Part shown: positions 1-64,000 of the stretch, one piece after another
Position numbering within the stretch: the first letter of the stretch is position 1
Layout: every line of letters begins with the position of its first letter
From: Dictyoglomus thermophilum H-6-12
GTDB lineage: Bacteria; Dictyoglomota; Dictyoglomia; Dictyoglomales; Dictyoglomaceae
Direction: 5' to 3'
Assembly: GCF_000020965.1 (NCBI RefSeq)
Contig: NC_011297.1
Span: 372,001-436,000 of the forward strand
Length of the DNA: 64,000 nt
The notes under the pieces: generated by a model
Told to the model about the DNA's origin: nothing
The model's input: the letters and a program-made list of their open reading frames with translations, nothing else
The model's database searches: none
Made by a program: the position numbers and the translations under genes

Positions 1-423
1 GCTTATGGTGGATTTTTGGAGGAAAGTGATGAAGTATTTGAAAGAACATTTAAAGTGAACCTTTATGCTCCATATAAACTTGTAAAAGCAATGTTGCCAT
101 TTTTACTTAGAGGAAAAGAGCCAAGAATTATTAATACGAGTTCTGGGGCAGGTATTTTTGATGAAATAAGAAAAAAGTATGATATTGCAAGTTATAGACT
201 TAGTAAATTTGCATTAAATGGATTTACTATTATTCTTGCTAACGAACTCAAGGGCAAGATAGCAGTAAATGCTTTTGATCCTGGCTGGGTTAAGACGGAT
301 CTTGGAGGACCAAATGCTCCAGGATCTCCAGAGGATTCTGCAAGGGGAGCTCTTGCAGTAGTTACCTTGCCTTTTGAGGTTACAGGAAAGTTTTTTAAAG
401 ATGGAAGAGAAATAAACTTTTAA
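1..423 (+). CDS. Short-chain dehydrogenase/reductase, C-terminal part (cut by window start)
   Basis: The reading frame is open from base 1, so the N-terminal Rossmann part with its glycine-rich NAD(P) motif lies outside the window. What is visible is the second half of an SDR fold. It has the N-T-S-S catalytic-serine strand, followed by a Y-x-x-x-K active-site pair (SYRLSK), and then the P-G-W-V-x-T-D loop after strand 6, which is common in carbonyl-reductase-like SDRs. The family uses NAD(P)H to reduce carbonyls or oxidise alcohols; the substrate cannot be told. A TTG at 16 is in frame, but the frame continues upstream through residues typical of the family, so it is not the start. Confidence 0.85.
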   Translation, partial: AYGGFLEESDEVFERTFKVNLYAPYKLVKAMLPFLLRGKEPRIINTSSGAGIFDEIRKKYDIASYRLSKFALNGFTIILANELKGKIAVNAFDPGWVKTDLGGPNAPGSPEDSARGALAVVTLPFEVTGKFFKDGREINF

Positions 424-488
424 TTTAGATTTGTTTTGTTATAATATTTACTAAGGGAAATAAGGATAGAAGGGAAGGGGACTTTTAT

Positions 489-1484
489 ATGAAATTTCCT
501 TTGGGACAGGAGATTTATAAAAAGACGCCTGCGCCTCTTGTAAATTTAAAAGAGCTCATATCCTGGTTTAGGTTGGAAAAATTTAATGGGCTTTTGATGG
601 GGGAGACATCCAATATAATTACTGAAATTTTGGTTTATGATGGTAAAATTCCTAAGGCTTTTACAGAAAGAAATGGAGAAGTATTAGCAGAGGATTGTTC
701 GGCAATAGAGATATTTATAAATGATTATTTGGCAAGGGTTAGTTCTCTATCTCTTTTTTCTTATGATAAAGAGTTAATAACTCCTATCTTAATTTTATAT
801 TTTTCAACTCCTAATATACTCCATGAGGAAACCTATTTATTTGTTCCCGAAAGACTGATTGATGAAAGTAGGAAAGAGAATACTTTGTCTCATATTTTAA
901 TTGAGGATTTAGAGGATAAGGTGCATTTTCTCTTTTATAATGGAATTTTTAAAGGGTATTATTCTGAGAAGGACGGAGTTATTAGAGAAGATTTAAATTT
1001 TCTTTTTGAATTATTTAACAAGGGTAATACTTTTGTTAGCTTTTATCAGACATCCATTAAGGATTTTGAGAGATTAGATGTTTCGTCTTTAAAGTTTAGT
1101 TTTATTGAGGATGAAATTAACAAATGGGTGGAAAGGCTTTTGGAGTATGTTAACTTTATAATTGGATATTACGATGAGCATGGTATGCATGTGGAGAATC
1201 TCAATAGGGTTTTGGAGGGACTTAATATTTTATTTAATTCATTAGTATGTTTAGATAACAAATTTATCATTAAAAGGGAGATTATAGGTAGTTATGATGA
1301 AATTGAAAACGAAATTGTTGAACTTATAAAGAGGATAAATAAGGAGCTTTCAGATTTGTGGGGAAAGAAGTTTGTATATCAAAAGTATATCCAAGGTTAT
1401 AAGAGTTTTATGGAAAAGTATAAAAATGACAAGGTTATTATGGAGCTTCTTGATAGGATAAACCCAGAGAATATTGAGTTTTAG
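489..1484 (+). CDS. PATAN/DUF4388-like protein of unknown function
   Basis: 331 residues, no signal peptide or membrane segment. Residues about 20-80 (a loop ending in VYDGKIPKAF) and about 130-190 (FYNGIFKGYY) each resemble the small beta-rich 'N/D-G-x-I-x-x-A' core of PATAN (DUF4388) domains, so I read it as two diverged copies plus a helical C-terminal region. PATAN domains are usually found with bacterial signalling proteins. A TATAAT at 440-445 could be its promoter, and GAAGGGGA lies upstream of the ATG. The next gene, a membrane protein, starts 12 bases after its stop, so the two are probably co-transcribed. The family assignment is by eye and tentative. Confidence 0.55.
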   Translation: MKFPLGQEIYKKTPAPLVNLKELISWFRLEKFNGLLMGETSNIITEILVYDGKIPKAFTERNGEVLAEDCSAIEIFINDYLARVSSLSLFSYDKELITPILILYFSTPNILHEETYLFVPERLIDESRKENTLSHILIEDLEDKVHFLFYNGIFKGYYSEKDGVIREDLNFLFELFNKGNTFVSFYQTSIKDFERLDVSSLKFSFIEDEINKWVERLLEYVNFIIGYYDEHGMHVENLNRVLEGLNILFNSLVCLDNKFIIKREIIGSYDEIENEIVELIKRINKELSDLWGKKFVYQKYIQGYKSFMEKYKNDKVIMELLDRINPENIEF

Positions 1485-1496
1485 GGAGGAGTACTG

Positions 1497-2267
1497 ATGA
1501 GTATGAGTTTAGGAAAAAAGATTTCTATTTTTTTTGTTTTTCTTTTTTTAATTCCATTTTTCATTTTCTTATCTGTTGAATTTAGTAATTTTAAGAATGA
1601 GGCTTTATATCCTATCTTTTACCAGATATCAGAAGGTATTGCACTAATTATTGCTGTTTATTATTTCTTGAAAATTGAAAAGAAGTGGCGAGGATGGTTG
1701 GGTTGGTTTTTGGTTGTTTTGAGTTTGGTTTTTCTATTTATTGCTGATTCTATATGGAATTTTTATGCCATATTTAGAGGAGAAGAGGCACCTTTCCCAG
1801 GTATATCTGATATTTTTTATGTGCTTTTTTATGTTTTTGCCTTTGTTTTTCTTGTTTATTTTATAAGGCTTTTGAAGTTAGAATTTGATCCTTCAGAAAA
1901 GTTTTTTATTTCCATAATTTTTCTTGTAATTTTTGTACTTCTTCTCCAAGGTATTTTAATTTCTATCTTTGGGAGTAAAGAGATGGATTTTTGGGAAAAG
2001 TTTTTGAACATATTTTATATTTTAGGAGATTTTGTTCTTATACTACTTGCTTTTATGCTGTTAATGAAGCTTTGGGGAGGAAAGGTGGCTAAAAATTATA
2101 TTTATTTTGTTCTTGCTCTTTCTTTGACTACTATTGCGGATGTTATTTTTGTTTATATCTTTAAAAATTATGGAATCTCTAATTGGGCAGATCTCTTTTA
2201 TCTTGCTTCCTTTTTGCTTTTGGCATGTGCTATCATAAGTGAGAGTTTGTTACATATATCCAAATGA
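1497..2267 (+). CDS. Polytopic membrane protein, sensor-type 7-TM-like
   Basis: 256 residues almost entirely made of about seven or eight hydrophobic helices. The segment ADSIWNFY...PFPGISDIFY resembles the conserved signature of membrane sensor modules that in other bacteria sit in front of GGDEF or kinase domains. Here no output domain follows, so the protein may work with a separate partner, or be a receptor-only copy. GGGAGGA sits six bases before the ATG at 1497. Its end overlaps the region just upstream of the next gene. No ligand or function can be inferred. Confidence 0.55.
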   Translation: MSMSLGKKISIFFVFLFLIPFFIFLSVEFSNFKNEALYPIFYQISEGIALIIAVYYFLKIEKKWRGWLGWFLVVLSLVFLFIADSIWNFYAIFRGEEAPFPGISDIFYVLFYVFAFVFLVYFIRLLKLEFDPSEKFFISIIFLVIFVLLLQGILISIFGSKEMDFWEKFLNIFYILGDFVLILLAFMLLMKLWGGKVAKNYIYFVLALSLTTIADVIFVYIFKNYGISNWADLFYLASFLLLACAIISESLLHISK

Positions 2268-2290
2268 ATACTTTAGTTGAGGGGGTAAGT

Positions 2291-3604
2291 ATGAGAAAGA
2301 TTTTAATATTTTTATTACTTTTTCTATTTTTGACCATAGCTTATGCTCAAGAGGATGAAAAGGTAATCGCAGAAAAGTTTATTAATTTATTGGTAAGCGG
2401 CAAATATGATGAGGCAGTAAATTTGTTTGATCCTTCTGTAAAACCCATGATTCCTGCGGATAAGTTGGAAGAGGTATGGAAATCTCTTGAGAAGCAGGTA
2501 GGAAGTTTTAAAAGCATATTAGGCTATAGGACCCAAGAATCAGGAGGATATAAAATAGTTTTTGTTACTTGTGAATTTAATGCAATGGACATAGATGTGA
2601 GGCTTGTTTTTGCTAATAATAAAATAGTAGGTATGTTTTTCCAGCCTGCTCCTCCTCGCAAATCCTATACTCCTCCATCCTATGTGGATGTTAATTCTTT
2701 CGTGGAGGAGGATGTTAAGATTGGAAAGGAGTTTCCTCTTTCTGGAAAACTTGTAATTCCAAAGGGTAAAGGTCCTTTCCCTGTGATTATTTTGGTCCAT
2801 GGGAGTGGTCCTAATGATATGGATGAGAGTATAGGACCTAATAAACCTTTTAGAGATATTGCTTGGGGGCTTGGAACTTTAGGCATAGCAACCTTGAGGT
2901 ATGACAAAAGAACAAAAGTTTATCCTGAGAAGTTTAGTGAATATAAGGATGGGTTTACAGTTTGGGAAGAAGTTATAGAGGATGTGCTTTTTGCTATAGA
3001 ATTTTTAAAGAATAGGGAAGATATTGATAAAAGTAAAATATTTGTTTTGGGGCATAGCCTTGGAGGAATGTTGGCTCCAAGAATTGCAACCTATACTAAA
3101 GATTTGGCAGGATTGATAATAATGGCAGGTCCTACAAGGCCTTTAGAAGACTTAATTCTTGAGCAAACAGAATATCTTTCTAATATTGACGGAAATATTG
3201 ATGAGAACGAGAAAGCTCAACTTGATGTCATAAAAGGTGAGATCCAAAAAATTAAAGATCCTAATCTTTTAGAAAAATATCCACCTAATTTAATGATTCT
3301 TGGAGCACCCGTTAAATATTGGGCTGATCTTAAGAGTTATGATCCTTTGCTAACTCTTTCCAATTTAGAGATTCCTGCATTAATTCTTCAGGGTGAAAGA
3401 GATTATCAGGTAACTTTAAAAGATTTTGAGGGGTGGAGTAGGCTTTCTTCTTTGGAGAGGATTACTCTTAAGCTATATCCAAAACTAAATCATCTTTTTA
3501 TGGAAGGAGAAGGAAAGAGTATTCCTCAGGAGTACTATGTGGAAGGGCATATTCCTGAGTATGTAATAAAAGATATTGCTGAGTGGATAAAGTCTTTAAA
3601 ATAG
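2291..3604 (+). CDS. Exported alpha/beta hydrolase with N-terminal DUF3887-like domain
   Basis: About 437 residues from the ATG at 2291, chosen because GAGGGGG lies just before it and because it begins directly with a signal peptide (MRKILIF..., cleavage near AYA-QE). An ATG at 2264 has no ribosome site. Residues about 20-110 look like the small alpha+beta DUF3887 domain often fused to hydrolases. The catalytic domain shows the oxyanion H-G-S-G-P motif, the nucleophile elbow G-H-S-L-G-G near residue 255, an acid in GERDYQ and a late His in KLNHLF. It is probably a secreted esterase or peptidase-like hydrolase; the substrate is unknown. Confidence 0.85.
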   Translation: MRKILIFLLLFLFLTIAYAQEDEKVIAEKFINLLVSGKYDEAVNLFDPSVKPMIPADKLEEVWKSLEKQVGSFKSILGYRTQESGGYKIVFVTCEFNAMDIDVRLVFANNKIVGMFFQPAPPRKSYTPPSYVDVNSFVEEDVKIGKEFPLSGKLVIPKGKGPFPVIILVHGSGPNDMDESIGPNKPFRDIAWGLGTLGIATLRYDKRTKVYPEKFSEYKDGFTVWEEVIEDVLFAIEFLKNREDIDKSKIFVLGHSLGGMLAPRIATYTKDLAGLIIMAGPTRPLEDLILEQTEYLSNIDGNIDENEKAQLDVIKGEIQKIKDPNLLEKYPPNLMILGAPVKYWADLKSYDPLLTLSNLEIPALILQGERDYQVTLKDFEGWSRLSSLERITLKLYPKLNHLFMEGEGKSIPQEYYVEGHIPEYVIKDIAEWIKSLK

Positions 3605-3625
3605 GGGAGGAATTATTTCCTCCCC
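3604..3625. terminator. Hairpin between convergent genes
   Basis: A 9-bp perfect stem (GGGGAGGAA / TTCCTCCCC) with a 4-base TTAT loop begins at the stop codon of the hydrolase and ends just before the stop of the convergent GH127 gene. There is no long T-run, so termination strength is uncertain, but the position suits both genes. Confidence 0.65.
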
Positions 3626-3631
3626 CTTAAG

Positions 3632-5485
3632 TTAAGCCTTTCTTATCCAAACTTGCATTGGTCCCTGTTCTCTATTGGCCCATGCATAATATGGTATGGC
3701 TGTAAATTCGACCTCATTTCTTTTTAGTCTTAAATCTTCTATTGGTAGATATAAATTTTTCTCCCAAATATCTTTTTCAGGAATATAACCTTTTCCTTTT
3801 ATTACTACTAAGCCCTTTAAATTTTCTGAGTATATTGATTTTAGTTCTTTTTCTGTATCAATCTCTAAGTCAAAAATAGGAAAATTGTTATCTGCTTGTT
3901 CTATGCAGTATACGATAGGGCCTCTTTTTATTGCTACTCTTCCTACATTATCTTTTACCTTTGGATTAGAGATTATAACTTCTGGTTTCATGTTTAAGCT
4001 TAGTTTTACTCTATCGCCTTTCTCCCAGTTTCTTTCAAGTTTGGCATATCTATTTATTATTTCAGGTTTTTCTTCGTGATTGTTTACCAATATGGAATAT
4101 TCTTTTACCCATCCTGGAATTCTTAAAAATAGGGAAAATTTGGCATTACTATTTACTGTTATGTTAATGTCTCCATCCCATGGGTAATTTGTTTTTACGT
4201 CTAATTCTATCACATTGTTATTCCACTCTATCTTAGCGCTATTTTCGGTATATAAATGCATCCATATACCATCATAGGATTTTGTATATACATATCCAGG
4301 GAGGCTTGCAATAAGTCTTGCAATGTTTGGAGGACAGCAAGCACAAGCAAACCATTTTTGTCTTCTGTGTTTTCCATTGTCAGAAAGAGGATTTACATAA
4401 AAGTAGTGCATGCCATCTAAGGATATTCCAGAAAGAAGACCATTATAAAGGGTTTGTTCCATAATGTCTGCAAACCTTCCCTCAGGCATTGCAAAAAGCA
4501 TTCGGTAATTCCACATGAAGCTTGCAATAGCTGCACAGGTTTCTGCATAAGCTGTCTCGTTAGGAAGTTCATAATCCTCTCCAAAGGCTTCTCCCTCATA
4601 TCTTGCTCCAGCTCCACCTGTAATATACATCTTTCTCTCTGTAAAGCTATGCCATAGTCTTTCTAAGGCCTCTAATATACTTCTATCTCCTATTTCTAAA
4701 TAAAGATCCGTTGCTCCACAATTTAAATAAAGAGACCTCACAGCATGTCCTACTATCTCGTCTAAATCTCTAAAGGGTTTATGATCTATATGATACAAAT
4801 CCCCTCCCACAAGGCCTTTTCCTCTTTCGTCTATAAAAAATCTTGCTAACCCTAAATATTTGTAATCTCTTGTCTCTCGAAATAGTTCTACAAGAGCCAT
4901 CTCAATTTCAGGATGTCCACAAGTGCCTTCTTTTTTTCCTGGACCAAAGACCGAATTAATGTGATCTGCAAATTTGATTGCTACCTCAAGCAAATTGGTC
5001 TTTCCCGTTGCTCTATGATGAGCTATACCTGCTTGAATAAGATGTCCTGCACAGTATAGCTCATGCATGTCTTTTAAATTTGTCCATCTTTCTTTCTTCT
5101 TTTCAAAAGTAAAATAAGTATCAAGGTATCCATCTTCGTCTTGTGCAGATTTAATTTCCTCAATCACTTGATCTAACAGTTTATCTAATTGATCATCCCA
5201 TTCCCACATTAAGGAATAGGATGCTGCCTCAACCCATTTGTAAACATCAGTATCGTTAAAAAAGAATCCAAAATAATCTCCTTGTGCTTTTCCTGCTGCT
5301 CTTCTAAAATTGAAAAGTCTCTGGGTTTGTTCTAAGAGTTCATATTGAGTCGGAATGGTTACTTCTTTTATTGTTCTCATTCTTTCTGCAAGAAGTCCCT
5401 TGGTTATTCTTACTTCCGATACGGCTACAGGAAGCAACTTTGAATGAGGACTATTGGTAGTATTTATTAAGAATGTATTAGGCAT
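3632..5485 (-). CDS. Glycoside hydrolase family 127 (beta-L-arabinofuranosidase type)
   Basis: 617 residues, no signal peptide, so probably cytoplasmic. It has the GH127 (formerly DUF1680) layout: an (alpha/alpha)6 barrel with YAETC around residue 315, then CACCPPN at 381-387, then beta-rich C-terminal domains. In the Bifidobacterium HypBA1 enzyme the zinc site and nucleophile are a Glu-x-Cys pair plus two adjacent cysteines; here Glu315, Cys317, Cys383 and Cys384 have the same spacing. The family removes terminal beta-L-arabinofuranose. GGAGGAATAAATT precedes the ATG, and the gene starts 3 bases after the stop of the GH42 gene, so the two act together on plant-type oligosaccharides. Confidence 0.9.
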   Translation of the reverse strand: MPNTFLINTTNSPHSKLLPVAVSEVRITKGLLAERMRTIKEVTIPTQYELLEQTQRLFNFRRAAGKAQGDYFGFFFNDTDVYKWVEAASYSLMWEWDDQLDKLLDQVIEEIKSAQDEDGYLDTYFTFEKKKERWTNLKDMHELYCAGHLIQAGIAHHRATGKTNLLEVAIKFADHINSVFGPGKKEGTCGHPEIEMALVELFRETRDYKYLGLARFFIDERGKGLVGGDLYHIDHKPFRDLDEIVGHAVRSLYLNCGATDLYLEIGDRSILEALERLWHSFTERKMYITGGAGARYEGEAFGEDYELPNETAYAETCAAIASFMWNYRMLFAMPEGRFADIMEQTLYNGLLSGISLDGMHYFYVNPLSDNGKHRRQKWFACACCPPNIARLIASLPGYVYTKSYDGIWMHLYTENSAKIEWNNNVIELDVKTNYPWDGDINITVNSNAKFSLFLRIPGWVKEYSILVNNHEEKPEIINRYAKLERNWEKGDRVKLSLNMKPEVIISNPKVKDNVGRVAIKRGPIVYCIEQADNNFPIFDLEIDTEKELKSIYSENLKGLVVIKGKGYIPEKDIWEKNLYLPIEDLRLKRNEVEFTAIPYYAWANREQGPMQVWIRKA

Positions 5486-5488
5486 AAT

Positions 5489-7540
5489 TTATTCCTCCAA
5501 TATTAAAACCTCTTTTGGATGTAAATCAATTAATCCTTCTAACTCTCTTCCAGAAAGTAGATCTTTCTTTTTTGGGCCTATATTTATGGTTTTTGTCTCT
5601 TCCGAGTGGTTTAATACAAAGGTGAAGGTTTTTCCATTTTTTATCCTTTGGGTAATCTCTATTCCATAAGGTACATCTTTTAAAATTGGCTCTATTTGAT
5701 GTATTTTTGATAGATACCTTACAAACTCTTTTAAGAACTCATTAGATGGAAAGGTACCGATATAGTAGGCATAACCATTTCCATATTTATTCACTGTTAT
5801 ACAAGGTTGTTCCTTATAATAATCTTTACTGTAAACCCCAATTGCCTTTGCAGTGCTATCCTCTAAATGAATTACATCAAATACTAAGTTGCATTCGTAT
5901 TTTTCCTTTGTAAATTCTTTCCTATATTCATCTTGTATAATGATCTCGTTTTTCATTTCAGGGGGAAGAGCATCGAATTCTTCTACCCAAATTCCCAGAA
6001 GATCTCTTAAGGGTTTTGGATATCCGCCAAGATAAACTAAATCATTCTCATCTACAAGTCCACTTAGAGTTGTGGTTACAAAAATTCCACCTTTTCTTAC
6101 ATAATCTTTTATCTTTTCGGCCCATTCTTCCTTTACCATGTATAAGAGAGGCGCAATAATCAATTTATATTTTTCAAAATTATCCTCAATTCCTATAACA
6201 TCTACTCCTAAGGTATTTTCAAATAATGCTCTAAAGTATTTTTCTACTCCTTCTACGTAATTTATAGCAGTACTTGGACCTTGAGAGTTCTCAAGAGCCC
6301 ACCAATTTTCCCAATCAAATATCACTGCTGTTTGTGATTTTACTCTACTTCCAAGAAGCGTATCACCTAATTTATGTAATTCTTCTCCTAACTCTTTCAC
6401 CTCTTTAAATACCCTTGTATTTTCATGTCCTGCATGGGATATTACTGCACCATGGAATTTTTCAGGTCCACCTTTAGATTGCCTAAGTTGGAAGAACATC
6501 ACAGTATCTGCTCCATGAGCTACAGCTTGATAACTTTGAAGTCTCATAACTTTTGGCCTTTTGATATAACAATAAGGCTGCCAATTGGTTTGACTTGGGG
6601 TTTGCTCCATAAGCATAAAGGGCTCTCCTTGTTTTAGCCCTCTCATAAGGGAGTGCCTGAAGGCTATATTTACGTAATCATCGGTAAGATAGGGGTAACT
6701 ATCCCAAGAGACCACATCCATATGCTTTGCCCATTCAAAGTAATTTAGGGGTTTAAAAGCTCCCATGAGATTTGTAGTTACAGGTATGTCAGGATTATAT
6801 TTCTTAATAATGTTGTATTCGTTTAGATAGCATTCTAAAATACTTTCTGACATAAAGCGATAGTAATCAAGGACCATTCCCTGTGCTACAGTAGATAATT
6901 TCCCTGTCCACCAATGATGAAACATGACACTTCTTAGGGTAGGGGCATTAATTTCATTCCAATCGTAGAAGGTCTGGCTCCAGAATGTAGTGTACCATCT
7001 TTTGTTCAATTCCTCTAAAGTTCCATATTTCTTTTTTAGCCAATCTCTAAACTCTTTTACACAATTTTCACAGAAACAATATGTTCCATATTCATTGGCA
7101 ATATGCCATACAAGTACTCCTGGATGATTGGCGTATCTTTCTGCAAGTTTTTCTACGAGCTTTCCTGCAAAGTACCTGTATATTTTGCTATTAGGGCAGA
7201 AATTTACTCTTCCTCCATGTTCTCTTTTATGTCCATTGATATCTACAGGGAGAATTTCAGGATATTTTACCGACATCCAATGAGGCTGAGAGGCTGTAGA
7301 AGTAGCAAGACATATGTATATACCATTTTTCCATAGATTATCTATAATTTCGTCTAACATGGAAAAATCATAGACATCTTCTGAGGGTTGTAAAAGTGAC
7401 CAGGAAAAGACATTTACTGTGGCAATATTTATCTTTGCGAGTTTAAATAGTCTAATATCTTCTTTCCATACTTCTTTGTCCCACTGTTCAGGATTGTAAT
7501 CTCCACCGTACCAAATATACGGTAATTTGGGATTTATCAT
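5489..7540 (-). CDS. Glycoside hydrolase family 42 beta-galactosidase
   Basis: 683 residues, no signal peptide. The N-terminal TIM barrel carries the acid/base Glu150 in HIANEYG and the nucleophile Glu312 in LMEQTPS. Cys115, Cys155, Cys157 and Cys160 reproduce the zinc-binding cluster of thermophilic GH42 enzymes. A beta-galactosidase trimerisation domain and a small C-terminal beta domain follow. The enzyme should hydrolyse terminal beta-D-galactosides, or alpha-L-arabinosides in some members. AAGGAGGT precedes the ATG, and a separate promoter lies in the 61-base gap after the permease remnant, so expression does not depend on that broken gene. Confidence 0.93.
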   Translation of the reverse strand: MINPKLPYIWYGGDYNPEQWDKEVWKEDIRLFKLAKINIATVNVFSWSLLQPSEDVYDFSMLDEIIDNLWKNGIYICLATSTASQPHWMSVKYPEILPVDINGHKREHGGRVNFCPNSKIYRYFAGKLVEKLAERYANHPGVLVWHIANEYGTYCFCENCVKEFRDWLKKKYGTLEELNKRWYTTFWSQTFYDWNEINAPTLRSVMFHHWWTGKLSTVAQGMVLDYYRFMSESILECYLNEYNIIKKYNPDIPVTTNLMGAFKPLNYFEWAKHMDVVSWDSYPYLTDDYVNIAFRHSLMRGLKQGEPFMLMEQTPSQTNWQPYCYIKRPKVMRLQSYQAVAHGADTVMFFQLRQSKGGPEKFHGAVISHAGHENTRVFKEVKELGEELHKLGDTLLGSRVKSQTAVIFDWENWWALENSQGPSTAINYVEGVEKYFRALFENTLGVDVIGIEDNFEKYKLIIAPLLYMVKEEWAEKIKDYVRKGGIFVTTTLSGLVDENDLVYLGGYPKPLRDLLGIWVEEFDALPPEMKNEIIIQDEYRKEFTKEKYECNLVFDVIHLEDSTAKAIGVYSKDYYKEQPCITVNKYGNGYAYYIGTFPSNEFLKEFVRYLSKIHQIEPILKDVPYGIEITQRIKNGKTFTFVLNHSEETKTINIGPKKKDLLSGRELEGLIDLHPKEVLILEE

Positions 7541-7566
7541 AGAGCTACCTCCTTGTTTTTTTAATG

Positions 7567-7596
7567 ATAATAGACCAAATTGTAGGTTAATGTAAA
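7567..7596 (-). promoter_or_regulatory. Sigma-70-type promoter for the GH42-GH127 operon
   Basis: On the minus strand, TTTACA (7591-7596) and TATTAT (7567-7572) are separated by 18 bases, with the GH42 ATG about 27 bases further on. The match is by eye; no start site is mapped. Confidence 0.5.
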
Positions 7597-7601
7597 GATT
7601 T

Positions 7602-8084
7602 TTATTGCTTCATTGACCCTAATATACTTTGTATGAAGTAATTTTGTAAAGTGAAGAATACTATAATCATAGGTAGTGTTGCTATAACTACTGCAGTCAT
7701 TATTACACCAAAATCTGGGGTATAACCAGAGGCTAATGTGGATATAAGTAGAGTCATAGTCTTTTTATTTTCGCTTTGTAATATTACTAAAGGCCATAGA
7801 TAAGAGTTCCAGCTATTCATGAAAGACCAAATAGCCCCAGCAGCATAGGCTGATCTCATGGATGGAAAAACAATAGAGAAAAATATTTTTAGTTCGTTTG
7901 CTCCATCGACTCTTGCTGCCATAATGATTTCTTTAGGATACATTTTGAAGTTCTGTCTGAAGAAGAAGATGAGAAATACTGAGGAGAGCATGGGAAGGAT
8001 TACTCCCCAGTGAGAATCAATCAGATTAAAGGAAGTCATTAGTTTAAATAGTGGAACCATAAGGGCTGCAAAGGGAATCATCAT
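7602..8084 (-). pseudogene. C-terminal remnant of a MalG-type sugar ABC permease
   Basis: The 160 residues match the second half of carbohydrate ABC permeases of the MalG/UgpE class (usual length about 270-290). They include the cytoplasmic coupling loop AARVDGANELK...FP that docks on the ATPase, and the terminal helices. The first ~115 residues, including the N-terminal helices, are missing. A TAA stands three codons before the first Met, and no permease-like sequence appears in any frame up to 8190, so this looks like a deletion rather than a single frameshift. The usual binding-protein and partner-permease genes are absent too. It was probably part of an importer feeding the adjacent GH42/GH127 enzymes; whether a stub protein is made is unknown. 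Confidence 0.8.
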
Positions 8085-8139
8085 AACCTTTTATAATCTA
8101 ATACTATGTTTTATACTATTCATTAAATTCATTAATAAA

Positions 8140-8169
8140 TTGACTTCACAAATATGCATACTCTATAAT
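8140..8169 (+). promoter_or_regulatory. Promoter of the sulfur operon
   Basis: TTGACT at 8140-8145 and TATAAT at 8164-8169 are 18 bases apart. Transcription would begin near 8176, giving a leader of about 33 bases before the ATG at 8209. Confidence 0.6.
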
Positions 8170-8208
8170 ATATATCGTTAAATTTTTAACAATTTGGAGG
8201 TGATTCTC

Positions 8209-8445
8209 ATGGATGTAAAGCCCAACTACACTCTTGATGTGAGAGGAGAGGTGTGCCCAGTTCCCGATGTGGAGACCAAAAGAAAGTTAAAGACAATGCA
8301 GTCTGGAGAGGTTCTTGAAGTGCTTATTGATTATCCCCTTTCAAAGGAAAGGATTCCTCAAGGAGTTAAAGAAGTAGGAGGAGAAGTTTTAGCTATTGAA
8401 GAGATTGGACCAAGTGAGTGGAGAATTTTAATTAAAAAATTATAA
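8209..8445 (+). CDS. TusA/SirA-family sulfur carrier protein (TsuB-like)
   Basis: 78 residues from the ATG at 8209, placed by GGAGGTG 8 bases upstream. It has the TusA signature near the N-terminus, Cys-Pro-x-Pro with Cys16, which carries a persulfide in this family, and the compact beta-alpha-beta-alpha-beta-beta length. It sits 22 bases before a YeeE/YedE transporter gene. In thiosulfate-uptake systems a TusA-like protein (TsuB/YeeD) accepts or processes the imported sulfur, and the pairing here points to that role. It is the first gene of a six-gene operon together with DsrE/F/H proteins, which receive sulfur from TusA in other bacteria. Confidence 0.88.
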   Translation: MDVKPNYTLDVRGEVCPVPDVETKRKLKTMQSGEVLEVLIDYPLSKERIPQGVKEVGGEVLAIEEIGPSEWRILIKKL

Positions 8446-8467
8446 ATGAAAAGGGAGGGATTTATTG

Positions 8468-9460
8468 ATGATCTGGCAAGGCTTGCTAGTTGGTATTCTT
8501 TTTGGAGTAGTTTTACAAAGATCAAGAATGTGTTTTAACTCTGCTATAAGAGATATTAAATTCAATAAGGATAATTACCTTGTAAAGATGGCAGCTGTGG
8601 CAATACTTATAGAAACCCTTGGTTTTCATCTTGTAGCATCTTTAGGATGGATAAAACTTAATCCTCTTCCTTTTATTCCATTAGCCCAAATTATAGGTGG
8701 ATTTTTGTTTGGAATGGGCATGGTTCTTGCAGGTGGATGTGCTAGTGGTGTAACTTACAGAATTGGCGAAGGTTACATCACAGCTATTTTGGCTGGACTT
8801 TTTTATGGAATTACTGCTTCGGCAGTAAGAGGTGGAGTTTTAAACTTTGTTAATTCATGGTTTGGGTCTCCAATTACTGTAACTATGCAAGATCCTGGTA
8901 TATATAATGCAGTAGAGGGTAAAGTTAGCCCAACTATTGCAAATGTTTTAGGCATAAATCCATGGATTGTAGCTATTGTTTTTGCAGTGCTTCTTGCTAT
9001 TTATATTTGGGGTACAAAGACTACTGAGAGACAAGTTTCAGGGTTAAATTGGCTTACAGGTGGAGTTGCTCTTGGTATTGTAGGTATTCTTGGATATCTA
9101 TCTCAAAAGAGTTATGCTCTTGGAATTACTGGTGGATGGGTAAATCTATTAAGAGGTACAGTTTCAGGAGTAGCATATAATTGGATTGGAATGGAAGTCC
9201 TTGGGATAATAATAGGAGCCTTTGTATCTGCTCTTATATCTAAGGAATTCAAATTAAGAGTTCCAAAGGATCCTAAGACATATTTGCAAGTTATTCTTGG
9301 AGGAATATTGATGGGGTTTGGTGCAGGTGTTGCTGCGGGTTGTAATATAGGCCATATATTATCTGGTCTTCCTCACCTTGCTTTAAGTTCTATTCTTGCT
9401 ACTATTTTCTTTGTGCTTGGCAACTGGTTCATGTTTTGGTATTTATATGCAAGAAAGTAG
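8468..9460 (+). CDS. YeeE/YedE-family thiosulfate transporter
   Basis: 330 residues with many hydrophobic helices in two inverted halves. The start is the ATG at 8468; AAGGGAGGG lies just upstream. Three cysteines stand where the structurally characterised transporter TsuA from Spirochaeta thermophila has its essential ones: Cys22 (RMCFN), Cys91 (GGCASG) and Cys292 (AGCNIG). In that protein thiosulfate is relayed past these cysteines across the membrane. The gene lies between a TusA carrier and DsrE proteins, so thiosulfate import into a cytoplasmic sulfur relay is the likely role. Other YeeE/YedE members may carry different sulfur or selenium species. Confidence 0.85.
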   Translation: MIWQGLLVGILFGVVLQRSRMCFNSAIRDIKFNKDNYLVKMAAVAILIETLGFHLVASLGWIKLNPLPFIPLAQIIGGFLFGMGMVLAGGCASGVTYRIGEGYITAILAGLFYGITASAVRGGVLNFVNSWFGSPITVTMQDPGIYNAVEGKVSPTIANVLGINPWIVAIVFAVLLAIYIWGTKTTERQVSGLNWLTGGVALGIVGILGYLSQKSYALGITGGWVNLLRGTVSGVAYNWIGMEVLGIIIGAFVSALISKEFKLRVPKDPKTYLQVILGGILMGFGAGVAAGCNIGHILSGLPHLALSSILATIFFVLGNWFMFWYLYARK

Positions 9461-9472
9461 GAGGGAAAAAGA

Positions 9473-9826
9473 ATGCATATTGCTATTCAAGTAAATGTTC
9501 CACCATATACTTATGAAGATTTAGATACGGCTATACACCTTGCAGAGGCAGCACTAAAGAGAGGGCATAAGGTTTCTATCTTTCTATTTGCTGATTCTGT
9601 GCTTTCTGTAAATTCTAAAGTAAAACCTTTAAGAGTTGATAGAAACATTCCTTTAAAGATGAAGGAACTGTGTGAAAAGGGAGTTGAAGTACACATTTGT
9701 GGACTTTGTGCAGAGTACAGGGGAATCAACTCTGAAAATACAGTGGAGGGCCCCAAATTTTCTGGGGTACCTGAAATGGCATCTTTGATATTTAACGCAG
9801 ATAGATATATGAACTTAATGCCGTAA
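9473..9826 (+). CDS. dsrE: DsrE-family sulfurtransferase subunit
   Basis: 117 residues, a Rossmann-like DsrE/TusD fold. The motif C-G-x-C-x-x-x-R-G at residues 76-84 carries the conserved active cysteine that receives persulfide sulfur in DsrE and TusD. It is followed within 14-15 bases by the DsrF-like and DsrH-like genes, so a DsrEFH (TusBCD-like) hexamer is plausible. GGAGGG precedes the ATG. In sulfur oxidisers DsrEFH passes sulfur to the dissimilatory pathway, and in enterics TusBCD serves tRNA thiolation; which applies here is unknown. Confidence 0.85.
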   Translation: MHIAIQVNVPPYTYEDLDTAIHLAEAALKRGHKVSIFLFADSVLSVNSKVKPLRVDRNIPLKMKELCEKGVEVHICGLCAEYRGINSENTVEGPKFSGVPEMASLIFNADRYMNLMP

Positions 9827-9840
9827 GGGAGGAAAATTTA

Positions 9841-10200
9841 ATGAAAAAAGTGCTCTTTGTAGTTTATCAGAGCCCTGCTGGATCAATATGGGTAAATGAG
9901 GCGTTAAGAAGCGCTTTTGGTATGTATGGAGAAGATCTTGAGCCTTCCATTCTTTTTATGGGAGATGCTGTGGTAGCAGTAAATAAGAATACCCATCCTG
10001 AAAATTTAGGTTGTCTCTCTCTAAGCATGTCCTTTAAATATCTTGAAAGATACGGGACACCAATTTATGTGGTAAAAGAGGATTTAGAAAAGAGAAAAAT
10101 AAAAGAAGAGGATATTGAGCCAACGTGGAAAGCAAAAATTATATCAAATAATGAGCTTTCTGAGTTTATTCATTCCTTTGACAGAGTAATATTTTTCTAA
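9841..10200 (+). CDS. dsrF: DsrF-like subunit of a DsrEFH/TusBCD complex
   Basis: 119 residues with the DsrE-superfamily pattern: an N-terminal strand MKKVLFVVYQSP, a helix with bulky aromatic residues, and the strand FMGDAVVAVNK typical of DsrF/TusC. It lacks the CGxC motif; its one cysteine (GCLSLS) is not in the catalytic position, as expected for DsrF/TusC, which is structural. It sits between the DsrE-like and DsrH-like genes, with a good GGAGG site before the ATG. Its C-terminal ~30 residues are charged and less conserved. Confidence 0.8.
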   Translation: MKKVLFVVYQSPAGSIWVNEALRSAFGMYGEDLEPSILFMGDAVVAVNKNTHPENLGCLSLSMSFKYLERYGTPIYVVKEDLEKRKIKEEDIEPTWKAKIISNNELSEFIHSFDRVIFF

Positions 10201-10215
10201 AAGAGGTGAATGAAG

Positions 10216-10494
10216 ATGGCATTAATAATTGTAAAGAAAAGTCCAACAGAAGATATTAGTAGAAGAATGATAGATCTTGCTATGGAGGGAGACACTATTC
10301 TCTTTGTTCAGGATGGGGTTTTACATGCCATAGATGAGAATACTAAAAACTTAGTTAAGAATGGAGTTTCGGTTTTTGTTTTAAAAGAAGATTTAGAAGC
10401 AAGAGGATATTCGGAAAGTTTGAGTCTTTTTTCTTGTGTAGATTATGAAGGATGGGTAGAATTAATAGAAAAGAATGAAAAAATAATTTCGTAG
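10216..10494 (+). CDS. dsrH: DsrH/TusB-like subunit
   Basis: About 92 residues. I take the second ATG (10216) because AAGAGGTG ends seven bases before it; the ATG at 10210 is too close to that site. The pattern LIIVKKSP...DTILFVQDGVLHAI is characteristic of DsrH/TusB, the small third subunit of the heterohexamer. A cysteine near the C-terminus (SCVDYEGW) is available, but its role is unknown. The gene completes the E-F-H order and is followed 14 bases later by the flavoprotein gene. Confidence 0.8.
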   Translation: MALIIVKKSPTEDISRRMIDLAMEGDTILFVQDGVLHAIDENTKNLVKNGVSVFVLKEDLEARGYSESLSLFSCVDYEGWVELIEKNEKIIS

Positions 10495-10508
10495 GAGGAT
10501 CAGTAAAA

Positions 10509-11900
10509 ATGGAAAGGTTTGACGTGATATTTTTGGGAGCAGGATCTGGAGGTTACGTAGGGGCTATAAGAGCAGCAGATTTAGGGAAGAAAGTATGTAT
10601 AATTGAGGCAAGGGAGCTTGGTGGTACTTGTTTAAATCGAGGATGTATTCCTACAAAAGCTCTTTTAAAGAGTGCAGAGGTATTTCACACAGTAAAGGAT
10701 GCAAAAACTTTTGGAATAAATGTTGATGCTTATTCTTTTGACGTAAATGGTATCTATTCTTGGAAAGAAAATGTAGTGAAAAAGTTAGTATCAGGAGTAG
10801 AGTATTTATTGAAGTCAAGAAAAGTAGTAATAAAGAAGGGAAGAGGAAGAATTATTGATAATGAAACAATAGAGGTTGAAACCCCAGAAGGGAAAGAGAT
10901 AGTTCAAGGGGATAATATTGTTATCGCTACAGGTTCTGAGCCAGCTATGATTCCCACATTTAAGATCGATGGAAAGAATGTATTAACCTCTGATGATGCT
11001 TTGAATTTAAGAGAAATTCCCAAAGACATAGTAATTATAGGAGCGGGAGCCATTGGTATTGAGTTTGCAACTTTTTATAGCACCTTTGGGACAAAGGTTA
11101 CTATTGTTGAAATGATGCCTCAAGTTGTGCCAACTTTAAAGGATAAGAAGGTAGCAAGTTATCTTCAAAGAATATTGAATAAAAAAGGCATTGAGGTAAA
11201 AGTGGGAGCAAAGATAGAAAGTGTAGAAGTAAAGGATGGAAAAGTGTACTCTACCTTGTCTACTGGAGAAGTTTTAGAAAGTGAAAAGGTTTTAGTCTCT
11301 ATAGGAAGAAAATTGAACTCCGACAATATAGGGCTTGAAAATATAGGTGTAAATGTGGATAGAGGAAGAATAGTAGTAGATGAGTATCTCAGAACAAATG
11401 TTAAGAATGTATATGCTATAGGAGATGTGATAGGAGGGCTATTACTTGCTCATAAAGCTATGAAGGAAGGAGAAGTGGTAGCGGAAATCATTGCAGGTGA
11501 GAATAAAAAGATGGATTATAGAGTAGTTCCATGGGCTATATTCTCATCTCCAGAGATTGCTGCTTGTGGTCTTACTGAAGAAGAAGCAAAAGAGCAAGGT
11601 ATAGAAGTAGTAACGGGAGAGTTCCCATTCTCTGCTAATGGTAAGGCTGTATCAATGAATGCTACTGATGGTTTTGTAAAGGTAGTTGCTAAGAAAGAGG
11701 ATAAGGTAATAATAGGTGCACAGATTATAGGTCCGGAGGCATCAGTTATGATTGCTGAACTTGCCCTTGCCATACAAAATAATTTAACTTTGGATGATGT
11801 AGCAGATACTGTTCATACCCATCCTACACTACCAGAGGCTGTAATGGAAGCTGTGAAAGTACCTCTTGGAAGCGTAGTACATATTTACCTAAGAAGATAG
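10509..11900 (+). CDS. lpd: Dihydrolipoamide dehydrogenase-type flavoprotein disulfide oxidoreductase
   Basis: 463 residues with complete family architecture: FAD motif GAGSGGYVGA at the N-terminus, redox disulfide Cys41/Cys46 (GGTCLNRGC), NAD motif GAGAIGIEFATF, the second FAD motif AIGDV, and a C-terminal dimer domain with the His438-Glu443 dyad (HTHPTLPE). All residues needed for NADH:disulfide exchange are present. No E1/E2 2-oxoacid dehydrogenase genes are nearby; instead it ends the TusA-TsuA-DsrEFH operon. By inference it may reduce a lipoyl-bound or protein persulfide/disulfide in sulfur handling rather than serve pyruvate dehydrogenase. Confidence 0.9.
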   Translation: MERFDVIFLGAGSGGYVGAIRAADLGKKVCIIEARELGGTCLNRGCIPTKALLKSAEVFHTVKDAKTFGINVDAYSFDVNGIYSWKENVVKKLVSGVEYLLKSRKVVIKKGRGRIIDNETIEVETPEGKEIVQGDNIVIATGSEPAMIPTFKIDGKNVLTSDDALNLREIPKDIVIIGAGAIGIEFATFYSTFGTKVTIVEMMPQVVPTLKDKKVASYLQRILNKKGIEVKVGAKIESVEVKDGKVYSTLSTGEVLESEKVLVSIGRKLNSDNIGLENIGVNVDRGRIVVDEYLRTNVKNVYAIGDVIGGLLLAHKAMKEGEVVAEIIAGENKKMDYRVVPWAIFSSPEIAACGLTEEEAKEQGIEVVTGEFPFSANGKAVSMNATDGFVKVVAKKEDKVIIGAQIIGPEASVMIAELALAIQNNLTLDDVADTVHTHPTLPEAVMEAVKVPLGSVVHIYLRR

Positions 11901-11914
11901 TTTAGAAAAATTTT

Positions 11915-11985
11915 TTTCGGACCCCTTGACAAATTTTAAAACTATGTTAAAATTATAATTGCCACAGGCATCAAGGGGTCCGAAA
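11915..11985. repeat. 15-bp perfect inverted repeat flanking a promoter
   Basis: The arm TTTCGGACCCCTTGA (11915-11929) and its exact reverse complement (11971-11985) are separated by 41 bases. The left arm overlaps the -35 box of the RNA promoter; the right arm lies inside the RNA's first stem-loop. A transcript reading through from lpd would contain both arms, but one started at the internal promoter would contain only the right arm. Confidence 0.8.
11926..11953 (+). promoter_or_regulatory. Promoter of the structured RNA
   Basis: A consensus TTGACA at 11926-11931, 16 bases, then TAAAAT at 11948-11953. Transcription would begin near 11960, exactly where the closing stem of the RNA starts. 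Confidence 0.65.
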
Positions 11986-12203
11986 GGCTCCCTGATGTGC
12001 CTGACTGGGACTGAGTAAGTCTCAGGGGCCAAGGAAAGGTAAGGAGTAAAATCCTTACTAAGTACTTGGAGGCCAGAAGGTAACAGGGGTATTGGAAAAG
12101 CCCGGTACCTCTGTGAAATCTGGTAAAACCCTGGGATGAGAGGTCTCGGGAGGGTGCAAGGGAGAAGCTGAGTAGGGTCCGTTGAGCCTGTGGCACCTTT
12201 TTT
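11961..12203 (+). ncRNA. Structured RNA of unidentified family (standalone RNA or cis-regulatory leader)
   Basis: About 240 bases, visibly richer in G+C than the surroundings, with no convincing reading frame. The ends pair perfectly: GCCACAGGC (11961-11969) with GCCTGTGGC (12186-12194), followed by ACC and six T. Internal stems include catca/tgatg (11969-11973 with 11993-11997), ctgag/ctcag (12011-12025), a perfect 7-bp hairpin gtaagga/tccttac (12039-12058) inside a ggcc/ggcc arm, and a 9-bp stem at 12083-12114. A consensus promoter lies just upstream. The HD-domain gene starts 18 bases after the T-run, so it may control that gene by termination, or be an independent RNA. It lacks the marks I know for RNase P, SRP, tmRNA, T-box, cobalamin or ydaO RNAs. 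A rare motif named Dictyoglomi-1 has been described from this phylum; I cannot confirm identity. Confidence 0.75.
12186..12203 (+). terminator. Terminator at the 3' end of the structured RNA
   Basis: The 3' strand of the closing stem (GCCTGTGGC) is followed by ACC and TTTTTT. The stem partner is 220 bases upstream, so termination depends on the whole RNA folding. Confidence 0.55.
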
Positions 12204-12220
12204 ATTTGGGAGGAAAGGGA

Positions 12221-12706
12221 ATGGTAATCGAAGATATATATTATGACTTAGTGAATTATTTTGGAAAAGATGTAAAAAGGATAAATCACGCTACTAAAGT
12301 TTGGGTTTTTGCGAGAATTATAGGGAAAAGAGAAGCCTTAAATGAAGAGACTCAGCTAATACTTGAAATTTCTGCAATACTTCATGACATTGGTATAAAG
12401 GTTTGTGAGGAAAGATATGGTTCTACAGCAGGAAATTTACAAGAACTTGAAGGGCCTAAAGAAGCGATTAAAATTCTTGAGAAATATCCCTTAGACAATA
12501 GGATATTAGAAAGAGTGCTATTTCTCATAGGAAATCATCATTCCTATGAGAAGATTGATAATATAGATTTTCAAATTCTTGTGGAAGCAGATTTTCTTGT
12601 AAATATCTTTGAAGATAATATAGATAAAAGTACTGTCGAGTATATAAAAGAAAAGTATTTTAAGACTGAGACAGGGAAGTATTTAATGAATATAATGTAT
12701 GGTTAA
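12221..12706 (+). CDS. HD-domain phosphohydrolase
   Basis: 161 residues from the ATG at 12221, placed by GGGAGGAAAGGG. The HD-superfamily metal-binding pattern is present: His in RINHATKV, the His-Asp pair in AILHDIG, paired His in GNHHSYE and Asp in EADFL. Members cleave phosphomonoesters or phosphodiesters of nucleotides and related compounds; this short single-domain form resembles the generic PF01966 hydrolases, so the substrate is unknown. The structured RNA directly upstream may regulate it. Its last bases overlap the start of the next membrane-protein gene. Confidence 0.85.
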   Translation: MVIEDIYYDLVNYFGKDVKRINHATKVWVFARIIGKREALNEETQLILEISAILHDIGIKVCEERYGSTAGNLQELEGPKEAIKILEKYPLDNRILERVLFLIGNHHSYEKIDNIDFQILVEADFLVNIFEDNIDKSTVEYIKEKYFKTETGKYLMNIMYG

Positions 12707-13103
12707 TTACTTATTTTGGTTAATTTCCTCAGTAATAACCATATACTTACTTTTATATTCAAGAGGCTTTTATTTAAAAATTTTCTCTGTTTTAGTACGA
12801 GACTTTTATCTGATAAACGTGATAGATAAGTTTTTATTTATTATTCTCTCTTTTTTTGCTTTAGGTTTTATTATTTATTTTGAAAGTTTTTATAGGAAAA
12901 GAGAGCGCGTAAAATCTTATTTAAAATTTTTATTAGTAACGGGTATACAGCTAATAATCTTGTTTCTTTTTCAATTTACACCATATTTACTCTTAAGAAC
13001 CCCCTTATCTTATAAAGAGGCTATCCTTCTAATTTTAGAATTAATTCTGGGTGGACTATTTATAGGATTTTATATTGTTCACAAGAAATCTCGAGTTTTG
13101 TAA
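12699..13103 (+). CDS. Small integral membrane protein, unknown
   Basis: 134 residues with four predicted membrane helices separated by short loops; the loop YRKRERVKS is strongly basic and presumably cytoplasmic. The ATG overlaps the last eight bases of the HD-domain gene (ATGGTTAA), which indicates translational coupling. I do not recognise a family. A role together with the HD hydrolase is suggested only by the overlap. Confidence 0.65.
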   Translation: MVNYLFWLISSVITIYLLLYSRGFYLKIFSVLVRDFYLINVIDKFLFIILSFFALGFIIYFESFYRKRERVKSYLKFLLVTGIQLIILFLFQFTPYLLLRTPLSYKEAILLILELILGGLFIGFYIVHKKSRVL

Positions 13104-13222
13104 ATTAAAACCTGATTCTCTTTTTTATTCCAAAGTTTTTAATTAAAAATTTTTAAGGACTGATTTTGACCTTGTGAGGTTTTATTATAGGGGGTGAAAC
13201 TAAAATTTGGAGGTGAGAGTTT

Positions 13223-13717
13223 ATGAAAAAGTATGTGAATCTTCTTCTCAGTATCCTTTTAATTTCACTTTTCCTCTTTACTACTGGTTTTGCCCAAACA
13301 GGGACTAAGGTTTACATTAACAAAGTTAATAGTCCAGATGGGGGATTAATTGAGCCTGCAAAGTCACAACTAATTAACAAGTTGATGGGAAAGGGATTTG
13401 TAATTACTGAGAAAAAAGATGAAGCGAATTATTTAATTGATCTTGTAATTGTAAGTGCAAATAGCAAGAGGAGTTTTAACTGGCTGATTCTTATTTTCCC
13501 TGCCTGGCCTCTTGTACCATTTACTACCGTTCAGGGCGAAGCAATAGTGGCTTTGAGGATATATGATCAAGCAGGGAATGAGGTATTATTTGATCAAACT
13601 GGTGCTGTAAGAAACGGAATGTGGTTCTTTGGAGATTTTGTATCAGGAAGTTCTGTAATAAAAGGAGCAGTAAATGATTGTATCAATATACTTACTTCTA
13701 GGATGAATTTACGATAG
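13223..13717 (+). CDS. Exported protein of unknown function
   Basis: 164 residues with a clear signal peptide (MKKYVNLLLSILLISLF..., cleavage likely after GFA-Q). There is no lipobox cysteine. The mature part has an alpha/beta pattern with a central hydrophobic stretch (FNWLILIFPAWPLVPFTT) and resembles envelope-assembly or DUF-type secreted proteins that start with an 'I-E-x-A-K-x-x-L-I-x-K-L' helix. AATTTGGAGGTGAGAG provides the ribosome site. A strong terminator follows. I cannot name the family. Confidence 0.6.
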   Translation: MKKYVNLLLSILLISLFLFTTGFAQTGTKVYINKVNSPDGGLIEPAKSQLINKLMGKGFVITEKKDEANYLIDLVIVSANSKRSFNWLILIFPAWPLVPFTTVQGEAIVALRIYDQAGNEVLFDQTGAVRNGMWFFGDFVSGSSVIKGAVNDCINILTSRMNLR

Positions 13718-13735
13718 TTCCTCATTCTTAAATGG

Positions 13736-13764
13736 AAGGGGAGAGATACACTCTCTCCCCTTTT
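13736..13764 (+). terminator. Rho-independent terminator
   Basis: GGGGAGAG (13738-13745) pairs with CTCTCCCC (13753-13760), with a short loop and a TTTT tail. It closes the exported-protein gene. Confidence 0.8.
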
Positions 13765-13972
13765 AATCTTCTTACTTTTGTCTTTAAGTAAAAAAATAAT
13801 TTCTTGTTGTGTAAAAATTATTACTTTAAAATATTTTTTAAAAACTCTTTTAAATCCTGTCTATTCCTTTTATTTATTTTTTTCTTTATCATCTTTAAAT
13901 TAATTCTTAGTGTATATTTTTAAAAATTCGTTAATGTGGTATACTAACACAAATTAATTGGGGAGGTGTACT

Positions 13973-15130
13973 ATGAAAAAGAAAAGTATTCTTTTTGGGG
14001 TCCTTACAGTTATTCTTTTCTTTTTAATGATCGCCAATTTAGGAGCTCAGACAAAAAAGGTAAGACTTAGTATTATAGATGTAGCAGGTAATTTGCAATT
14101 AACAAAACCAGCTATTGAGGCTTTTAAAAAGGCAAATCCTGATTTAATTGAAGATATAGAGTATTTAAAGGCTACGGCTCCAGAACTTCCAGCTAAGATA
14201 AAAGCACAGCAAATGGCAGGGAATATTACAACTACGATGGTACTTACAGGATATGATGCTATGGCTTCTGGTCTTGAAATGGATCTTTGGGAGAATATTT
14301 ATCCTACTTATAAACAATATTTTCCCAATTTAGAAAGTAGGTATTTACCAGGAGCAAAAGCTGCATTTGATCTTTTTAAGGGGTATGGAATAGTAGTTAC
14401 ATATTGTCCTGGTGGTCCAATGTTTACCTATAACCCTGAAAAGGTTAAAAAGGTTCCACAAACAGCTGAGGAGCTCCTGGAGTGGGCAAAACAGAATCCA
14501 GGAAAGTTTATGTATGCAAGACCTGCCAATTCTGGACCTGGAAGGGCTTTCTTACAAGGTTTACCTTATATTCTTGGAGATAAGAATCCCAAGGATCCTA
14601 AAACCTGGGATAAGACATGGGCATATCTAAAAGAGCTTGATAAATATATAGATTATTATCCTACAGGAACAGCAATAACCTTCAGAGAGTTAGCAGAAGG
14701 TACAAGATGGATTATAGCAAGCCATCTTGGTTGGGACATGAACCAGAGAATTTTAGGGGTAATACCTTCTAATTTTAAAGGCTTTTTCTTAAAGAATACG
14801 ACTTGGGTGACAGATGCCCACTTTATGTGTATGCCTAAGGGACTTGATGAGGCAAGAAAGAAAGCTACTTTACAGCTTATGGCGTGGCTTTTAAGAGCAG
14901 AAATGCAAGCTTTAACCTATGATGATGGTTATTTCTATCCTGGACCTGCCATTAAGGGTGTACCATTAAGCAGTGCTCCAAAGGAAACTCAAGATAAGAT
15001 AAAAGCAGCAATGAGGCCTGAATATGAAAAAGCAATAAAGGAATTTCCATCTACCACACAGCTTGGAGCAAAAGAACTTGTAGAAGCTTTTGATATGTGG
15101 GATAGAATGATAGGGGCAAAAGTTAAGTAA
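13973..15130 (+). CDS. ABC transporter extracellular solute-binding protein (family 1)
   Basis: 385 residues from the ATG at 13973, placed by GGGGAGGTG. A signal peptide (MKKKSILFGVLTVILFF..., cleavage near LGA-Q) is followed by a two-lobed binding-protein fold. The pattern NPEKVKKVPQTAEELLEWAKQNPGKF is like the hinge region of iron/polyamine/thiamine-type binding proteins (YnjB/PotD/FbpA cluster). An ATPase and two permeases follow in the same direction, completing an importer. TATACT at 13940-13945 may be the promoter -10. The substrate cannot be assigned; the overall pattern is nearer YnjB than sugar-binding proteins. Confidence 0.82.
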   Translation: MKKKSILFGVLTVILFFLMIANLGAQTKKVRLSIIDVAGNLQLTKPAIEAFKKANPDLIEDIEYLKATAPELPAKIKAQQMAGNITTTMVLTGYDAMASGLEMDLWENIYPTYKQYFPNLESRYLPGAKAAFDLFKGYGIVVTYCPGGPMFTYNPEKVKKVPQTAEELLEWAKQNPGKFMYARPANSGPGRAFLQGLPYILGDKNPKDPKTWDKTWAYLKELDKYIDYYPTGTAITFRELAEGTRWIIASHLGWDMNQRILGVIPSNFKGFFLKNTTWVTDAHFMCMPKGLDEARKKATLQLMAWLLRAEMQALTYDDGYFYPGPAIKGVPLSSAPKETQDKIKAAMRPEYEKAIKEFPSTTQLGAKELVEAFDMWDRMIGAKVK

Positions 15131-15193
15131 TAAAAGAGTATACTGAGTAAGGAGGGGGGTATATAGAAATCTTAGGAATATAGGGGGCAAAAG

Positions 15194-16300
15194 ATGAGAG
15201 AATTTAAGGAGCTTAGGATTACAGGATTAAATAAATATTATGGGAATAAAAAAGTTGTCGACAATTTTAATTTGACCATAAAAAATGGAGAATTTGTAAC
15301 TTTATTAGGCCCTTCTGGCTCTGGTAAATCTACAGTTTTAAATTGTATAGCAGGCTTAATTCCTATAGATGGGGGAAGTATATACATTGACGACGAATGT
15401 CTCGATGATGGTAAAAATTTTGTGCCTCCTGAGAAAAGAAATTTTGGAATGGTTTTTCAAAATTATGCCTTGTTTCCTCATTTAAGTGTCTTTGATAATG
15501 TGGCTTTTGGTCTAAGATTGAGAAAGCTACCTAAGGAGGTAATTAAAGAGAAAGTTATAAGTGCCCTTAGGATGGTTCATTTAGAAGAGCATGTTAATAA
15601 ATATCCTAGGCAACTTTCGGGGGGAGAGCAACAGAGAGTTGCACTTGCAAGATGTATTGTTATGGAGCCAAGAGTGATGCTTCTTGATGAGCCTCTTTCT
15701 AATTTAGATGCTCTTTTAAGAATTGAGATGAGATATGAGCTCAAGGCTCTTCATGAAAGGTTAAAAATAACTACCATATATGTTACTCATGATCAGCAAG
15801 AAGCTTTAGCTTTATCTGATAGAATTGTAGTACTTAATAAAGGTAAAATTCAACAAATAGGTACTCCTGAAGAGATTTATTCTTATCCTTCTAATTTATT
15901 TGTGGCAAACTTTTTAGGATTTAGGAATATATGGGAGGTAAAGATATTAAAGCTTGAAGGTGACAATGTGGCTTATATTAAATTTGGAAGTGTAAATTTA
16001 AAGGCTACTCTTCAGGATAAATATAAGAGTCATATAAGAAATATTTTTGAGAATAATAAAAGAGCATATATTTCAGTAAGACCTGAAGATATAGAAATAG
16101 GAGAAGGTTTGGAGAATAATATAGAAATAAAGATTGAAGTTATAGAATATTTGGGACATCATAAACAATTCTGGGGAGTAACTTCTGATGGGATAAATAT
16201 AGAGGTATCTAAGGAATCGAATATAAGTTTAGAACCTGGAGATAGTGTAAAAATATGGATACCTCCTGAGAGAATTCTAATCTTCTCAGAGGAGGACTAA
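15194..16300 (+). CDS. ABC transporter ATPase (PotA/FbpC class)
   Basis: 368 residues. The nucleotide-binding domain has Walker A GPSGSGKST, Q-loop VFQNYALFPH, signature LSGGEQQR, Walker B VMLLDEP and switch His (YVTHD). The C-terminal ~130 residues form a TOBE-like regulatory domain, as in PotA, MalK and FbpC. It energises the two permeases that follow 2 and 12 bases downstream. The gap from the binding-protein gene is 63 bases with no clear terminator. Confidence 0.92.
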   Translation: MREFKELRITGLNKYYGNKKVVDNFNLTIKNGEFVTLLGPSGSGKSTVLNCIAGLIPIDGGSIYIDDECLDDGKNFVPPEKRNFGMVFQNYALFPHLSVFDNVAFGLRLRKLPKEVIKEKVISALRMVHLEEHVNKYPRQLSGGEQQRVALARCIVMEPRVMLLDEPLSNLDALLRIEMRYELKALHERLKITTIYVTHDQQEALALSDRIVVLNKGKIQQIGTPEEIYSYPSNLFVANFLGFRNIWEVKILKLEGDNVAYIKFGSVNLKATLQDKYKSHIRNIFENNKRAYISVRPEDIEIGEGLENNIEIKIEVIEYLGHHKQFWGVTSDGINIEVSKESNISLEPGDSVKIWIPPERILIFSEED

Positions 16301-16302
16301 AT

Positions 16303-17160
16303 ATGGGAAGACGTAACACTCTTACTATAATATTATTTCTACTTCCTGCCTTTGTGTATTTAACTTTTTTATTTGTTTATCCCTTTTTATACGGCTTAAA
16401 TCTTAGCCTAACTGATGAAAGAGGTAATTTCACCTTAAACAACTTTATACGTTTTTTTAGTGATCCTTGGGATGCTAATACTATTTGGATTACATTAAAA
16501 ATCGCTATACCTGCTACCTTATTAAGTATATTAATTGCCATCCCTCTTGCATATTACATGAGACATGGTATAAAGGGTGAAAAATTTATTACTATGTTAT
16601 TGATTCTTCCTATAACTCTGGGGAGTGTCTTTATTGCTGAGGGTATGCTTACTTACATGGGGCCTAATGGCTGGTTGAATAGGCTTTTAATATTTTTAAA
16701 AATAACTGATAAACCTTTAAAATTAACTCATAATTATTTGGGAGTTTTAATAGCTCTTATTATTCAAGGTTTTCCTTTCGTTTTTCTCATGCTACTTGGT
16801 TATATTTCTGGTATAGACCCTAATTTAGAAAAAGCTGCAAGTGTATTAGGGGCAAATAGATGGCAGATATTTTGGAAGGTAATGTTTCCCTTGTGGCTTC
16901 CAGGGATTACTATGGCCATGTCTTTAAATTTTGTTATGAATTTTACAGTTTTTCCTTCTGCGGTCCTTTTAGGACAACCCTCTGGTCCTACAAGAGTAAT
17001 ATCTATTTCTGCTTTTCAATGGGCTTTTGAGAAATTTAATTTTCATATGTCTTCTGCTGTGGCAATAATCATGGGTATAGTGGAGTTAATTTTTATACTT
17101 ATAGTTATGTTTATTAGACAAGGGTTATACAGAGGCTCTACAGTGGCAGGAAAAGGATAG
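16303..17160 (+). CDS. ABC transporter permease 1 (PotB-like)
   Basis: 285 residues with six membrane helices. The coupling motif EKAASVLGANRWQ...MFPL (EAA loop), which contacts the ATPase, lies around residues 180-200. The ATG follows the ATPase stop by two bases with GAGGAGG upstream. It pairs with the next permease to form the channel of the importer. Confidence 0.9.
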   Translation: MGRRNTLTIILFLLPAFVYLTFLFVYPFLYGLNLSLTDERGNFTLNNFIRFFSDPWDANTIWITLKIAIPATLLSILIAIPLAYYMRHGIKGEKFITMLLILPITLGSVFIAEGMLTYMGPNGWLNRLLIFLKITDKPLKLTHNYLGVLIALIIQGFPFVFLMLLGYISGIDPNLEKAASVLGANRWQIFWKVMFPLWLPGITMAMSLNFVMNFTVFPSAVLLGQPSGPTRVISISAFQWAFEKFNFHMSSAVAIIMGIVELIFILIVMFIRQGLYRGSTVAGKG

Positions 17161-17170
17161 GAGGATTAAG

Positions 17171-17986
17171 ATGAGGAATAGAGTAGGTCTATCAAAAGCG
17201 TTATTTTGGTTTGCCATAGTGATCTATTCTTTTAATATTCTTGGTATTATTCTTACAGTGGTTTTAAATTCTTTAAGTAAAGAATGGTATGGTGAATTGT
17301 TGCCCAAAATATTTACTTTTGAGTGGTATGCTTATATGGCAAGAGAACATGATCTTCCTCAGCTTCTTTATGCCACCTTTGTAGTTGCAATATCAGTAGC
17401 TTTGATAGCTTTAATAATTGGCCTTCCTACGGCATATGTTTTAGCAAGATATGATTTTAGATTTAAAAATGTGATCTTATCTCTTTTATTATTGCCTATG
17501 CTTATACCACCGATGACTTATGGTATTCCTCTTGCTGCATTATTGTACAAACTAAGACTTGCTACAAGGCTTCCTGGAGTTATACTTGCTAATCTTGTAC
17601 CAGTAGTACCTTATGTAACCTTAATCTTGACTCCTTTTATTGAACAGATAGATGTCAGTTATGAATCTGCAGCAAGAGTTTTAGGGGCTAACAGATTGCA
17701 AACCTTTTTGAAGATACTTCTCCCTCTAACCGTACCGGGAATCTTTACTGCTGCGCTTCTGTCCATTGTAAGGACAATTGCTATGTTTGAATTAACGTTT
17801 TTAGTAGCAGGGCCAAAATCTCAAACAGTAGTTGTAGCTCTCTACTATGATGCTTATGCTGCTGGAACACGTCCTCCTCAGGCTATTGATGCTTTAGCAG
17901 TTGTATACTTCTTAATTACTATGACTTTTCTTGTAATTGCTTTGAGATTTGCAAGCCCAACTCAATTTGTTTATAGAGGAAAATAA
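17171..17986 (+). CDS. ABC transporter permease 2 (PotC-like)
   Basis: 271 residues, six membrane helices, with the EAA loop ESAARVLGANRLQ...LLPL around residues 165-185. It is the last gene of the four-gene importer and is preceded by TAGGAGG. Equal length and related sequence to its partner are usual for heterodimeric channels of this class. Confidence 0.9.
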   Translation: MRNRVGLSKALFWFAIVIYSFNILGIILTVVLNSLSKEWYGELLPKIFTFEWYAYMAREHDLPQLLYATFVVAISVALIALIIGLPTAYVLARYDFRFKNVILSLLLLPMLIPPMTYGIPLAALLYKLRLATRLPGVILANLVPVVPYVTLILTPFIEQIDVSYESAARVLGANRLQTFLKILLPLTVPGIFTAALLSIVRTIAMFELTFLVAGPKSQTVVVALYYDAYAAGTRPPQAIDALAVVYFLITMTFLVIALRFASPTQFVYRGK

Positions 17987-18015
17987 GGGGGAGACAAAGT
18001 TGGTGTTTCCCCCTT
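17985..18015. terminator. Bidirectional terminator
   Basis: AAGGGGGA (17985-17992) pairs with TCCCCCTT (18008-18015), with an additional ACA/TGT inside. It lies between the convergent permease and acetyltransferase genes. Confidence 0.7.
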
Positions 18016-18028
18016 AGTATCATACTTC

Positions 18029-19192
18029 TCAGAAGTAGTCCCAGCAGAAGGTTGGATACTCTGAAAACAGTTTATTAAAGTCGTTAAGAGCATTAAAGTT
18101 GTTAACTTCTATATATCCGAGGTTATAAGCCGTTTTTGGAGATATGGTTCCTGTAATTATCTGAGATAAAGTGTTTATGTTTATTGCTATGTCATACTCT
18201 AAACCATCTTTCTTCTCTAAATTTCCTTTCCCATTTTCTATTTCTAAATTCCATATTCCATCATTCCATTCTCCATGTTCGTCTTTAATTTTTAATGCAA
18301 TTTTGATATTTATATTTTCATCGTATTTTAATGACGAAAGTGCCCTTTCTACATCTATAACTCTTATCATGAAGGTTGGCTCAATAGAGCATTCTCCCCT
18401 TGGATTGGGAAGAATAAAGGGTAGAGGATCATCAAGAGGGGCAGTCCATTCTACTTCTTCTATAGTCATGGCCTGTCTTGAAAATAGACTTAAAAATCCT
18501 TTATATGCAGAGGTGTTTAAAGTTATCATTTCCCTTACAACAATTCTATTTATATTCGTTTTTTCTACACTATAAAGGAGATATCCTTCTATCTCTTTAT
18601 CTTCATAAATATAAAGATACGTTAGGGTGCGGGTTCTAAAAATTAGGCTTTCCCATCTTTCATCAGTTCTTTTTATGGAGCCAGAGAAGTTTTTAGAAAA
18701 TTTATCATATACAGGTTTTATAAGTTTCCAGTCTTCAAGAGGAATTCTTTTTACCTTTTCCATTTCAGGAAATTTAGGAATGGAGTAGGTTTTTCTACGA
18801 TATCTTTTTTGAAATCCTCCGAGCTCCCATCCAAAGGTTCTATAAAATTCAAAGGAGAAAGGATAAAGGGAGGAAAAAGTACTGCCATTTTCTTTTGATA
18901 TTCTAATAGCCTCTCTTAGTAAATAATGTACATAATTTTTTCCTCTTTTTTCTGGAAGGGTAGCTACACCTCCTATTCCTGAGAAGGAAAAGAGCTCTCC
19001 TCTTACATATCCCTCCATAGGTATGATGCTGAGGGCTGAGACTAATTTGTTATTTTCGATTGCTCCTATACAATTTCTTATACTTTTCTCATTTACCCAT
19101 GTACTTACCTGTTCATAGGGAAAAGCAAAAGATTGGCTCCAAAGCTCAATTAAATCATCAATATATGAGGGGTTTAATCTTATTATCTCCAT
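18029..19192 (-). CDS. Eis-like GNAT N-acetyltransferase
   Basis: 387 residues. The N-terminal half is a GNAT domain with the acetyl-CoA motif GVATLPEKRGKNYVHYL and the SLYPFSFEFYRTFGWE segment typical of Eis-type enzymes. A second, diverged GNAT-like part follows, and the C-terminal ~100 residues resemble the sterol-carrier-protein-like domain of Eis. Eis enzymes acetylate several amines of aminoglycosides or peptides; the natural substrate here is unknown. It starts directly after the GH18 gene on the same strand, so the two are probably one transcript. Confidence 0.85.
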   Translation of the reverse strand: MEIIRLNPSYIDDLIELWSQSFAFPYEQVSTWVNEKSIRNCIGAIENNKLVSALSIIPMEGYVRGELFSFSGIGGVATLPEKRGKNYVHYLLREAIRISKENGSTFSSLYPFSFEFYRTFGWELGGFQKRYRRKTYSIPKFPEMEKVKRIPLEDWKLIKPVYDKFSKNFSGSIKRTDERWESLIFRTRTLTYLYIYEDKEIEGYLLYSVEKTNINRIVVREMITLNTSAYKGFLSLFSRQAMTIEEVEWTAPLDDPLPFILPNPRGECSIEPTFMIRVIDVERALSSLKYDENINIKIALKIKDEHGEWNDGIWNLEIENGKGNLEKKDGLEYDIAININTLSQIITGTISPKTAYNLGYIEVNNFNALNDFNKLFSEYPTFCWDYF

Positions 19193-19194
19193 TT

Positions 19195-20313
19195 TTATCC
19201 CTCCATAAGTTTATTATGAATAAGCTCTACAAGGGTGTACCCTTTAAAGGGGTAGTCTTGTGTGACTTCCCAGAACATAATTCCCCCGAGGTTATTTTTA
19301 ATTACATAGTCACATTTCTCTGAGATGGATTCTTCATCATCATAGGAGTACATAATTTTTTCTTTGGGATTCCATAGCCAGGGGACTTTTGCGTACTCAT
19401 CTCTAAATTTTATGTAATCTGGATCATTTTCTAGTACTCCTCTTATAAAGAAAAAGGGATTACTTCCTGAGGGATGGCCTTCACTATCAAATATCCCATA
19501 GGGAATTCCCTTTACTTTTGCAAAAAGTCCATTATAGCCTTCATCCTCACAAATCCATCCCTTTCCATAAAAGGGAACTCCAAGAACAATCTTTTCGGAA
19601 GGTACCTTAAATTTTAAATATTCTCTTACTGCAGAGTCACAGTTTGCTCTTTCTCGGCTTTTTTCATCAGGATCTTTTGGGGTTCCGTAAAGAGGAGAAT
19701 GGTGATTGGTGTATTTATCCCAAACGCCATGAAAGTCGTAGGTCATGAGATTAATAAAATCAAGAAATACATGGTACTTGTCTGGCTCAGTATTGTGAAT
19801 TTGAGTATAACTTGCAGGAGCAGCTATGGTAAGAAGAAGATCTTTATTTTCCTCACTCAATACTTCCCTTAAGGTTTTTAGAAGTAAGGTAAAATTTTCT
19901 TTATCTTCAGGACGAGCTTTATTGGTGGGCAGTCCGCCACTTACAGGAAATTCCCAATCAATATCTATTCCGTCAAGATTAAATTCTTTTATTAATTCAA
20001 GGGCACTTTTAGCAAATTTTCTTCTATTTTCTTCTGTTAACGCCACATCAGAAAACTCTCCAGAGTCTGTCCATCCTCCAACTGAGATTAATACTTTTAC
20101 TTTTTTGTATTCTTTTTTAAATTCTTTTATCTTTTTCATATTTGAATAAAAAAGATTTTCGTCAATGGGATGTACTTTTCCATCTACTATCTTGGCAAAA
20201 GCATAATTAATATGAGTTAAGAATTTCCAAGGAATATCTTCTATAGAATAACCCAAATATTCATCCCTTACTTTCCACTCAGGAAAATAGGCAACTACTC
20301 TTTTTTGAGGCAT
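19195..20313 (-). CDS. Glycoside hydrolase family 18 (chitinase-like)
   Basis: 372 residues, a single GH18 barrel without signal peptide. The catalytic strand DGIDIDWEFP (D-x-x-D-x-D-x-E) holds the acid Glu, SVGGW is the preceding conserved strand, and LMTYDFHG supplies the Tyr/Asp that hold the substrate N-acetyl group. All residues for substrate-assisted cleavage of beta-1,4-GlcNAc bonds are present. Lack of a signal suggests action on imported oligosaccharides or on spore/wall material. AAAGGAGGTTTAC precedes the ATG. Confidence 0.9.
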   Translation of the reverse strand: MPQKRVVAYFPEWKVRDEYLGYSIEDIPWKFLTHINYAFAKIVDGKVHPIDENLFYSNMKKIKEFKKEYKKVKVLISVGGWTDSGEFSDVALTEENRRKFAKSALELIKEFNLDGIDIDWEFPVSGGLPTNKARPEDKENFTLLLKTLREVLSEENKDLLLTIAAPASYTQIHNTEPDKYHVFLDFINLMTYDFHGVWDKYTNHHSPLYGTPKDPDEKSRERANCDSAVREYLKFKVPSEKIVLGVPFYGKGWICEDEGYNGLFAKVKGIPYGIFDSEGHPSGSNPFFFIRGVLENDPDYIKFRDEYAKVPWLWNPKEKIMYSYDDEESISEKCDYVIKNNLGGIMFWEVTQDYPFKGYTLVELIHNKLMEG

Positions 20314-20459
20314 TTGTAAACCTCCTTTATGAAATATTAATTTTATTTTAACATATGTTTTTTTATTTTTTATTTGGTTTTAACTGCTATTTAAAACAAA
20401 ACTTATATGCTTTATTATGGAGAGAAAATTCCCAAAAACTTGAAAGGGGGTATTTAAAA

Positions 20460-22073
20460 GTGAGGTTTGACAGGGTGTTTTCAAAAGTTCTCCTAATATT
20501 TATTTTGGTGTTAGGTTTTGTATTCTTTTCCTCTTCTTTTGGGGTAGCTCTTCAGTCTTCCTCTTCCCTCTATAAAGGAAAGCCTGTAAAGTATATCTTT
20601 TGGTTTATTGGGGATGGAATGGGATTAAATCATGTATATCTGACAGAAGCGTTTCTTGGCAGGAAATCCAATAGTCCATCTATAGAGAAGTTAAGTTTTA
20701 CTCAGTTTCCTAATGTGGGTTTGATGACAACTTATGCTGCTGATAGTTATATTACTGATTCTGCATCTGCTATTACTGCTATGGCAGCAGGTAAGAAGAC
20801 TAATGATGGAGTAATTAATATGGATCCAACTCTTAAGTTTAAATATAAGAGTGTTGCTGAGGAGGCAAGGGATTTAGGATATAAAGTAGGGGTTTTAACC
20901 AGTGTATCTATTGACCATGCAACTCCTGCTGGCATGTATGCTCATCAACCAAGTAGAAATAATTACTATGCTATAGCTCTTGAACTTTTTGAAAGTAATT
21001 TTGACTATTTTGGGGGAGGCGGATTCTTACAGCCTCAGGGTAAGGATGGAAAACAAAAGGATGTATATGAGATTGCAAAAGAAAAAGGATATAAGATTGT
21101 GGATAAGATTGAGGATTTTTTGAAGTTGAGAAAAGGAGATAATAAAATAGTCGCTATCAATCCTATACTTGATTCTTCAAAGGCACTACCTTATGCTATA
21201 AACCGCTTAAGAGGAGCAAATTTGGGACTCTCTCTTGCAGATTTTACTAAAAAGGCTATAGAGCTTTTAGACAATCCTAAGGGCTTCTTTATAATGGTAG
21301 AGGGTGGAAAAATTGACTGGGCTGCTCATGCTAACGATGCAGGTTCAGTTATATATGATGTTTTAGATTTCAATGAAGCAATAAAAGTGGCGTTAGAGTT
21401 CTATAAGAAGAGACCCTTTGAGACAGTTATCATTGTTACAGCAGATCATGAAACAGGAGGCTTGAGTATAGGTTATGCAGGAACAAGATATGAGGTATAC
21501 CTTGATGTACTTTCACGTCAAAAAATATCCTACGATGAGTTTACAAAGGTTGTTAACGAGTATAAGAGCAAAGTAAAAAGAGAAGAGGCTAAACTTTCTG
21601 ATCTTTTGCCTCAAATTAAAGAATACTATGGTCTTGAGATATTAAGCCCTGAGGTAAGGAAGGAACTTGAAAATAGGGCAAAAGCTGGAGATAAAGAGGC
21701 AAAAATAAGATTACAACTTGCATTGAATGAAAGTGAAATTGAAGAGCTTGAAAAAGCCTTTAAACTTTCCATGATGGATCCAAAAGAAAGACCTAACGAT
21801 GCTAAGAGTTATCTATTATATGGTGGCTATGATCCTTTAACTATTACTGTGACTCGTATTCTAAATCAAAAGGCAGGAATATCTTGGACATCATATTCTC
21901 ACACTGGTATGCCTGTACCTGTTTATGCTATTGGTGCTGGATCTTATATCTTCAATGGATATTATGACAACACTGATCTTTATAAAAAGCTAATGAGTTT
22001 GATAGGAAAAGATCCTTATAAGGACAATGTATTATCTTCAGCTGAAGTTAGAGAGTTGGTGTTTAGTAAGTAA
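20460..22073 (+). CDS. Alkaline phosphatase (PhoA superfamily), exported
   Basis: 537 residues from the GTG at 20460, chosen because GAAAGGGGG lies nine bases upstream and a signal peptide begins immediately; an upstream in-frame ATG has no ribosome site. Metal and active-site motifs: DGMGLNH (first Asp), TDSASAITAMAAG with the phosphorylated Ser, EGGKIDWAAHAND, and TADHETGG. About 130 residues of charged helices (around residues 340-470) are inserted before the last His motif, a feature of some thermophilic members. It releases phosphate from monoesters outside the cytoplasm. A strong terminator follows. Confidence 0.92.
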   Translation: MRFDRVFSKVLLIFILVLGFVFFSSSFGVALQSSSSLYKGKPVKYIFWFIGDGMGLNHVYLTEAFLGRKSNSPSIEKLSFTQFPNVGLMTTYAADSYITDSASAITAMAAGKKTNDGVINMDPTLKFKYKSVAEEARDLGYKVGVLTSVSIDHATPAGMYAHQPSRNNYYAIALELFESNFDYFGGGGFLQPQGKDGKQKDVYEIAKEKGYKIVDKIEDFLKLRKGDNKIVAINPILDSSKALPYAINRLRGANLGLSLADFTKKAIELLDNPKGFFIMVEGGKIDWAAHANDAGSVIYDVLDFNEAIKVALEFYKKRPFETVIIVTADHETGGLSIGYAGTRYEVYLDVLSRQKISYDEFTKVVNEYKSKVKREEAKLSDLLPQIKEYYGLEILSPEVRKELENRAKAGDKEAKIRLQLALNESEIEELEKAFKLSMMDPKERPNDAKSYLLYGGYDPLTITVTRILNQKAGISWTSYSHTGMPVPVYAIGAGSYIFNGYYDNTDLYKKLMSLIGKDPYKDNVLSSAEVRELVFSK

Positions 22074-22078
22074 ATTTG

Positions 22079-22103
22079 GGGGAGGATTTTTCCTCCCCTT
22101 TTT
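22079..22103 (+). terminator. Strong rho-independent terminator
   Basis: GGGGAGGA (22079-22086), loop TTTT, TCCTCCCC (22091-22098) and five T. It closes the phosphatase gene. Confidence 0.88.
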
Positions 22104-22120
22104 AAAAGGAGGGTATTAAA

Positions 22121-22456
22121 ATGATTGTTCAGGGAAGCATAGAAATTCTTGATCTTCTTACTCTAATAAGTTTTCTTTCTTATTCTAATAAAAGTGGTAT
22201 TCTTATGTTGAATGCAAATCATAGCGAGGGAGCTATATTTTTTAGTAATGGAGAAATAGTTGATGCTTTTTTAGAGAACAAAAGAGGAGAAGAAGCATTG
22301 GTTCATCTTATATTAAACCATTCAGCAGTGAATTTCTGCTTTTATCAAAGTAATATTTCTAGAAATAATACAATCAATAAAAAGTCTGAAGTTCTAATAC
22401 TTGAACTTATGAAGATTTTTGATGAAAATAATAACAAAGATCTTCTTTTGGTATAG
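22121..22456 (+). CDS. Stand-alone PATAN (DUF4388) domain protein
   Basis: 111 residues. The pattern I-E-I-L-D-L-L-T-L-I-S-F-L, then SGILML, FFSNGEIVDAF and GEEALVHLI is the complete DUF4388/PATAN core, with nothing else attached. Such domains act as protein-protein or regulator modules in two-component and c-di-GMP systems. AAAGGAGGGT precedes the ATG and ArsC follows 10 bases later. A GGDEF protein lies 1.5 kb downstream, but no direct link is shown. Confidence 0.75.
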   Translation: MIVQGSIEILDLLTLISFLSYSNKSGILMLNANHSEGAIFFSNGEIVDAFLENKRGEEALVHLILNHSAVNFCFYQSNISRNNTINKKSEVLILELMKIFDENNNKDLLLV

Positions 22457-22466
22457 GAGGTAAAAA

Positions 22467-22925
22467 ATGGCAAAGAAGAAAATACTCTTTGTATGTACCC
22501 ATAATTCCGCCAGGTCTCAAATGGCGGAAGGAATTGTAAATGCTTTATATGGAGATGAGTATGAAGCATACTCTGCGGGTACAGAGCCACGAGGGGTAAA
22601 TCCACTTGCCATAGAGGTATTGAAAGAAATTGGAATTGATATATCTCATCACAGAAGCAAAAGTATAGAAGAGTTTAAAGGGCAGGAATTCGATTATGTG
22701 GTTACTGTTTGTGATAATGCAAAGGAGAATTGTCCCTTCTTTCCCGGAGGTAAAAAATATATTCATAGGGGATTTATGGATCCTGCAAGCGTGGAGGGAA
22801 GTTATGAGGAGAAGCTTTACGCTTTTAGAAAGGTTAGGGATGAGATCATGGATTGGATAAAAAGTTATTTTATTGAGAATAAAGATGAAGGAGTCTCTTT
22901 CTTTACCCCAATAAATAAGATTTAA
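22467..22925 (+). CDS. arsC: Arsenate reductase, thioredoxin-coupled type (or low-Mr phosphatase)
   Basis: 152 residues of the low-molecular-weight tyrosine phosphatase fold. The P-loop CTHNSARS holds Cys10 and Arg16, and Cys82 and Cys89 (VCDNAKENC) match the three-cysteine relay numbering of Bacillus/Staphylococcus ArsC, so arsenate reduction is favoured over phosphatase activity. DPASVEGS near residue 109 supplies the general acid. TAGGAGGT precedes the ATG. No arsR or arsenite pump is adjacent. The last ~15 residues (after SYFIENKDEG) are an extra tail. Confidence 0.88.
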   Translation: MAKKKILFVCTHNSARSQMAEGIVNALYGDEYEAYSAGTEPRGVNPLAIEVLKEIGIDISHHRSKSIEEFKGQEFDYVVTVCDNAKENCPFFPGGKKYIHRGFMDPASVEGSYEEKLYAFRKVRDEIMDWIKSYFIENKDEGVSFFTPINKI

Positions 22926-22938
22926 AAGGGGAGAGAAT

Positions 22939-23340
22939 ATGGTTATTAGGGATAGAGTTAAGAAGCTTGAGGAGAATATTACTATTCTTGAGGATTTTAA
23001 AAATAGGTATTCCTTGGAGAATGTTAAAAAAGATAAGATAATTCAATGGGCTTTGAAGTATGGGTTATATTTATGTATAACAGGTATAGGGGAAATTGCC
23101 TGTGGTATTGTGAATGAGAGAAATTTAGGTAATGCCAAAAATTATAAAGAGTGTATTGCTATATTAGGGGATAATGATATTCTTGATAGAATGTCTGCAG
23201 AAAAATTAATAAATTATGTAAATATAAGAGATATGTTAAAGAGACCTTACATTGATGTAGATCTTGAGAAGCTCTACTCTTTTACAGAAAAGCTTGACTT
23301 TTTTAGAGATTTCGTAAGTAAGGTCAAGAACTTTACTTAG
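22939..23340 (+). CDS. HepT-like (DUF86) HEPN-family protein without its usual partner
   Basis: 133 helical residues in the order of a DUF86/HepT HEPN domain: MVIRDRVKKLEENITILEDF, then a central WALKYGLYLCITGIGEIACGIV helix, then the motif region IRDMLKRPYIDVD. In active HepT toxins that last motif is R-x(4-6)-H; here the His position is Arg, so RNase activity may be lost. The usual MNT nucleotidyltransferase antitoxin is absent on either side. It may be a domesticated or degenerate toxin. It ends three bases before the stop of the convergent peroxiredoxin gene. Confidence 0.7.
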   Translation: MVIRDRVKKLEENITILEDFKNRYSLENVKKDKIIQWALKYGLYLCITGIGEIACGIVNERNLGNAKNYKECIAILGDNDILDRMSAEKLINYVNIRDMLKRPYIDVDLEKLYSFTEKLDFFRDFVSKVKNFT

Positions 23341-23343
23341 CTT

Positions 23344-23811
23344 TTATTTATTACTTAAAAATTCTATTATCTCATTTATATCAGGAAGTTCTCTTATGGG
23401 ATATATTTTAAAGAAAACTATTTTTCCCTCTTCATCTATTATTATGTTCGCTCTTTCTGAGAATCCATCTTCCTCACGGAATATATTAAACAGCTTTGCT
23501 ACTTTACCATGTGGCCAAAAATCAGAGAGAATTTTTAAATTTTTTAATTGTAAATTTTCTGCCCAAGCCTTTTTAGAAGGTACTGGATCAACACTTACTC
23601 CCACAGGGATAGTATTGAGTTCTAAGAATTTGTTATAGTTCTCTTCTAGGGATAACATTTGTTTAGAACATATAGAAGTCCAAGCAAGGGGATGAAAAGA
23701 AAGAAGTATCTTTTTCCCTTTATAATTGGAAAGTTTAAATTCATCTCCATTTTGATCTTTCAAAGAGAAATCAGGGGCTTGAGAGCCAATTTCTAAACCT
23801 CTTTTTTGCAT
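23344..23811 (-). CDS. Peroxiredoxin (AhpC/TSA family)
   Basis: 155 residues, thioredoxin fold. The peroxidatic motif P-x3-T-x2-C is P41-L-A-W-T45-S-I-C48. There is no obvious second cysteine in the usual positions, so it may be a 1-Cys type resolved by a partner. The N-terminal PDFSLKDQNGDEFKLSNYKGK region is standard. Reverse-strand GGGAGGTTAAAAA precedes the ATG. Reduction of H2O2 or organic peroxides is expected, useful for an anaerobe meeting oxygen. Confidence 0.88.
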   Translation of the reverse strand: MQKRGLEIGSQAPDFSLKDQNGDEFKLSNYKGKKILLSFHPLAWTSICSKQMLSLEENYNKFLELNTIPVGVSVDPVPSKKAWAENLQLKNLKILSDFWPHGKVAKLFNIFREEDGFSERANIIIDEEGKIVFFKIYPIRELPDINEIIEFLSNK

Positions 23812-23927
23812 TTTTTAACCTCCCAAATTAAAAAGTAATATCATTTTTATTTTACCACAAATTTAATGGTTGTTATAATTTAAAATAACGTAAAATATTA
23901 GCAAGTTTAGAAAGGGGAATTTTTTAA

Positions 23928-24830
23928 ATGAAACTGCCAGAAGGGTTTCAAGAAATCTTTGATAGAGTTTCTGATGGGGTTTATTTTGTAGATACTGAGA
24001 GAAAGATTTTGTATTGGAATAAACAGGCAGAAGAAATAGCTGGATATAAAAGGAAAGAAATAATAAATTCTCATTGCTATGATAATATTTTAAGACATAT
24101 GGATGACGAAGGTAGAGAGCTTTGTAAGGATAAGTGCCCATTAGTGTATGCCATAGAAAATAATAAGTATATAGAAAAGAGAGTATATCTTCACCACAAA
24201 AATGGTCAGAGAGTTCCTGTCTTTGTTAGGGTTTTGCCTCTTAAGGATGAGGAGAATAGAATCATTGGAGCTATAGAGATTTTTAATGAGGCGATAGAGT
24301 TTACAAATTTAAAGAAGGAATTGGAAAAGTTGAGAGAGCTTACTTATATTGATGAACTCACGGGGGTTTTAAATAGAAGGGGACTTAATTTTTTCCTTAG
24401 AAAGCAAATTAATAATTTTAAAAAAAATAAAAAGGCTTTTGGGGTTTTGTTTATGGATATTGATAATTTCAAGGAAATAAATGACAGATATGGGCATAAT
24501 GTAGGGGACAAAGTTTTAAAAATGCTATCAGAAACTTTAAAGAATAATTTGAGAACAGAGGATATGGTAGCTAGGTATGGTGGAGATGAATTTGTAGTTA
24601 TCCTACAGGTTGGAGATATTAATACTTTGGAGAGCTTAACTAAGAGGATAAAAAATCTTATTGAAAACTCTTTTTTAGAGGAGGCTGGAAGAATTATAAA
24701 GATTACTGTCTCTGTTGGAGGAACTTTAATTAGGGAAAATGACACAATGAACACCCTATTAAAGAGAGCAGATGAACTGATGTATCAGAGTAAAAAGGAA
24801 GGTAAAAACTTATATAAGATTTCCTTGTAA
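23928..24830 (+). CDS. PAS-GGDEF diguanylate cyclase
   Basis: 300 residues. A PAS domain (about residues 5-120: DRVSDGVYFVDTERKILYWN...) is followed by a short linker and a GGDEF domain (about 140-300). The active site is RYGGDEF near residue 217 and is intact, and an RxxD inhibitory site (RTED) lies five residues before it, so product inhibition by c-di-GMP is expected. It makes cyclic di-GMP in response to whatever the PAS domain senses; the PAS domain contains several cysteines (SHCYD, LCKDKCP). TATAAT at 23874-23879 may be its promoter and AAAGGGG its ribosome site. Confidence 0.92.
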   Translation: MKLPEGFQEIFDRVSDGVYFVDTERKILYWNKQAEEIAGYKRKEIINSHCYDNILRHMDDEGRELCKDKCPLVYAIENNKYIEKRVYLHHKNGQRVPVFVRVLPLKDEENRIIGAIEIFNEAIEFTNLKKELEKLRELTYIDELTGVLNRRGLNFFLRKQINNFKKNKKAFGVLFMDIDNFKEINDRYGHNVGDKVLKMLSETLKNNLRTEDMVARYGGDEFVVILQVGDINTLESLTKRIKNLIENSFLEEAGRIIKITVSVGGTLIRENDTMNTLLKRADELMYQSKKEGKNLYKISL

Positions 24831-24898
24831 GTTTTAATATTTGATATACTCTTAAAATGACTCTTAGAAAAAGTAAAGGAAAGGAGGCAAAAAGAAGA

Positions 24899-26263
24899 AT
24901 GTTTGATGTCTTGAGGGGGTTGATCTCAAAGGTTAGTGCAGACTACGTGGATATTCGATATGAGAAGATGAGTGAGACGAAGATTGTTTTAAACAACCGA
25001 GAAATATTCCAGTTAGGTACTAATACGGGAGACGGATTTGTGGTAAGAATACTTAAAAATGGTGGATTTTCTTCTGTAGCATTTACAAGAATTGAGGATG
25101 CAGAGAAAGCTCTGAAGATTTGTCTTGAGAATGCTGAATTAATCTCAAAAAATTCAAAGAAAAAGGTTAGGCTTGCAGAAGTAGAGGTTGTAAAAGACAC
25201 TTTTATACCCAACTTGAAGGAGGATCCAAGAGCCGTTTCTATAGATGAAAAACTTGAACTTTTGATGCACTATAATGAGATTCCCTTAAAGTTTGAAAAT
25301 ATTACTACTAATATGCAGTACACTGAAGTTGTAAGAGAGAAGTATTTTGTAAGTTCGGAGGGCACAGAGATAAGAGAAGATCTAATAACTACTGGAATAA
25401 GAGGAATGCTTATAAGTAGAGATGGCTCTTTGGTGCAGAACGTAAGGGTAGGGATAGGTGGAAGTGATGGATTTTATAGATTGAGAAATAGAGAAGAGGA
25501 GTTTGAAAAGAAGACAAAAATTGTTCTAGACCTTTTAAAGGCAGAGCCAGTGATAGGAGGAGTATATAATGTGATATTAAATCCAGATATGACAGGAGTT
25601 TTTACTCATGAGGCCTTTGGACATTTTTCTGAGGCGGATTTGATCGAAGATAATCCATCTATGAGGGAAAGAATGAAGATAGGGGCTAAACTTGGCAATG
25701 ATATTTTGACCATAATCGATGATCCTACTATACCAAATCAGTTAGGTTTTTATAAATACGATGATGAAGGAGTTAGAGCAAGAAGGACTTATCTATTGAA
25801 AGATGGTGTATTGGTGGGAAGACTTCACTCAAGGAGAACGGCGGCAGAGTTTGGTGAGCCTGTTACAGGACACTGTGTGGCAGAGGATTATAGATATCCT
25901 CCTATTGTAAGGATGGGGAATATATTTATTGAACCCAAGGATAAATCCTTTGAGGAACTTTTAGAGCTTCTTGGCGATGGTCTGTACATATTGGATGCAA
26001 AAGGTGGTCAGACTTCTGGTGAGAATTTTACCTTTGGTGCTCAATATGCTTTTGAGGTTAAAAATGGGAAAATAGGAAAATTACTGAGAGATATAAACAT
26101 CTCAGGTAATCTTTACAAAACTTTAATGGACATTGTGGCTATTGGAAAAGACTTTGAGCTTTCAGAGGTTGGCGGTTGTGGTAAAGGACAGCTTAATATA
26201 AGATCTTGTCATGGTGGTCCTCATATATTGGTTAAAAATGTAGTTATAGGGGGTGTCAAATAA
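24899..26263 (+). CDS. tldD: TldD family metalloprotease subunit
   Basis: 454 residues from the ATG at 24899, selected because AAGGAGG lies 12 bases upstream; an ATG at 24857 lacks a ribosome site and adds a non-conserved tail. The zinc motif H-E-x-x-x-H (HEAFGH) near residue 237 and the downstream Cys-rich SCHGGPH are conserved TldD features. TldD cleaves unstructured peptides only as a heterodimer with TldE (PmbA), the product of the overlapping next gene. The pair is common in thermophiles and archaea and matures some peptide natural products in other bacteria; none is seen here. Confidence 0.92.
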   Translation: MFDVLRGLISKVSADYVDIRYEKMSETKIVLNNREIFQLGTNTGDGFVVRILKNGGFSSVAFTRIEDAEKALKICLENAELISKNSKKKVRLAEVEVVKDTFIPNLKEDPRAVSIDEKLELLMHYNEIPLKFENITTNMQYTEVVREKYFVSSEGTEIREDLITTGIRGMLISRDGSLVQNVRVGIGGSDGFYRLRNREEEFEKKTKIVLDLLKAEPVIGGVYNVILNPDMTGVFTHEAFGHFSEADLIEDNPSMRERMKIGAKLGNDILTIIDDPTIPNQLGFYKYDDEGVRARRTYLLKDGVLVGRLHSRRTAAEFGEPVTGHCVAEDYRYPPIVRMGNIFIEPKDKSFEELLELLGDGLYILDAKGGQTSGENFTFGAQYAFEVKNGKIGKLLRDINISGNLYKTLMDIVAIGKDFELSEVGGCGKGQLNIRSCHGGPHILVKNVVIGGVK

Positions 26264-27576
26264 TGCTTGAAAAATTAATTGAAATAGGCAAGAGATATAC
26301 TGATGAGGTTGAGATATATCAAATTAATAGTTTTTCATCAGGGGTATCTTTTGAAAATGGGATATTAAAGGATATTGATAGTTCTATCCAATCAGGGATA
26401 TCGCTAAGGATAATTAAAGATGGAAAATTAGGATTTTCATATACTAAAAACCTTCTTGATCCAGAAGGATTAGTAAAGAATGCTGTTGATTCTTTAAAAG
26501 GAGATATAAGGGTTGAATTCTCTTTTCCTGAGAGGAGAGAATTAAAAGTACTTAATACCTACGATCCTGAAATAGAAAATCTTACAAACACAAAGATGGT
26601 AGAAGAAGGCCAAAGAATCTCTGAGATATTATCGCAGGCTACAAATACACAGATTAATGTGGGAGTTGTTAAATCAGTATCAGAGATAAGAATAATAAAT
26701 AGCAAAGGGGTTGATTATAGCACAAAAAATTCCTCCTATATGTGTTATGCTGCTGCAATGTATCCGGGATCTTATTCCTCAATCTCAAGGATAATTGTAG
26801 ATAAAAAATTCAAAGAGTTTTCAAAAGAAGATTTTGAGTATATAACTTTTCTTTACAATAATTCTAAAAAAGAAGTAAAAGCGAAAAGTGGAAGAATGAA
26901 AGTAATGTTTTTACCTACTACCATGTATGTATTAATTTGGAGGCTTATTTATGGTACCAATGGTAAAAATGTGTACGAAAGAACCACTCCATTAATTGAC
27001 AAGATAGGTACTCAAATTTTTGATTCCTCCATCACCATATATAATGATCCCTTTAATGATTCTCTACCTGGTGCAAGGGCTTTTGATGATGAGGGTGTAG
27101 AAAGCAGAGTCCTTCCTATAGTGGAGAATGGGGTTTTGAAGAATTTTTATTATGACCTCTATTATGGGAGTAAGATGGGGATTGGATCCACAGGGAATGG
27201 CTATAAAGTTTCTGATTGGGGTGGTGAAATTATTAGAGTAAGGCCTACTCCAGCCCTGGAACATCTTTATATGAAGCCAGGAGATAAGGATTTTCATGAG
27301 ATGATAAGGCTTATAGACAAAGGAATAATAATAGCACAAGCCTTAGGAGCACATAGTGGAAATATTCCTAATGGCGATTTTTCCATTGGACTTTCTCCAG
27401 GATTGTATGTGGAAAATGGAGAGATTGTGGGACATGTAAAGGATGCAATGGTGGCTGGAAATATTTATGAGGTTATGAAGAAAGTAGTAGCTATTGAAAA
27501 TAAAAATTATGTGGGTAACATGGGAGTTTTTCCATCTACTATCTTTGAGGATGTGAGTGTAGCCATAAGAGAATAA
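26263..27576 (+). CDS. pmbA: TldE/PmbA partner subunit
   Basis: 437 residues. The start ATG shares a base with the tldD stop (TAATG), a sign of translational coupling for a 1:1 complex. It has the TldD/PmbA fold with PNGDFSIG and the C-terminal GNIYEVMKKVVAIENK pattern, but no HExxxH zinc motif, as expected for the non-catalytic TldE subunit. The pair forms a hollow protease with the active site facing the cavity. Confidence 0.9.
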   Translation: MLEKLIEIGKRYTDEVEIYQINSFSSGVSFENGILKDIDSSIQSGISLRIIKDGKLGFSYTKNLLDPEGLVKNAVDSLKGDIRVEFSFPERRELKVLNTYDPEIENLTNTKMVEEGQRISEILSQATNTQINVGVVKSVSEIRIINSKGVDYSTKNSSYMCYAAAMYPGSYSSISRIIVDKKFKEFSKEDFEYITFLYNNSKKEVKAKSGRMKVMFLPTTMYVLIWRLIYGTNGKNVYERTTPLIDKIGTQIFDSSITIYNDPFNDSLPGARAFDDEGVESRVLPIVENGVLKNFYYDLYYGSKMGIGSTGNGYKVSDWGGEIIRVRPTPALEHLYMKPGDKDFHEMIRLIDKGIIIAQALGAHSGNIPNGDFSIGLSPGLYVENGEIVGHVKDAMVAGNIYEVMKKVVAIENKNYVGNMGVFPSTIFEDVSVAIRE

Positions 27577-27589
27577 GGAGGATAAAAAA

Positions 27590-28579
27590 ATGATTTATGT
27601 TGCTGATCCTAAGAGATATGAGAATATGATATATAGGCCATGTGGAAGGAGTGGGCTAAAGCTTCCTGTTATATCCTTAGGCTTTTGGCATAATTTTGGA
27701 TACAATGATTCCTTTGAGAATATGAGAAATATGGTTAAAAAAGCTTTTGACCTTGGCATTACTCATTTTGATCTTGCCAATAATTATGGTCCGCCTCCTG
27801 GTTCTGCTGAAGAAAATTTTGGAAGAATTTTAAAACTTGACTTAAAGCCTTATAGGGATGAGATTGTAATTTCTACGAAAGCAGGATACAAAATGTGGGA
27901 TGGACCATATGGTGACTTTGGGAGTAAAAAATATTTGATTGCAAGTCTTGATCAGAGTTTGAGAAGAATGGGAATTGATTATGTAGACATTTTTTATCAT
28001 CATAGGCCAGATCCTGAGACTCCAATGGAAGAAACGATGGAGGCTCTTTATCAGATTGTAAGGCAGGGAAAAGCTCTATATGTAGGAATTTCTAATTATG
28101 GTCCCGAAGAAACAAGGCTCGCTTATGAGACTTTATCTAAGATGGGAGTAAGGCTTATTGTAAATCAAATTCTGTATAACATGTTTTTTAGAAAGCCTGA
28201 AGAAAAGCTTTTTAATGTTATGGAGGAGCTGGGCATAGGAGCTACCATATTTTCTCCTCTTGCTCAGGGGCTTCTTACTGAAAAGTATCTTAACGGAATT
28301 CCTGAAGATTCAAGGGTCAGAAAATCGGGTATTTTCTTAAAAGAGAGTGACATAACTCCTGAGAAGATTGAAAAAGTTAAGAAATTATCTCAAATAACAA
28401 AGGAAAGAGGGCAAAGTGTCGCTCAACTTGCTATATCTTGGATTCTAAGAAATAAAGTTGTCTCTTCTGTAATTATAGGAGCAAGTAGGCCTGAGCAAAT
28501 AGAAGAAAATGTCAAGGCAATTTATAATTTAGATTTTTCAGAAGAGGAATTAAAGAGAATAGATGAGATTTTAGGATGA
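27590..28579 (+). CDS. Aldo/keto reductase (YghZ/AKR14-like)
   Basis: 329 residues, TIM barrel. The catalytic tetrad is visible: Asp and Tyr in DLANNYG, Lys in ISTKAG, His in FYHHRPD. The long loop GYKMWDGPYGDFGSKKY and the C-terminal IIGASRPEQIEENV (NADPH site) resemble E. coli YghZ, an L-glyceraldehyde-3-phosphate reductase used in methylglyoxal detoxification. The reaction is NADPH-dependent reduction of small aldehydes. TAAGGAGG precedes the ATG, 13 bases after pmbA. Confidence 0.9.
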   Translation: MIYVADPKRYENMIYRPCGRSGLKLPVISLGFWHNFGYNDSFENMRNMVKKAFDLGITHFDLANNYGPPPGSAEENFGRILKLDLKPYRDEIVISTKAGYKMWDGPYGDFGSKKYLIASLDQSLRRMGIDYVDIFYHHRPDPETPMEETMEALYQIVRQGKALYVGISNYGPEETRLAYETLSKMGVRLIVNQILYNMFFRKPEEKLFNVMEELGIGATIFSPLAQGLLTEKYLNGIPEDSRVRKSGIFLKESDITPEKIEKVKKLSQITKERGQSVAQLAISWILRNKVVSSVIIGASRPEQIEENVKAIYNLDFSEEELKRIDEILG

Positions 28580-28588
28580 TTCCTTAAA

Positions 28589-28623
28589 GGGGGGAGAATT
28601 TATTTCTCCCCCCTAATTTTTTT
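28589..28623. terminator. Bidirectional terminator
   Basis: A 10-bp stem, GGGGGGAGAA (28589-28598) with TTCTCCCCCC (28604-28613), loop TTTAT, followed on the plus strand by seven T at 28617-28623. It separates the convergent reductase and lipoprotein genes. Confidence 0.85.
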
Positions 28624-29212
28624 ACTCTTCTACAAGTTCTACATTAGCAATATAGATTGTTGTTGCAATACTTTTTTCACTAATTTTCCCCATATCAAAA
28701 ACTATAATATGCCCATCTTTTTTAGGAGTAAATTCCCACTCAAATTTCTGTACCTCAGGAGTTAAGTTGAAGGTTGTGCTTTCTACAATTTCCCAGGTTT
28801 GATCTTGAATTACCCTAACTTGTAAGTCTCTTTCTGCATCTGCTTTTGCTTCAAAGGTAAGCTTATATTTTTTGTTAGCAGGAAGAGGAACATGGGTTCC
28901 AAACTGTATATGCCAGAAAGCATCCCCAGGATTTTTAATCTTTACATAGAAAAATCCACCTTTAGCTCCATATTCTTCTACTTCTGCTGTTCCTTGAACC
29001 ACAATATACCAATTGGAAGGAGCAGAAAACATTAGATTTTCATTAAAGACTCCAAGTTTGGTCACGTTAATTACTTGAGCTTTTCCTTCAGGAGTAGTTA
29101 CTTCCGTTACTCCGGGAGCAGTTTCTTGTTGGGTTACTTGGGGTGAGCCTGCACATCCTGCAATAAATAGGATGAAACTAATTAGCAACAAAAAGATGTA
29201 AATTTTCTTCAT
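28622..29212 (-). CDS. Lipoprotein with carbohydrate-binding-like domain
   Basis: 196 residues from the ATG at 29212 (GAAGGGGG upstream). The signal peptide ends in the lipobox F-I-A-G-C, so the mature protein is lipid-anchored. After a Thr/Glu-rich linker, residues about 50-195 form a beta-sandwich resembling CBM4/9-type modules: FSAPSNWYIV, FYVKIKNPGDAFWHIQFG, KYKLTFEAKADAERDLQVRV and YIANVELVEE. This suggests sugar binding at the cell surface. No enzyme is attached. Ligand unknown. Confidence 0.75.
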   Translation of the reverse strand: MKKIYIFLLLISFILFIAGCAGSPQVTQQETAPGVTEVTTPEGKAQVINVTKLGVFNENLMFSAPSNWYIVVQGTAEVEEYGAKGGFFYVKIKNPGDAFWHIQFGTHVPLPANKKYKLTFEAKADAERDLQVRVIQDQTWEIVESTTFNLTPEVQKFEWEFTPKKDGHIIVFDMGKISEKSIATTIYIANVELVEE

Positions 29213-29238
29213 ATACAAAACCCCCTTCTGAAAAAAAT

Positions 29239-29254
29239 TTGTAATTAGTTACAA
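29239..29254. promoter_or_regulatory. 16-bp palindrome in the divergent lipoprotein/hydrogenase region
   Basis: TTGTAATTAGTTACAA has perfect 6-bp arms around a 4-base centre and lies 27 bases upstream of the lipoprotein start. It resembles a Rex site (TTGT...ACAA), but the spacing is two bases shorter than the known 18-bp Rex consensus, so another regulator is equally possible. Confidence 0.4.
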
Positions 29255-29457
29255 AAATAAGTAAAAAAATAAAATTTAAAATATCCCCTTATTAATTCAC
29301 CTCTCTCTCTTATTAACTTTTTAAAGTATATTACAACTTTAAATTTTCTTCAATGCAGTTTTAACAAAACTTTAATTGAAATATGAGTTCATCTCTTTTT
29401 AAAATATATCGTGAAAAATATAACGATAAAATTAGAACGATATGTTGGGGTATAAAA

Positions 29458-31072
29458 ATGAAAAAATTGATTTTAACACAAGAGATAAGCTGTCAATATT
29501 GTTATAAATGTCTCAGAAATTGTCCCGTTAAATCTATTATGTTCAACAGGGGCAAATCCTATGTTATTGATGACGAGTGTATTTTATGTGGAGTATGTAT
29601 CGAAGTATGTCCTCAGAGGGCTAGGACTTATGTAAGAAGTACCCATTTGTTAGATAGTTTTAAGGGAAAGCCTTTTTTAGTATCCATTGCTCCTTCTTTT
29701 TTTGCTCATTTTGATGAGCCTTTTAAGGTTATTACCTTTTTAAAGAATCTTGGGGCTGTTGCAGTACAAGAAACAGCAGTAGGAGCTGATATAGTTTCTC
29801 ATCATTATAAAAAATTCATTGAAGGGAGAAAAAAGACATTTATCACTACTGCTTGCCCGGTAGTTTTTGAACTTGCAGAGAAATATTATCCAGAGGTAAT
29901 TCCTTATTTGGCACCTTTTCTTTCTCCTATGAATGTGCATGCTATTTTTATGAAGAACTATTTTGGTGACTTCCCTGTAGTTTATTTTGGTCCATGCATA
30001 GCTAAAAAGAGAGATGGGGAAGATTATGTAGATCTTGCAATGACTTATGAGGAGCTTTCTTCTTATATAGAAAGAAGTAACGTTAATATAGAAGAACTTG
30101 AAGAATCTTTTCCCACACCTCCTTATCCTCAAAGGGGAAGAGTTTATCCAGTAAGTGGGGGGATAAATTCTACTCTTGAGGGAAGCTGGGAAAATTATCT
30201 TGTGGTTGAGGGAGTAGAAAACATCATAAGAGTTTTTGAAAATATCTCTTCCTATGGGGAAGGTTTTGTAATTGAAGCTTCTTCATGTTTTGGAGGGTGT
30301 ATAAACGGACCAGCTATAAGGAAAGATATTGGAATTTTAGAGAAGAGAAGAAGAATTCTTTCCTATATGGAAAAATTAAGGGAAGTAGAAGGAGAGTCAA
30401 TAAAGCCTCAACTCATTGATTTAGATATAAAAAGAAATTTCTCTTCTCAAAAAAAGATTATTGAGATTCCAGAGGAAAGAATACGCAAAGTTTTAAGAGA
30501 GATGGGAAAAGACAATCCTAAAAAAGAATTAAATTGTGGGGCTTGTGGTTATCCAACTTGTAGAGATAAAGCCATAGCTGTGATTCTTGGAAAAGCAGAG
30601 AAAGAGATGTGTATTACTTATCTTATTGATAAGGTGAGTTCGGTAAGCAATGCAATTATTGAAGAGTTTCCAAATATTGTCATTATATATAAAAATGGAA
30701 AGCCTATTTATTTAAATCCAGCCGGAGAGGATTTCTTCTATAACAAAGAGGCTTTATTAGACTTTGTCATTGAAGAAATAGATAGCGGAAAAAATCCTTT
30801 AGAGATAAGTATTGATGGCGATGAATATTACTTCTTTGTAAAGACTTTTAATTTACCCGATGATAACGGTAAAGTGGCATTACTTTTAGATATCACCAAT
30901 GAGAAAAAGAGAGAAGATGAGCTGAATAAGTTAAAGAAAGAAAGTGCAGAGAAAATAGAAGAATTGATAAATCGTCAGATGCTTCTTGCTCAGGAGATTG
31001 CAAGTTTACTTGGAGAATCTATTGCAGAGACTAAGAGTCAGTTTGCTCAGTTTAGGAAGGTGTTAGAAGAGG

Positions 31073-31086
<14 letters not shown>
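29458..31086 (+). CDS. Sensory [FeFe]-hydrogenase-like protein with PAS domain (HydS type)
   Basis: About 542 residues from the ATG at 29458, before which TTGGGG is the only plausible ribosome site; an ATG at 29383 has none. Domains: a two-cluster ferredoxin (CQYCYKCLRNCP and CILCGVCIEVCP), the H-cluster domain, an extra 4Fe-4S motif (CGACGYPTC near residue 360), a PAS domain (about 400-490) and a coiled C-terminus. H-cluster ligands are present in TTACP, FGPC and SSCFGGC, but the first Cys of the catalytic TSCCP motif, the proton carrier, is Ala. Such proteins sense H2 or redox state rather than turn over H2. It overlaps the phosphatase gene by 14 bases, pointing to a signalling pair. Confidence 0.85.
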
Positions 31087-37196
<6,110 letters not shown>

Positions 37197-37210
<14 letters not shown>

Positions 37211-37775
37211 AAATTTGGTCTGCAATTTCTTTATCCTCTTCTCCCTCCTGGTGGCTTACCATCAGGAGGGTTATTTTTTTATCTTCAAGATGTTTTTTTA
37301 GAATGTTTTTTTCTTTCTTTTTCATTTCTGGATCGAGAGATTTAAAGGGTTCGTCAAGAATAAGCAGGTTGTGAGGGACAGATAGTGTTCTTACAAAAGA
37401 AAATATTTGCTGGTATCCTCCGCTAAGCTCTGATGGGTAAAGATGTAGAAAATCTTTTAAGGAAAAATATTCTATTAAATTATTTAGCATTTCTGTGTCT
37501 TTAGCAAAAAGCGCTAAATTTTCTTTCATAGAGAGCCAGGGAAGAAAGACAGCGTTTTGGAATTGAAAGGATATCTTAGGTTTTTCATAGAACTCTACAC
37601 TACCTTCATCGGGGGTAATGATTCCTGCAATAATTTTAAGTAAGGTAGTTTTGCCTATTCCATTAGGTCCTTTTATTATAACTCTTTCTCCTTTATTTAC
37701 TTCCATAAATACTCTGTCAAGAACTTTCTTTCCATCAAAGCTCTTTTTTACATTATTAACTCTCAGAAAAACCAT
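37197..37775 (-). CDS. ABC transporter ATPase (NitT/TauT class), short form
   Basis: 192 residues. Walker A GPNGIGKTT, Q-loop FQFQNAVFLPW, signature LSGGYQQ, Walker B LLILDEP, and a switch His in MVSHQ are all present. Usual members are about 240-260 residues; this one lacks the C-terminal extension but has every catalytic motif. It overlaps the permease gene by 20 bases and ends 14 bases inside the convergent rex gene. It powers the importer made with the two genes upstream on this strand. Confidence 0.87.
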
Positions 37776-38508
37776 AATTCCTATCTCCTTTCAAAATGCC
37801 CAACCTTATAAAGATAAATTCAAGAATTTTGCTAAAGACAAATAAAATTACTGCATAGGCATAAACCTCTTCGGTATTTAAAAAGGTCTTTGCATAGCTC
37901 AGAAGGAAGCCAATTCCACTTTCTCCCGACAGAAATTCTGCCATTGCTGTTATTTTTAAAGAGGAAATTATGGAATTGGCAAGAGTGGGAAGCAAGAAGG
38001 GTTTGAGGTAGGGAATTAAAAATTTTGTCAAATACTTTTTTCTGCTTATCGGGTATATTTTGAAAAGCTCTATATATTCTTTAGGAATATTATTTATAGC
38101 GTTATAGGTAATAAGGTAAAAGTTGGGGAATAGAACAATGAATACGGTAAACACAATAGTTTTGTTTCCAAAGCCAAACCAAAATAAAGCTATAGTAATC
38201 CATACGATTAGTGGATTACTCTGAAAAATATCAATGATATTTCTAATAGCACTGTAGAGGAATTTATTTTTAATACATCCAAGGAGAAAACCCAAAAATA
38301 GAGCAAGGGTAAACCCTCCTACAGATCTTAAGAGGGTTATAAAGAGATGATGGTAGAAATTTCTCTCACTAAAAAGTTCTAAAACCTTATATAGTACCTT
38401 ATGGGGAAGGGGAAGAATAAGCTTGGAATTTATGGCACTCCCCATAAGGTACCATATGAAAATAAATATTATCCAAAAACTTATTTTAAAAACTAAAGAA
38501 TTTCTCAT
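37756..38508 (-). CDS. ABC transporter permease (SsuC/ThiX-like)
   Basis: 250 residues with six membrane helices and the coupling loop KEYIELFKIYPISRKKYLTKFLIP. The class transports sulfonates, taurine, thiamine precursors or similar compounds. It overlaps the binding-protein gene by 23 bases and the ATPase gene by 20. The substrate is not visible. Confidence 0.85.
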   Translation of the reverse strand: MRNSLVFKISFWIIFIFIWYLMGSAINSKLILPLPHKVLYKVLELFSERNFYHHLFITLLRSVGGFTLALFLGFLLGCIKNKFLYSAIRNIIDIFQSNPLIVWITIALFWFGFGNKTIVFTVFIVLFPNFYLITYNAINNIPKEYIELFKIYPISRKKYLTKFLIPYLKPFLLPTLANSIISSLKITAMAEFLSGESGIGFLLSYAKTFLNTEEVYAYAVILFVFSKILEFIFIRLGILKGDRNYGFSES

Positions 38509-39385
38509 CAGGTATATTCCCTATAGTTTGTGGGGCTTTTTCATATATGAATTCCAAATATTTCATTAGATCATTTTTGATGGAGATTCCTTGATAAATA
38601 AAGGATAATCTCTTTAGAGAAAGCTCTATAATTTTTTTATCTAATTTTAGTATTTCTGAGGCTTTTTCTATATAGTCTTTTGGATTTTGAGAAAGTCTCT
38701 TAAAGTTTTCTCTGAATATGAGATCAATTCTTTTTATTTCTTTTTTATCTATATCTCCTCTTACAGCTATAGAGGTGATGGGAAGAAGTCTTGCCTTTGC
38801 TATCTCTCTATAGGTTTTTTGTATGTCAAGAATTATTTTCCCTCCGTTGTTTACACACATGGAGACAAAAGGTTCTGGAAGTAATGCGTTGTTTATTTTT
38901 CCTGCTATAAAGAGGGAGGCTATCTCTTGAGGAGTAGAGTAATAAATATTAATCTTGTCCTTTAAGTTCTTTTCTTGTAGGTAAATGTTAAAGATTATAT
39001 CTTGGGTAGATCCTTTTTGAGCAATATAAACGTTGTCTCCAATAATTTCTTCAAATTTTTTAGCCTTATTGCTCACCAGATAAAAGGAGGCAAAATTAAA
39101 GGTGGCAAGGTATTTTATATTAATACCTTTATTATATAGATTAACTAAGGTTGTAAAGGGAGCTATTATTACATCGTATTTATTATCTTTAGCTTTTATT
39201 ACGAGTTCATCAATGGTTCTCCAGATGGTGAAGTTAAAATCAGGATTTTCAAGCATCATTGTAGAAAAGGGTATAACTGTTGGGCCTAAAGGAATTAACA
39301 CCTCTATCTTTTTGTTTTGGGAGAAAACAGGATTTAGAATAAGTAATAAAAATAACATTGCTAAGAGCAATAATTTTTTATTCAT
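38486..39385 (-). CDS. ABC transporter substrate-binding protein (NMT1/ThiY-like)
   Basis: 299 residues with a signal peptide (MNKKLLLLAMLFLLLIL..., cleavage near VFS-Q). The pattern KYDVIIAPFTTLVNLYNKGINIKYLATF and AGKINNALLPEPFVSM matches the family that binds pyrimidine, sulfonate or nitrate-type ligands. AAGGAGGATGAAAAA precedes the ATG. First gene of the three-gene importer operon. Confidence 0.82.
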   Translation of the reverse strand: MNKKLLLLAMLFLLLILNPVFSQNKKIEVLIPLGPTVIPFSTMMLENPDFNFTIWRTIDELVIKAKDNKYDVIIAPFTTLVNLYNKGINIKYLATFNFASFYLVSNKAKKFEEIIGDNVYIAQKGSTQDIIFNIYLQEKNLKDKINIYYSTPQEIASLFIAGKINNALLPEPFVSMCVNNGGKIILDIQKTYREIAKARLLPITSIAVRGDIDKKEIKRIDLIFRENFKRLSQNPKDYIEKASEILKLDKKIIELSLKRLSFIYQGISIKNDLMKYLEFIYEKAPQTIGNIPDEKFFSF

Positions 39386-39482
39386 TTTTTCATCCTCCTT
39401 AAATCGTTAATTATTTCACGATAAATTATAGCAAGAAAATTTTTAAAATATGTTAAAACTTTATTCACCATCCTTCTTTTGC

Positions 39483-39488
39483 TATAAT
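39483..39488 (+). promoter_or_regulatory. -10 box with very short leader before murJ
   Basis: TATAAT at 39483-39488 is only 11 bases before the ATG at 39500, and no Shine-Dalgarno sequence intervenes. Transcription would begin about five bases before the start codon. Confidence 0.4.
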
Positions 39489-39499
39489 TACTTTTGTTT

Positions 39500-41107
39500 A
39501 TGGATAAGAGTAATATTATCCAAAGAGTAAAAAGAATATTTATAAGACAGAATGTTACTGAGGCAGCAATCTTAATTACCCTACTTGCTGCGATAAGTAG
39601 AGTTATAGGATTCTTCAGGGAGATGATGATTGCTGCCTTTTTTGGAGCTAAGAAGTTTACAGACAGTTTTGTGGTGGCTCAAGCTATTCCAGGAATTCTT
39701 GCAGGACTTGTAGCAGGGGCTTTGTCTTCGGTGTTTGTCCCTCTTTATGCAGAATGGAGAGAGAAGAAAGGGAAAGAAGAGGCAGAAAGATTTGCATCTA
39801 TCCTTGTTTCGGACTTATTTATTCTGCTTTTAGGAGTAACTGTTTTTTCCTATGTTATTTCTCCTTTGATAATTGAAATTCTTGCCCCTGGATTTTCTGG
39901 AGAAACAAGAAAATTAGCCCTTGATTTTACCTATATTATGCTTCCTGGAATTATATTCTGGGGTACTTATGGTATTATTACAGGTTTATATAACTCTCAT
40001 AAAAGTTTTGTCATTCCAAACTTAGCAGGGGTTCTTGGGAGTATTGTTTTTATACTTGCCATATTCTTCCTTCACAATACTTTTGGAGCATATATTCTTC
40101 CCTGGGGATATCTTGCTAATGTAGTTATACAATATCTTTTACTTCTTCCTGCTTTGAGAAGAATAGGAGTGAAAATAACTTGGGAGATAAACTTCAGATA
40201 TGAAGGGCTCAAGAAGGCCTTAGTTCTTATAACTCCAATCTTTCTTGGACAAAGTATAGGACTTTTAAATATGGCTGTAGATAGAATATTTGGGTCTTTT
40301 CTTCCTGAAGGTAGTATTTCAGCTTTAAACTATGCAAGTAGAGTATATCAACTTCCTATAAATCTTTTTGTAAACGCTCTTGCTACAGCTATATACACGG
40401 ATCTTGCCTTTCAGGCCCAAAGTGAAAACTTAGATCAGTTTAAATTATCTCTCAATAAGAGTTTAAGAGCAGCGCTTTTCTTTTTAATTCCAGCTTCTTT
40501 TGGCCTTATATTTCTTGCCAAACCTATCGTTCGGCTTGCCTTTGAAAGAGGAGCCTTTGATGCTCTTGCCACTAAGAGAACTTCCGAATCTCTTATATTT
40601 TATTCTTTAGGATTAGTTTTTATGAGTATTAATATGATTATCACAAGAGGGTTTTTTGCTCTTCATGATACAAAGACTCCTGTAAAGAATTCTATTATTG
40701 CTCTACTATTCAATATAGTATTAAATACCATATTTATAAAGCCTCTTGCTCATATGGGGCTTGCTCTTGCTACCTCACTTGCCTCTCTTATCTCAAGTGT
40801 TCTTCTCATAAGATCTTTAAGAAGTAAAATTTCAGGTGTGTTTTCAAAGGATTTATTAGTTAATGTTTTTAAATTTACTTTAGGTGGCTTGTTTATAGGT
40901 ATTGTTGCTTTATTATCTTTTAACTTTCTTTATGGACATATCTTTTCTCATGGACAGTTAGGGCTTGCTATTTCACTGCTTGTCTCTGTAGGCATAGCTG
41001 TGGTAATCTATCTTCTCCTTGGACTTAGATGGGGCATAGAAGAGTCAAAAAGGATATTTAACATTATAAAGAAGAATTTAGAGTTAATCGTTCACTTAGT
41101 TAAGTAG
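39500..41107 (+). CDS. murJ: Lipid II flippase MurJ (MviN family)
   Basis: 535 residues from the ATG at 39500 (a TTG at 39494 is also possible). About 14 membrane helices. The sequence ...ISRVIGFFREMMIAAFFGA near the N-terminus is the MviN/MurJ signature, and VFVPLYAEW follows TM2. It moves the peptidoglycan precursor, or in related proteins other lipid-linked sugars, across the membrane. It is followed 27 bases later by the small SMR-like gene. Confidence 0.92.
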   Translation: MDKSNIIQRVKRIFIRQNVTEAAILITLLAAISRVIGFFREMMIAAFFGAKKFTDSFVVAQAIPGILAGLVAGALSSVFVPLYAEWREKKGKEEAERFASILVSDLFILLLGVTVFSYVISPLIIEILAPGFSGETRKLALDFTYIMLPGIIFWGTYGIITGLYNSHKSFVIPNLAGVLGSIVFILAIFFLHNTFGAYILPWGYLANVVIQYLLLLPALRRIGVKITWEINFRYEGLKKALVLITPIFLGQSIGLLNMAVDRIFGSFLPEGSISALNYASRVYQLPINLFVNALATAIYTDLAFQAQSENLDQFKLSLNKSLRAALFFLIPASFGLIFLAKPIVRLAFERGAFDALATKRTSESLIFYSLGLVFMSINMIITRGFFALHDTKTPVKNSIIALLFNIVLNTIFIKPLAHMGLALATSLASLISSVLLIRSLRSKISGVFSKDLLVNVFKFTLGGLFIGIVALLSFNFLYGHIFSHGQLGLAISLLVSVGIAVVIYLLLGLRWGIEESKRIFNIIKKNLELIVHLVK

Positions 41108-41134
41108 AAGATTAGATAAAAGGGGCGGGAGGGT

Positions 41135-41485
41135 GTGAGTAAAAGATATATAGCTATCTTTATATCTTTTATTTTGTGTATTATATTTACTGTTGTTTCC
41201 AATGTGAGCTTCAAACTTTCTGTGCAGGAAAAAGGAGATCTCAAAAATTTTATCTTTTGGCAAATCGTGGGTAATTTAACGGGATTTTTATCGGTCATTG
41301 CTTATACTTATTTGCTCACCTTAGTGCCATTTTATATAGGATACGCTTTGACAACGGCTTTTGGGCAGATTTTTGTTCAGGTTTTTGGCTCAAAATGGTT
41401 TTTTAAAGAAGAGATATCTTTTTCTCAATGGATTGGAATAATACTCATAATTATTGGAACTCTTTTCTTAGTTAAGACTAAATAA
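41135..41485 (+). CDS. Small multidrug resistance / EamA-like 4-TM protein
   Basis: 116 residues from a GTG at 41135 with GGGCGGGAGGG upstream. Four helices; the pattern YIGYALTTAFGQIFVQVFGSKWFFKEEISFSQWIGI resembles the SMR/ArnE-like family that flips small molecules or lipid-linked sugars. Its stop shares a base with the next start (TAATG), coupling it to the YkoP-like protein. Transport substrate unknown. Confidence 0.7.
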   Translation: MSKRYIAIFISFILCIIFTVVSNVSFKLSVQEKGDLKNFIFWQIVGNLTGFLSVIAYTYLLTLVPFYIGYALTTAFGQIFVQVFGSKWFFKEEISFSQWIGIILIIIGTLFLVKTK

Positions 41486-42033
41486 TGGGTAAACTATTAA
41501 GATTGATATTAATAAAATTTGATCATTTTCTCAGCAAGCTTCAAGGAGTAAAAACTTTTACAGATAATCCTGAATGTATTTTGAGATATAAAGTGATAAA
41601 AAAAGATGGTAAGATATTAATTGAGCTTCATCTTTGGAATGAACATATTCCTCAGGTTCCTCCCGATGGGACAGATCTTTTTTGGGGAAAAAGATTTCAA
41701 AAATTATTTTTCAATTCTTTGAAAGAATTGATGATTTTTATAGAAAATTCTTCCTTTAAAGATGCGGATTGGTTTATGGGAGAGATTGCCTTCTTTTTTA
41801 AAGATCAGTATAAAGTGGTAAGATTTTTGAAGAAAATAGGATTTGAGGTGTATCCTATAGAAGGAAGAAATATATTTCAAAAATTTTTTATATTTCTTCA
41901 AAATTGTTATAGTTTTTTACTAATATATGCCTATAATCCTAATAGTCTGAAAGGAAAAGACTTTTGGAAAGGAAAGAGATATAAATTATTTATAAGAAAG
42001 GATATAATAAGGAGTACTTATGAAGAGACTTAA
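41485..42033 (+). CDS. YkoP-like domain protein
   Basis: 182 residues, no signal peptide. The segment IELHLWNEHIPQ...DLFWGKRF is the hallmark of YkoP-like proteins, which occur beside glycosyltransferases or lipid-sugar flippases. The function of the family is not established. Its end overlaps the first exporter gene by 14 bases, so it belongs to a unit murJ-SMR-YkoP-ABC exporter. Confidence 0.6.
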   Translation: MGKLLRLILIKFDHFLSKLQGVKTFTDNPECILRYKVIKKDGKILIELHLWNEHIPQVPPDGTDLFWGKRFQKLFFNSLKELMIFIENSSFKDADWFMGEIAFFFKDQYKVVRFLKKIGFEVYPIEGRNIFQKFFIFLQNCYSFLLIYAYNPNSLKGKDFWKGKRYKLFIRKDIIRSTYEET

Positions 42034-43759
42034 AAAGTATATAAGACATAATTTACATTTTTTTATATCTGCCATATTTTGTGCCATTTTAGCCCTATCC
42101 TTAGACATGTTTAATCCTAAGATTGTAGAGCTGATTGTGGATAGGGTGATCATAAAGAATAATATGGAGCTTCTTCCACGTCTTCTTTTATTTATGACTC
42201 TTATAACCTTCTCTCGAGTCATTCTTGGGTACTTTAAGGAATATTTTATGGATCTTGGAGGATCAAGACTTGCCTATGAGTTGAGAGTGGATCTTTTTGA
42301 GCATCTTCAAAAGCTTCCCTTCTCCTTTTTTGATGGCATAAATACGGGAGAACTTATGTCAAGGATTAAGGAAGATATTGACAATGTATGGTTTACTTTT
42401 GGGTTTGGTTTGGTGTTTTTCATAGAACAGCTTTTTTACTTTTTAATTGCAAGTGTTATCCTGTTTTCCATAAATTGGAAGTTAACTCTCATAGTTCTTA
42501 CTCTTATCCCCTTTATAGGATACATAGCTTATAAGCTTGAGAGGGAGAACGATGAGGTTTATGGAGAGATATCAGATCAGGGAGTAAGACTAAATACTAC
42601 TGCTCAAGAAGATATAGCAGGAATAAGAGTAGTAAAATCCTTTGGCAGGGAAAAGTATGAGATAGAGAGGTTTTTTGAGGAAAACAAGAAGAATTTTGAG
42701 TTAAACGTAAAACAAGCAAAGATATTTGCTAAATATTTTCCATGGATGGATTTTCTTACCAATATCTCTATTGCTCTTGCCATAACTCTTGGAGGTTTAT
42801 GGGTCATAGGGGATAAGATGTCGGTGGGTACTTTGGTGGCTTACTCTGGTTATGTCTCCATGATTGTATGGCCTGTGAGACTTGGAGGATGGATTGTCAA
42901 TATGCTTGCCCAATGTGTGGCTTCTTTAAAGAAGATTGAGAGATTATTTAGGGAGAGACCAGAGAAAGATTTTATAGGGGAGAGAATAGAGGTAAAAGGG
43001 ATAAGAGGAGAAGTGTTGTTTAAAAATGTCTCTTTCAAATACAAAGATGAATATGTACTGAAGAATATTACTTTTCATATAAAGCCCGGAAAAACTCTTG
43101 CCATAATGGGGCTTACAGGCTCTGGAAAGACTACTATAGTAAATCTTCTTGGGAGATTTTATGAGCCTTGGGAAGGAGAAATCTTAATTGATGGTATGGA
43201 TATAAGGAAAATTGATCTTAAAACTTTAAGAGAGAATATAGCTTATGTTCCTCAAGATGTTTTTCTTTTCTCCGATACTGTAAGGGAAAATATTAAGCTT
43301 GGAAAAGAGTTAGATGAAAAGATTATAGAAAAGGCATTAAAAGATGCAAAAGCTCTACAGTTTGTGAGAAATCTTCCCGAGGGACTCGAAACTATAATTG
43401 GAGAAAGAGGATTAGGACTTTCGGGTGGACAAAAACAAAGGTTAACTATTGCAAGAGCACTTGCCAGAGTGCTTATTGGATCTGCAAAAATTCTTGTACT
43501 GGATGATGTAACATCTGCCCTTGATATGGAGACAGAACTTTATATTCAGAAAGCTCTGGAAGAGTATAATCTTACAAAGATTATCATAGCCCATAGAGTT
43601 TCTGCTGTTAAAAATGCCGATGAGATAATCGTCCTTGAAAAAGGCGAGATCGTAGAGAGAGGAACTCACGAGGAGCTTCTATCTCTTAAAGGAAGGTATT
43701 ATGAGACATATCAAGAACAATATGGAAAATATGTATTTATGGAGGAGGAACCTGTTTAA
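42020..43759 (+). CDS. Heterodimeric ABC exporter, subunit with degenerate Walker B
   Basis: 579 residues: six membrane helices (about 1-310), then a nucleotide-binding domain with Walker A GLTGSGKTT, signature LSGGQKQ and Walker B ILVLDDVTS. The catalytic Glu after Walker B is Asp, which marks the degenerate ATP site of heterodimeric exporters such as TM287/288. Its intact LSGGQ completes the active site of the partner encoded by the adjacent gene. AAGGAG precedes the ATG. Substrate unknown; lipids or drugs are typical. Confidence 0.92.
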   Translation: MKRLKKYIRHNLHFFISAIFCAILALSLDMFNPKIVELIVDRVIIKNNMELLPRLLLFMTLITFSRVILGYFKEYFMDLGGSRLAYELRVDLFEHLQKLPFSFFDGINTGELMSRIKEDIDNVWFTFGFGLVFFIEQLFYFLIASVILFSINWKLTLIVLTLIPFIGYIAYKLERENDEVYGEISDQGVRLNTTAQEDIAGIRVVKSFGREKYEIERFFEENKKNFELNVKQAKIFAKYFPWMDFLTNISIALAITLGGLWVIGDKMSVGTLVAYSGYVSMIVWPVRLGGWIVNMLAQCVASLKKIERLFRERPEKDFIGERIEVKGIRGEVLFKNVSFKYKDEYVLKNITFHIKPGKTLAIMGLTGSGKTTIVNLLGRFYEPWEGEILIDGMDIRKIDLKTLRENIAYVPQDVFLFSDTVRENIKLGKELDEKIIEKALKDAKALQFVRNLPEGLETIIGERGLGLSGGQKQRLTIARALARVLIGSAKILVLDDVTSALDMETELYIQKALEEYNLTKIIIAHRVSAVKNADEIIVLEKGEIVERGTHEELLSLKGRYYETYQEQYGKYVFMEEEPV

Positions 43760-45553
43760 ATGCCTTATAGTTTAAGAGAAGATGAAAAGTTAGAGGAAAA
43801 AATAAGTATTGATATATTAAGAAGGCTTTTTAGATATCTCAAACCCTATAAAAAAGAGATATTAATTGTTCTCCTTCTTATCTTTGTGGTTATGATAGTA
43901 GATCTTGCAAATCCTTATCTTATGAAAATTGCTATTGATAGATTTATAAAAAATAAAGATCCAAGAGGACTTATCACTGTTGGATTTGTAGTTCTACTTC
44001 TGAATTTAATTTCAGCCTTTTGTGCTAAGAAAAGAACCGAGAGGATAGCAGGAATAACCCATAGAGTAATTTTAAATATAAGACAAGATCTTTTTAATCA
44101 TATTCAAAAACTATCCTTTGCTTTCTTTGATGAGAGACCTGTAGGAAAGATACTTGCGAGGGTTATAGGTGATGTGAACTCTTTAACTAACCTTTTTAAT
44201 ATGAGTGTGACTAATCTTATTCCTGATACTTTTACCATAATTGCCACTGCAGGAATTATGTTTTATTTAAATGCAAGGCTTGCTACTTATGGTCTTTTGA
44301 TGTTTCCATTTCTTTTAATTACTCTTTTTTCTATTCAGACCATAAGTAGAAAGAGGTGGCAGGTAGTAAGAAAAAAGAATTCTACTTTAAATGCCTTTAC
44401 CCATGAGAACTATTCTGGCATTAGAGTGGTAAAGTATTTTAATGCAGAAAATTATAGGAAAAATATTTTTTCTGAGCTTGCTTGGGATGTAAGACAGGCC
44501 TTTGTAAGGGCTGTAAGAATTAATGATCTATTCTGGCCCATGGTGGAATTTTCTTGGGGTATAGGTTCTATAATAACCTTCTATTTCGGAATAAAAATGA
44601 TTAAATCAGGAAGCATAACGGTAGGACTTCTTATAGCTTTTTCTAATTACATTGCCATGTTTTGGAGACCTATCATGAATCTTAGTAATTTTTACAACAA
44701 CTTGGTAACTAGTATGGCGAGTGCAGAAAGAATATTTGAGATTATGGATATTAATCCTAACATTGTGGAAGACGAAGATGCCAGAGATTTAGAGATAAAG
44801 GGAGAAGTGGAATTTAGAAATGTGTCTTTCTCCTATGATGGAAAGAAAAAAGTTCTTAAGAATGTAAGTTTTAAGGTAAATCCGGGAGAGAGGGTTGCCC
44901 TTGTAGGTCATACAGGTGCGGGTAAAACCACCATAGTAAATCTTCTCTGCAGATTTTATGATCCTGACGAAGGAGAAATTTTGATTGATGGAGTAAATAT
45001 TAAAAAGATAAAGCTTGAGAGTTTGCGAAGGCAGGTTGCAGTGATGTTTCAAGATACTTTTCTCTTCTCAGGGAGCATAAAGGAAAATATAAGATATGGA
45101 AGGCTTTCTGCCTCTGATGAGGAAGTGATAAGTACGGCAAAAGAGGTTTATGCACATGATTTTATAATGTCCTTGGAGAAAGGCTATGACACAAAAGTAC
45201 AAGAAAGGGGATTAAGACTTTCTACAGGTCAAAGGCAACTTGTTTCTCTTGCAAGAACTCTTATTGCTGATCCAAAGATACTCATTCTTGATGAAGCTAC
45301 GGCAAGTATCGATACTCATACGGAAAGACTTCTTCAAAAGGGAATTGAAAAACTACTTAAGGGAAGAACATCTTTTATTATTGCCCACAGGCTTTCTACC
45401 ATTCAAAATGCAGATCGAATTTTGGTCATAGAGGATGGAAGAGTAGTAGAAGAAGGAAATCATGAAGAGCTTATGAGAAGAAAAGGCATTTACTACAATA
45501 TGTTTATGTCTCAGTTTAAATTCTGGGAAGAAGAAAGAGAAGTTGTATCTTAA
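43760..45553 (+). CDS. Heterodimeric ABC exporter, catalytic partner subunit
   Basis: 597 residues with six membrane helices and a nucleotide-binding domain: Walker A GHTGAGKTT, Walker B ILILDEATAS with the catalytic Glu intact, and an altered signature LSTGQ. It starts on the base after the previous stop. Its LSTGQ faces the degenerate Walker site of the partner, so all changes fall in one of the two composite ATP sites. This is the known arrangement of asymmetrical exporters. Confidence 0.92.
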   Translation: MPYSLREDEKLEEKISIDILRRLFRYLKPYKKEILIVLLLIFVVMIVDLANPYLMKIAIDRFIKNKDPRGLITVGFVVLLLNLISAFCAKKRTERIAGITHRVILNIRQDLFNHIQKLSFAFFDERPVGKILARVIGDVNSLTNLFNMSVTNLIPDTFTIIATAGIMFYLNARLATYGLLMFPFLLITLFSIQTISRKRWQVVRKKNSTLNAFTHENYSGIRVVKYFNAENYRKNIFSELAWDVRQAFVRAVRINDLFWPMVEFSWGIGSIITFYFGIKMIKSGSITVGLLIAFSNYIAMFWRPIMNLSNFYNNLVTSMASAERIFEIMDINPNIVEDEDARDLEIKGEVEFRNVSFSYDGKKKVLKNVSFKVNPGERVALVGHTGAGKTTIVNLLCRFYDPDEGEILIDGVNIKKIKLESLRRQVAVMFQDTFLFSGSIKENIRYGRLSASDEEVISTAKEVYAHDFIMSLEKGYDTKVQERGLRLSTGQRQLVSLARTLIADPKILILDEATASIDTHTERLLQKGIEKLLKGRTSFIIAHRLSTIQNADRILVIEDGRVVEEGNHEELMRRKGIYYNMFMSQFKFWEEEREVVS

Positions 45554-45562
45554 AAAAATAAA

Positions 45563-45604
45563 CCCCCTGAGAGGGGGGACTCAGGGGGAGGGGGTGAGAG
45601 GGGG
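45563..45604 (+). repeat. C/G-tract hairpin with overlapping four-tract G-quadruplex motif
   Basis: CCCCCTGAG (45563-45571) pairs with CTCAGGGGG (45580-45588). Overlapping it, four G-runs of 5-6 bases at 45573-45578, 45584-45588, 45590-45594 and 45600-45604 have loops of 5, 1 and 5 bases. It lies just after the exporter stop codon. No T-run follows, so it is not a standard terminator. Composition contrasts sharply with the AT-rich surroundings; no second copy was seen in the window. Confidence 0.7.
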
Positions 45605-45784
45605 AGGTGTCTTTGCTTATTTATTTTCTTTTTTCAATTTTTTAGACTCACAAACTTTATTTTTTATTCCCAAAATTTTTTTATATTTCCGTCAACTTTC
45701 GTTAAGTAAGATATCAAATATTGAGGGGGGTGTCAATAAAATAGAGTTAAAGTTATATTAAATATTTTAAAAAATTGTTAACAA

Positions 45785-46249
45785 CTATAAATTAATACCC
45801 ATAAGCTGTAAGAGTAATACAATTTGACCAGCATGGTAACAATCATGGCTTATTATACCATAAAGATTGTCTTCTAAGGTTCCGTACTCGCCCAAATTTT
45901 TACCCAGATCTTCATCGGTTTTTGATTTTAAAATCTCTATGAGTTTGTTGTGAGTTTCTTCAAGTTTTTTAACGGTATTCTTCCATGCTTCTTCAGAAGT
46001 ATCTGTAGGAGTTTTAAAATCATCCTCGGAAGGAAGTTCCTTTCCTTCAAGTATACTTATTAGGTATTCTTTTCCAAAGATAAGGTGATTGACAATTTCC
46101 CATATGCTATGAGTATTTTCTTTTTTAAACGTTGCTTCTTTTGAGGAGACGTTTTCTAAAACGTCCATAACTGAGTGAGACCAAAGACCTCTATCTTTTT
46201 TAAAGGCATCATCCATATATTTTAGGATTCTCTCAATCCTTGTAGTCAT
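45785..46249 (-). CDS. DinB/YfiT-like metal-binding four-helix protein
   Basis: 154 residues. The DinB-family His triad is intact: His55 (IVNHLIFG), His135 and His139 (ISHDCYHAGQ). Members are thiol-dependent enzymes or stress proteins (bacillithiol S-transferases, maleylpyruvate isomerases) with a metal bound by the three His. The partner thiol and substrate are unknown. Reverse-strand AGGAGGTTTAAAAAA precedes the ATG. Confidence 0.82.
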   Translation of the reverse strand: MTTRIERILKYMDDAFKKDRGLWSHSVMDVLENVSSKEATFKKENTHSIWEIVNHLIFGKEYLISILEGKELPSEDDFKTPTDTSEEAWKNTVKKLEETHNKLIEILKSKTDEDLGKNLGEYGTLEDNLYGIISHDCYHAGQIVLLLQLMGINL

Positions 46250-46330
46250 TTTTTTAAACCTCCTTTTAAAATTTAATTTACGGGTTTTGGAGAAGATTCT
46301 TTTAATAGTTTAACATAAATAAAAGAATAA

Positions 46331-46359
46331 TTGTTTTAAAATCTTCTTTTTTGTAAAAT
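46331..46359 (+). promoter_or_regulatory. Promoter of the MFS gene (leaderless mRNA candidate)
   Basis: TTGTTT (46331-46336), 17 bases, TAAAAT (46354-46359). The ATG begins at 46368, only eight bases after the -10 box, so the transcript would start within a few bases of the ATG, and no ribosome site exists. Confidence 0.5.
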
Positions 46360-46367
46360 AATACATC

Positions 46368-47540
46368 ATGAAAAGAGAGATATTTTTATTAAAGATTTTC
46401 TTTTTTATATATTTCTCTGCATGGGTATTTATCTTCTCTTTTATTCCTGTTTATTTGAGAGAGGTAATAAATTTTTCCATAGGTATGATTGGATTATTGT
46501 CTGCCATATCTTCTCTTGCGGGTGCTATTTTTCAGGTTTATGTGGGATATCTTTCAGATAAATTAGGTAAAAGAAAACCCTTTATTCTTATAAGTTTTGT
46601 TGTTCTTATATTTATATACACTTTTGTTTTTCCTTACTTAAAAACTTTTTGGTCTTTCTTAATTATTTACTTTGTTGCTGGCATGGCTACAAGTATTATT
46701 ACTACTCTGGCAAATGTCCTTGTTATGGATTATGCGGTATCAAATAATACAGGGAGTCATTATGCCTCTGTAAGGATATGGGGAAGCATAGGATTTTTAC
46801 TTGTTATGCTTGCAACTGGATTTTTCCCAAAATTAGTAGAGCCCAAAGTTATGTTTCCTATGATTGGTTTAATTTATTTGTTAGGCTTTATTGTAAGTGT
46901 AATGATAAAAGAGCCACCCATAAAAAGTGGTATCTCAAGAGTAGATTTTAGGAGTGTAAAAAAGCTTACATTTAGGCCTGAAATAAGAAACTTCTTAATT
47001 TTTTACATAATCTATTACATTGCTCTTCTTGGAGCATCTTCTAATGTTAACCTTTTAATTAGATCTTTAGGAGGAGAGAATAGACATATAAGTTTTGCCT
47101 ATTCTGCCAGCTCTTTTTCAGAGATTCCTTTTATGCTTATATGGGGATATCTTTCAGATAAATTAGGAAGAAAACCCATACTTGTATTTACCTCTATAAT
47201 ACTTCCTATCAGAATCTTTCTTTATACCCTAACTAATAATCCTTGGCATATTATACTTATTCAACTGATGCATTCTCTAACCTTTGCAGTGATAGGAACT
47301 ATTCCTGTAGTCTATATGAATGATCTTGTACCTCCTGAAGAGAGGGCAACAGCTCAAGGTTTGTTGGGAATGTCTATGGCTCTTTCATCTACTTTGGGGC
47401 CACTAATTTCAGGAGTTGTAGCAGATCTTACAGGTCTTGTAGGAATGTATCGCTTTTTAACCTTTGTAGCCTTAGTGTCTACAATACTTGCAATAACTTC
47501 TTTAAAAGAGTCAAAAAACAAAGGCGTCCCCACAAATTGA
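46368..47540 (+). CDS. Major facilitator superfamily transporter
   Basis: 390 residues with 12 hydrophobic helices. The MFS loop motif GYLSDKLGKRKPF appears after TM2 and again in the second half as GYLSDKLGRKPIL, showing the internal duplication. It resembles LacY/nucleoside-permease-like and multidrug members; the substrate is unknown. No Shine-Dalgarno sequence precedes the ATG. The stop codon lies within the hairpin that ends the convergent peroxiredoxin transcript. Confidence 0.88.
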   Translation: MKREIFLLKIFFFIYFSAWVFIFSFIPVYLREVINFSIGMIGLLSAISSLAGAIFQVYVGYLSDKLGKRKPFILISFVVLIFIYTFVFPYLKTFWSFLIIYFVAGMATSIITTLANVLVMDYAVSNNTGSHYASVRIWGSIGFLLVMLATGFFPKLVEPKVMFPMIGLIYLLGFIVSVMIKEPPIKSGISRVDFRSVKKLTFRPEIRNFLIFYIIYYIALLGASSNVNLLIRSLGGENRHISFAYSASSFSEIPFMLIWGYLSDKLGRKPILVFTSIILPIRIFLYTLTNNPWHIILIQLMHSLTFAVIGTIPVVYMNDLVPPEERATAQGLLGMSMALSSTLGPLISGVVADLTGLVGMYRFLTFVALVSTILAITSLKESKNKGVPTN

Positions 47541-47549
47541 GGACGCCTT
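47516..47549 (-). terminator. Terminator for the minus-strand peroxiredoxin gene
   Basis: A 9-bp perfect stem AAGGCGTCC / GGACGCCTT spans 47521-47549. Read on the minus strand it is followed by a T-rich tract. It overlaps the last codons of the MFS gene. Confidence 0.75.
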
Positions 47550-47570
47550 AAAGAATTGGGAAGAGAGGGT

Positions 47571-48248
47571 TTACCTTTCTAACTTTTTATGACAGAGCCA
47601 CCAGTCAAAGCACTCAATTTCGCCTTTTTTAGCCGATTCTAATCTTTGTTTAGCTGTTTCTACATCTTTAGCTGGAGGAATAATTACATGATCCTTACCA
47701 ACTACCTCACTATCTGGCCATTGAGCAGGAGTTGCTACTCCATATTTATCGGTAACTTGTAATGCCTCTACTGCTCTTAAAATCTCATCAATATTTCTTC
47801 CAACCTCTTGTGGATAGTAAAGGATAAGTCTTATTATACCTTTGTCATCTACCACAAATACTGCTCTTACTGTGTTTGTACCTTTTCCAGGATGAATTAA
47901 TCCAAGTTTTTCTGCAACCTTTCCTGTATCATCTGCAATAATTGGGAATTCAATCTCTACTCCTAATTTTTCTTTAATCCACTCTACCCATTTAATGTGG
48001 CTGAATACTTGGTCAATACTAAGTCCAATAAGCTCTGTATTAAGAGCTCTAAACTTATCGTATCTTTTTTGAAAAGCTACAAACTCAGTGGTACATACGG
48101 GTGTGAAATCGGCAGGATGGCTAAAAAGTACAAACCATTTTCCTTTATAGTCATCGGGAAGATTTTTTACTCCATGAGTTGTTTGTACTTCTATTTTGGG
48201 AAATGGCTCACCTAAAAGTGGAATTCCTTTTCTTTCTAAATTCTCCAT
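47571..48248 (-). CDS. Archaeal-type 2-Cys peroxiredoxin (Prx6 class)
   Basis: 225 residues from the ATG at 48248, seven bases after GAGGAGGT. Peroxidatic Cys52 lies in [13 protein letters not shown]. Cys213 and Cys219 near the C-terminus (ECFDWWLC) match the positions of the two extra cysteines in the Aeropyrum pernix thioredoxin peroxidase. It reduces H2O2 and alkyl peroxides. A PerR/Fur-like box lies in the upstream region. Confidence 0.93.
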
Positions 48249-48280
48249 TATGAACACCTCCTCTTAAAAGTTATTCTTAT

Positions 48281-48295
48281 TTATAATTATTTTCA
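48281..48295. promoter_or_regulatory. PerR/Fur-like operator candidate
   Basis: TTATAATTATTTTCA matches 12 of 14 fixed positions of the PerR consensus TTATAATnATTATAA and equally the Fur-type 7-1-7 pattern on the other strand. It is 33-47 bases upstream of the peroxiredoxin ATG, overlapping the likely promoter. Such matches are easier by chance in AT-rich DNA. Confidence 0.4.
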
Positions 48296-48435
48296 TTTTC
48301 GATTTTATATTACTATAAATGAAAAATTTTTGCAAGAGGGGTTTTTTATTTTTATTTTTAGAGGTTTAATATGGAGTGCTTTTATGATATAAATATATGT
48401 ATAGGAAGAACATTTATAAAATAAGACTATGAGGG

Positions 48436-50319
48436 ATGAAATTGAATGTAGATAAGTCTTCAAGAGTACCATTTTCAACTTTGATAAGAGTGATAATAGA
48501 TTATAGTTTGTTTATATTTGCCATATTTTTTTCTTTTTTAATAAGATTTGAGTTTGCCTTACCGCCCAATTATTGGAATATCCTTCTTCAGGCTATTTTT
48601 AGAGAGCTGGCTATTTTTTTCTTTCTTTATACTTTTCTATTTAAACTTCATCGTACTTTGTGGGAATATTTTAGCTTAGAGGCTTTAAAAGAATTAACTC
48701 TTGCCGTTACTTTAGAAAAAGTTATATTCTTCTTATCTCATTTACTTCTCCCAATTTCAGGTCTTCCAAGGTCAATTGTAGTTATTTCCTATTTTACCTC
48801 TCTTTTGTTTTTATTCTCGGTGAGGGCTTTTTCTCGTTGGTATCATGAAAGTAGTAAAATAAAAAGCAAAAATATATATGCTTCACCTAAAAGGGTAGTA
48901 ATTGTGGGGGCAGGAGATGCAGGAGAGAAGATATTAAGGGAAATAAAAACTAATAGAGAGATAAATTATGAGGTAGCAGGGTTCTTGGATGATGATCCAA
49001 AGAAGATTGGAAAGACTATTCATGGTGTGAAGATATTAGGTCCTATATCTTCCTTACCTAAGGTTGTAGTGGAGAAAAGAGTTCAAGAAATTCTTGTTGC
49101 AATTCCATCTGCTCCCCCTTCTCTTTTAAGAAATATTGTAAGTATGACTTCTAAATTAAGAATTCCTGTAAAGACTTTACCAGGTATATGGGAACTTATA
49201 GATGGAAAAGTAACCATAAGCAAAATTAGAAATGTAAAAATAGAAGATCTTCTTGAAAGAGATGTTATAAATTTGGATTCTGAGAGAATAGGAGAATATT
49301 TAAGGGGTAAGAAAGTACTTGTTACTGGAGCTGGAGGGTCTATAGGATCAGAAATTTGTAGACAAGTTGCAAGTTATAAGCCGAGAAAATTAATTCTTCT
49401 TGGAAGAGGTGAAAATAGTATATTTAATATTGAATTAGAGCTTAAGAGTATCTATCCAAAGTTGGACATTAAGTCTTATATCGCAGATATTAGAGATAGA
49501 GATAGAATTTTTTATATATTTTCTGTAGAAAAGCCTGATATTGTATTTCATACTGCTGCCCACAAGCATGTGCCCTTGATGGAGGAAAATCCTGATGAGG
49601 CTGTATTTAATAATGTTTTTGGCACAATTAATTTAATGGATGCCTCTAAAGAGTATGGAGTAAGTAAATTTATATTTATCTCTACTGATAAGGCAGTGTA
49701 TCCTTCAAACATAATGGGAGCAACCAAAAGGGTAGGTGAGATTCTAATTAAATATTACAATTCTCATTCCAAAACAGAGTATATTGCAGTAAGGTTTGGA
49801 AACGTCTTAGGAAGTAGAGGAAGTGTACTGGAGGTATTTAGAAAACAACTTGAAAAAGGTGGTCCCATTACGGTTACTCACGAGGATATGGAAAGATACT
49901 TCATGACAATTCCCGAGGCTGTAGGCCTTGTACTTCAAGCAGGAGCTATAGGAAGGTCAGGAGATCTTTTTGTTCTTGATATGGGAAAACCTATAAAAAT
50001 CATTGATCTTGCCAGAAATTTCATAGAGCTTTCTGGTTATTCTCTTGATGATATAGAAATAAAAATTACAGGCCTTCGTCCTGGAGAGAAGTTAAAGGAG
50101 GATCTTTGGGAAAAGGAAGAAGTTGTGGAAAGAACAGAGCATCCTAAGATTTTGAGAATTTTAGCTGATAACAATATAGACTATTACTCTATAGGAGAAA
50201 AAATTAAAGAGTTAGAATTAATAGCAGGAACAAGAGATAAAGAAAAAATATGGAAGGCTTTAAAAGAGATTGTGGAATTAAGTAGAAAAAATTATAAGAG
50301 CAAAGAAGAGGTTGTATAA
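48436..50319 (+). CDS. Membrane-bound nucleotide-sugar 4,6-dehydratase (CapD/WbpM/PglF family)
   Basis: 627 residues. About four membrane helices (1-130), a first Rossmann domain (VVIVGAGDAGEKILREI), then the catalytic SDR domain with VTGAGGSIGSE and the STDKAVYPSNIMGATKR region that carries the active-site residues of this long-form class. These enzymes convert UDP-GlcNAc to 4-keto-6-deoxy sugars for surface glycans. The ATG is preceded by GAGGG with almost no spacing. First gene of the polysaccharide locus, with a ~180-base divergent gap to the peroxiredoxin. Confidence 0.9.
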   Translation: MKLNVDKSSRVPFSTLIRVIIDYSLFIFAIFFSFLIRFEFALPPNYWNILLQAIFRELAIFFFLYTFLFKLHRTLWEYFSLEALKELTLAVTLEKVIFFLSHLLLPISGLPRSIVVISYFTSLLFLFSVRAFSRWYHESSKIKSKNIYASPKRVVIVGAGDAGEKILREIKTNREINYEVAGFLDDDPKKIGKTIHGVKILGPISSLPKVVVEKRVQEILVAIPSAPPSLLRNIVSMTSKLRIPVKTLPGIWELIDGKVTISKIRNVKIEDLLERDVINLDSERIGEYLRGKKVLVTGAGGSIGSEICRQVASYKPRKLILLGRGENSIFNIELELKSIYPKLDIKSYIADIRDRDRIFYIFSVEKPDIVFHTAAHKHVPLMEENPDEAVFNNVFGTINLMDASKEYGVSKFIFISTDKAVYPSNIMGATKRVGEILIKYYNSHSKTEYIAVRFGNVLGSRGSVLEVFRKQLEKGGPITVTHEDMERYFMTIPEAVGLVLQAGAIGRSGDLFVLDMGKPIKIIDLARNFIELSGYSLDDIEIKITGLRPGEKLKEDLWEKEEVVERTEHPKILRILADNNIDYYSIGEKIKELELIAGTRDKEKIWKALKEIVELSRKNYKSKEEVV

Positions 50320-50324
50320 GGAAG

Positions 50325-51410
50325 ATGAAAGTAGTTTCTATTGTAGGTGCTCGTCCTCAGTTTATAAAGCTTGCTCCCTTTTCGGCTGAACTTAGGAAGA
50401 ATGGGATAAAAGAAGTCATTCTTCATACAGGTCAGCATTATGATGAAAATATGAGTGAACTTTTTTTCAAAGAACTTGAAATTCCAGAGCCGGATTATAA
50501 TCTTGGAATAGGTTCAGGCTCTCATGGTGAGCAAACGGGAAGGATGCTTATAGGAATAGAAGAGGTTTTAGTAAAAGAAAAACCTGATGTAGTAATAGTA
50601 TATGGAGATACTAACTCAACATTAGCAGGTGCTTTAGCAAGTGCTAAGATTCACATTCCTTTAGCTCATGTAGAGGCAGGACTTAGGAGTTTTAATAAAA
50701 AGATGCCAGAAGAGATAAATAGAATTGTGGCTGATCATTTATCAGACATCTTATTCTGTCCTACAGAGACTGCTGTAGAGAATCTTAAAAGGGAAGGTAT
50801 AGAGAAAGGTGTATATTTAGTAGGAGATGTAATGTTCGATGCTCTTATGCATTTTTCTAAATTGGCAAAAGAAAAAAGTAAAATTTTAGAGAAGCTTTCT
50901 CTTAATCCTAAGGATTATTATTTGATTACTGTTCACAGAGCAGAGAATACTGATAATCCTGAAAGGTTGAAGAATATTTTTTCTGCTATTTCAGAATTAG
51001 ATAAGGAAGTAATTTTCCCGATACATCCTAGAACTAAAAATAGATTAAAAGAGCTTGGTTTGGAAGGTTATTTAAGGGGAAGGGTAAGAATAATAGATCC
51101 AGTTGGGTACTTAGATATGATAGAGCTTGAGAAAAATGCTTTGGCAATTTTAACAGACTCTGGAGGAGTACAAAAGGAGGCTTTTTGGCTTAGAGTACCT
51201 TGTATTACTTTGAGAGAAGAAACTGAATGGGTAGAAACTTTAAAATACGGGTGGAATATATTAGTAGGTTCAAATAAAGAAAGAATATTAGAGGCTATAA
51301 AGAATATAAAAAATGGAAAAGAAATAAGCTTTGAGAATGACTACGCATCACCTAAGATGAGAGAAGTTTTAATAAAGGAATTAGAGAGGAGAAGGGAGGA
51401 TGATAGATGA
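50325..51410 (+). CDS. UDP-GlcNAc-type 2-epimerase (WecB/WbpI family)
   Basis: 361 residues, GT-B-like fold. Signature segments: GARPQFIKLAPF at the N-terminus, HTGQHYD, YGDTNSTLAG, HVEAGLRS, and the C-terminal LTDSGGVQKEA. It converts UDP-GlcNAc to UDP-ManNAc (WecB) or the 2,3-diacetamido uronic acid to its manno epimer (WbpI). Given the neighbouring oxidoreductase, aminotransferase and acetyltransferase, the WbpI role is also possible. It overlaps the dehydrogenase start (ATGA). Confidence 0.9.
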   Translation: MKVVSIVGARPQFIKLAPFSAELRKNGIKEVILHTGQHYDENMSELFFKELEIPEPDYNLGIGSGSHGEQTGRMLIGIEEVLVKEKPDVVIVYGDTNSTLAGALASAKIHIPLAHVEAGLRSFNKKMPEEINRIVADHLSDILFCPTETAVENLKREGIEKGVYLVGDVMFDALMHFSKLAKEKSKILEKLSLNPKDYYLITVHRAENTDNPERLKNIFSAISELDKEVIFPIHPRTKNRLKELGLEGYLRGRVRIIDPVGYLDMIELEKNALAILTDSGGVQKEAFWLRVPCITLREETEWVETLKYGWNILVGSNKERILEAIKNIKNGKEISFENDYASPKMREVLIKELERRREDDR

Positions 51411-54160
51411 GTTTTGAAAAAATTTCCGTTGTAGGACTCGGATATGTAGGACTTCCTTTAGCTTTGGAATTTGCAAAAGCTGGACTTATAGTTTATGGAA
51501 TTGAGCAGAATCCTAAAAAGGTTGAAATGGTTAATAAAGGAATTTCATATATCGATGATGTAAAAAGTGAGGAACTTTCAGAAGTAGTAAATAAGGGTGT
51601 TCTCAAAGCTTTTGTAGATTTTGGGTCGGTAAAAGATTCTGATGCAGTAATAATTTGTGTTCCTACTCCTTTGGGGGCTCACAAGGAGCCTGATATATCA
51701 TACATTGTAAATGTTACTAATGAGATTTCTAAGTTTTTAAAGAAAGGACAATTGATAGTATTAGAAAGTACCACTTATCCTGGAACTACCGAAGAGGTAG
51801 TTCTTCCAATTTTGGAGAAAAGTGGACTTAAAGGAGGAGAAGACTTTTATCTTGCCTTCTCTCCCGAGAGGGTAGATCCTGGAAATAAAAAGTTTACTAC
51901 AAAAGATATTCCAAAGGTTGTAGGAGGAATAAATGAAGTTTCTACAGAAAAGGCAGCAGAGCTTTATTCTCTTATTGTTCCGCAAGTTCATAAAGTTTCT
52001 TCTCCAAAGGTTGCCGAAATGGAAAAACTTTTGGAAAATATCTTTCGTCTTGTAAATATCTCCTTTATAAATGAACTTGCTATTTTATGTGGAAAAATGG
52101 GTATAGATGTATGGGAAGTAATTGAAGCTGCATCTACAAAGCCATATGGATTTATGCCTTTTTATCCTGGGCCAGGCTTGGGAGGACACTGTTTATTAGG
52201 AAAAGAAAAAATCTTGGTTAAAAATTCTAAGATATCGAATGTTTATTCGTTGGAAGAGCTTTTTAAGTTAGAGAGCAAAGAAAATAAAGTATATAAGATA
52301 GGTGATTTAGAAGTTTTAAAAACCAATGATCTTTTTGTTAATAGTTTAAATGATAGTAATCTAAGTTCTTCTTGGATGCCTGTTTCTTATCTTTTTAAAA
52401 GGAAATATAAGGGTGATCTTGTAAAGATAATTACCGAAGATAATAGGAAACTCATTGTAACTGAGAAGCATCCCATGCTACGTCTTGATAATGGAAGCGT
52501 TGAAGTAGTAGAGGCAAGAGATTTAAAAGTAGGAGATTTATTACCTCTGTTTAAAGAGAATTTTGAGGAAAAGATAGAAATTAGAGAAGTTGTTGTTGAT
52601 CTTATTAAGGAACTAAGTGAAGAGTGGGAGAATAGGGTTAGGGTGAAGATAATAAATGGCTCGTGGGTAAACTATAAGGCAGAGATATATTCTATATGCA
52701 AAACCGATAGAAAATATGATTATATAAAAGGTGATTATCTCCCTCTTGGTATTTTCAGAAGACTTGAGAGAGAGAAGAAGATAAATATAGAGCATGATTC
52801 TTTGATATTACTTACAGGAAGAGGACCGTCTACCGCAAAATTTCCTGCAGTAGTTAAAATAGATAAAGATTTAGCAAGGTTTATTGGATATTATCTATCT
52901 GAAGGTTGTGCTACTAAAGAAAGAGGATATTATAGGATTAGATTAACTATAAATAAAGATGAGAAAGAATTATTTAGTGATATAGAATCTATACTTAACA
53001 AATTAGGTCTGACTCATTCTATATATTTATCTCCTAAATTTAAAGCCAAAACTATTCGTATTAACTCACCACTTCTGGGATGGTTATTAATTGATAGATT
53101 AAGATGTGGTAAAGATTCATATTCTATGAGAATACCTGATGAGTTAATGTCTGCATCTTTGGATTTAAAGGAAGAATTACTTAAAGGTCTATTTAGAGGA
53201 GATGGCGATATCCATTATAGGAATGAGAGGAGAAATTACATTAAAAACGGTAAAAAGTATAATCACCGCAACAATTCTTTAGTAATTGGATATTTCTCCA
53301 TTAGTGATGTTCTTTTCTATCAGATTATATACCTACTCCAAGAGATGGGTATATATCCCTCTATTTCTAAAAATAAAAACCATCTCAAAATTAGTGGCTA
53401 TGATAATTTAAAGAAACTTACAGATTGGTTTTTGGATGAAAAAGGAAGAAAATATAGTAATTACTTTAGATTTAGCTTAAAGAAGATAAATAATAAAAGA
53501 AATAACTTCCCAATTCCTCTGGTTAGTGTTAAAAAGATTGAATTTGAAAGCGTTGATAACATAGATGTATATTCGTTAGAGGTTGAAAATACGCATACTT
53601 TTGCTGTTGGAAGTGGAATATATGTACACAATTGTATTCCCATTGACCCCTTTTATCTTTCTTGGAAGGCAAAGGAATATGATTTAGGAGTTAGATTTAT
53701 AGAGCTTGCAGGAGAGATAAATGATAATATGCCTAGGTATATAGTTCAACTAGTAATGGAAGCTCTCAATAAGCATAAGAAAGCTGTAAATGGATCTAAG
53801 ATACTTATTATTGGTGTTGCTTATAAACCTAATGTGGGAGATCCAAGAGAATCGCCTGCATTGAAAATTATTCCTTTACTTGAGGAACTTAATGGAGAAG
53901 TAGAATTTTATGATCCATATATCTCAGAGATTAAGATTGAGAATAACAAAACAAAAGAAGTTAAATATATGAAGTCTTGCGTGTTGGATGAGGAAAAAGT
54001 GAGAAATGCTGATTGTGTTCTTATTATAACTGATCATGATAACATTGATTATGAGATGATATTCAAAAACTCAAAATTGATTGTAGACACACGTAATGCT
54101 CTGAGAAAAAGGGGAATTAAAGTAGATGATAGAGTAACTATTTTGGGGGTGTCAAAATAA
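51407..54160 (+). CDS. UDP-N-acetyl-hexosamine 6-dehydrogenase (WecC/WbpA family) containing an intein
   Basis: 917 residues, of which 481 are an intein (262-742). The joined host protein is 436 residues, normal for the family. Host parts: an NAD motif VVGLGYVGLPLALEFAKAG, a central helix pair, then GPGLGGH | C-IPIDPFYL, where the catalytic cysteine is the first residue after the intein, and a C-terminal UDP-binding domain (GVAYKPNVGDPRESPALK). It oxidises UDP-GlcNAc or UDP-ManNAc to the uronic acid using NAD. The enzyme can be active only after splicing. It overlaps the epimerase gene by four bases. Confidence 0.93.
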   Translation: MSFEKISVVGLGYVGLPLALEFAKAGLIVYGIEQNPKKVEMVNKGISYIDDVKSEELSEVVNKGVLKAFVDFGSVKDSDAVIICVPTPLGAHKEPDISYIVNVTNEISKFLKKGQLIVLESTTYPGTTEEVVLPILEKSGLKGGEDFYLAFSPERVDPGNKKFTTKDIPKVVGGINEVSTEKAAELYSLIVPQVHKVSSPKVAEMEKLLENIFRLVNISFINELAILCGKMGIDVWEVIEAASTKPYGFMPFYPGPGLGGHCLLGKEKILVKNSKISNVYSLEELFKLESKENKVYKIGDLEVLKTNDLFVNSLNDSNLSSSWMPVSYLFKRKYKGDLVKIITEDNRKLIVTEKHPMLRLDNGSVEVVEARDLKVGDLLPLFKENFEEKIEIREVVVDLIKELSEEWENRVRVKIINGSWVNYKAEIYSICKTDRKYDYIKGDYLPLGIFRRLEREKKINIEHDSLILLTGRGPSTAKFPAVVKIDKDLARFIGYYLSEGCATKERGYYRIRLTINKDEKELFSDIESILNKLGLTHSIYLSPKFKAKTIRINSPLLGWLLIDRLRCGKDSYSMRIPDELMSASLDLKEELLKGLFRGDGDIHYRNERRNYIKNGKKYNHRNNSLVIGYFSISDVLFYQIIYLLQEMGIYPSISKNKNHLKISGYDNLKKLTDWFLDEKGRKYSNYFRFSLKKINNKRNNFPIPLVSVKKIEFESVDNIDVYSLEVENTHTFAVGSGIYVHNCIPIDPFYLSWKAKEYDLGVRFIELAGEINDNMPRYIVQLVMEALNKHKKAVNGSKILIIGVAYKPNVGDPRESPALKIIPLLEELNGEVEFYDPYISEIKIENNKTKEVKYMKSCVLDEEKVRNADCVLIITDHDNIDYEMIFKNSKLIVDTRNALRKRGIKVDDRVTILGVSK
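52190..53632 (+). mobile_element. Intein with LAGLIDADG homing endonuclease
   Basis: Starts at Cys262 (CLLGKEKILV, block A) and ends with YVHN before Cys743. The block B threonine and histidine are in TEKHPML, and the C-terminal splicing blocks are VYSLEVENTHTFAV and GIYVHN, ending in the His-Asn pair used for Asn cyclisation. Two LAGLIDADG blocks are present: FIGYYLSEG with Glu, and LLKGLFRGDGD with Asp, so the endonuclease may be active. The +1 residue, Cys, is also the host's catalytic nucleophile, explaining the site choice. UDP-sugar dehydrogenase inteins are known, e.g. in Methanocaldococcus. Confidence 0.93.
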
Positions 54161-54162
54161 CG

Positions 54163-54183
54163 AGTGATAAGTAATAATTCATT
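54163..54183 (+). repeat. Degenerate 7-bp repeat, three units
   Basis: GAGTGAT, AAGTAAT and AATTCAT follow the dehydrogenase stop codon directly. They belong to the same 7-bp family as the arrays at 54726-54767 and 55736-55749. Confidence 0.5.
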
Positions 54184-54187
54184 ATTT

Positions 54188-54436
54188 ATGGTTGATAAAA
54201 GAAAACTGAACGAAAAGAAATTTAAAAACTGGGAAGAATTTGAATGGGGGAGAAGATATTGGTATGAAGTAGAGGGTAAGTTAGGTTGGAAAGCAAGATA
54301 TGTCAAAGAAGTAGATATTAATGAAAACACATTAAGATTTTACCAGGAAATTTATGATAATGACGGTAGGCAAATAGAGGTTCATCATAAGTATCCTATA
54401 GATGAGGGACACATTAGGCTCAAAGATAAAACTTGA
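54188..54436 (+). CDS. Small protein of unknown function, first gene of a two-gene module
   Basis: 82 residues from the ATG at 54188 (a GTG at 54164 is in frame but lies in the repeat). It is rich in Trp, Tyr and charged residues: WEEFEWGRRYWYEVEGKLGW, then a beta-rich second half (RFYQEIYDNDGRQIEVHHKYP). No ribosome site is evident. I recall similar short proteins next to homologues of the following gene in other thermophiles, but no named family. A toxin-antitoxin role is a guess from size, pairing and neighbourhood. Confidence 0.55.
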   Translation: MVDKRKLNEKKFKNWEEFEWGRRYWYEVEGKLGWKARYVKEVDINENTLRFYQEIYDNDGRQIEVHHKYPIDEGHIRLKDKT

Positions 54437-54461
54437 TGAGAAAAAAGGAGTGTGATTTAAC

Positions 54462-54731
54462 ATGATCACAACGAGAGACTTGGCAAATAAACTGATAGAC
54501 TATATTTACAATAAGATCTCTTTAAGGGAACTAGTAGATTGGGCAGAAAGAGCTTTTATGGAAGAAGAATTTGAGGAAGAACATTTTGATACGATAAGAG
54601 AAATATTAGCCTATATTGGCCTTTCAGATGTTGCTGCTTTTGGCCTTACATGGGAAGATTGTAAAAGATTCCTGGAAAGACTTGGATATGGTGTAAATAT
54701 AGAGGTATATGAGAAGTCAAGTAACAAGTAA
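54462..54731 (+). CDS. Small helical protein, second gene of the module
   Basis: 89 residues, acidic and all-helical: DLANKLIDYIYNKISLRELVDW, a Glu-rich stretch (MEEEFEEEHFD), then LAYIGLSDVAAFGLTWEDCKRFLERLGY. AAAGGAGTG precedes the ATG. It lies 25 bases after the preceding gene, and its last codons are part of a 7-bp repeat array. Its acidity would suit an antitoxin or inhibitor, but this is not shown. Confidence 0.6.
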   Translation: MITTRDLANKLIDYIYNKISLRELVDWAERAFMEEEFEEEHFDTIREILAYIGLSDVAAFGLTWEDCKRFLERLGYGVNIEVYEKSSNK

Positions 54732-54767
54732 CTAATAGTGGGTGATTAGTGATAAGTTATAAGTGAT
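54726..54767 (+). repeat. Six tandem 7-bp units (consensus AAGTGAT)
   Basis: Units: AAGTAAC, TAATAGT, GGGTGAT, TAGTGAT, AAGTTAT, AAGTGAT. The array is exactly 42 bases and begins within the stop region of the preceding gene. Confidence 0.7.
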
Positions 54768-54794
54768 AGAGGGGGTAGAAAGAAGGAGAATAAT

Positions 54795-55748
54795 ATGGAT
54801 AGATTTATTGGACTTATTGGTCTTGGATATTGGGGTAAGAATATTTTAAGAAATTTATATGAGCTTGGAGTACTTCATACTGCTTGTGATTTTAGTCACG
54901 AAGTTGTTGAGGAGAGAAGAAGAAGCTTTCCTGAGGTAAGTTATACTACAGATTTTAATGATCTTCTTAGCAATTCTGAGATAAAGGCTATAGCAATTGC
55001 AACTCCGGCTGTTACTCACTATGAGCTTGCAAAGAAGGCCCTATTGGCTGGAAAAGATGTATTCGTGGAAAAGCCAATGACTACTTCTGTTAAAGAAGGA
55101 GAAGAACTTGTAAAGATAGCAGAGGAAAAAAATAAAATTATTATGGTAGGACATATATTGCAGTATCATCCTGCAGTAACAAAGCTGAAAGAGCTTATTT
55201 CTCAGGGTTTAATAGGAGAGATAATATATATTTATTCTCATAGAGTTAATGTAGGTAAAATAAGAATTGATGAAAATGTATGGTGGAGTCTTGCTCCTCA
55301 CGATGTATCTTTAATTCTTATGTTAACTGGGAGGATGCCTAAGAGGATATATTATCAGGGTTCATCATATATCACAAAAGGAATAGATGATATTGCTTTG
55401 GCTTCTCTTGAATTTGATAATGGAATTAGGGGACATATCTTTGTAAGTTGGTGGCATCCCTATAAGGAACAAAAATTGGTGACAATAGGCTCAAAAGGAA
55501 TGCTTATTTTTGATGACACTACGGAAGAGAAACTATTTTTATATCCTCATAAAGTAGAGTGGAATAATGGGATACCTGTTGCTAAGAAGGAGGAAATGCA
55601 AGTAATTCCTGTGGAGAAAAAGGAGCCCTTGAAAGAAGAGCTTTTGCATTTTATTGAATGTGTGAAAGAGAGAAAAACTCCAAGAACAGATGGATATGAG
55701 GGATTGAGAGTACTTAAAGTACTTGAGAAGATAACGAGTGACGGGTGA
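54795..55748 (+). CDS. Gfo/Idh/MocA-family oxidoreductase (WlbA/WbpB-like)
   Basis: 317 residues. NAD motif GLIGLGYWGKNILRNL, then VEKPMTTSVKEGEELV carrying the conserved Lys of the family, and HDVSLILMLTG with the catalytic His. Members WlbA/WbpB oxidise UDP-GlcNAcA at C3, the step between the 6-dehydrogenase and the aminotransferase, both present in this locus. AAGGAGAATAAT precedes the ATG. Its last residues (TSDG) are encoded by the start of a 7-bp repeat, so the C-terminus has probably been altered by repeat insertion. Confidence 0.88.
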   Translation: MDRFIGLIGLGYWGKNILRNLYELGVLHTACDFSHEVVEERRRSFPEVSYTTDFNDLLSNSEIKAIAIATPAVTHYELAKKALLAGKDVFVEKPMTTSVKEGEELVKIAEEKNKIIMVGHILQYHPAVTKLKELISQGLIGEIIYIYSHRVNVGKIRIDENVWWSLAPHDVSLILMLTGRMPKRIYYQGSSYITKGIDDIALASLEFDNGIRGHIFVSWWHPYKEQKLVTIGSKGMLIFDDTTEEKLFLYPHKVEWNNGIPVAKKEEMQVIPVEKKEPLKEELLHFIECVKERKTPRTDGYEGLRVLKVLEKITSDG

Positions 55749-55749
55749 T
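55736..55749 (+). repeat. 7-bp repeat units overlapping the oxidoreductase stop
   Basis: GAGTGAC and GGGTGAT, same family as the array at 54726. They encode the last residues and stop of the oxidoreductase and mark the left edge of the next small gene pair. Confidence 0.55.
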
Positions 55750-55765
55750 AGATGGCGAGGGAAAA

Positions 55766-56026
55766 GTGAAAGAGATAAGATTTAGTAATCATGCCTTGTT
55801 AAAATTTAAAGTATTAGAAGCACATGGTATAATTATCAATGAAGAATTTGTCAAGAATACAATACTTTATCCTGATAGGATTGAGAAAGGGTATAAAGGA
55901 AGAATTATCGCTCAAAAGCATTTAGATAATGAGCATGTAATAAGAGTAATTTATGAGGAGTTTCCAGACTGTATTATTGTTATAACCTTTTATCCAGGAA
56001 GGAGAGATAGGTATGAGAAAGATTAA
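55766..56026 (+). CDS. DUF4258-family small protein (toxin candidate)
   Basis: 86 residues from the GTG at 55766, placed by GCGAGGG; an upstream GTG at 55745 lies in the repeat. The pattern IRFSNHALLKFKVLEAHGI...TILYPDRIEKGYKGR...VIRVIYEEFPDCIIVITFYPGRRDRY is typical of DUF4258, a RelE/BrnT-like fold. The DUF2283 gene overlaps its end by 14 bases; the DUF4258-DUF2283 pair is a recurrent toxin-antitoxin-like arrangement. Confidence 0.7.
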   Translation: MKEIRFSNHALLKFKVLEAHGIIINEEFVKNTILYPDRIEKGYKGRIIAQKHLDNEHVIRVIYEEFPDCIIVITFYPGRRDRYEKD

Positions 56027-56222
56027 ATATAGTAAAGATGTTGATATACTTTTAATTGAGTTGTCTGATAAGCCTATAGATTATGCCGAGGAAGAAGGGC
56101 AATTGATAATTCATTTCTCTAAAGAAGGAGAACCTGTGCTTATAGAAATATTGGATGCTAAAGATTTTATAATAAATTCCCTTTCAAGTTTACTAAAAGA
56201 GGAGGAAGTTATAATTCCATAA
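56013..56222 (+). CDS. DUF2283-family small protein (antitoxin candidate)
   Basis: 69 residues. KYSKDVDILLIELSDKPIDYAEEEG...IIHFSKEGEPVLIEILDAKDFI is a full DUF2283 domain. It overlaps the DUF4258 gene and has GGAAGGAGAG upstream. The acidic character suits an inhibitor of the basic partner. No DNA-binding motif is visible. Confidence 0.75.
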   Translation: MRKIKYSKDVDILLIELSDKPIDYAEEEGQLIIHFSKEGEPVLIEILDAKDFIINSLSSLLKEEEVIIP

Positions 56223-56267
56223 GTAAGTTAACTGTAATAGGTGACGGGGAAGGAGTAAGGAGGGGAT

Positions 56268-56414
56268 ATTGTTAGGACTCATAAGGATTTAGAGGTATGG
56301 AAAGAATCAATGGGGCTTGTAAAAGAAATCTATAAACTAACTCAAGATTTCCCCAAAGATGAAATATATGGAATAATTCAACAAATAAGGAGATCAGCTA
56401 TTTCTATTTATTAA
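56268..56414 (+). pseudogene. Truncated four-helix-bundle (23S rRNA IVS-type) protein
   Basis: The frame reads RTHKDLEVWKESMGLVKEIYKL...EIYGIIQQIRRSAISIY and then a TAA. Family members continue with S-x-N-I-A-E-G and are about 115-120 residues; only the first ~49 are left. No ATG, GTG or TTG start is in frame, so the 5' end is damaged too. Such genes are frequent in surface-polysaccharide loci. The acetyltransferase ribosome site begins directly at its stop. Confidence 0.75.
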
Positions 56415-56426
56415 GGGAGGTGTTTC

Positions 56427-57011
56427 ATGCTCACAAATAAAAAATACTTTGTTCATGAAAGTTCTTATGTGGATGAGCCTGTAGAGATAGGAGAGGGAAC
56501 AAAAATTTGGCATTTTTGTCATATATTGCCTCATACTGTAATAGGCAAGAATTGTGTTATAGGTCAAAATGTGATGATAGGGCCAAGGGTAAAGATAGGA
56601 AATAATGTAAAAATACAAAACAATGTGAGTGTATATGAGGGAGTAGAGATTGAAGACGATGTTTTTTGTGGACCATCTTGTGTATTTACCAATGTAATAA
56701 ATCCAAGGGCATTTATAGAGAGGAAGCATGAGTTTAAGAAGACAATAGTTAAAAAAGGTGCTACAATAGGAGCAAATGCTACGATTGTATGTGGGGTAAC
56801 GATAGGGGAGTATGCTTTTGTAGGGGCGGGAGCAGTAGTAACAAAGGATGTACCACCCTATGCTCTTGTTGTAGGGGTTCCAGCAAGGCAGATTGGATGG
56901 GTATGCAAGTGTGGTGTAAGGCTTGAGTTTGATGAGAAAGGAGAAGCGCTTTGTAAGAGCTGTGGGGAGAAGTATAGGTTGGTAGAGGGTAGAGTGGAAA
57001 CAACATTTTAA
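56427..57011 (+). CDS. Left-handed beta-helix N-acetyltransferase (WbpD/WlbB-like)
   Basis: 194 residues. Hexapeptide repeats run from about residue 15 to 150 ([58 protein letters not shown]), with KHEFKKT in the active-site loop. A C-terminal zinc-ribbon-like motif (CKCG...CKSCG) is an extension seen in several WbpD/WlbB proteins. It acetylates the 3-amino group of UDP-2-acetamido-3-amino-uronate. AAGGGAGGTG precedes the ATG. Confidence 0.9.
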
Positions 57012-57080
57012 AAAACATTTTGTTTTTTTTATCAAAATTTTTGTTAGAATTTTTACTAAGGGCAGTATAAGGAAATACTT

Positions 57081-57458
57081 ATGTTAAAAACTTTTAAGGA
57101 TTTAACTACTGAGGAAGAGAAGAGATATCGTGAAGCTTTAATAAAAAGGGAAGTAAAAAGAAAAGAGGCTCTTAAGAGGAAACTTTGCAAGACTTGGGGA
57201 TTAGTAAAAGAAATTTCTAGAATACTTTATGAAAAATATAAGGTAAGAGAGGTAATAGTTTTTTTGGCTCTCTTACAGATGTCTTATCCTTTAATGAATG
57301 GTCTGATAATAATATAGCTATATTAGAAATTTATAATGACTTATACCTTAATGCTGTAGCTGAAGTTACTTCTATGAGTGAAGATTTTAATATTAATCTC
57401 ATAGATATTGAGAGTTGTAAAGAAAGTTAAAAAAGTAATTTTAGAAAGTGATGATTAA
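57081..57458 (+). pseudogene. MNT-type nucleotidyltransferase with two frameshifts
   Basis: The first frame encodes a helical N-terminus and KVREVIVF. At a run of seven T (57259-57265) the reading must slip by -1 to continue as G-S-L-T-D...F-N-E-W-S-D-N-N-I-A, the MNT active-site region (normally G-S-x...S-D-I-D), then AVAEVTSMSEDFNINLIDIESCKES. A second shift near 57428 is needed for KKVILESDD. The second Asp of the catalytic pair is also changed (SDNN). Two shifts plus a lost catalytic residue mean an inactive remnant. No HEPN partner follows. Confidence 0.8.
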
Positions 57459-57791
57459 ATTTTTAATAAAAAAGTACTTAATTTTGGGCAAAAGGATTTT
57501 TATAGGGTTTTTGTTGAAGAAAGATCATGAACCTGAAAAAGTTTGAGGTTTGATTAGATATATGAGAAGTGAATAATTAAGGGTTTTTATTTAATTGAAA
57601 TTAAAAAACAGGGAGGGTTTTTTAATGAGTTACTTAATGGTAAACTTGAATAAGTAAATTGAAATTTTTAAGCGCATAATAATTCTTTGCTTGGATACTA
57701 TTAGGATTTTATCTGTAGATCAAAGGTCGTATGAAAGATTTTTTATTAGATTAAAGGTTAGGAGGCAATTCTATTTTTGAAGGGGGCAAGA
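57459..57791 (+). other. Intergenic region without a supported gene
   Basis: About 330 AT-rich bases. The only marked feature is a short frame at 57624-57656 (ATG to TAA, 10 codons) preceded by GGGAGGG at good spacing, too short to judge. Fragments such as KRIFIGFLLKKDHEPEKV end in stops and match nothing I know; they may be remains of the decayed module region. Confidence 0.5.
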
Positions 57792-59147
57792 ATGAGCACT
57801 AGAAGTTTTTTGTTTAGGAGTTATTATAAGTTAAGGGGTAGTAAAGTTTTAGACTATTACGATGAGTTTAAAAAGTCTCAGTATTTGACACGTGATGAGC
57901 TAATAAGAAATCAGGAGAAACAACTGAAGAGAATGATAGAATTTGTTTATGAAAATGTACCTTATTACAAAAAACTTTTTAAATCTCTTTCTATATCTCC
58001 TGATGATATAAACAAAGTTGAGGACTTACAAAAACTCCCTATTTTAACTAAAAGAGAGATTAAACGTAATTGGGAAGATTTTTTCCCTCAGAATTTAAAT
58101 AGTATTAGATATATTAAAGGCAAAACTGGAGGATCTACTGGAGAGCCATTTAAATATAGGATGTCTTTAGAAGATTATGAGAGAGGTATAGCTTTGTTGT
58201 ATAGAGGGTGGGGGTTTGCTGGTTATCAATTGGGGGACAAAGTTGCTGTTATTGGAGGTTCGTCATTGGTCCCAAGTTTGAGATTTAGTATGAAGAGAAA
58301 GATTCAGGAGAGTCTATTAAACTTTCGTTATTATTCATCTTTTGATATGAGTGAGGAAAATTTACTAAGATATATTGAAGATATGAATTGTTGGAATCCT
58401 AAATTTATAAGAGGATATGCTTCTTCTATCTATCTTATGGCTAAATTTATTGAGCAAAATAGAATTACCTTATCCTTTGTGCCAAAGGCTATTTTTTCTA
58501 CTGCTGAGAAGTTAACTTTTAAGATGAGAGAAAGTATAGAAAGAGTATTTAAAACTCAAGTTTTTGATAATTATGGTTTGAATGATGGTGGAATATCGGC
58601 ATATGAATGTGAACAGCATAATGGTTTGCATATAGATACCGAAAGAGCAATATTAGAAGTAGTAGACGAATCTGGTAAACAGCTTAAAGAGGGAGAGGGG
58701 AAGATTTTAGCTACTAGTTTATATAACTTTGCTATGCCACTTATTAGATATGACACAGGAGATATAGGGATCATATCTTCTGAATTTTGTAAATGCGGTA
58801 GGGCAAGTTATCTGTTGAAGGGTTTAGTTGGGCGTTCGCAGGAATTTGTTGTATCCTCTTTAGGCAGTAAAGTTCATGGTGAGTTTTTCACTCATATTTT
58901 TTGGGAAATAGATAATGTAAAACAATTCCAGGTTATTCAGGAAAATGTTGGAGAAGTTTTGATCAATATTGTTCCCGATGATTGGGACCATATTGACAGA
59001 ATTGATGTAAAGAAGATTACTAAAATATTAGAAAATAAAGGTTTTAAAGTTAGTATTAAGCTTGTTAATGAAGAATCTTTGTCTTATACTAGTGGTGGAA
59101 AATATAAATTTGTAATAAATAAATTATCTGATTATAATGAAAGCTAA
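57792..59147 (+). CDS. CapK/PaaK-like adenylate-forming enzyme of a polysaccharide locus
   Basis: 451 residues from the ATG at 57792, after GAAGGGGG. AMP-binding features of the phenylacetate-CoA ligase class: KGKTGGSTGEPFKY (nucleotide loop), NYGLNDGG and RYDTGDIGII. CapK-type homologues in capsule and O-antigen loci have no settled substrate; attachment of a carboxylic acid or amino acid to a sugar has been suggested. Codon use is more AT-rich than in the housekeeping part of the window. Confidence 0.82.
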   Translation: MSTRSFLFRSYYKLRGSKVLDYYDEFKKSQYLTRDELIRNQEKQLKRMIEFVYENVPYYKKLFKSLSISPDDINKVEDLQKLPILTKREIKRNWEDFFPQNLNSIRYIKGKTGGSTGEPFKYRMSLEDYERGIALLYRGWGFAGYQLGDKVAVIGGSSLVPSLRFSMKRKIQESLLNFRYYSSFDMSEENLLRYIEDMNCWNPKFIRGYASSIYLMAKFIEQNRITLSFVPKAIFSTAEKLTFKMRESIERVFKTQVFDNYGLNDGGISAYECEQHNGLHIDTERAILEVVDESGKQLKEGEGKILATSLYNFAMPLIRYDTGDIGIISSEFCKCGRASYLLKGLVGRSQEFVVSSLGSKVHGEFFTHIFWEIDNVKQFQVIQENVGEVLINIVPDDWDHIDRIDVKKITKILENKGFKVSIKLVNEESLSYTSGGKYKFVINKLSDYNES

Positions 59148-59152
59148 GAAAA

Positions 59153-60466
59153 ATGAAGAATGGTAGTAGTAATAAAATAGAACTTAGTGTTTTTTTTAGA
59201 TCCTTTTTAGTTATAGTACTTTATAGGTTAGTTTTAGATTTGAGTTATATCTTGGTTATAAGTAGATTTTTTAACTATGAAGGGTATTATTTGATTATCA
59301 ATAAGCTTAAGGTTTTAGAGTCATACCTTTTTTTAATTGTTTTAGGTGCTTTTATATTAGTCTTTATTTATTTTCGGATTAGAGTTTTTCCTTCCGAATT
59401 TCTTTTATATTTACTTTTTCTTTTTACATATATTCCGTTAGGTTCTTTGTACGCATTATGTGATAAACCAAGGTTGTTTTTCTATTATAGTACTTTTTTT
59501 TGGTTTTTACTTATTTTTATGTATTACGTTTTTCCAATATTTAAGGTTAGAAGGGTTAGATTTTCTAAGTTTCTATTTTTGACTTGCACTATTCTTTTTA
59601 ATATGGCTGTTCTATTTTTAATATTTAAATATCTTGGAATTTCTTTTAATTTTGATCTTTCACTGGTATATGAGATTAGATCTAGGTATGTAGAAAGTAA
59701 TATACCGTTTGCAGGCTATCTTTTTAACTGGGTTGGTTATGCTATAAATCCCTTATTTTTAAGTTATGTTTTTAACAAGAGACAATGGCTTACTTTTATT
59801 TTTTCTATATTTATTCAATTGTTGTTATTTTCCCAAACAGGATTAAAAAGCTTTTTATTTGTTCCCATTTTGGTTTTAGGCGTTAATTGGTTATATCAAA
59901 AATATGGTAGTAAAAAACTTTATTTGTTAACCACACTATTAATAGGACTTACTGTAGCTTTAGGTATTTTATCTTACTTTTTAATGGGAGACATATGGGT
60001 TTCTTCGTTGTTGACAAGGCGAACTTTCTATGTTCCTGCTTTATTGTCATTTTATTATTATGATTTTTTTACTTCTAGAGGTTTTACGTATCTTGCTCAG
60101 CATAGATTATTTGGTGGTTTTTTAAAATATCCTTACTCATTAAATCCTCCTCATTTAATAGGCAGTGTTTATTTTGGAACACCTGAGATGGGAGCTAATA
60201 ATGGCATTTTAGGAGATAGCTATATGAATTTTGGTTTTTTGGGAGCTATTTTATGGAGTTTTGTCTTAATTTTATTTTTTAAAATTTTAGATAGTTTTTG
60301 TGATATGGATAAAAATGAAGTATTAATAGGTCCTCTGGCTGTATTTGCCAATGCATTTACAAATAGCGCCCTATTGACTGTCATGACTACGCATGGGTTT
60401 TTAATATTGCTTTTGTTTTCAATAATAATACCTAAAAATAGAATAAAGTATAGGAGTGAAGGATGA
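59153..60466 (+). CDS. Wzy-like oligosaccharide repeat-unit polymerase
   Basis: 437 residues with about 11-12 membrane helices and a large loop before the last helices. GSVYFGTPEMGANNGILGDSYMNFGFLGAI resembles the conserved C-terminal region of O-antigen/capsule polymerases (oligosaccharide repeat-unit polymerase). It would join lipid-linked repeat units on the outer side of the membrane. It begins five bases after the ligase stop and overlaps the next glycosyltransferase start (ATGA). Confidence 0.75.
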   Translation: MKNGSSNKIELSVFFRSFLVIVLYRLVLDLSYILVISRFFNYEGYYLIINKLKVLESYLFLIVLGAFILVFIYFRIRVFPSEFLLYLLFLFTYIPLGSLYALCDKPRLFFYYSTFFWFLLIFMYYVFPIFKVRRVRFSKFLFLTCTILFNMAVLFLIFKYLGISFNFDLSLVYEIRSRYVESNIPFAGYLFNWVGYAINPLFLSYVFNKRQWLTFIFSIFIQLLLFSQTGLKSFLFVPILVLGVNWLYQKYGSKKLYLLTTLLIGLTVALGILSYFLMGDIWVSSLLTRRTFYVPALLSFYYYDFFTSRGFTYLAQHRLFGGFLKYPYSLNPPHLIGSVYFGTPEMGANNGILGDSYMNFGFLGAILWSFVLILFFKILDSFCDMDKNEVLIGPLAVFANAFTNSALLTVMTTHGFLILLLFSIIIPKNRIKYRSEG

Positions 60467-61584
60467 TTAAACTCTGTCATATAACAACCGTTCACCCTTC
60501 TTTTGATGTTCGTATATTTCACAAAGAGTGTAAAACATTAGCAAAGTCAGGGTATTATGTTTATCTTATTGTTCAACATCATAAGGAAGAAGTTATTGAT
60601 GGGGTTCATATACTGCCTTTACCTAAGGTAGGCAGTAGACTTGAGAGAGTCATTAAACAGCCTTGGAGAGCGTTAAGATTGGCATTAAAGACTAATTCAA
60701 GTATTTATCATTTACATGATCCTGAGTTAATTCCTATAGGACTAATATTAAAATTATTGGGGAAAAGGGTAATTTTTGACTCACACGAGGATGTACCTCT
60801 TCAACTTTTGTCAAAGCCATATCTTAATAGGTTTGCTTTAAGAATGTTATCCCAGGTGTTTTCCATATTTGAAAAATATAGTTGTAGGTATTTTGATGGG
60901 ATAGTTTGTGCAACACCCTCAATTACAGAGAAATTTTTAAAGATTAATCCTAATAGTGTTAATGTAAATAATTATCCACTACTGGAAGAATCTAAATTTT
61001 TATATCATAATTACAATGAGAATAAAATGAATGAGATATGTTATATTGGAGGCATTTCTCAAATAAGGGGAATTAATGAGTTAATAAAGGCTTTAGAATT
61101 TGTAGATAATGTAAGACTAAATCTTGCTGGAAATTTTGAAAGTGCAGAATTAGAGAAGAGAATTAAAGGTATGAAAGGTTGGAAGAAAGTGAACTATTAT
61201 GGGTTTGTAGGAAGAGAAAATGTTTATGAAATTATGGCAAGATCTAAGGCTGGAGTAGTTATTTTTTCTCCTTTGCCTAATCATATTAATAGTCAGCCTA
61301 ATAAAATGTTTGAATATATGTCTGCTGGACTTCCTGTTATTACATCTAACTTTCCTCTTTGGAGAGAAATCGTTGAGAGAGACAATTGTGGCATATGTGT
61401 AGATCCTTTAAATCCAAAAGAAATAGCAGATGCTATAAGGTATATAATAGCGCATCCTGAAGAGGCAAAAAAAATGGGAGATAATGGAAGAAGGGCTGTA
61501 TTAGAGAAGTATAATTGGGAAAAAGAGAGTGAAAAGTTATTAGATTTGTATAAAGAGTTACTAAAAGGAGAGATTAAGACATAG
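60463..61584 (+). CDS. Glycosyltransferase family 4
   Basis: 373 residues, GT-B fold. DSHEDVPLQLL lies in the acceptor half; the donor half has EYMSAGLPVITSNFPLWREIVERDNCGICVDPLNPKEIADAI, where GT4 enzymes bind the nucleotide sugar (the usual E-x7-E pattern is changed: 'FEYMSAGLP...'). It is cytoplasmic or membrane-associated and adds one sugar of the repeat unit; donor unknown. It overlaps the polymerase gene by four bases. Confidence 0.88.
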   Translation: MIKLCHITTVHPSFDVRIFHKECKTLAKSGYYVYLIVQHHKEEVIDGVHILPLPKVGSRLERVIKQPWRALRLALKTNSSIYHLHDPELIPIGLILKLLGKRVIFDSHEDVPLQLLSKPYLNRFALRMLSQVFSIFEKYSCRYFDGIVCATPSITEKFLKINPNSVNVNNYPLLEESKFLYHNYNENKMNEICYIGGISQIRGINELIKALEFVDNVRLNLAGNFESAELEKRIKGMKGWKKVNYYGFVGRENVYEIMARSKAGVVIFSPLPNHINSQPNKMFEYMSAGLPVITSNFPLWREIVERDNCGICVDPLNPKEIADAIRYIIAHPEEAKKMGDNGRRAVLEKYNWEKESEKLLDLYKELLKGEIKT

Positions 61585-61612
61585 ATTAAAATTTTCAAGA
61601 TGAGGGTAGAAA

Positions 61613-62842
61613 ATGAACATCTTACTTATTAATCATTATGCAGGTTCGCCTAAATATGGAATGGAGTATCGGCCTTATTATTTGGGGAAAGAATGGGTCA
61701 AGAATAGACATCAAGTAACAATAATCGCTTCTTCTTTTTCTCATGTAAGAAGCAAGAATCCAGAAATTGATAGTGAGATAAAAGAGGAGCTAATTGATGG
61801 AATGAGATATATTTGGATAAAAACTCCAAGATATAAGGGAAATGGAATTAAAAGAGTTATAAACATTTTTAGTTTTGTATTTAAGCTAATTAAAAATAGT
61901 AGGAGGTTTTCAAAAGAGATTAAACCAGACGTGGTTATTGCTTCATCTACATATCCTTTAGATATATACCCAGCTTATTTAATTTCTCGTTTTTCAAAGG
62001 CAAAGTTGATCTTTGAAGTGCATGATTTATGGCCACTAACACCTATAGAGCTTGGAGGAATGCCTAAATGGCATCCATTTATAATAATTCTCCAAATAGC
62101 AGAAGATTTTGCTTATAGAAAATGTGATAAGGTTGTTTCTATTCTTCCTAAGGCTTTAGATTATATGGTAAGCAGAGGTTTAAAACCTGAGAAGTTTGTT
62201 CACATTCCTAATGGTATCGATATAGAAGAGTGGCAGTCTTTTACTGATCCGTTACCGGAGGAACATAAGAGTGTAATTGAAAGATTTAAGAATGAGGGAA
62301 AATTTCTTGTGGGATATGCAGGTTCTTTGGGGGTAGCAAATGCTCTTGATTATTTTGTGAAGTCAGCAAAGTATCTTAAAGATTTACCAGTTGCGCTCGT
62401 TCTTGTTGGGCAGGGTCCTGAAAAAGAGAAACTACAAAGATATGTAGAGGAAAATAAACTAGATAAAGTAGTTTTTTTACCACCTGTGCCTAAAAAATCC
62501 ATTCCTGAATTATTGGATAAAATTGATATTTTTTACATTGGTTGGAGAAGGAGTCCTCTATACCGATTTGGGGTAAGCCCTAATAAACTTTTTGATTACA
62601 TGATGGCAGGAAAGCCTATTATACATGCAGTAGAAGCAGGAAATGATCTGGTAGCAGAAAGTGGCTGTGGCATGTCTGTTCCTCCAGAGGATCCTATTGC
62701 TATTGCAAATGCTATTAGAAAACTTATAAGTATGTCAAAAGACGAAAGAGAGAAGATGGGATTAAGAGGTAAAGAATATGTTATAAAAAACCATGATTAT
62801 AAAATATTAGCAAGGAAATTTTTGGAAGTGATTAATATTTAA
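61613..62842 (+). CDS. Glycosyltransferase family 4 (WbuB-like)
   Basis: 409 residues. N-terminal HYAGSPKYGMEYRPYYLGKEW is the hallmark of WbuB-type GT4 enzymes that add deoxy- or amino-sugars. VHDLWPLTP is in the hinge and GVSPNKLFDYMMAGKPIIHAVEAGNDLV is the donor-binding loop. It follows the first GT4 gene by 28 bases. In known loci the WbuB class often transfers L-FucNAc; the sugar here is not known. Confidence 0.9.
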   Translation: MNILLINHYAGSPKYGMEYRPYYLGKEWVKNRHQVTIIASSFSHVRSKNPEIDSEIKEELIDGMRYIWIKTPRYKGNGIKRVINIFSFVFKLIKNSRRFSKEIKPDVVIASSTYPLDIYPAYLISRFSKAKLIFEVHDLWPLTPIELGGMPKWHPFIIILQIAEDFAYRKCDKVVSILPKALDYMVSRGLKPEKFVHIPNGIDIEEWQSFTDPLPEEHKSVIERFKNEGKFLVGYAGSLGVANALDYFVKSAKYLKDLPVALVLVGQGPEKEKLQRYVEENKLDKVVFLPPVPKKSIPELLDKIDIFYIGWRRSPLYRFGVSPNKLFDYMMAGKPIIHAVEAGNDLVAESGCGMSVPPEDPIAIANAIRKLISMSKDEREKMGLRGKEYVIKNHDYKILARKFLEVINI

Positions 62843-62973
62843 CTTTCCACTTACTATGATGATTGTGCTTTTATACTTTTTGAAGTTTGTTTTGAAACTA
62901 GGTTTAAAGAGTTAAAATATGTTAAGATGGTTAACAGGAGTTATAAAGATATTTTTAAATTGGGAGGTTAAAA

Positions 62974-64000
62974 ATGAGAAATAAATTTATACCCTTTTCA
63001 CCGCCATGGATAGGAGAGGAAGAAATAAATGAAGTTGTTGATACTTTAAAATCAGATTGGATTACTACAGGACCTAAGGTTAAAAAGTTCGAGGAAGAGT
63101 TTTGTAGATATTTTAATTCTCCTTCAGCTTTGGCTCTAAATTCTTGTACGGCAGCTTTACACACTGCTTTAGTAACCTTAGGGATAGGTCCTGGAGATGA
63201 GGTAATAACTACTCCCATGACCTTTTGTGCTTCTGTGAATGTGATAGAGCATGTTGGAGCAAAACCTGTACTTGTTGATGTAGAGTCAGATACTTTAAAT
63301 ATAGATCCTAATAAAATAGAATCAGCTATTACCAATAAAACTAAAGCAATACTTCCTGTGCATTATTCTGGGCATCCTGTAGAGTTGGATACTATATATG
63401 ATATCGCTGAAAAATATAACCTATATGTGGTTGAAGATGCTGCTCATGCTATTCATGCTAAATATAAAGGGAGATTTATTGGATCTTCAAATAATCCTGT
63501 TTGCTTTAGTTTTTATGCTACTAAAAACTTAACTACGGCAGAAGGTGGTATGTTAACAGGGGATCCAAATTTTATTGAGAGGGCAAGAATAATAAGTCTT
63601 CATGGTATGAGTAAAGATGCTTGGAAGAGATATTCCAAAGAGGGTAGTTGGTATTATGAAGTAGTATATCCAGGATTTAAGTATAATATGACAGATATAC
63701 AGGCATCTATAGGGTTGTGGCAACTTAATAAATTAGAAAATTTTCAAAGAAGAAGAAGAGAAATAGTCAATATGTATAATTCTGCTTTTAAAGATATAGA
63801 AGCCTTGAGAACACCAATTGAAAGACCTGAGGTAGAACATTCTTGGCATCTTTATGTTTTAAGGTTAAATTTAGAAATGTTAAGAATAGATAGAAATCAA
63901 TTTATAGAGGAATTAAAAAACAGAAATATAGGGACATCAGTACATTTTATACCTATCCATCTTCATCCTTATTATAGAGATAAGTATGGTTTTAAGCCTA
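62974..64000 (+). CDS. DegT/DnrJ/EryC1/StrS sugar aminotransferase (cut by window end)
   Basis: Starts at ATG 62974 after TGGGAGG and is still open at 64000 (about 342 residues seen). PLP-enzyme features: NSCTAALHTAL, GPGDEVITTPMTFCASVN, EDAAHAIHA, and the Schiff-base Lys in FYATKNLTTAEGGM. The C-terminal GTSVHFIPIHLHPYYRDKYG is typical of the WbpE/WlbC/ArnB group. It places an amino group on a 3-keto or 4-keto UDP-sugar, fitting between the oxidoreductase and the acetyltransferase of this locus. A 131-base gap precedes it and may hold a promoter. Confidence 0.92.
   Translation, partial: MRNKFIPFSPPWIGEEEINEVVDTLKSDWITTGPKVKKFEEEFCRYFNSPSALALNSCTAALHTALVTLGIGPGDEVITTPMTFCASVNVIEHVGAKPVLVDVESDTLNIDPNKIESAITNKTKAILPVHYSGHPVELDTIYDIAEKYNLYVVEDAAHAIHAKYKGRFIGSSNNPVCFSFYATKNLTTAEGGMLTGDPNFIERARIISLHGMSKDAWKRYSKEGSWYYEVVYPGFKYNMTDIQASIGLWQLNKLENFQRRRREIVNMYNSAFKDIEALRTPIERPEVEHSWHLYVLRLNLEMLRIDRNQFIEELKNRNIGTSVHFIPIHLHPYYRDKYGFKP

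Follow-up and report, generated by a model that had tools for sequence, protein, structure and literature searches.

Dictyoglomi-1 is an RNA family that was reportedly first described from four examples, said to come from two species. It was published in 2010 with the rating of a probable RNA and with both 'cis-reg' and 'switch' entered as '?', and the text of that paper places it among the non-coding RNAs (Weinberg et al. 2010, PMC2864571). Our search of the literature on its expression and function returned nothing beyond this description. Several better-known RNAs share parts of its architecture. 6S RNA (RF00013), like Dictyoglomi-1, is a stand-alone RNA that forms a long rod with paired ends. 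In Y RNAs the closing stem binds the protein Ro, and a near-invariant closing stem around a variable interior is common to Y RNAs and Dictyoglomi-1. Attenuators, leaders built on an antiterminator and a terminator, resemble a switch that we predict for the copy of Dictyoglomi-1 described here. This copy lies in a 64-kb stretch of Dictyoglomus thermophilum DNA, the whole of which is called the window below.

Identity and fold of the RNA

An earlier note, written from the letters alone, had described a large structured RNA outside the common bacterial RNA classes, possibly Dictyoglomi-1 and, if not, a new RNA. A cmscan search with the Rfam covariance models matched positions 11960-12195 of the plus strand to Dictyoglomi-1 (RF01703) over the full model (1-236) with 257.6 bits, against an Rfam cut-off of 150 bits. 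RF01703 was the sole Rfam family above its cut-off, and the other matches of this stretch, taken up to an E-value of 10, were weak and to unrelated families. The stretch is copy A of the Dictyoglomi-1 RNA, a family already known, from which it differs in nothing; the guess was correct and the option of a new RNA does not apply. Since copy A may itself sit in the family seed, given the four examples reportedly used, its match to Rfam is not independent evidence.

The predicted minimum free energy of copy A is -127.9 kcal/mol, compared to -79.8 +/- 4.7 kcal/mol for dinucleotide shuffles (z = -10.2), and the other copies that we folded gave z values of -4.8 to -11.3. The GC enrichment seen earlier is real, at 53.8% compared to 33.6% for the window, and every other 236-nt stretch of the window stays below 52%. 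The parts of the RNA are as follows.

11960-12195, plus strand: Dictyoglomi-1 RNA, copy A
11960-11981, plus strand: 5' strand of the closing helix P1, TGCCACAGGCATCAAGGGGTCC, near-invariant among copies
12175-12195, plus strand: 3' strand of P1, GGGTCCGTTGAGCCTGTGGCA, near-invariant among copies
11981-11986, plus strand: internal loop 1, 5' side CGAAAG, partner UGAGUAG (12169-12175), putative bulged-G (S-turn) type
12012-12019, plus strand: internal loop 2, 5' side UGAGUAAG, partner UGAGAG (12137-12142), putative bulged-G type, retained in the short variant
12033-12038, plus strand: internal loop 3, 5' side GGAAAG, partner UAAGUAC (12059-12065), putative bulged-G type
12077-12083, plus strand: internal loop 4, 5' side AAGGUAA, partner UGAAAU (12114-12119), putative bulged-G type
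12027-12129, plus strand: three-way junction bearing two hairpin arms, in whose place the G004 variant has one arm

The perfect 9-bp stem joining the two ends (GCCACAGGC, 11961-11969, with GCCTGTGGC, 12186-12194) is present as first noted, and so are the internal stems, which appear both in the predicted folds and in the alignment of copies. P1 proved longer than this stem: the 9 bp are followed by a bulged A, 4 bp, a G.G mismatch and 6 bp (GGGUCC/GGGUCC), giving 19 bp in all and about 43 nt. Its innermost 6 bp hold a tandem G.U (GGUC/CUGG), which the thermodynamic literature describes as a stabilizing context for such pairs. An extra U-A pair (11960/12195) lies outside the 9-bp stem. Of the bounds first proposed for the RNA (11961-12203), the T6 end at 12203 stands, the RNA itself is better placed at 11960-12195, and the transcript probably ends near 12203.

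In most copies, each of the four internal loops carries an AGUA-like strand opposite a GAA-like one, as is typical of bulged-G (sarcin-ricin type) motifs, a class assigned here from sequence pattern alone. Almost every two-armed copy retains loops 2, 3 and 4; loop 1 is altered in G001 and lost in G006, and only loop 2 is recognizable in G004. Both G006 copies lack their first five bases, for which TGCCA was supplied in this comparison from contig C37 of that genome.

Because 6S RNA shares the long rod and the paired ends, we considered whether Dictyoglomi-1 could be another RNA of the 6S kind, one that sequesters RNA polymerase, with UUGA/UCAA of P1 acting as a -35-like duplex. The conserved UUGA duplex and a constitutive-looking promoter would fit such a function, but the predicted fold of copy A is without the large single-stranded central bubble, no 6S family was matched in Rfam even at E-values up to 10, and the genome holds a separate 6S candidate at 872434, so that we regard this explanation as improbable. 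A divergent 6S RNA was rejected for the lack of a sequence-structure match and for the separate candidate. The latter (G000:C1:872434-872607; L012:1501-1674) is likely the true 6S RNA of D. thermophilum; it scores 39.1 bits against a cut-off of 46.4, has a 6S-like fold and is followed by a T-tract. SRP RNA, RNase P RNA and tmRNA were likewise rejected as identities of copy A, all three being found above cut-off elsewhere in the genome.

Distribution and conservation

Each of the seven phylum genomes examined has the closing-helix sequence. There are two copies in each of D. thermophilum (G000), G003 and G004, and at least two in G006, as seen from two contig ends with different 3' flanks and a third contig with a 5' part. 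The copy of G002 ends at a contig edge, which is compatible with a second copy there. Matches in G001 (171.9 bits) and G005 (171.4 bits) exceed the RF01703 cut-off and are independent of the two species from which the family is said to have been described. The two G004 copies are a short variant of 181 nt (L010:264-444, and L006:1501-1681 on the minus strand) that falls below the Rfam cut-off, with 61-62 bits and an E-value of about 1e-12; they have one arm and retain P1 and the position of the promoter. When an 18-letter P1 pattern was searched in about 85,000 genomes, no member was found outside Dictyoglomota, to which the family is confined. Pattern matches in Cupriavidus, Sinomonas and Desulfomonile and in one viral contig were rejected, as the remainder of the RNA is absent from them.

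The earlier note had proposed aligning homologous Dictyoglomus regions as a check for covariation. Two-sided changes occur in 19 pairs, all of them in the interior helices, compared to a mean of 8.9 such pairs in shuffled alignments (none of 500 shuffles reached 19) and to 1-4 pairs in slid-alignment controls. The sample comes from a single phylum, with seven genomes, and the covariation draws on about six distinct lineages of copies. Standard pairs fill 96.9% of the pair cells, a figure flattered by deriving the structure from the same alignment; the number of pairs with two-sided changes is a more reliable guide to covariation. P1 behaves differently: of its 19 pairs, 16 are the same in all eight aligned copies, and two-sided changes do not occur in any. 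Identity between copies is 90.7-100% in P1 compared to 43.4-88.5% in the interior, excluding the two near-identical G004 copies, and P1 is retained even in G004, where the interior is different. That this sequence stays fixed while the remainder of the RNA varies or is exchanged suggests recognition of the helix itself, most simply by a protein. The invariance could partly be accounted for without a protein, by a triple duty of P1 as the first stretch to be transcribed, as a stem of the fold and as the terminator. By analogy with Y RNAs we searched for a TROVE (Ro) protein, which was not found in any of the seven phylum genomes, and Ro was rejected as the partner. As for an antisense target of the 5' strand of P1, the genome has no other site with two or fewer mismatches over 18 nt.

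Two copies per genome in differing places could also point to a repeat-like or mobile RNA element with no function for the host. Yet copy number is low and stable, copies A and B are orthologous in two species, the RNA is present in all seven genomes with covariation, and no phage or plasmid match was found, so that an origin from either was rejected; a mobile element is to our mind the most improbable explanation of those considered.

Promoter, 3' end and neighboring genes

The following elements flank the RNA.

11926-11931, plus strand: -35 element TTGACA; 8 copies have TTGAC(A), and both G004 copies TTGATT, at a fixed distance to the RNA start
11945-11953, plus strand: extended -10 element (TGT TAAAAT); all 10 copies compared have TGn and a -10 in this position
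12198-12203, plus strand: T6 tract, putative terminator together with P1
12221-12706, plus strand: HD-domain gene, start ATG (Pfam HD, 1.8e-6)
L018:6868-6972 (G003): probable HD gene remnant, a weak tblastn match

The consensus promoter reported before is present: in copy A, TTGACA and TAAAAT (11948-11953, with the TG extension) are separated by a 16-nt spacer and match 11 of 12 consensus positions. The promoter scan found one such match, compared to 0.6 expected in shuffles. The TATAAT at 11954-11959 was ruled out as the -10 element, since it is too near the RNA start. Upstream regions of 10 copies align without gaps, with a TTGAC-type -35, 16 nt, and TGn followed by TAAAAT or TATAAT, and in each the RNA starts 6 nt past the -10. 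In the D. thermophilum genome the full promoter pattern occurs only at the two RNA copies. On the other side, the T6 tail is in place, and a T-tract follows P1 after 2-5 nt in all nine copies whose 3' end is present. This distance is looser than in a textbook terminator and speaks somewhat against termination at P1; our terminator scan had no entry for P1 and U6, since it permits short loops only. Because the promoter lies at a fixed distance and the T-tract follows P1 in these copies, the Dictyoglomi-1 RNA looks like a transcription unit ended by its own P1-U-tract terminator, and the earlier view that it has its own promoter and terminator-like end is supported at this level.

The HD-domain gene starts just downstream, as noted before, at a gap from the T-tract of 17 nt and not 18. 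With P1-U6 immediately before this gene, the RNA might be a riboswitch or other cis-regulatory leader, in which ligand- or protein-dependent folding sets termination ahead of the HD gene, and the 2010 paper kept both 'cis-reg' and 'switch' at '?' (PMC2864571). A leader would be expected to keep constant company with one downstream gene or pathway, which we did not find among the copies compared: neighboring genes are unrelated between loci, and copy B and the copies of other genomes precede unrelated genes. The G003 counterpart of copy A is the most telling. Gene order there is the same, with lpd upstream and the membrane protein of window position 12699 downstream, and the only tblastn match to the HD gene within 13 kb covers 38 residues (47% identity, E = 6e-4); no full-length ortholog was found in the other genomes. 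Since the RNA, promoter and T-tract are intact in G003, where no more than a probable remnant of the HD gene is left, Dictyoglomi-1 is not a leader of this gene. Moreover, no part of the RNA varies less than P1, and folding of the copy A RNA by itself predicts no competing structure. These comparisons largely settle that the RNA is untied to the neighboring HD gene. They count against the riboswitch-like leader that the earlier note had considered, now a very improbable reading, and favor its alternative of a free RNA.

An inverted repeat across the promoter of copy A

Copy A has a further feature, a perfect 15-bp inverted repeat that spans the promoter and is shared with G003 and absent from the other genomes.

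8194-11900, plus strand: gene row of TusA, sulfur transporter, DsrE, DsrE, DsrH and dihydrolipoyl dehydrogenase, an apparent sulfur-handling operon
11915-11929, plus strand: left arm, TTTCGGACCCCTTGA, which shares part of the -35 and is the predicted partner of the P1 5' strand in read-through transcripts
11971-11985, plus strand: right arm, TCAAGGGGTCCGAAA, mostly within P1

The sequence TCAAGGGGTCC is confined to both RNA copies and the left arm of the repeat. A transcript that starts at 11960 is without the left arm, and read-through from the upstream genes, for which the 8194-11900 row is the likely source, includes it. No terminator is evident between the last stop codon of that row and the RNA gene. 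The predicted probability of the closing 9-bp pairing at 37 C is 0.999 in the RNA's own transcript compared to 0.02-0.06 in read-through transcripts, in both species. Shuffling the left arm restored P1 in 100 of 100 cases, and of 296 random 60-nt leaders only one brought P1 below 0.5. The chance of the arm beyond TTGA arising by composition is about 2e-8.

These predictions raise the possibility that copy A, besides yielding a trans-acting RNA, is a gate in the operon whose state depends on the promoter of origin. Transcripts from its own promoter would form P1, stop at U6 and make the functional RNA; in transcripts from upstream, pairing of the left arm to the 5' strand of P1 would remove the terminator, and polymerase would reach the downstream genes. 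In an attenuator the choice depends on a ligand sensed by the leader, whereas here it would depend on where transcription began. The preservation of the perfect repeat in G003, the predicted loss of P1 in both species and the arm controls all favor such a gate. Against it, it concerns one locus in two closely related species, the 10-bp version of the repeat at copy B is not predicted to disrupt P1 (the other copies tested were likewise unaffected), and the short CTTGA/TCAAG match could have given rise to the repeat through template switching. The predicted effect is also weaker at 70 C, with a P1 probability in read-through transcripts of 0.08-0.25 (0.245 in D. thermophilum). We therefore consider the gate rather unlikely, while it would be compatible with a free-standing RNA. 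The folding model suggests that the terminator of the RNA fails in read-through transcripts, which in any case would not yield a correctly closed RNA.

Discussion

Our preferred explanation is that Dictyoglomi-1 is a free-standing RNA that acts in trans, not as a leader, and has P1 as its recognition handle. A non-coding RNA of about 236 nt would be made constitutively from its own sigma-70-type extended -10 promoter and fold into a long rod consisting of P1, a stem broken by putative bulged-G-type loops, and a three-way junction from which two arms extend. With U6 behind it, P1 would double as the terminator hairpin of the transcript. The interior may be a rigid, replaceable scaffold, and the near-invariant P1, with its bulged A, G.G mismatch and GGUC/CUGG tandem wobble, may be recognized by a conserved putative partner, probably a protein. 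Taken as a whole, we think this account probably correct, with considerable room for doubt; the role of P1 as a recognition handle, taken alone, is more tentative, and we put it at somewhat under an even chance.

To the known family, the present analysis adds an apparent promoter and end of its own, its presence in each of the seven phylum genomes, the short single-arm variant of G004, the contrast of P1 with the interior, and the repeat that spans the promoter of copy A. If the gate is true, this repeat would be a built-in bypass, an unusual way to stop the terminator of an RNA gene from blocking the operon in which it lies. Dictyoglomi-1 has stood in Rfam without a function, marked as possibly cis-regulatory; in this phylum of thermophiles, the near-invariant closing helix found in every genome examined would give the search for its function a focus.
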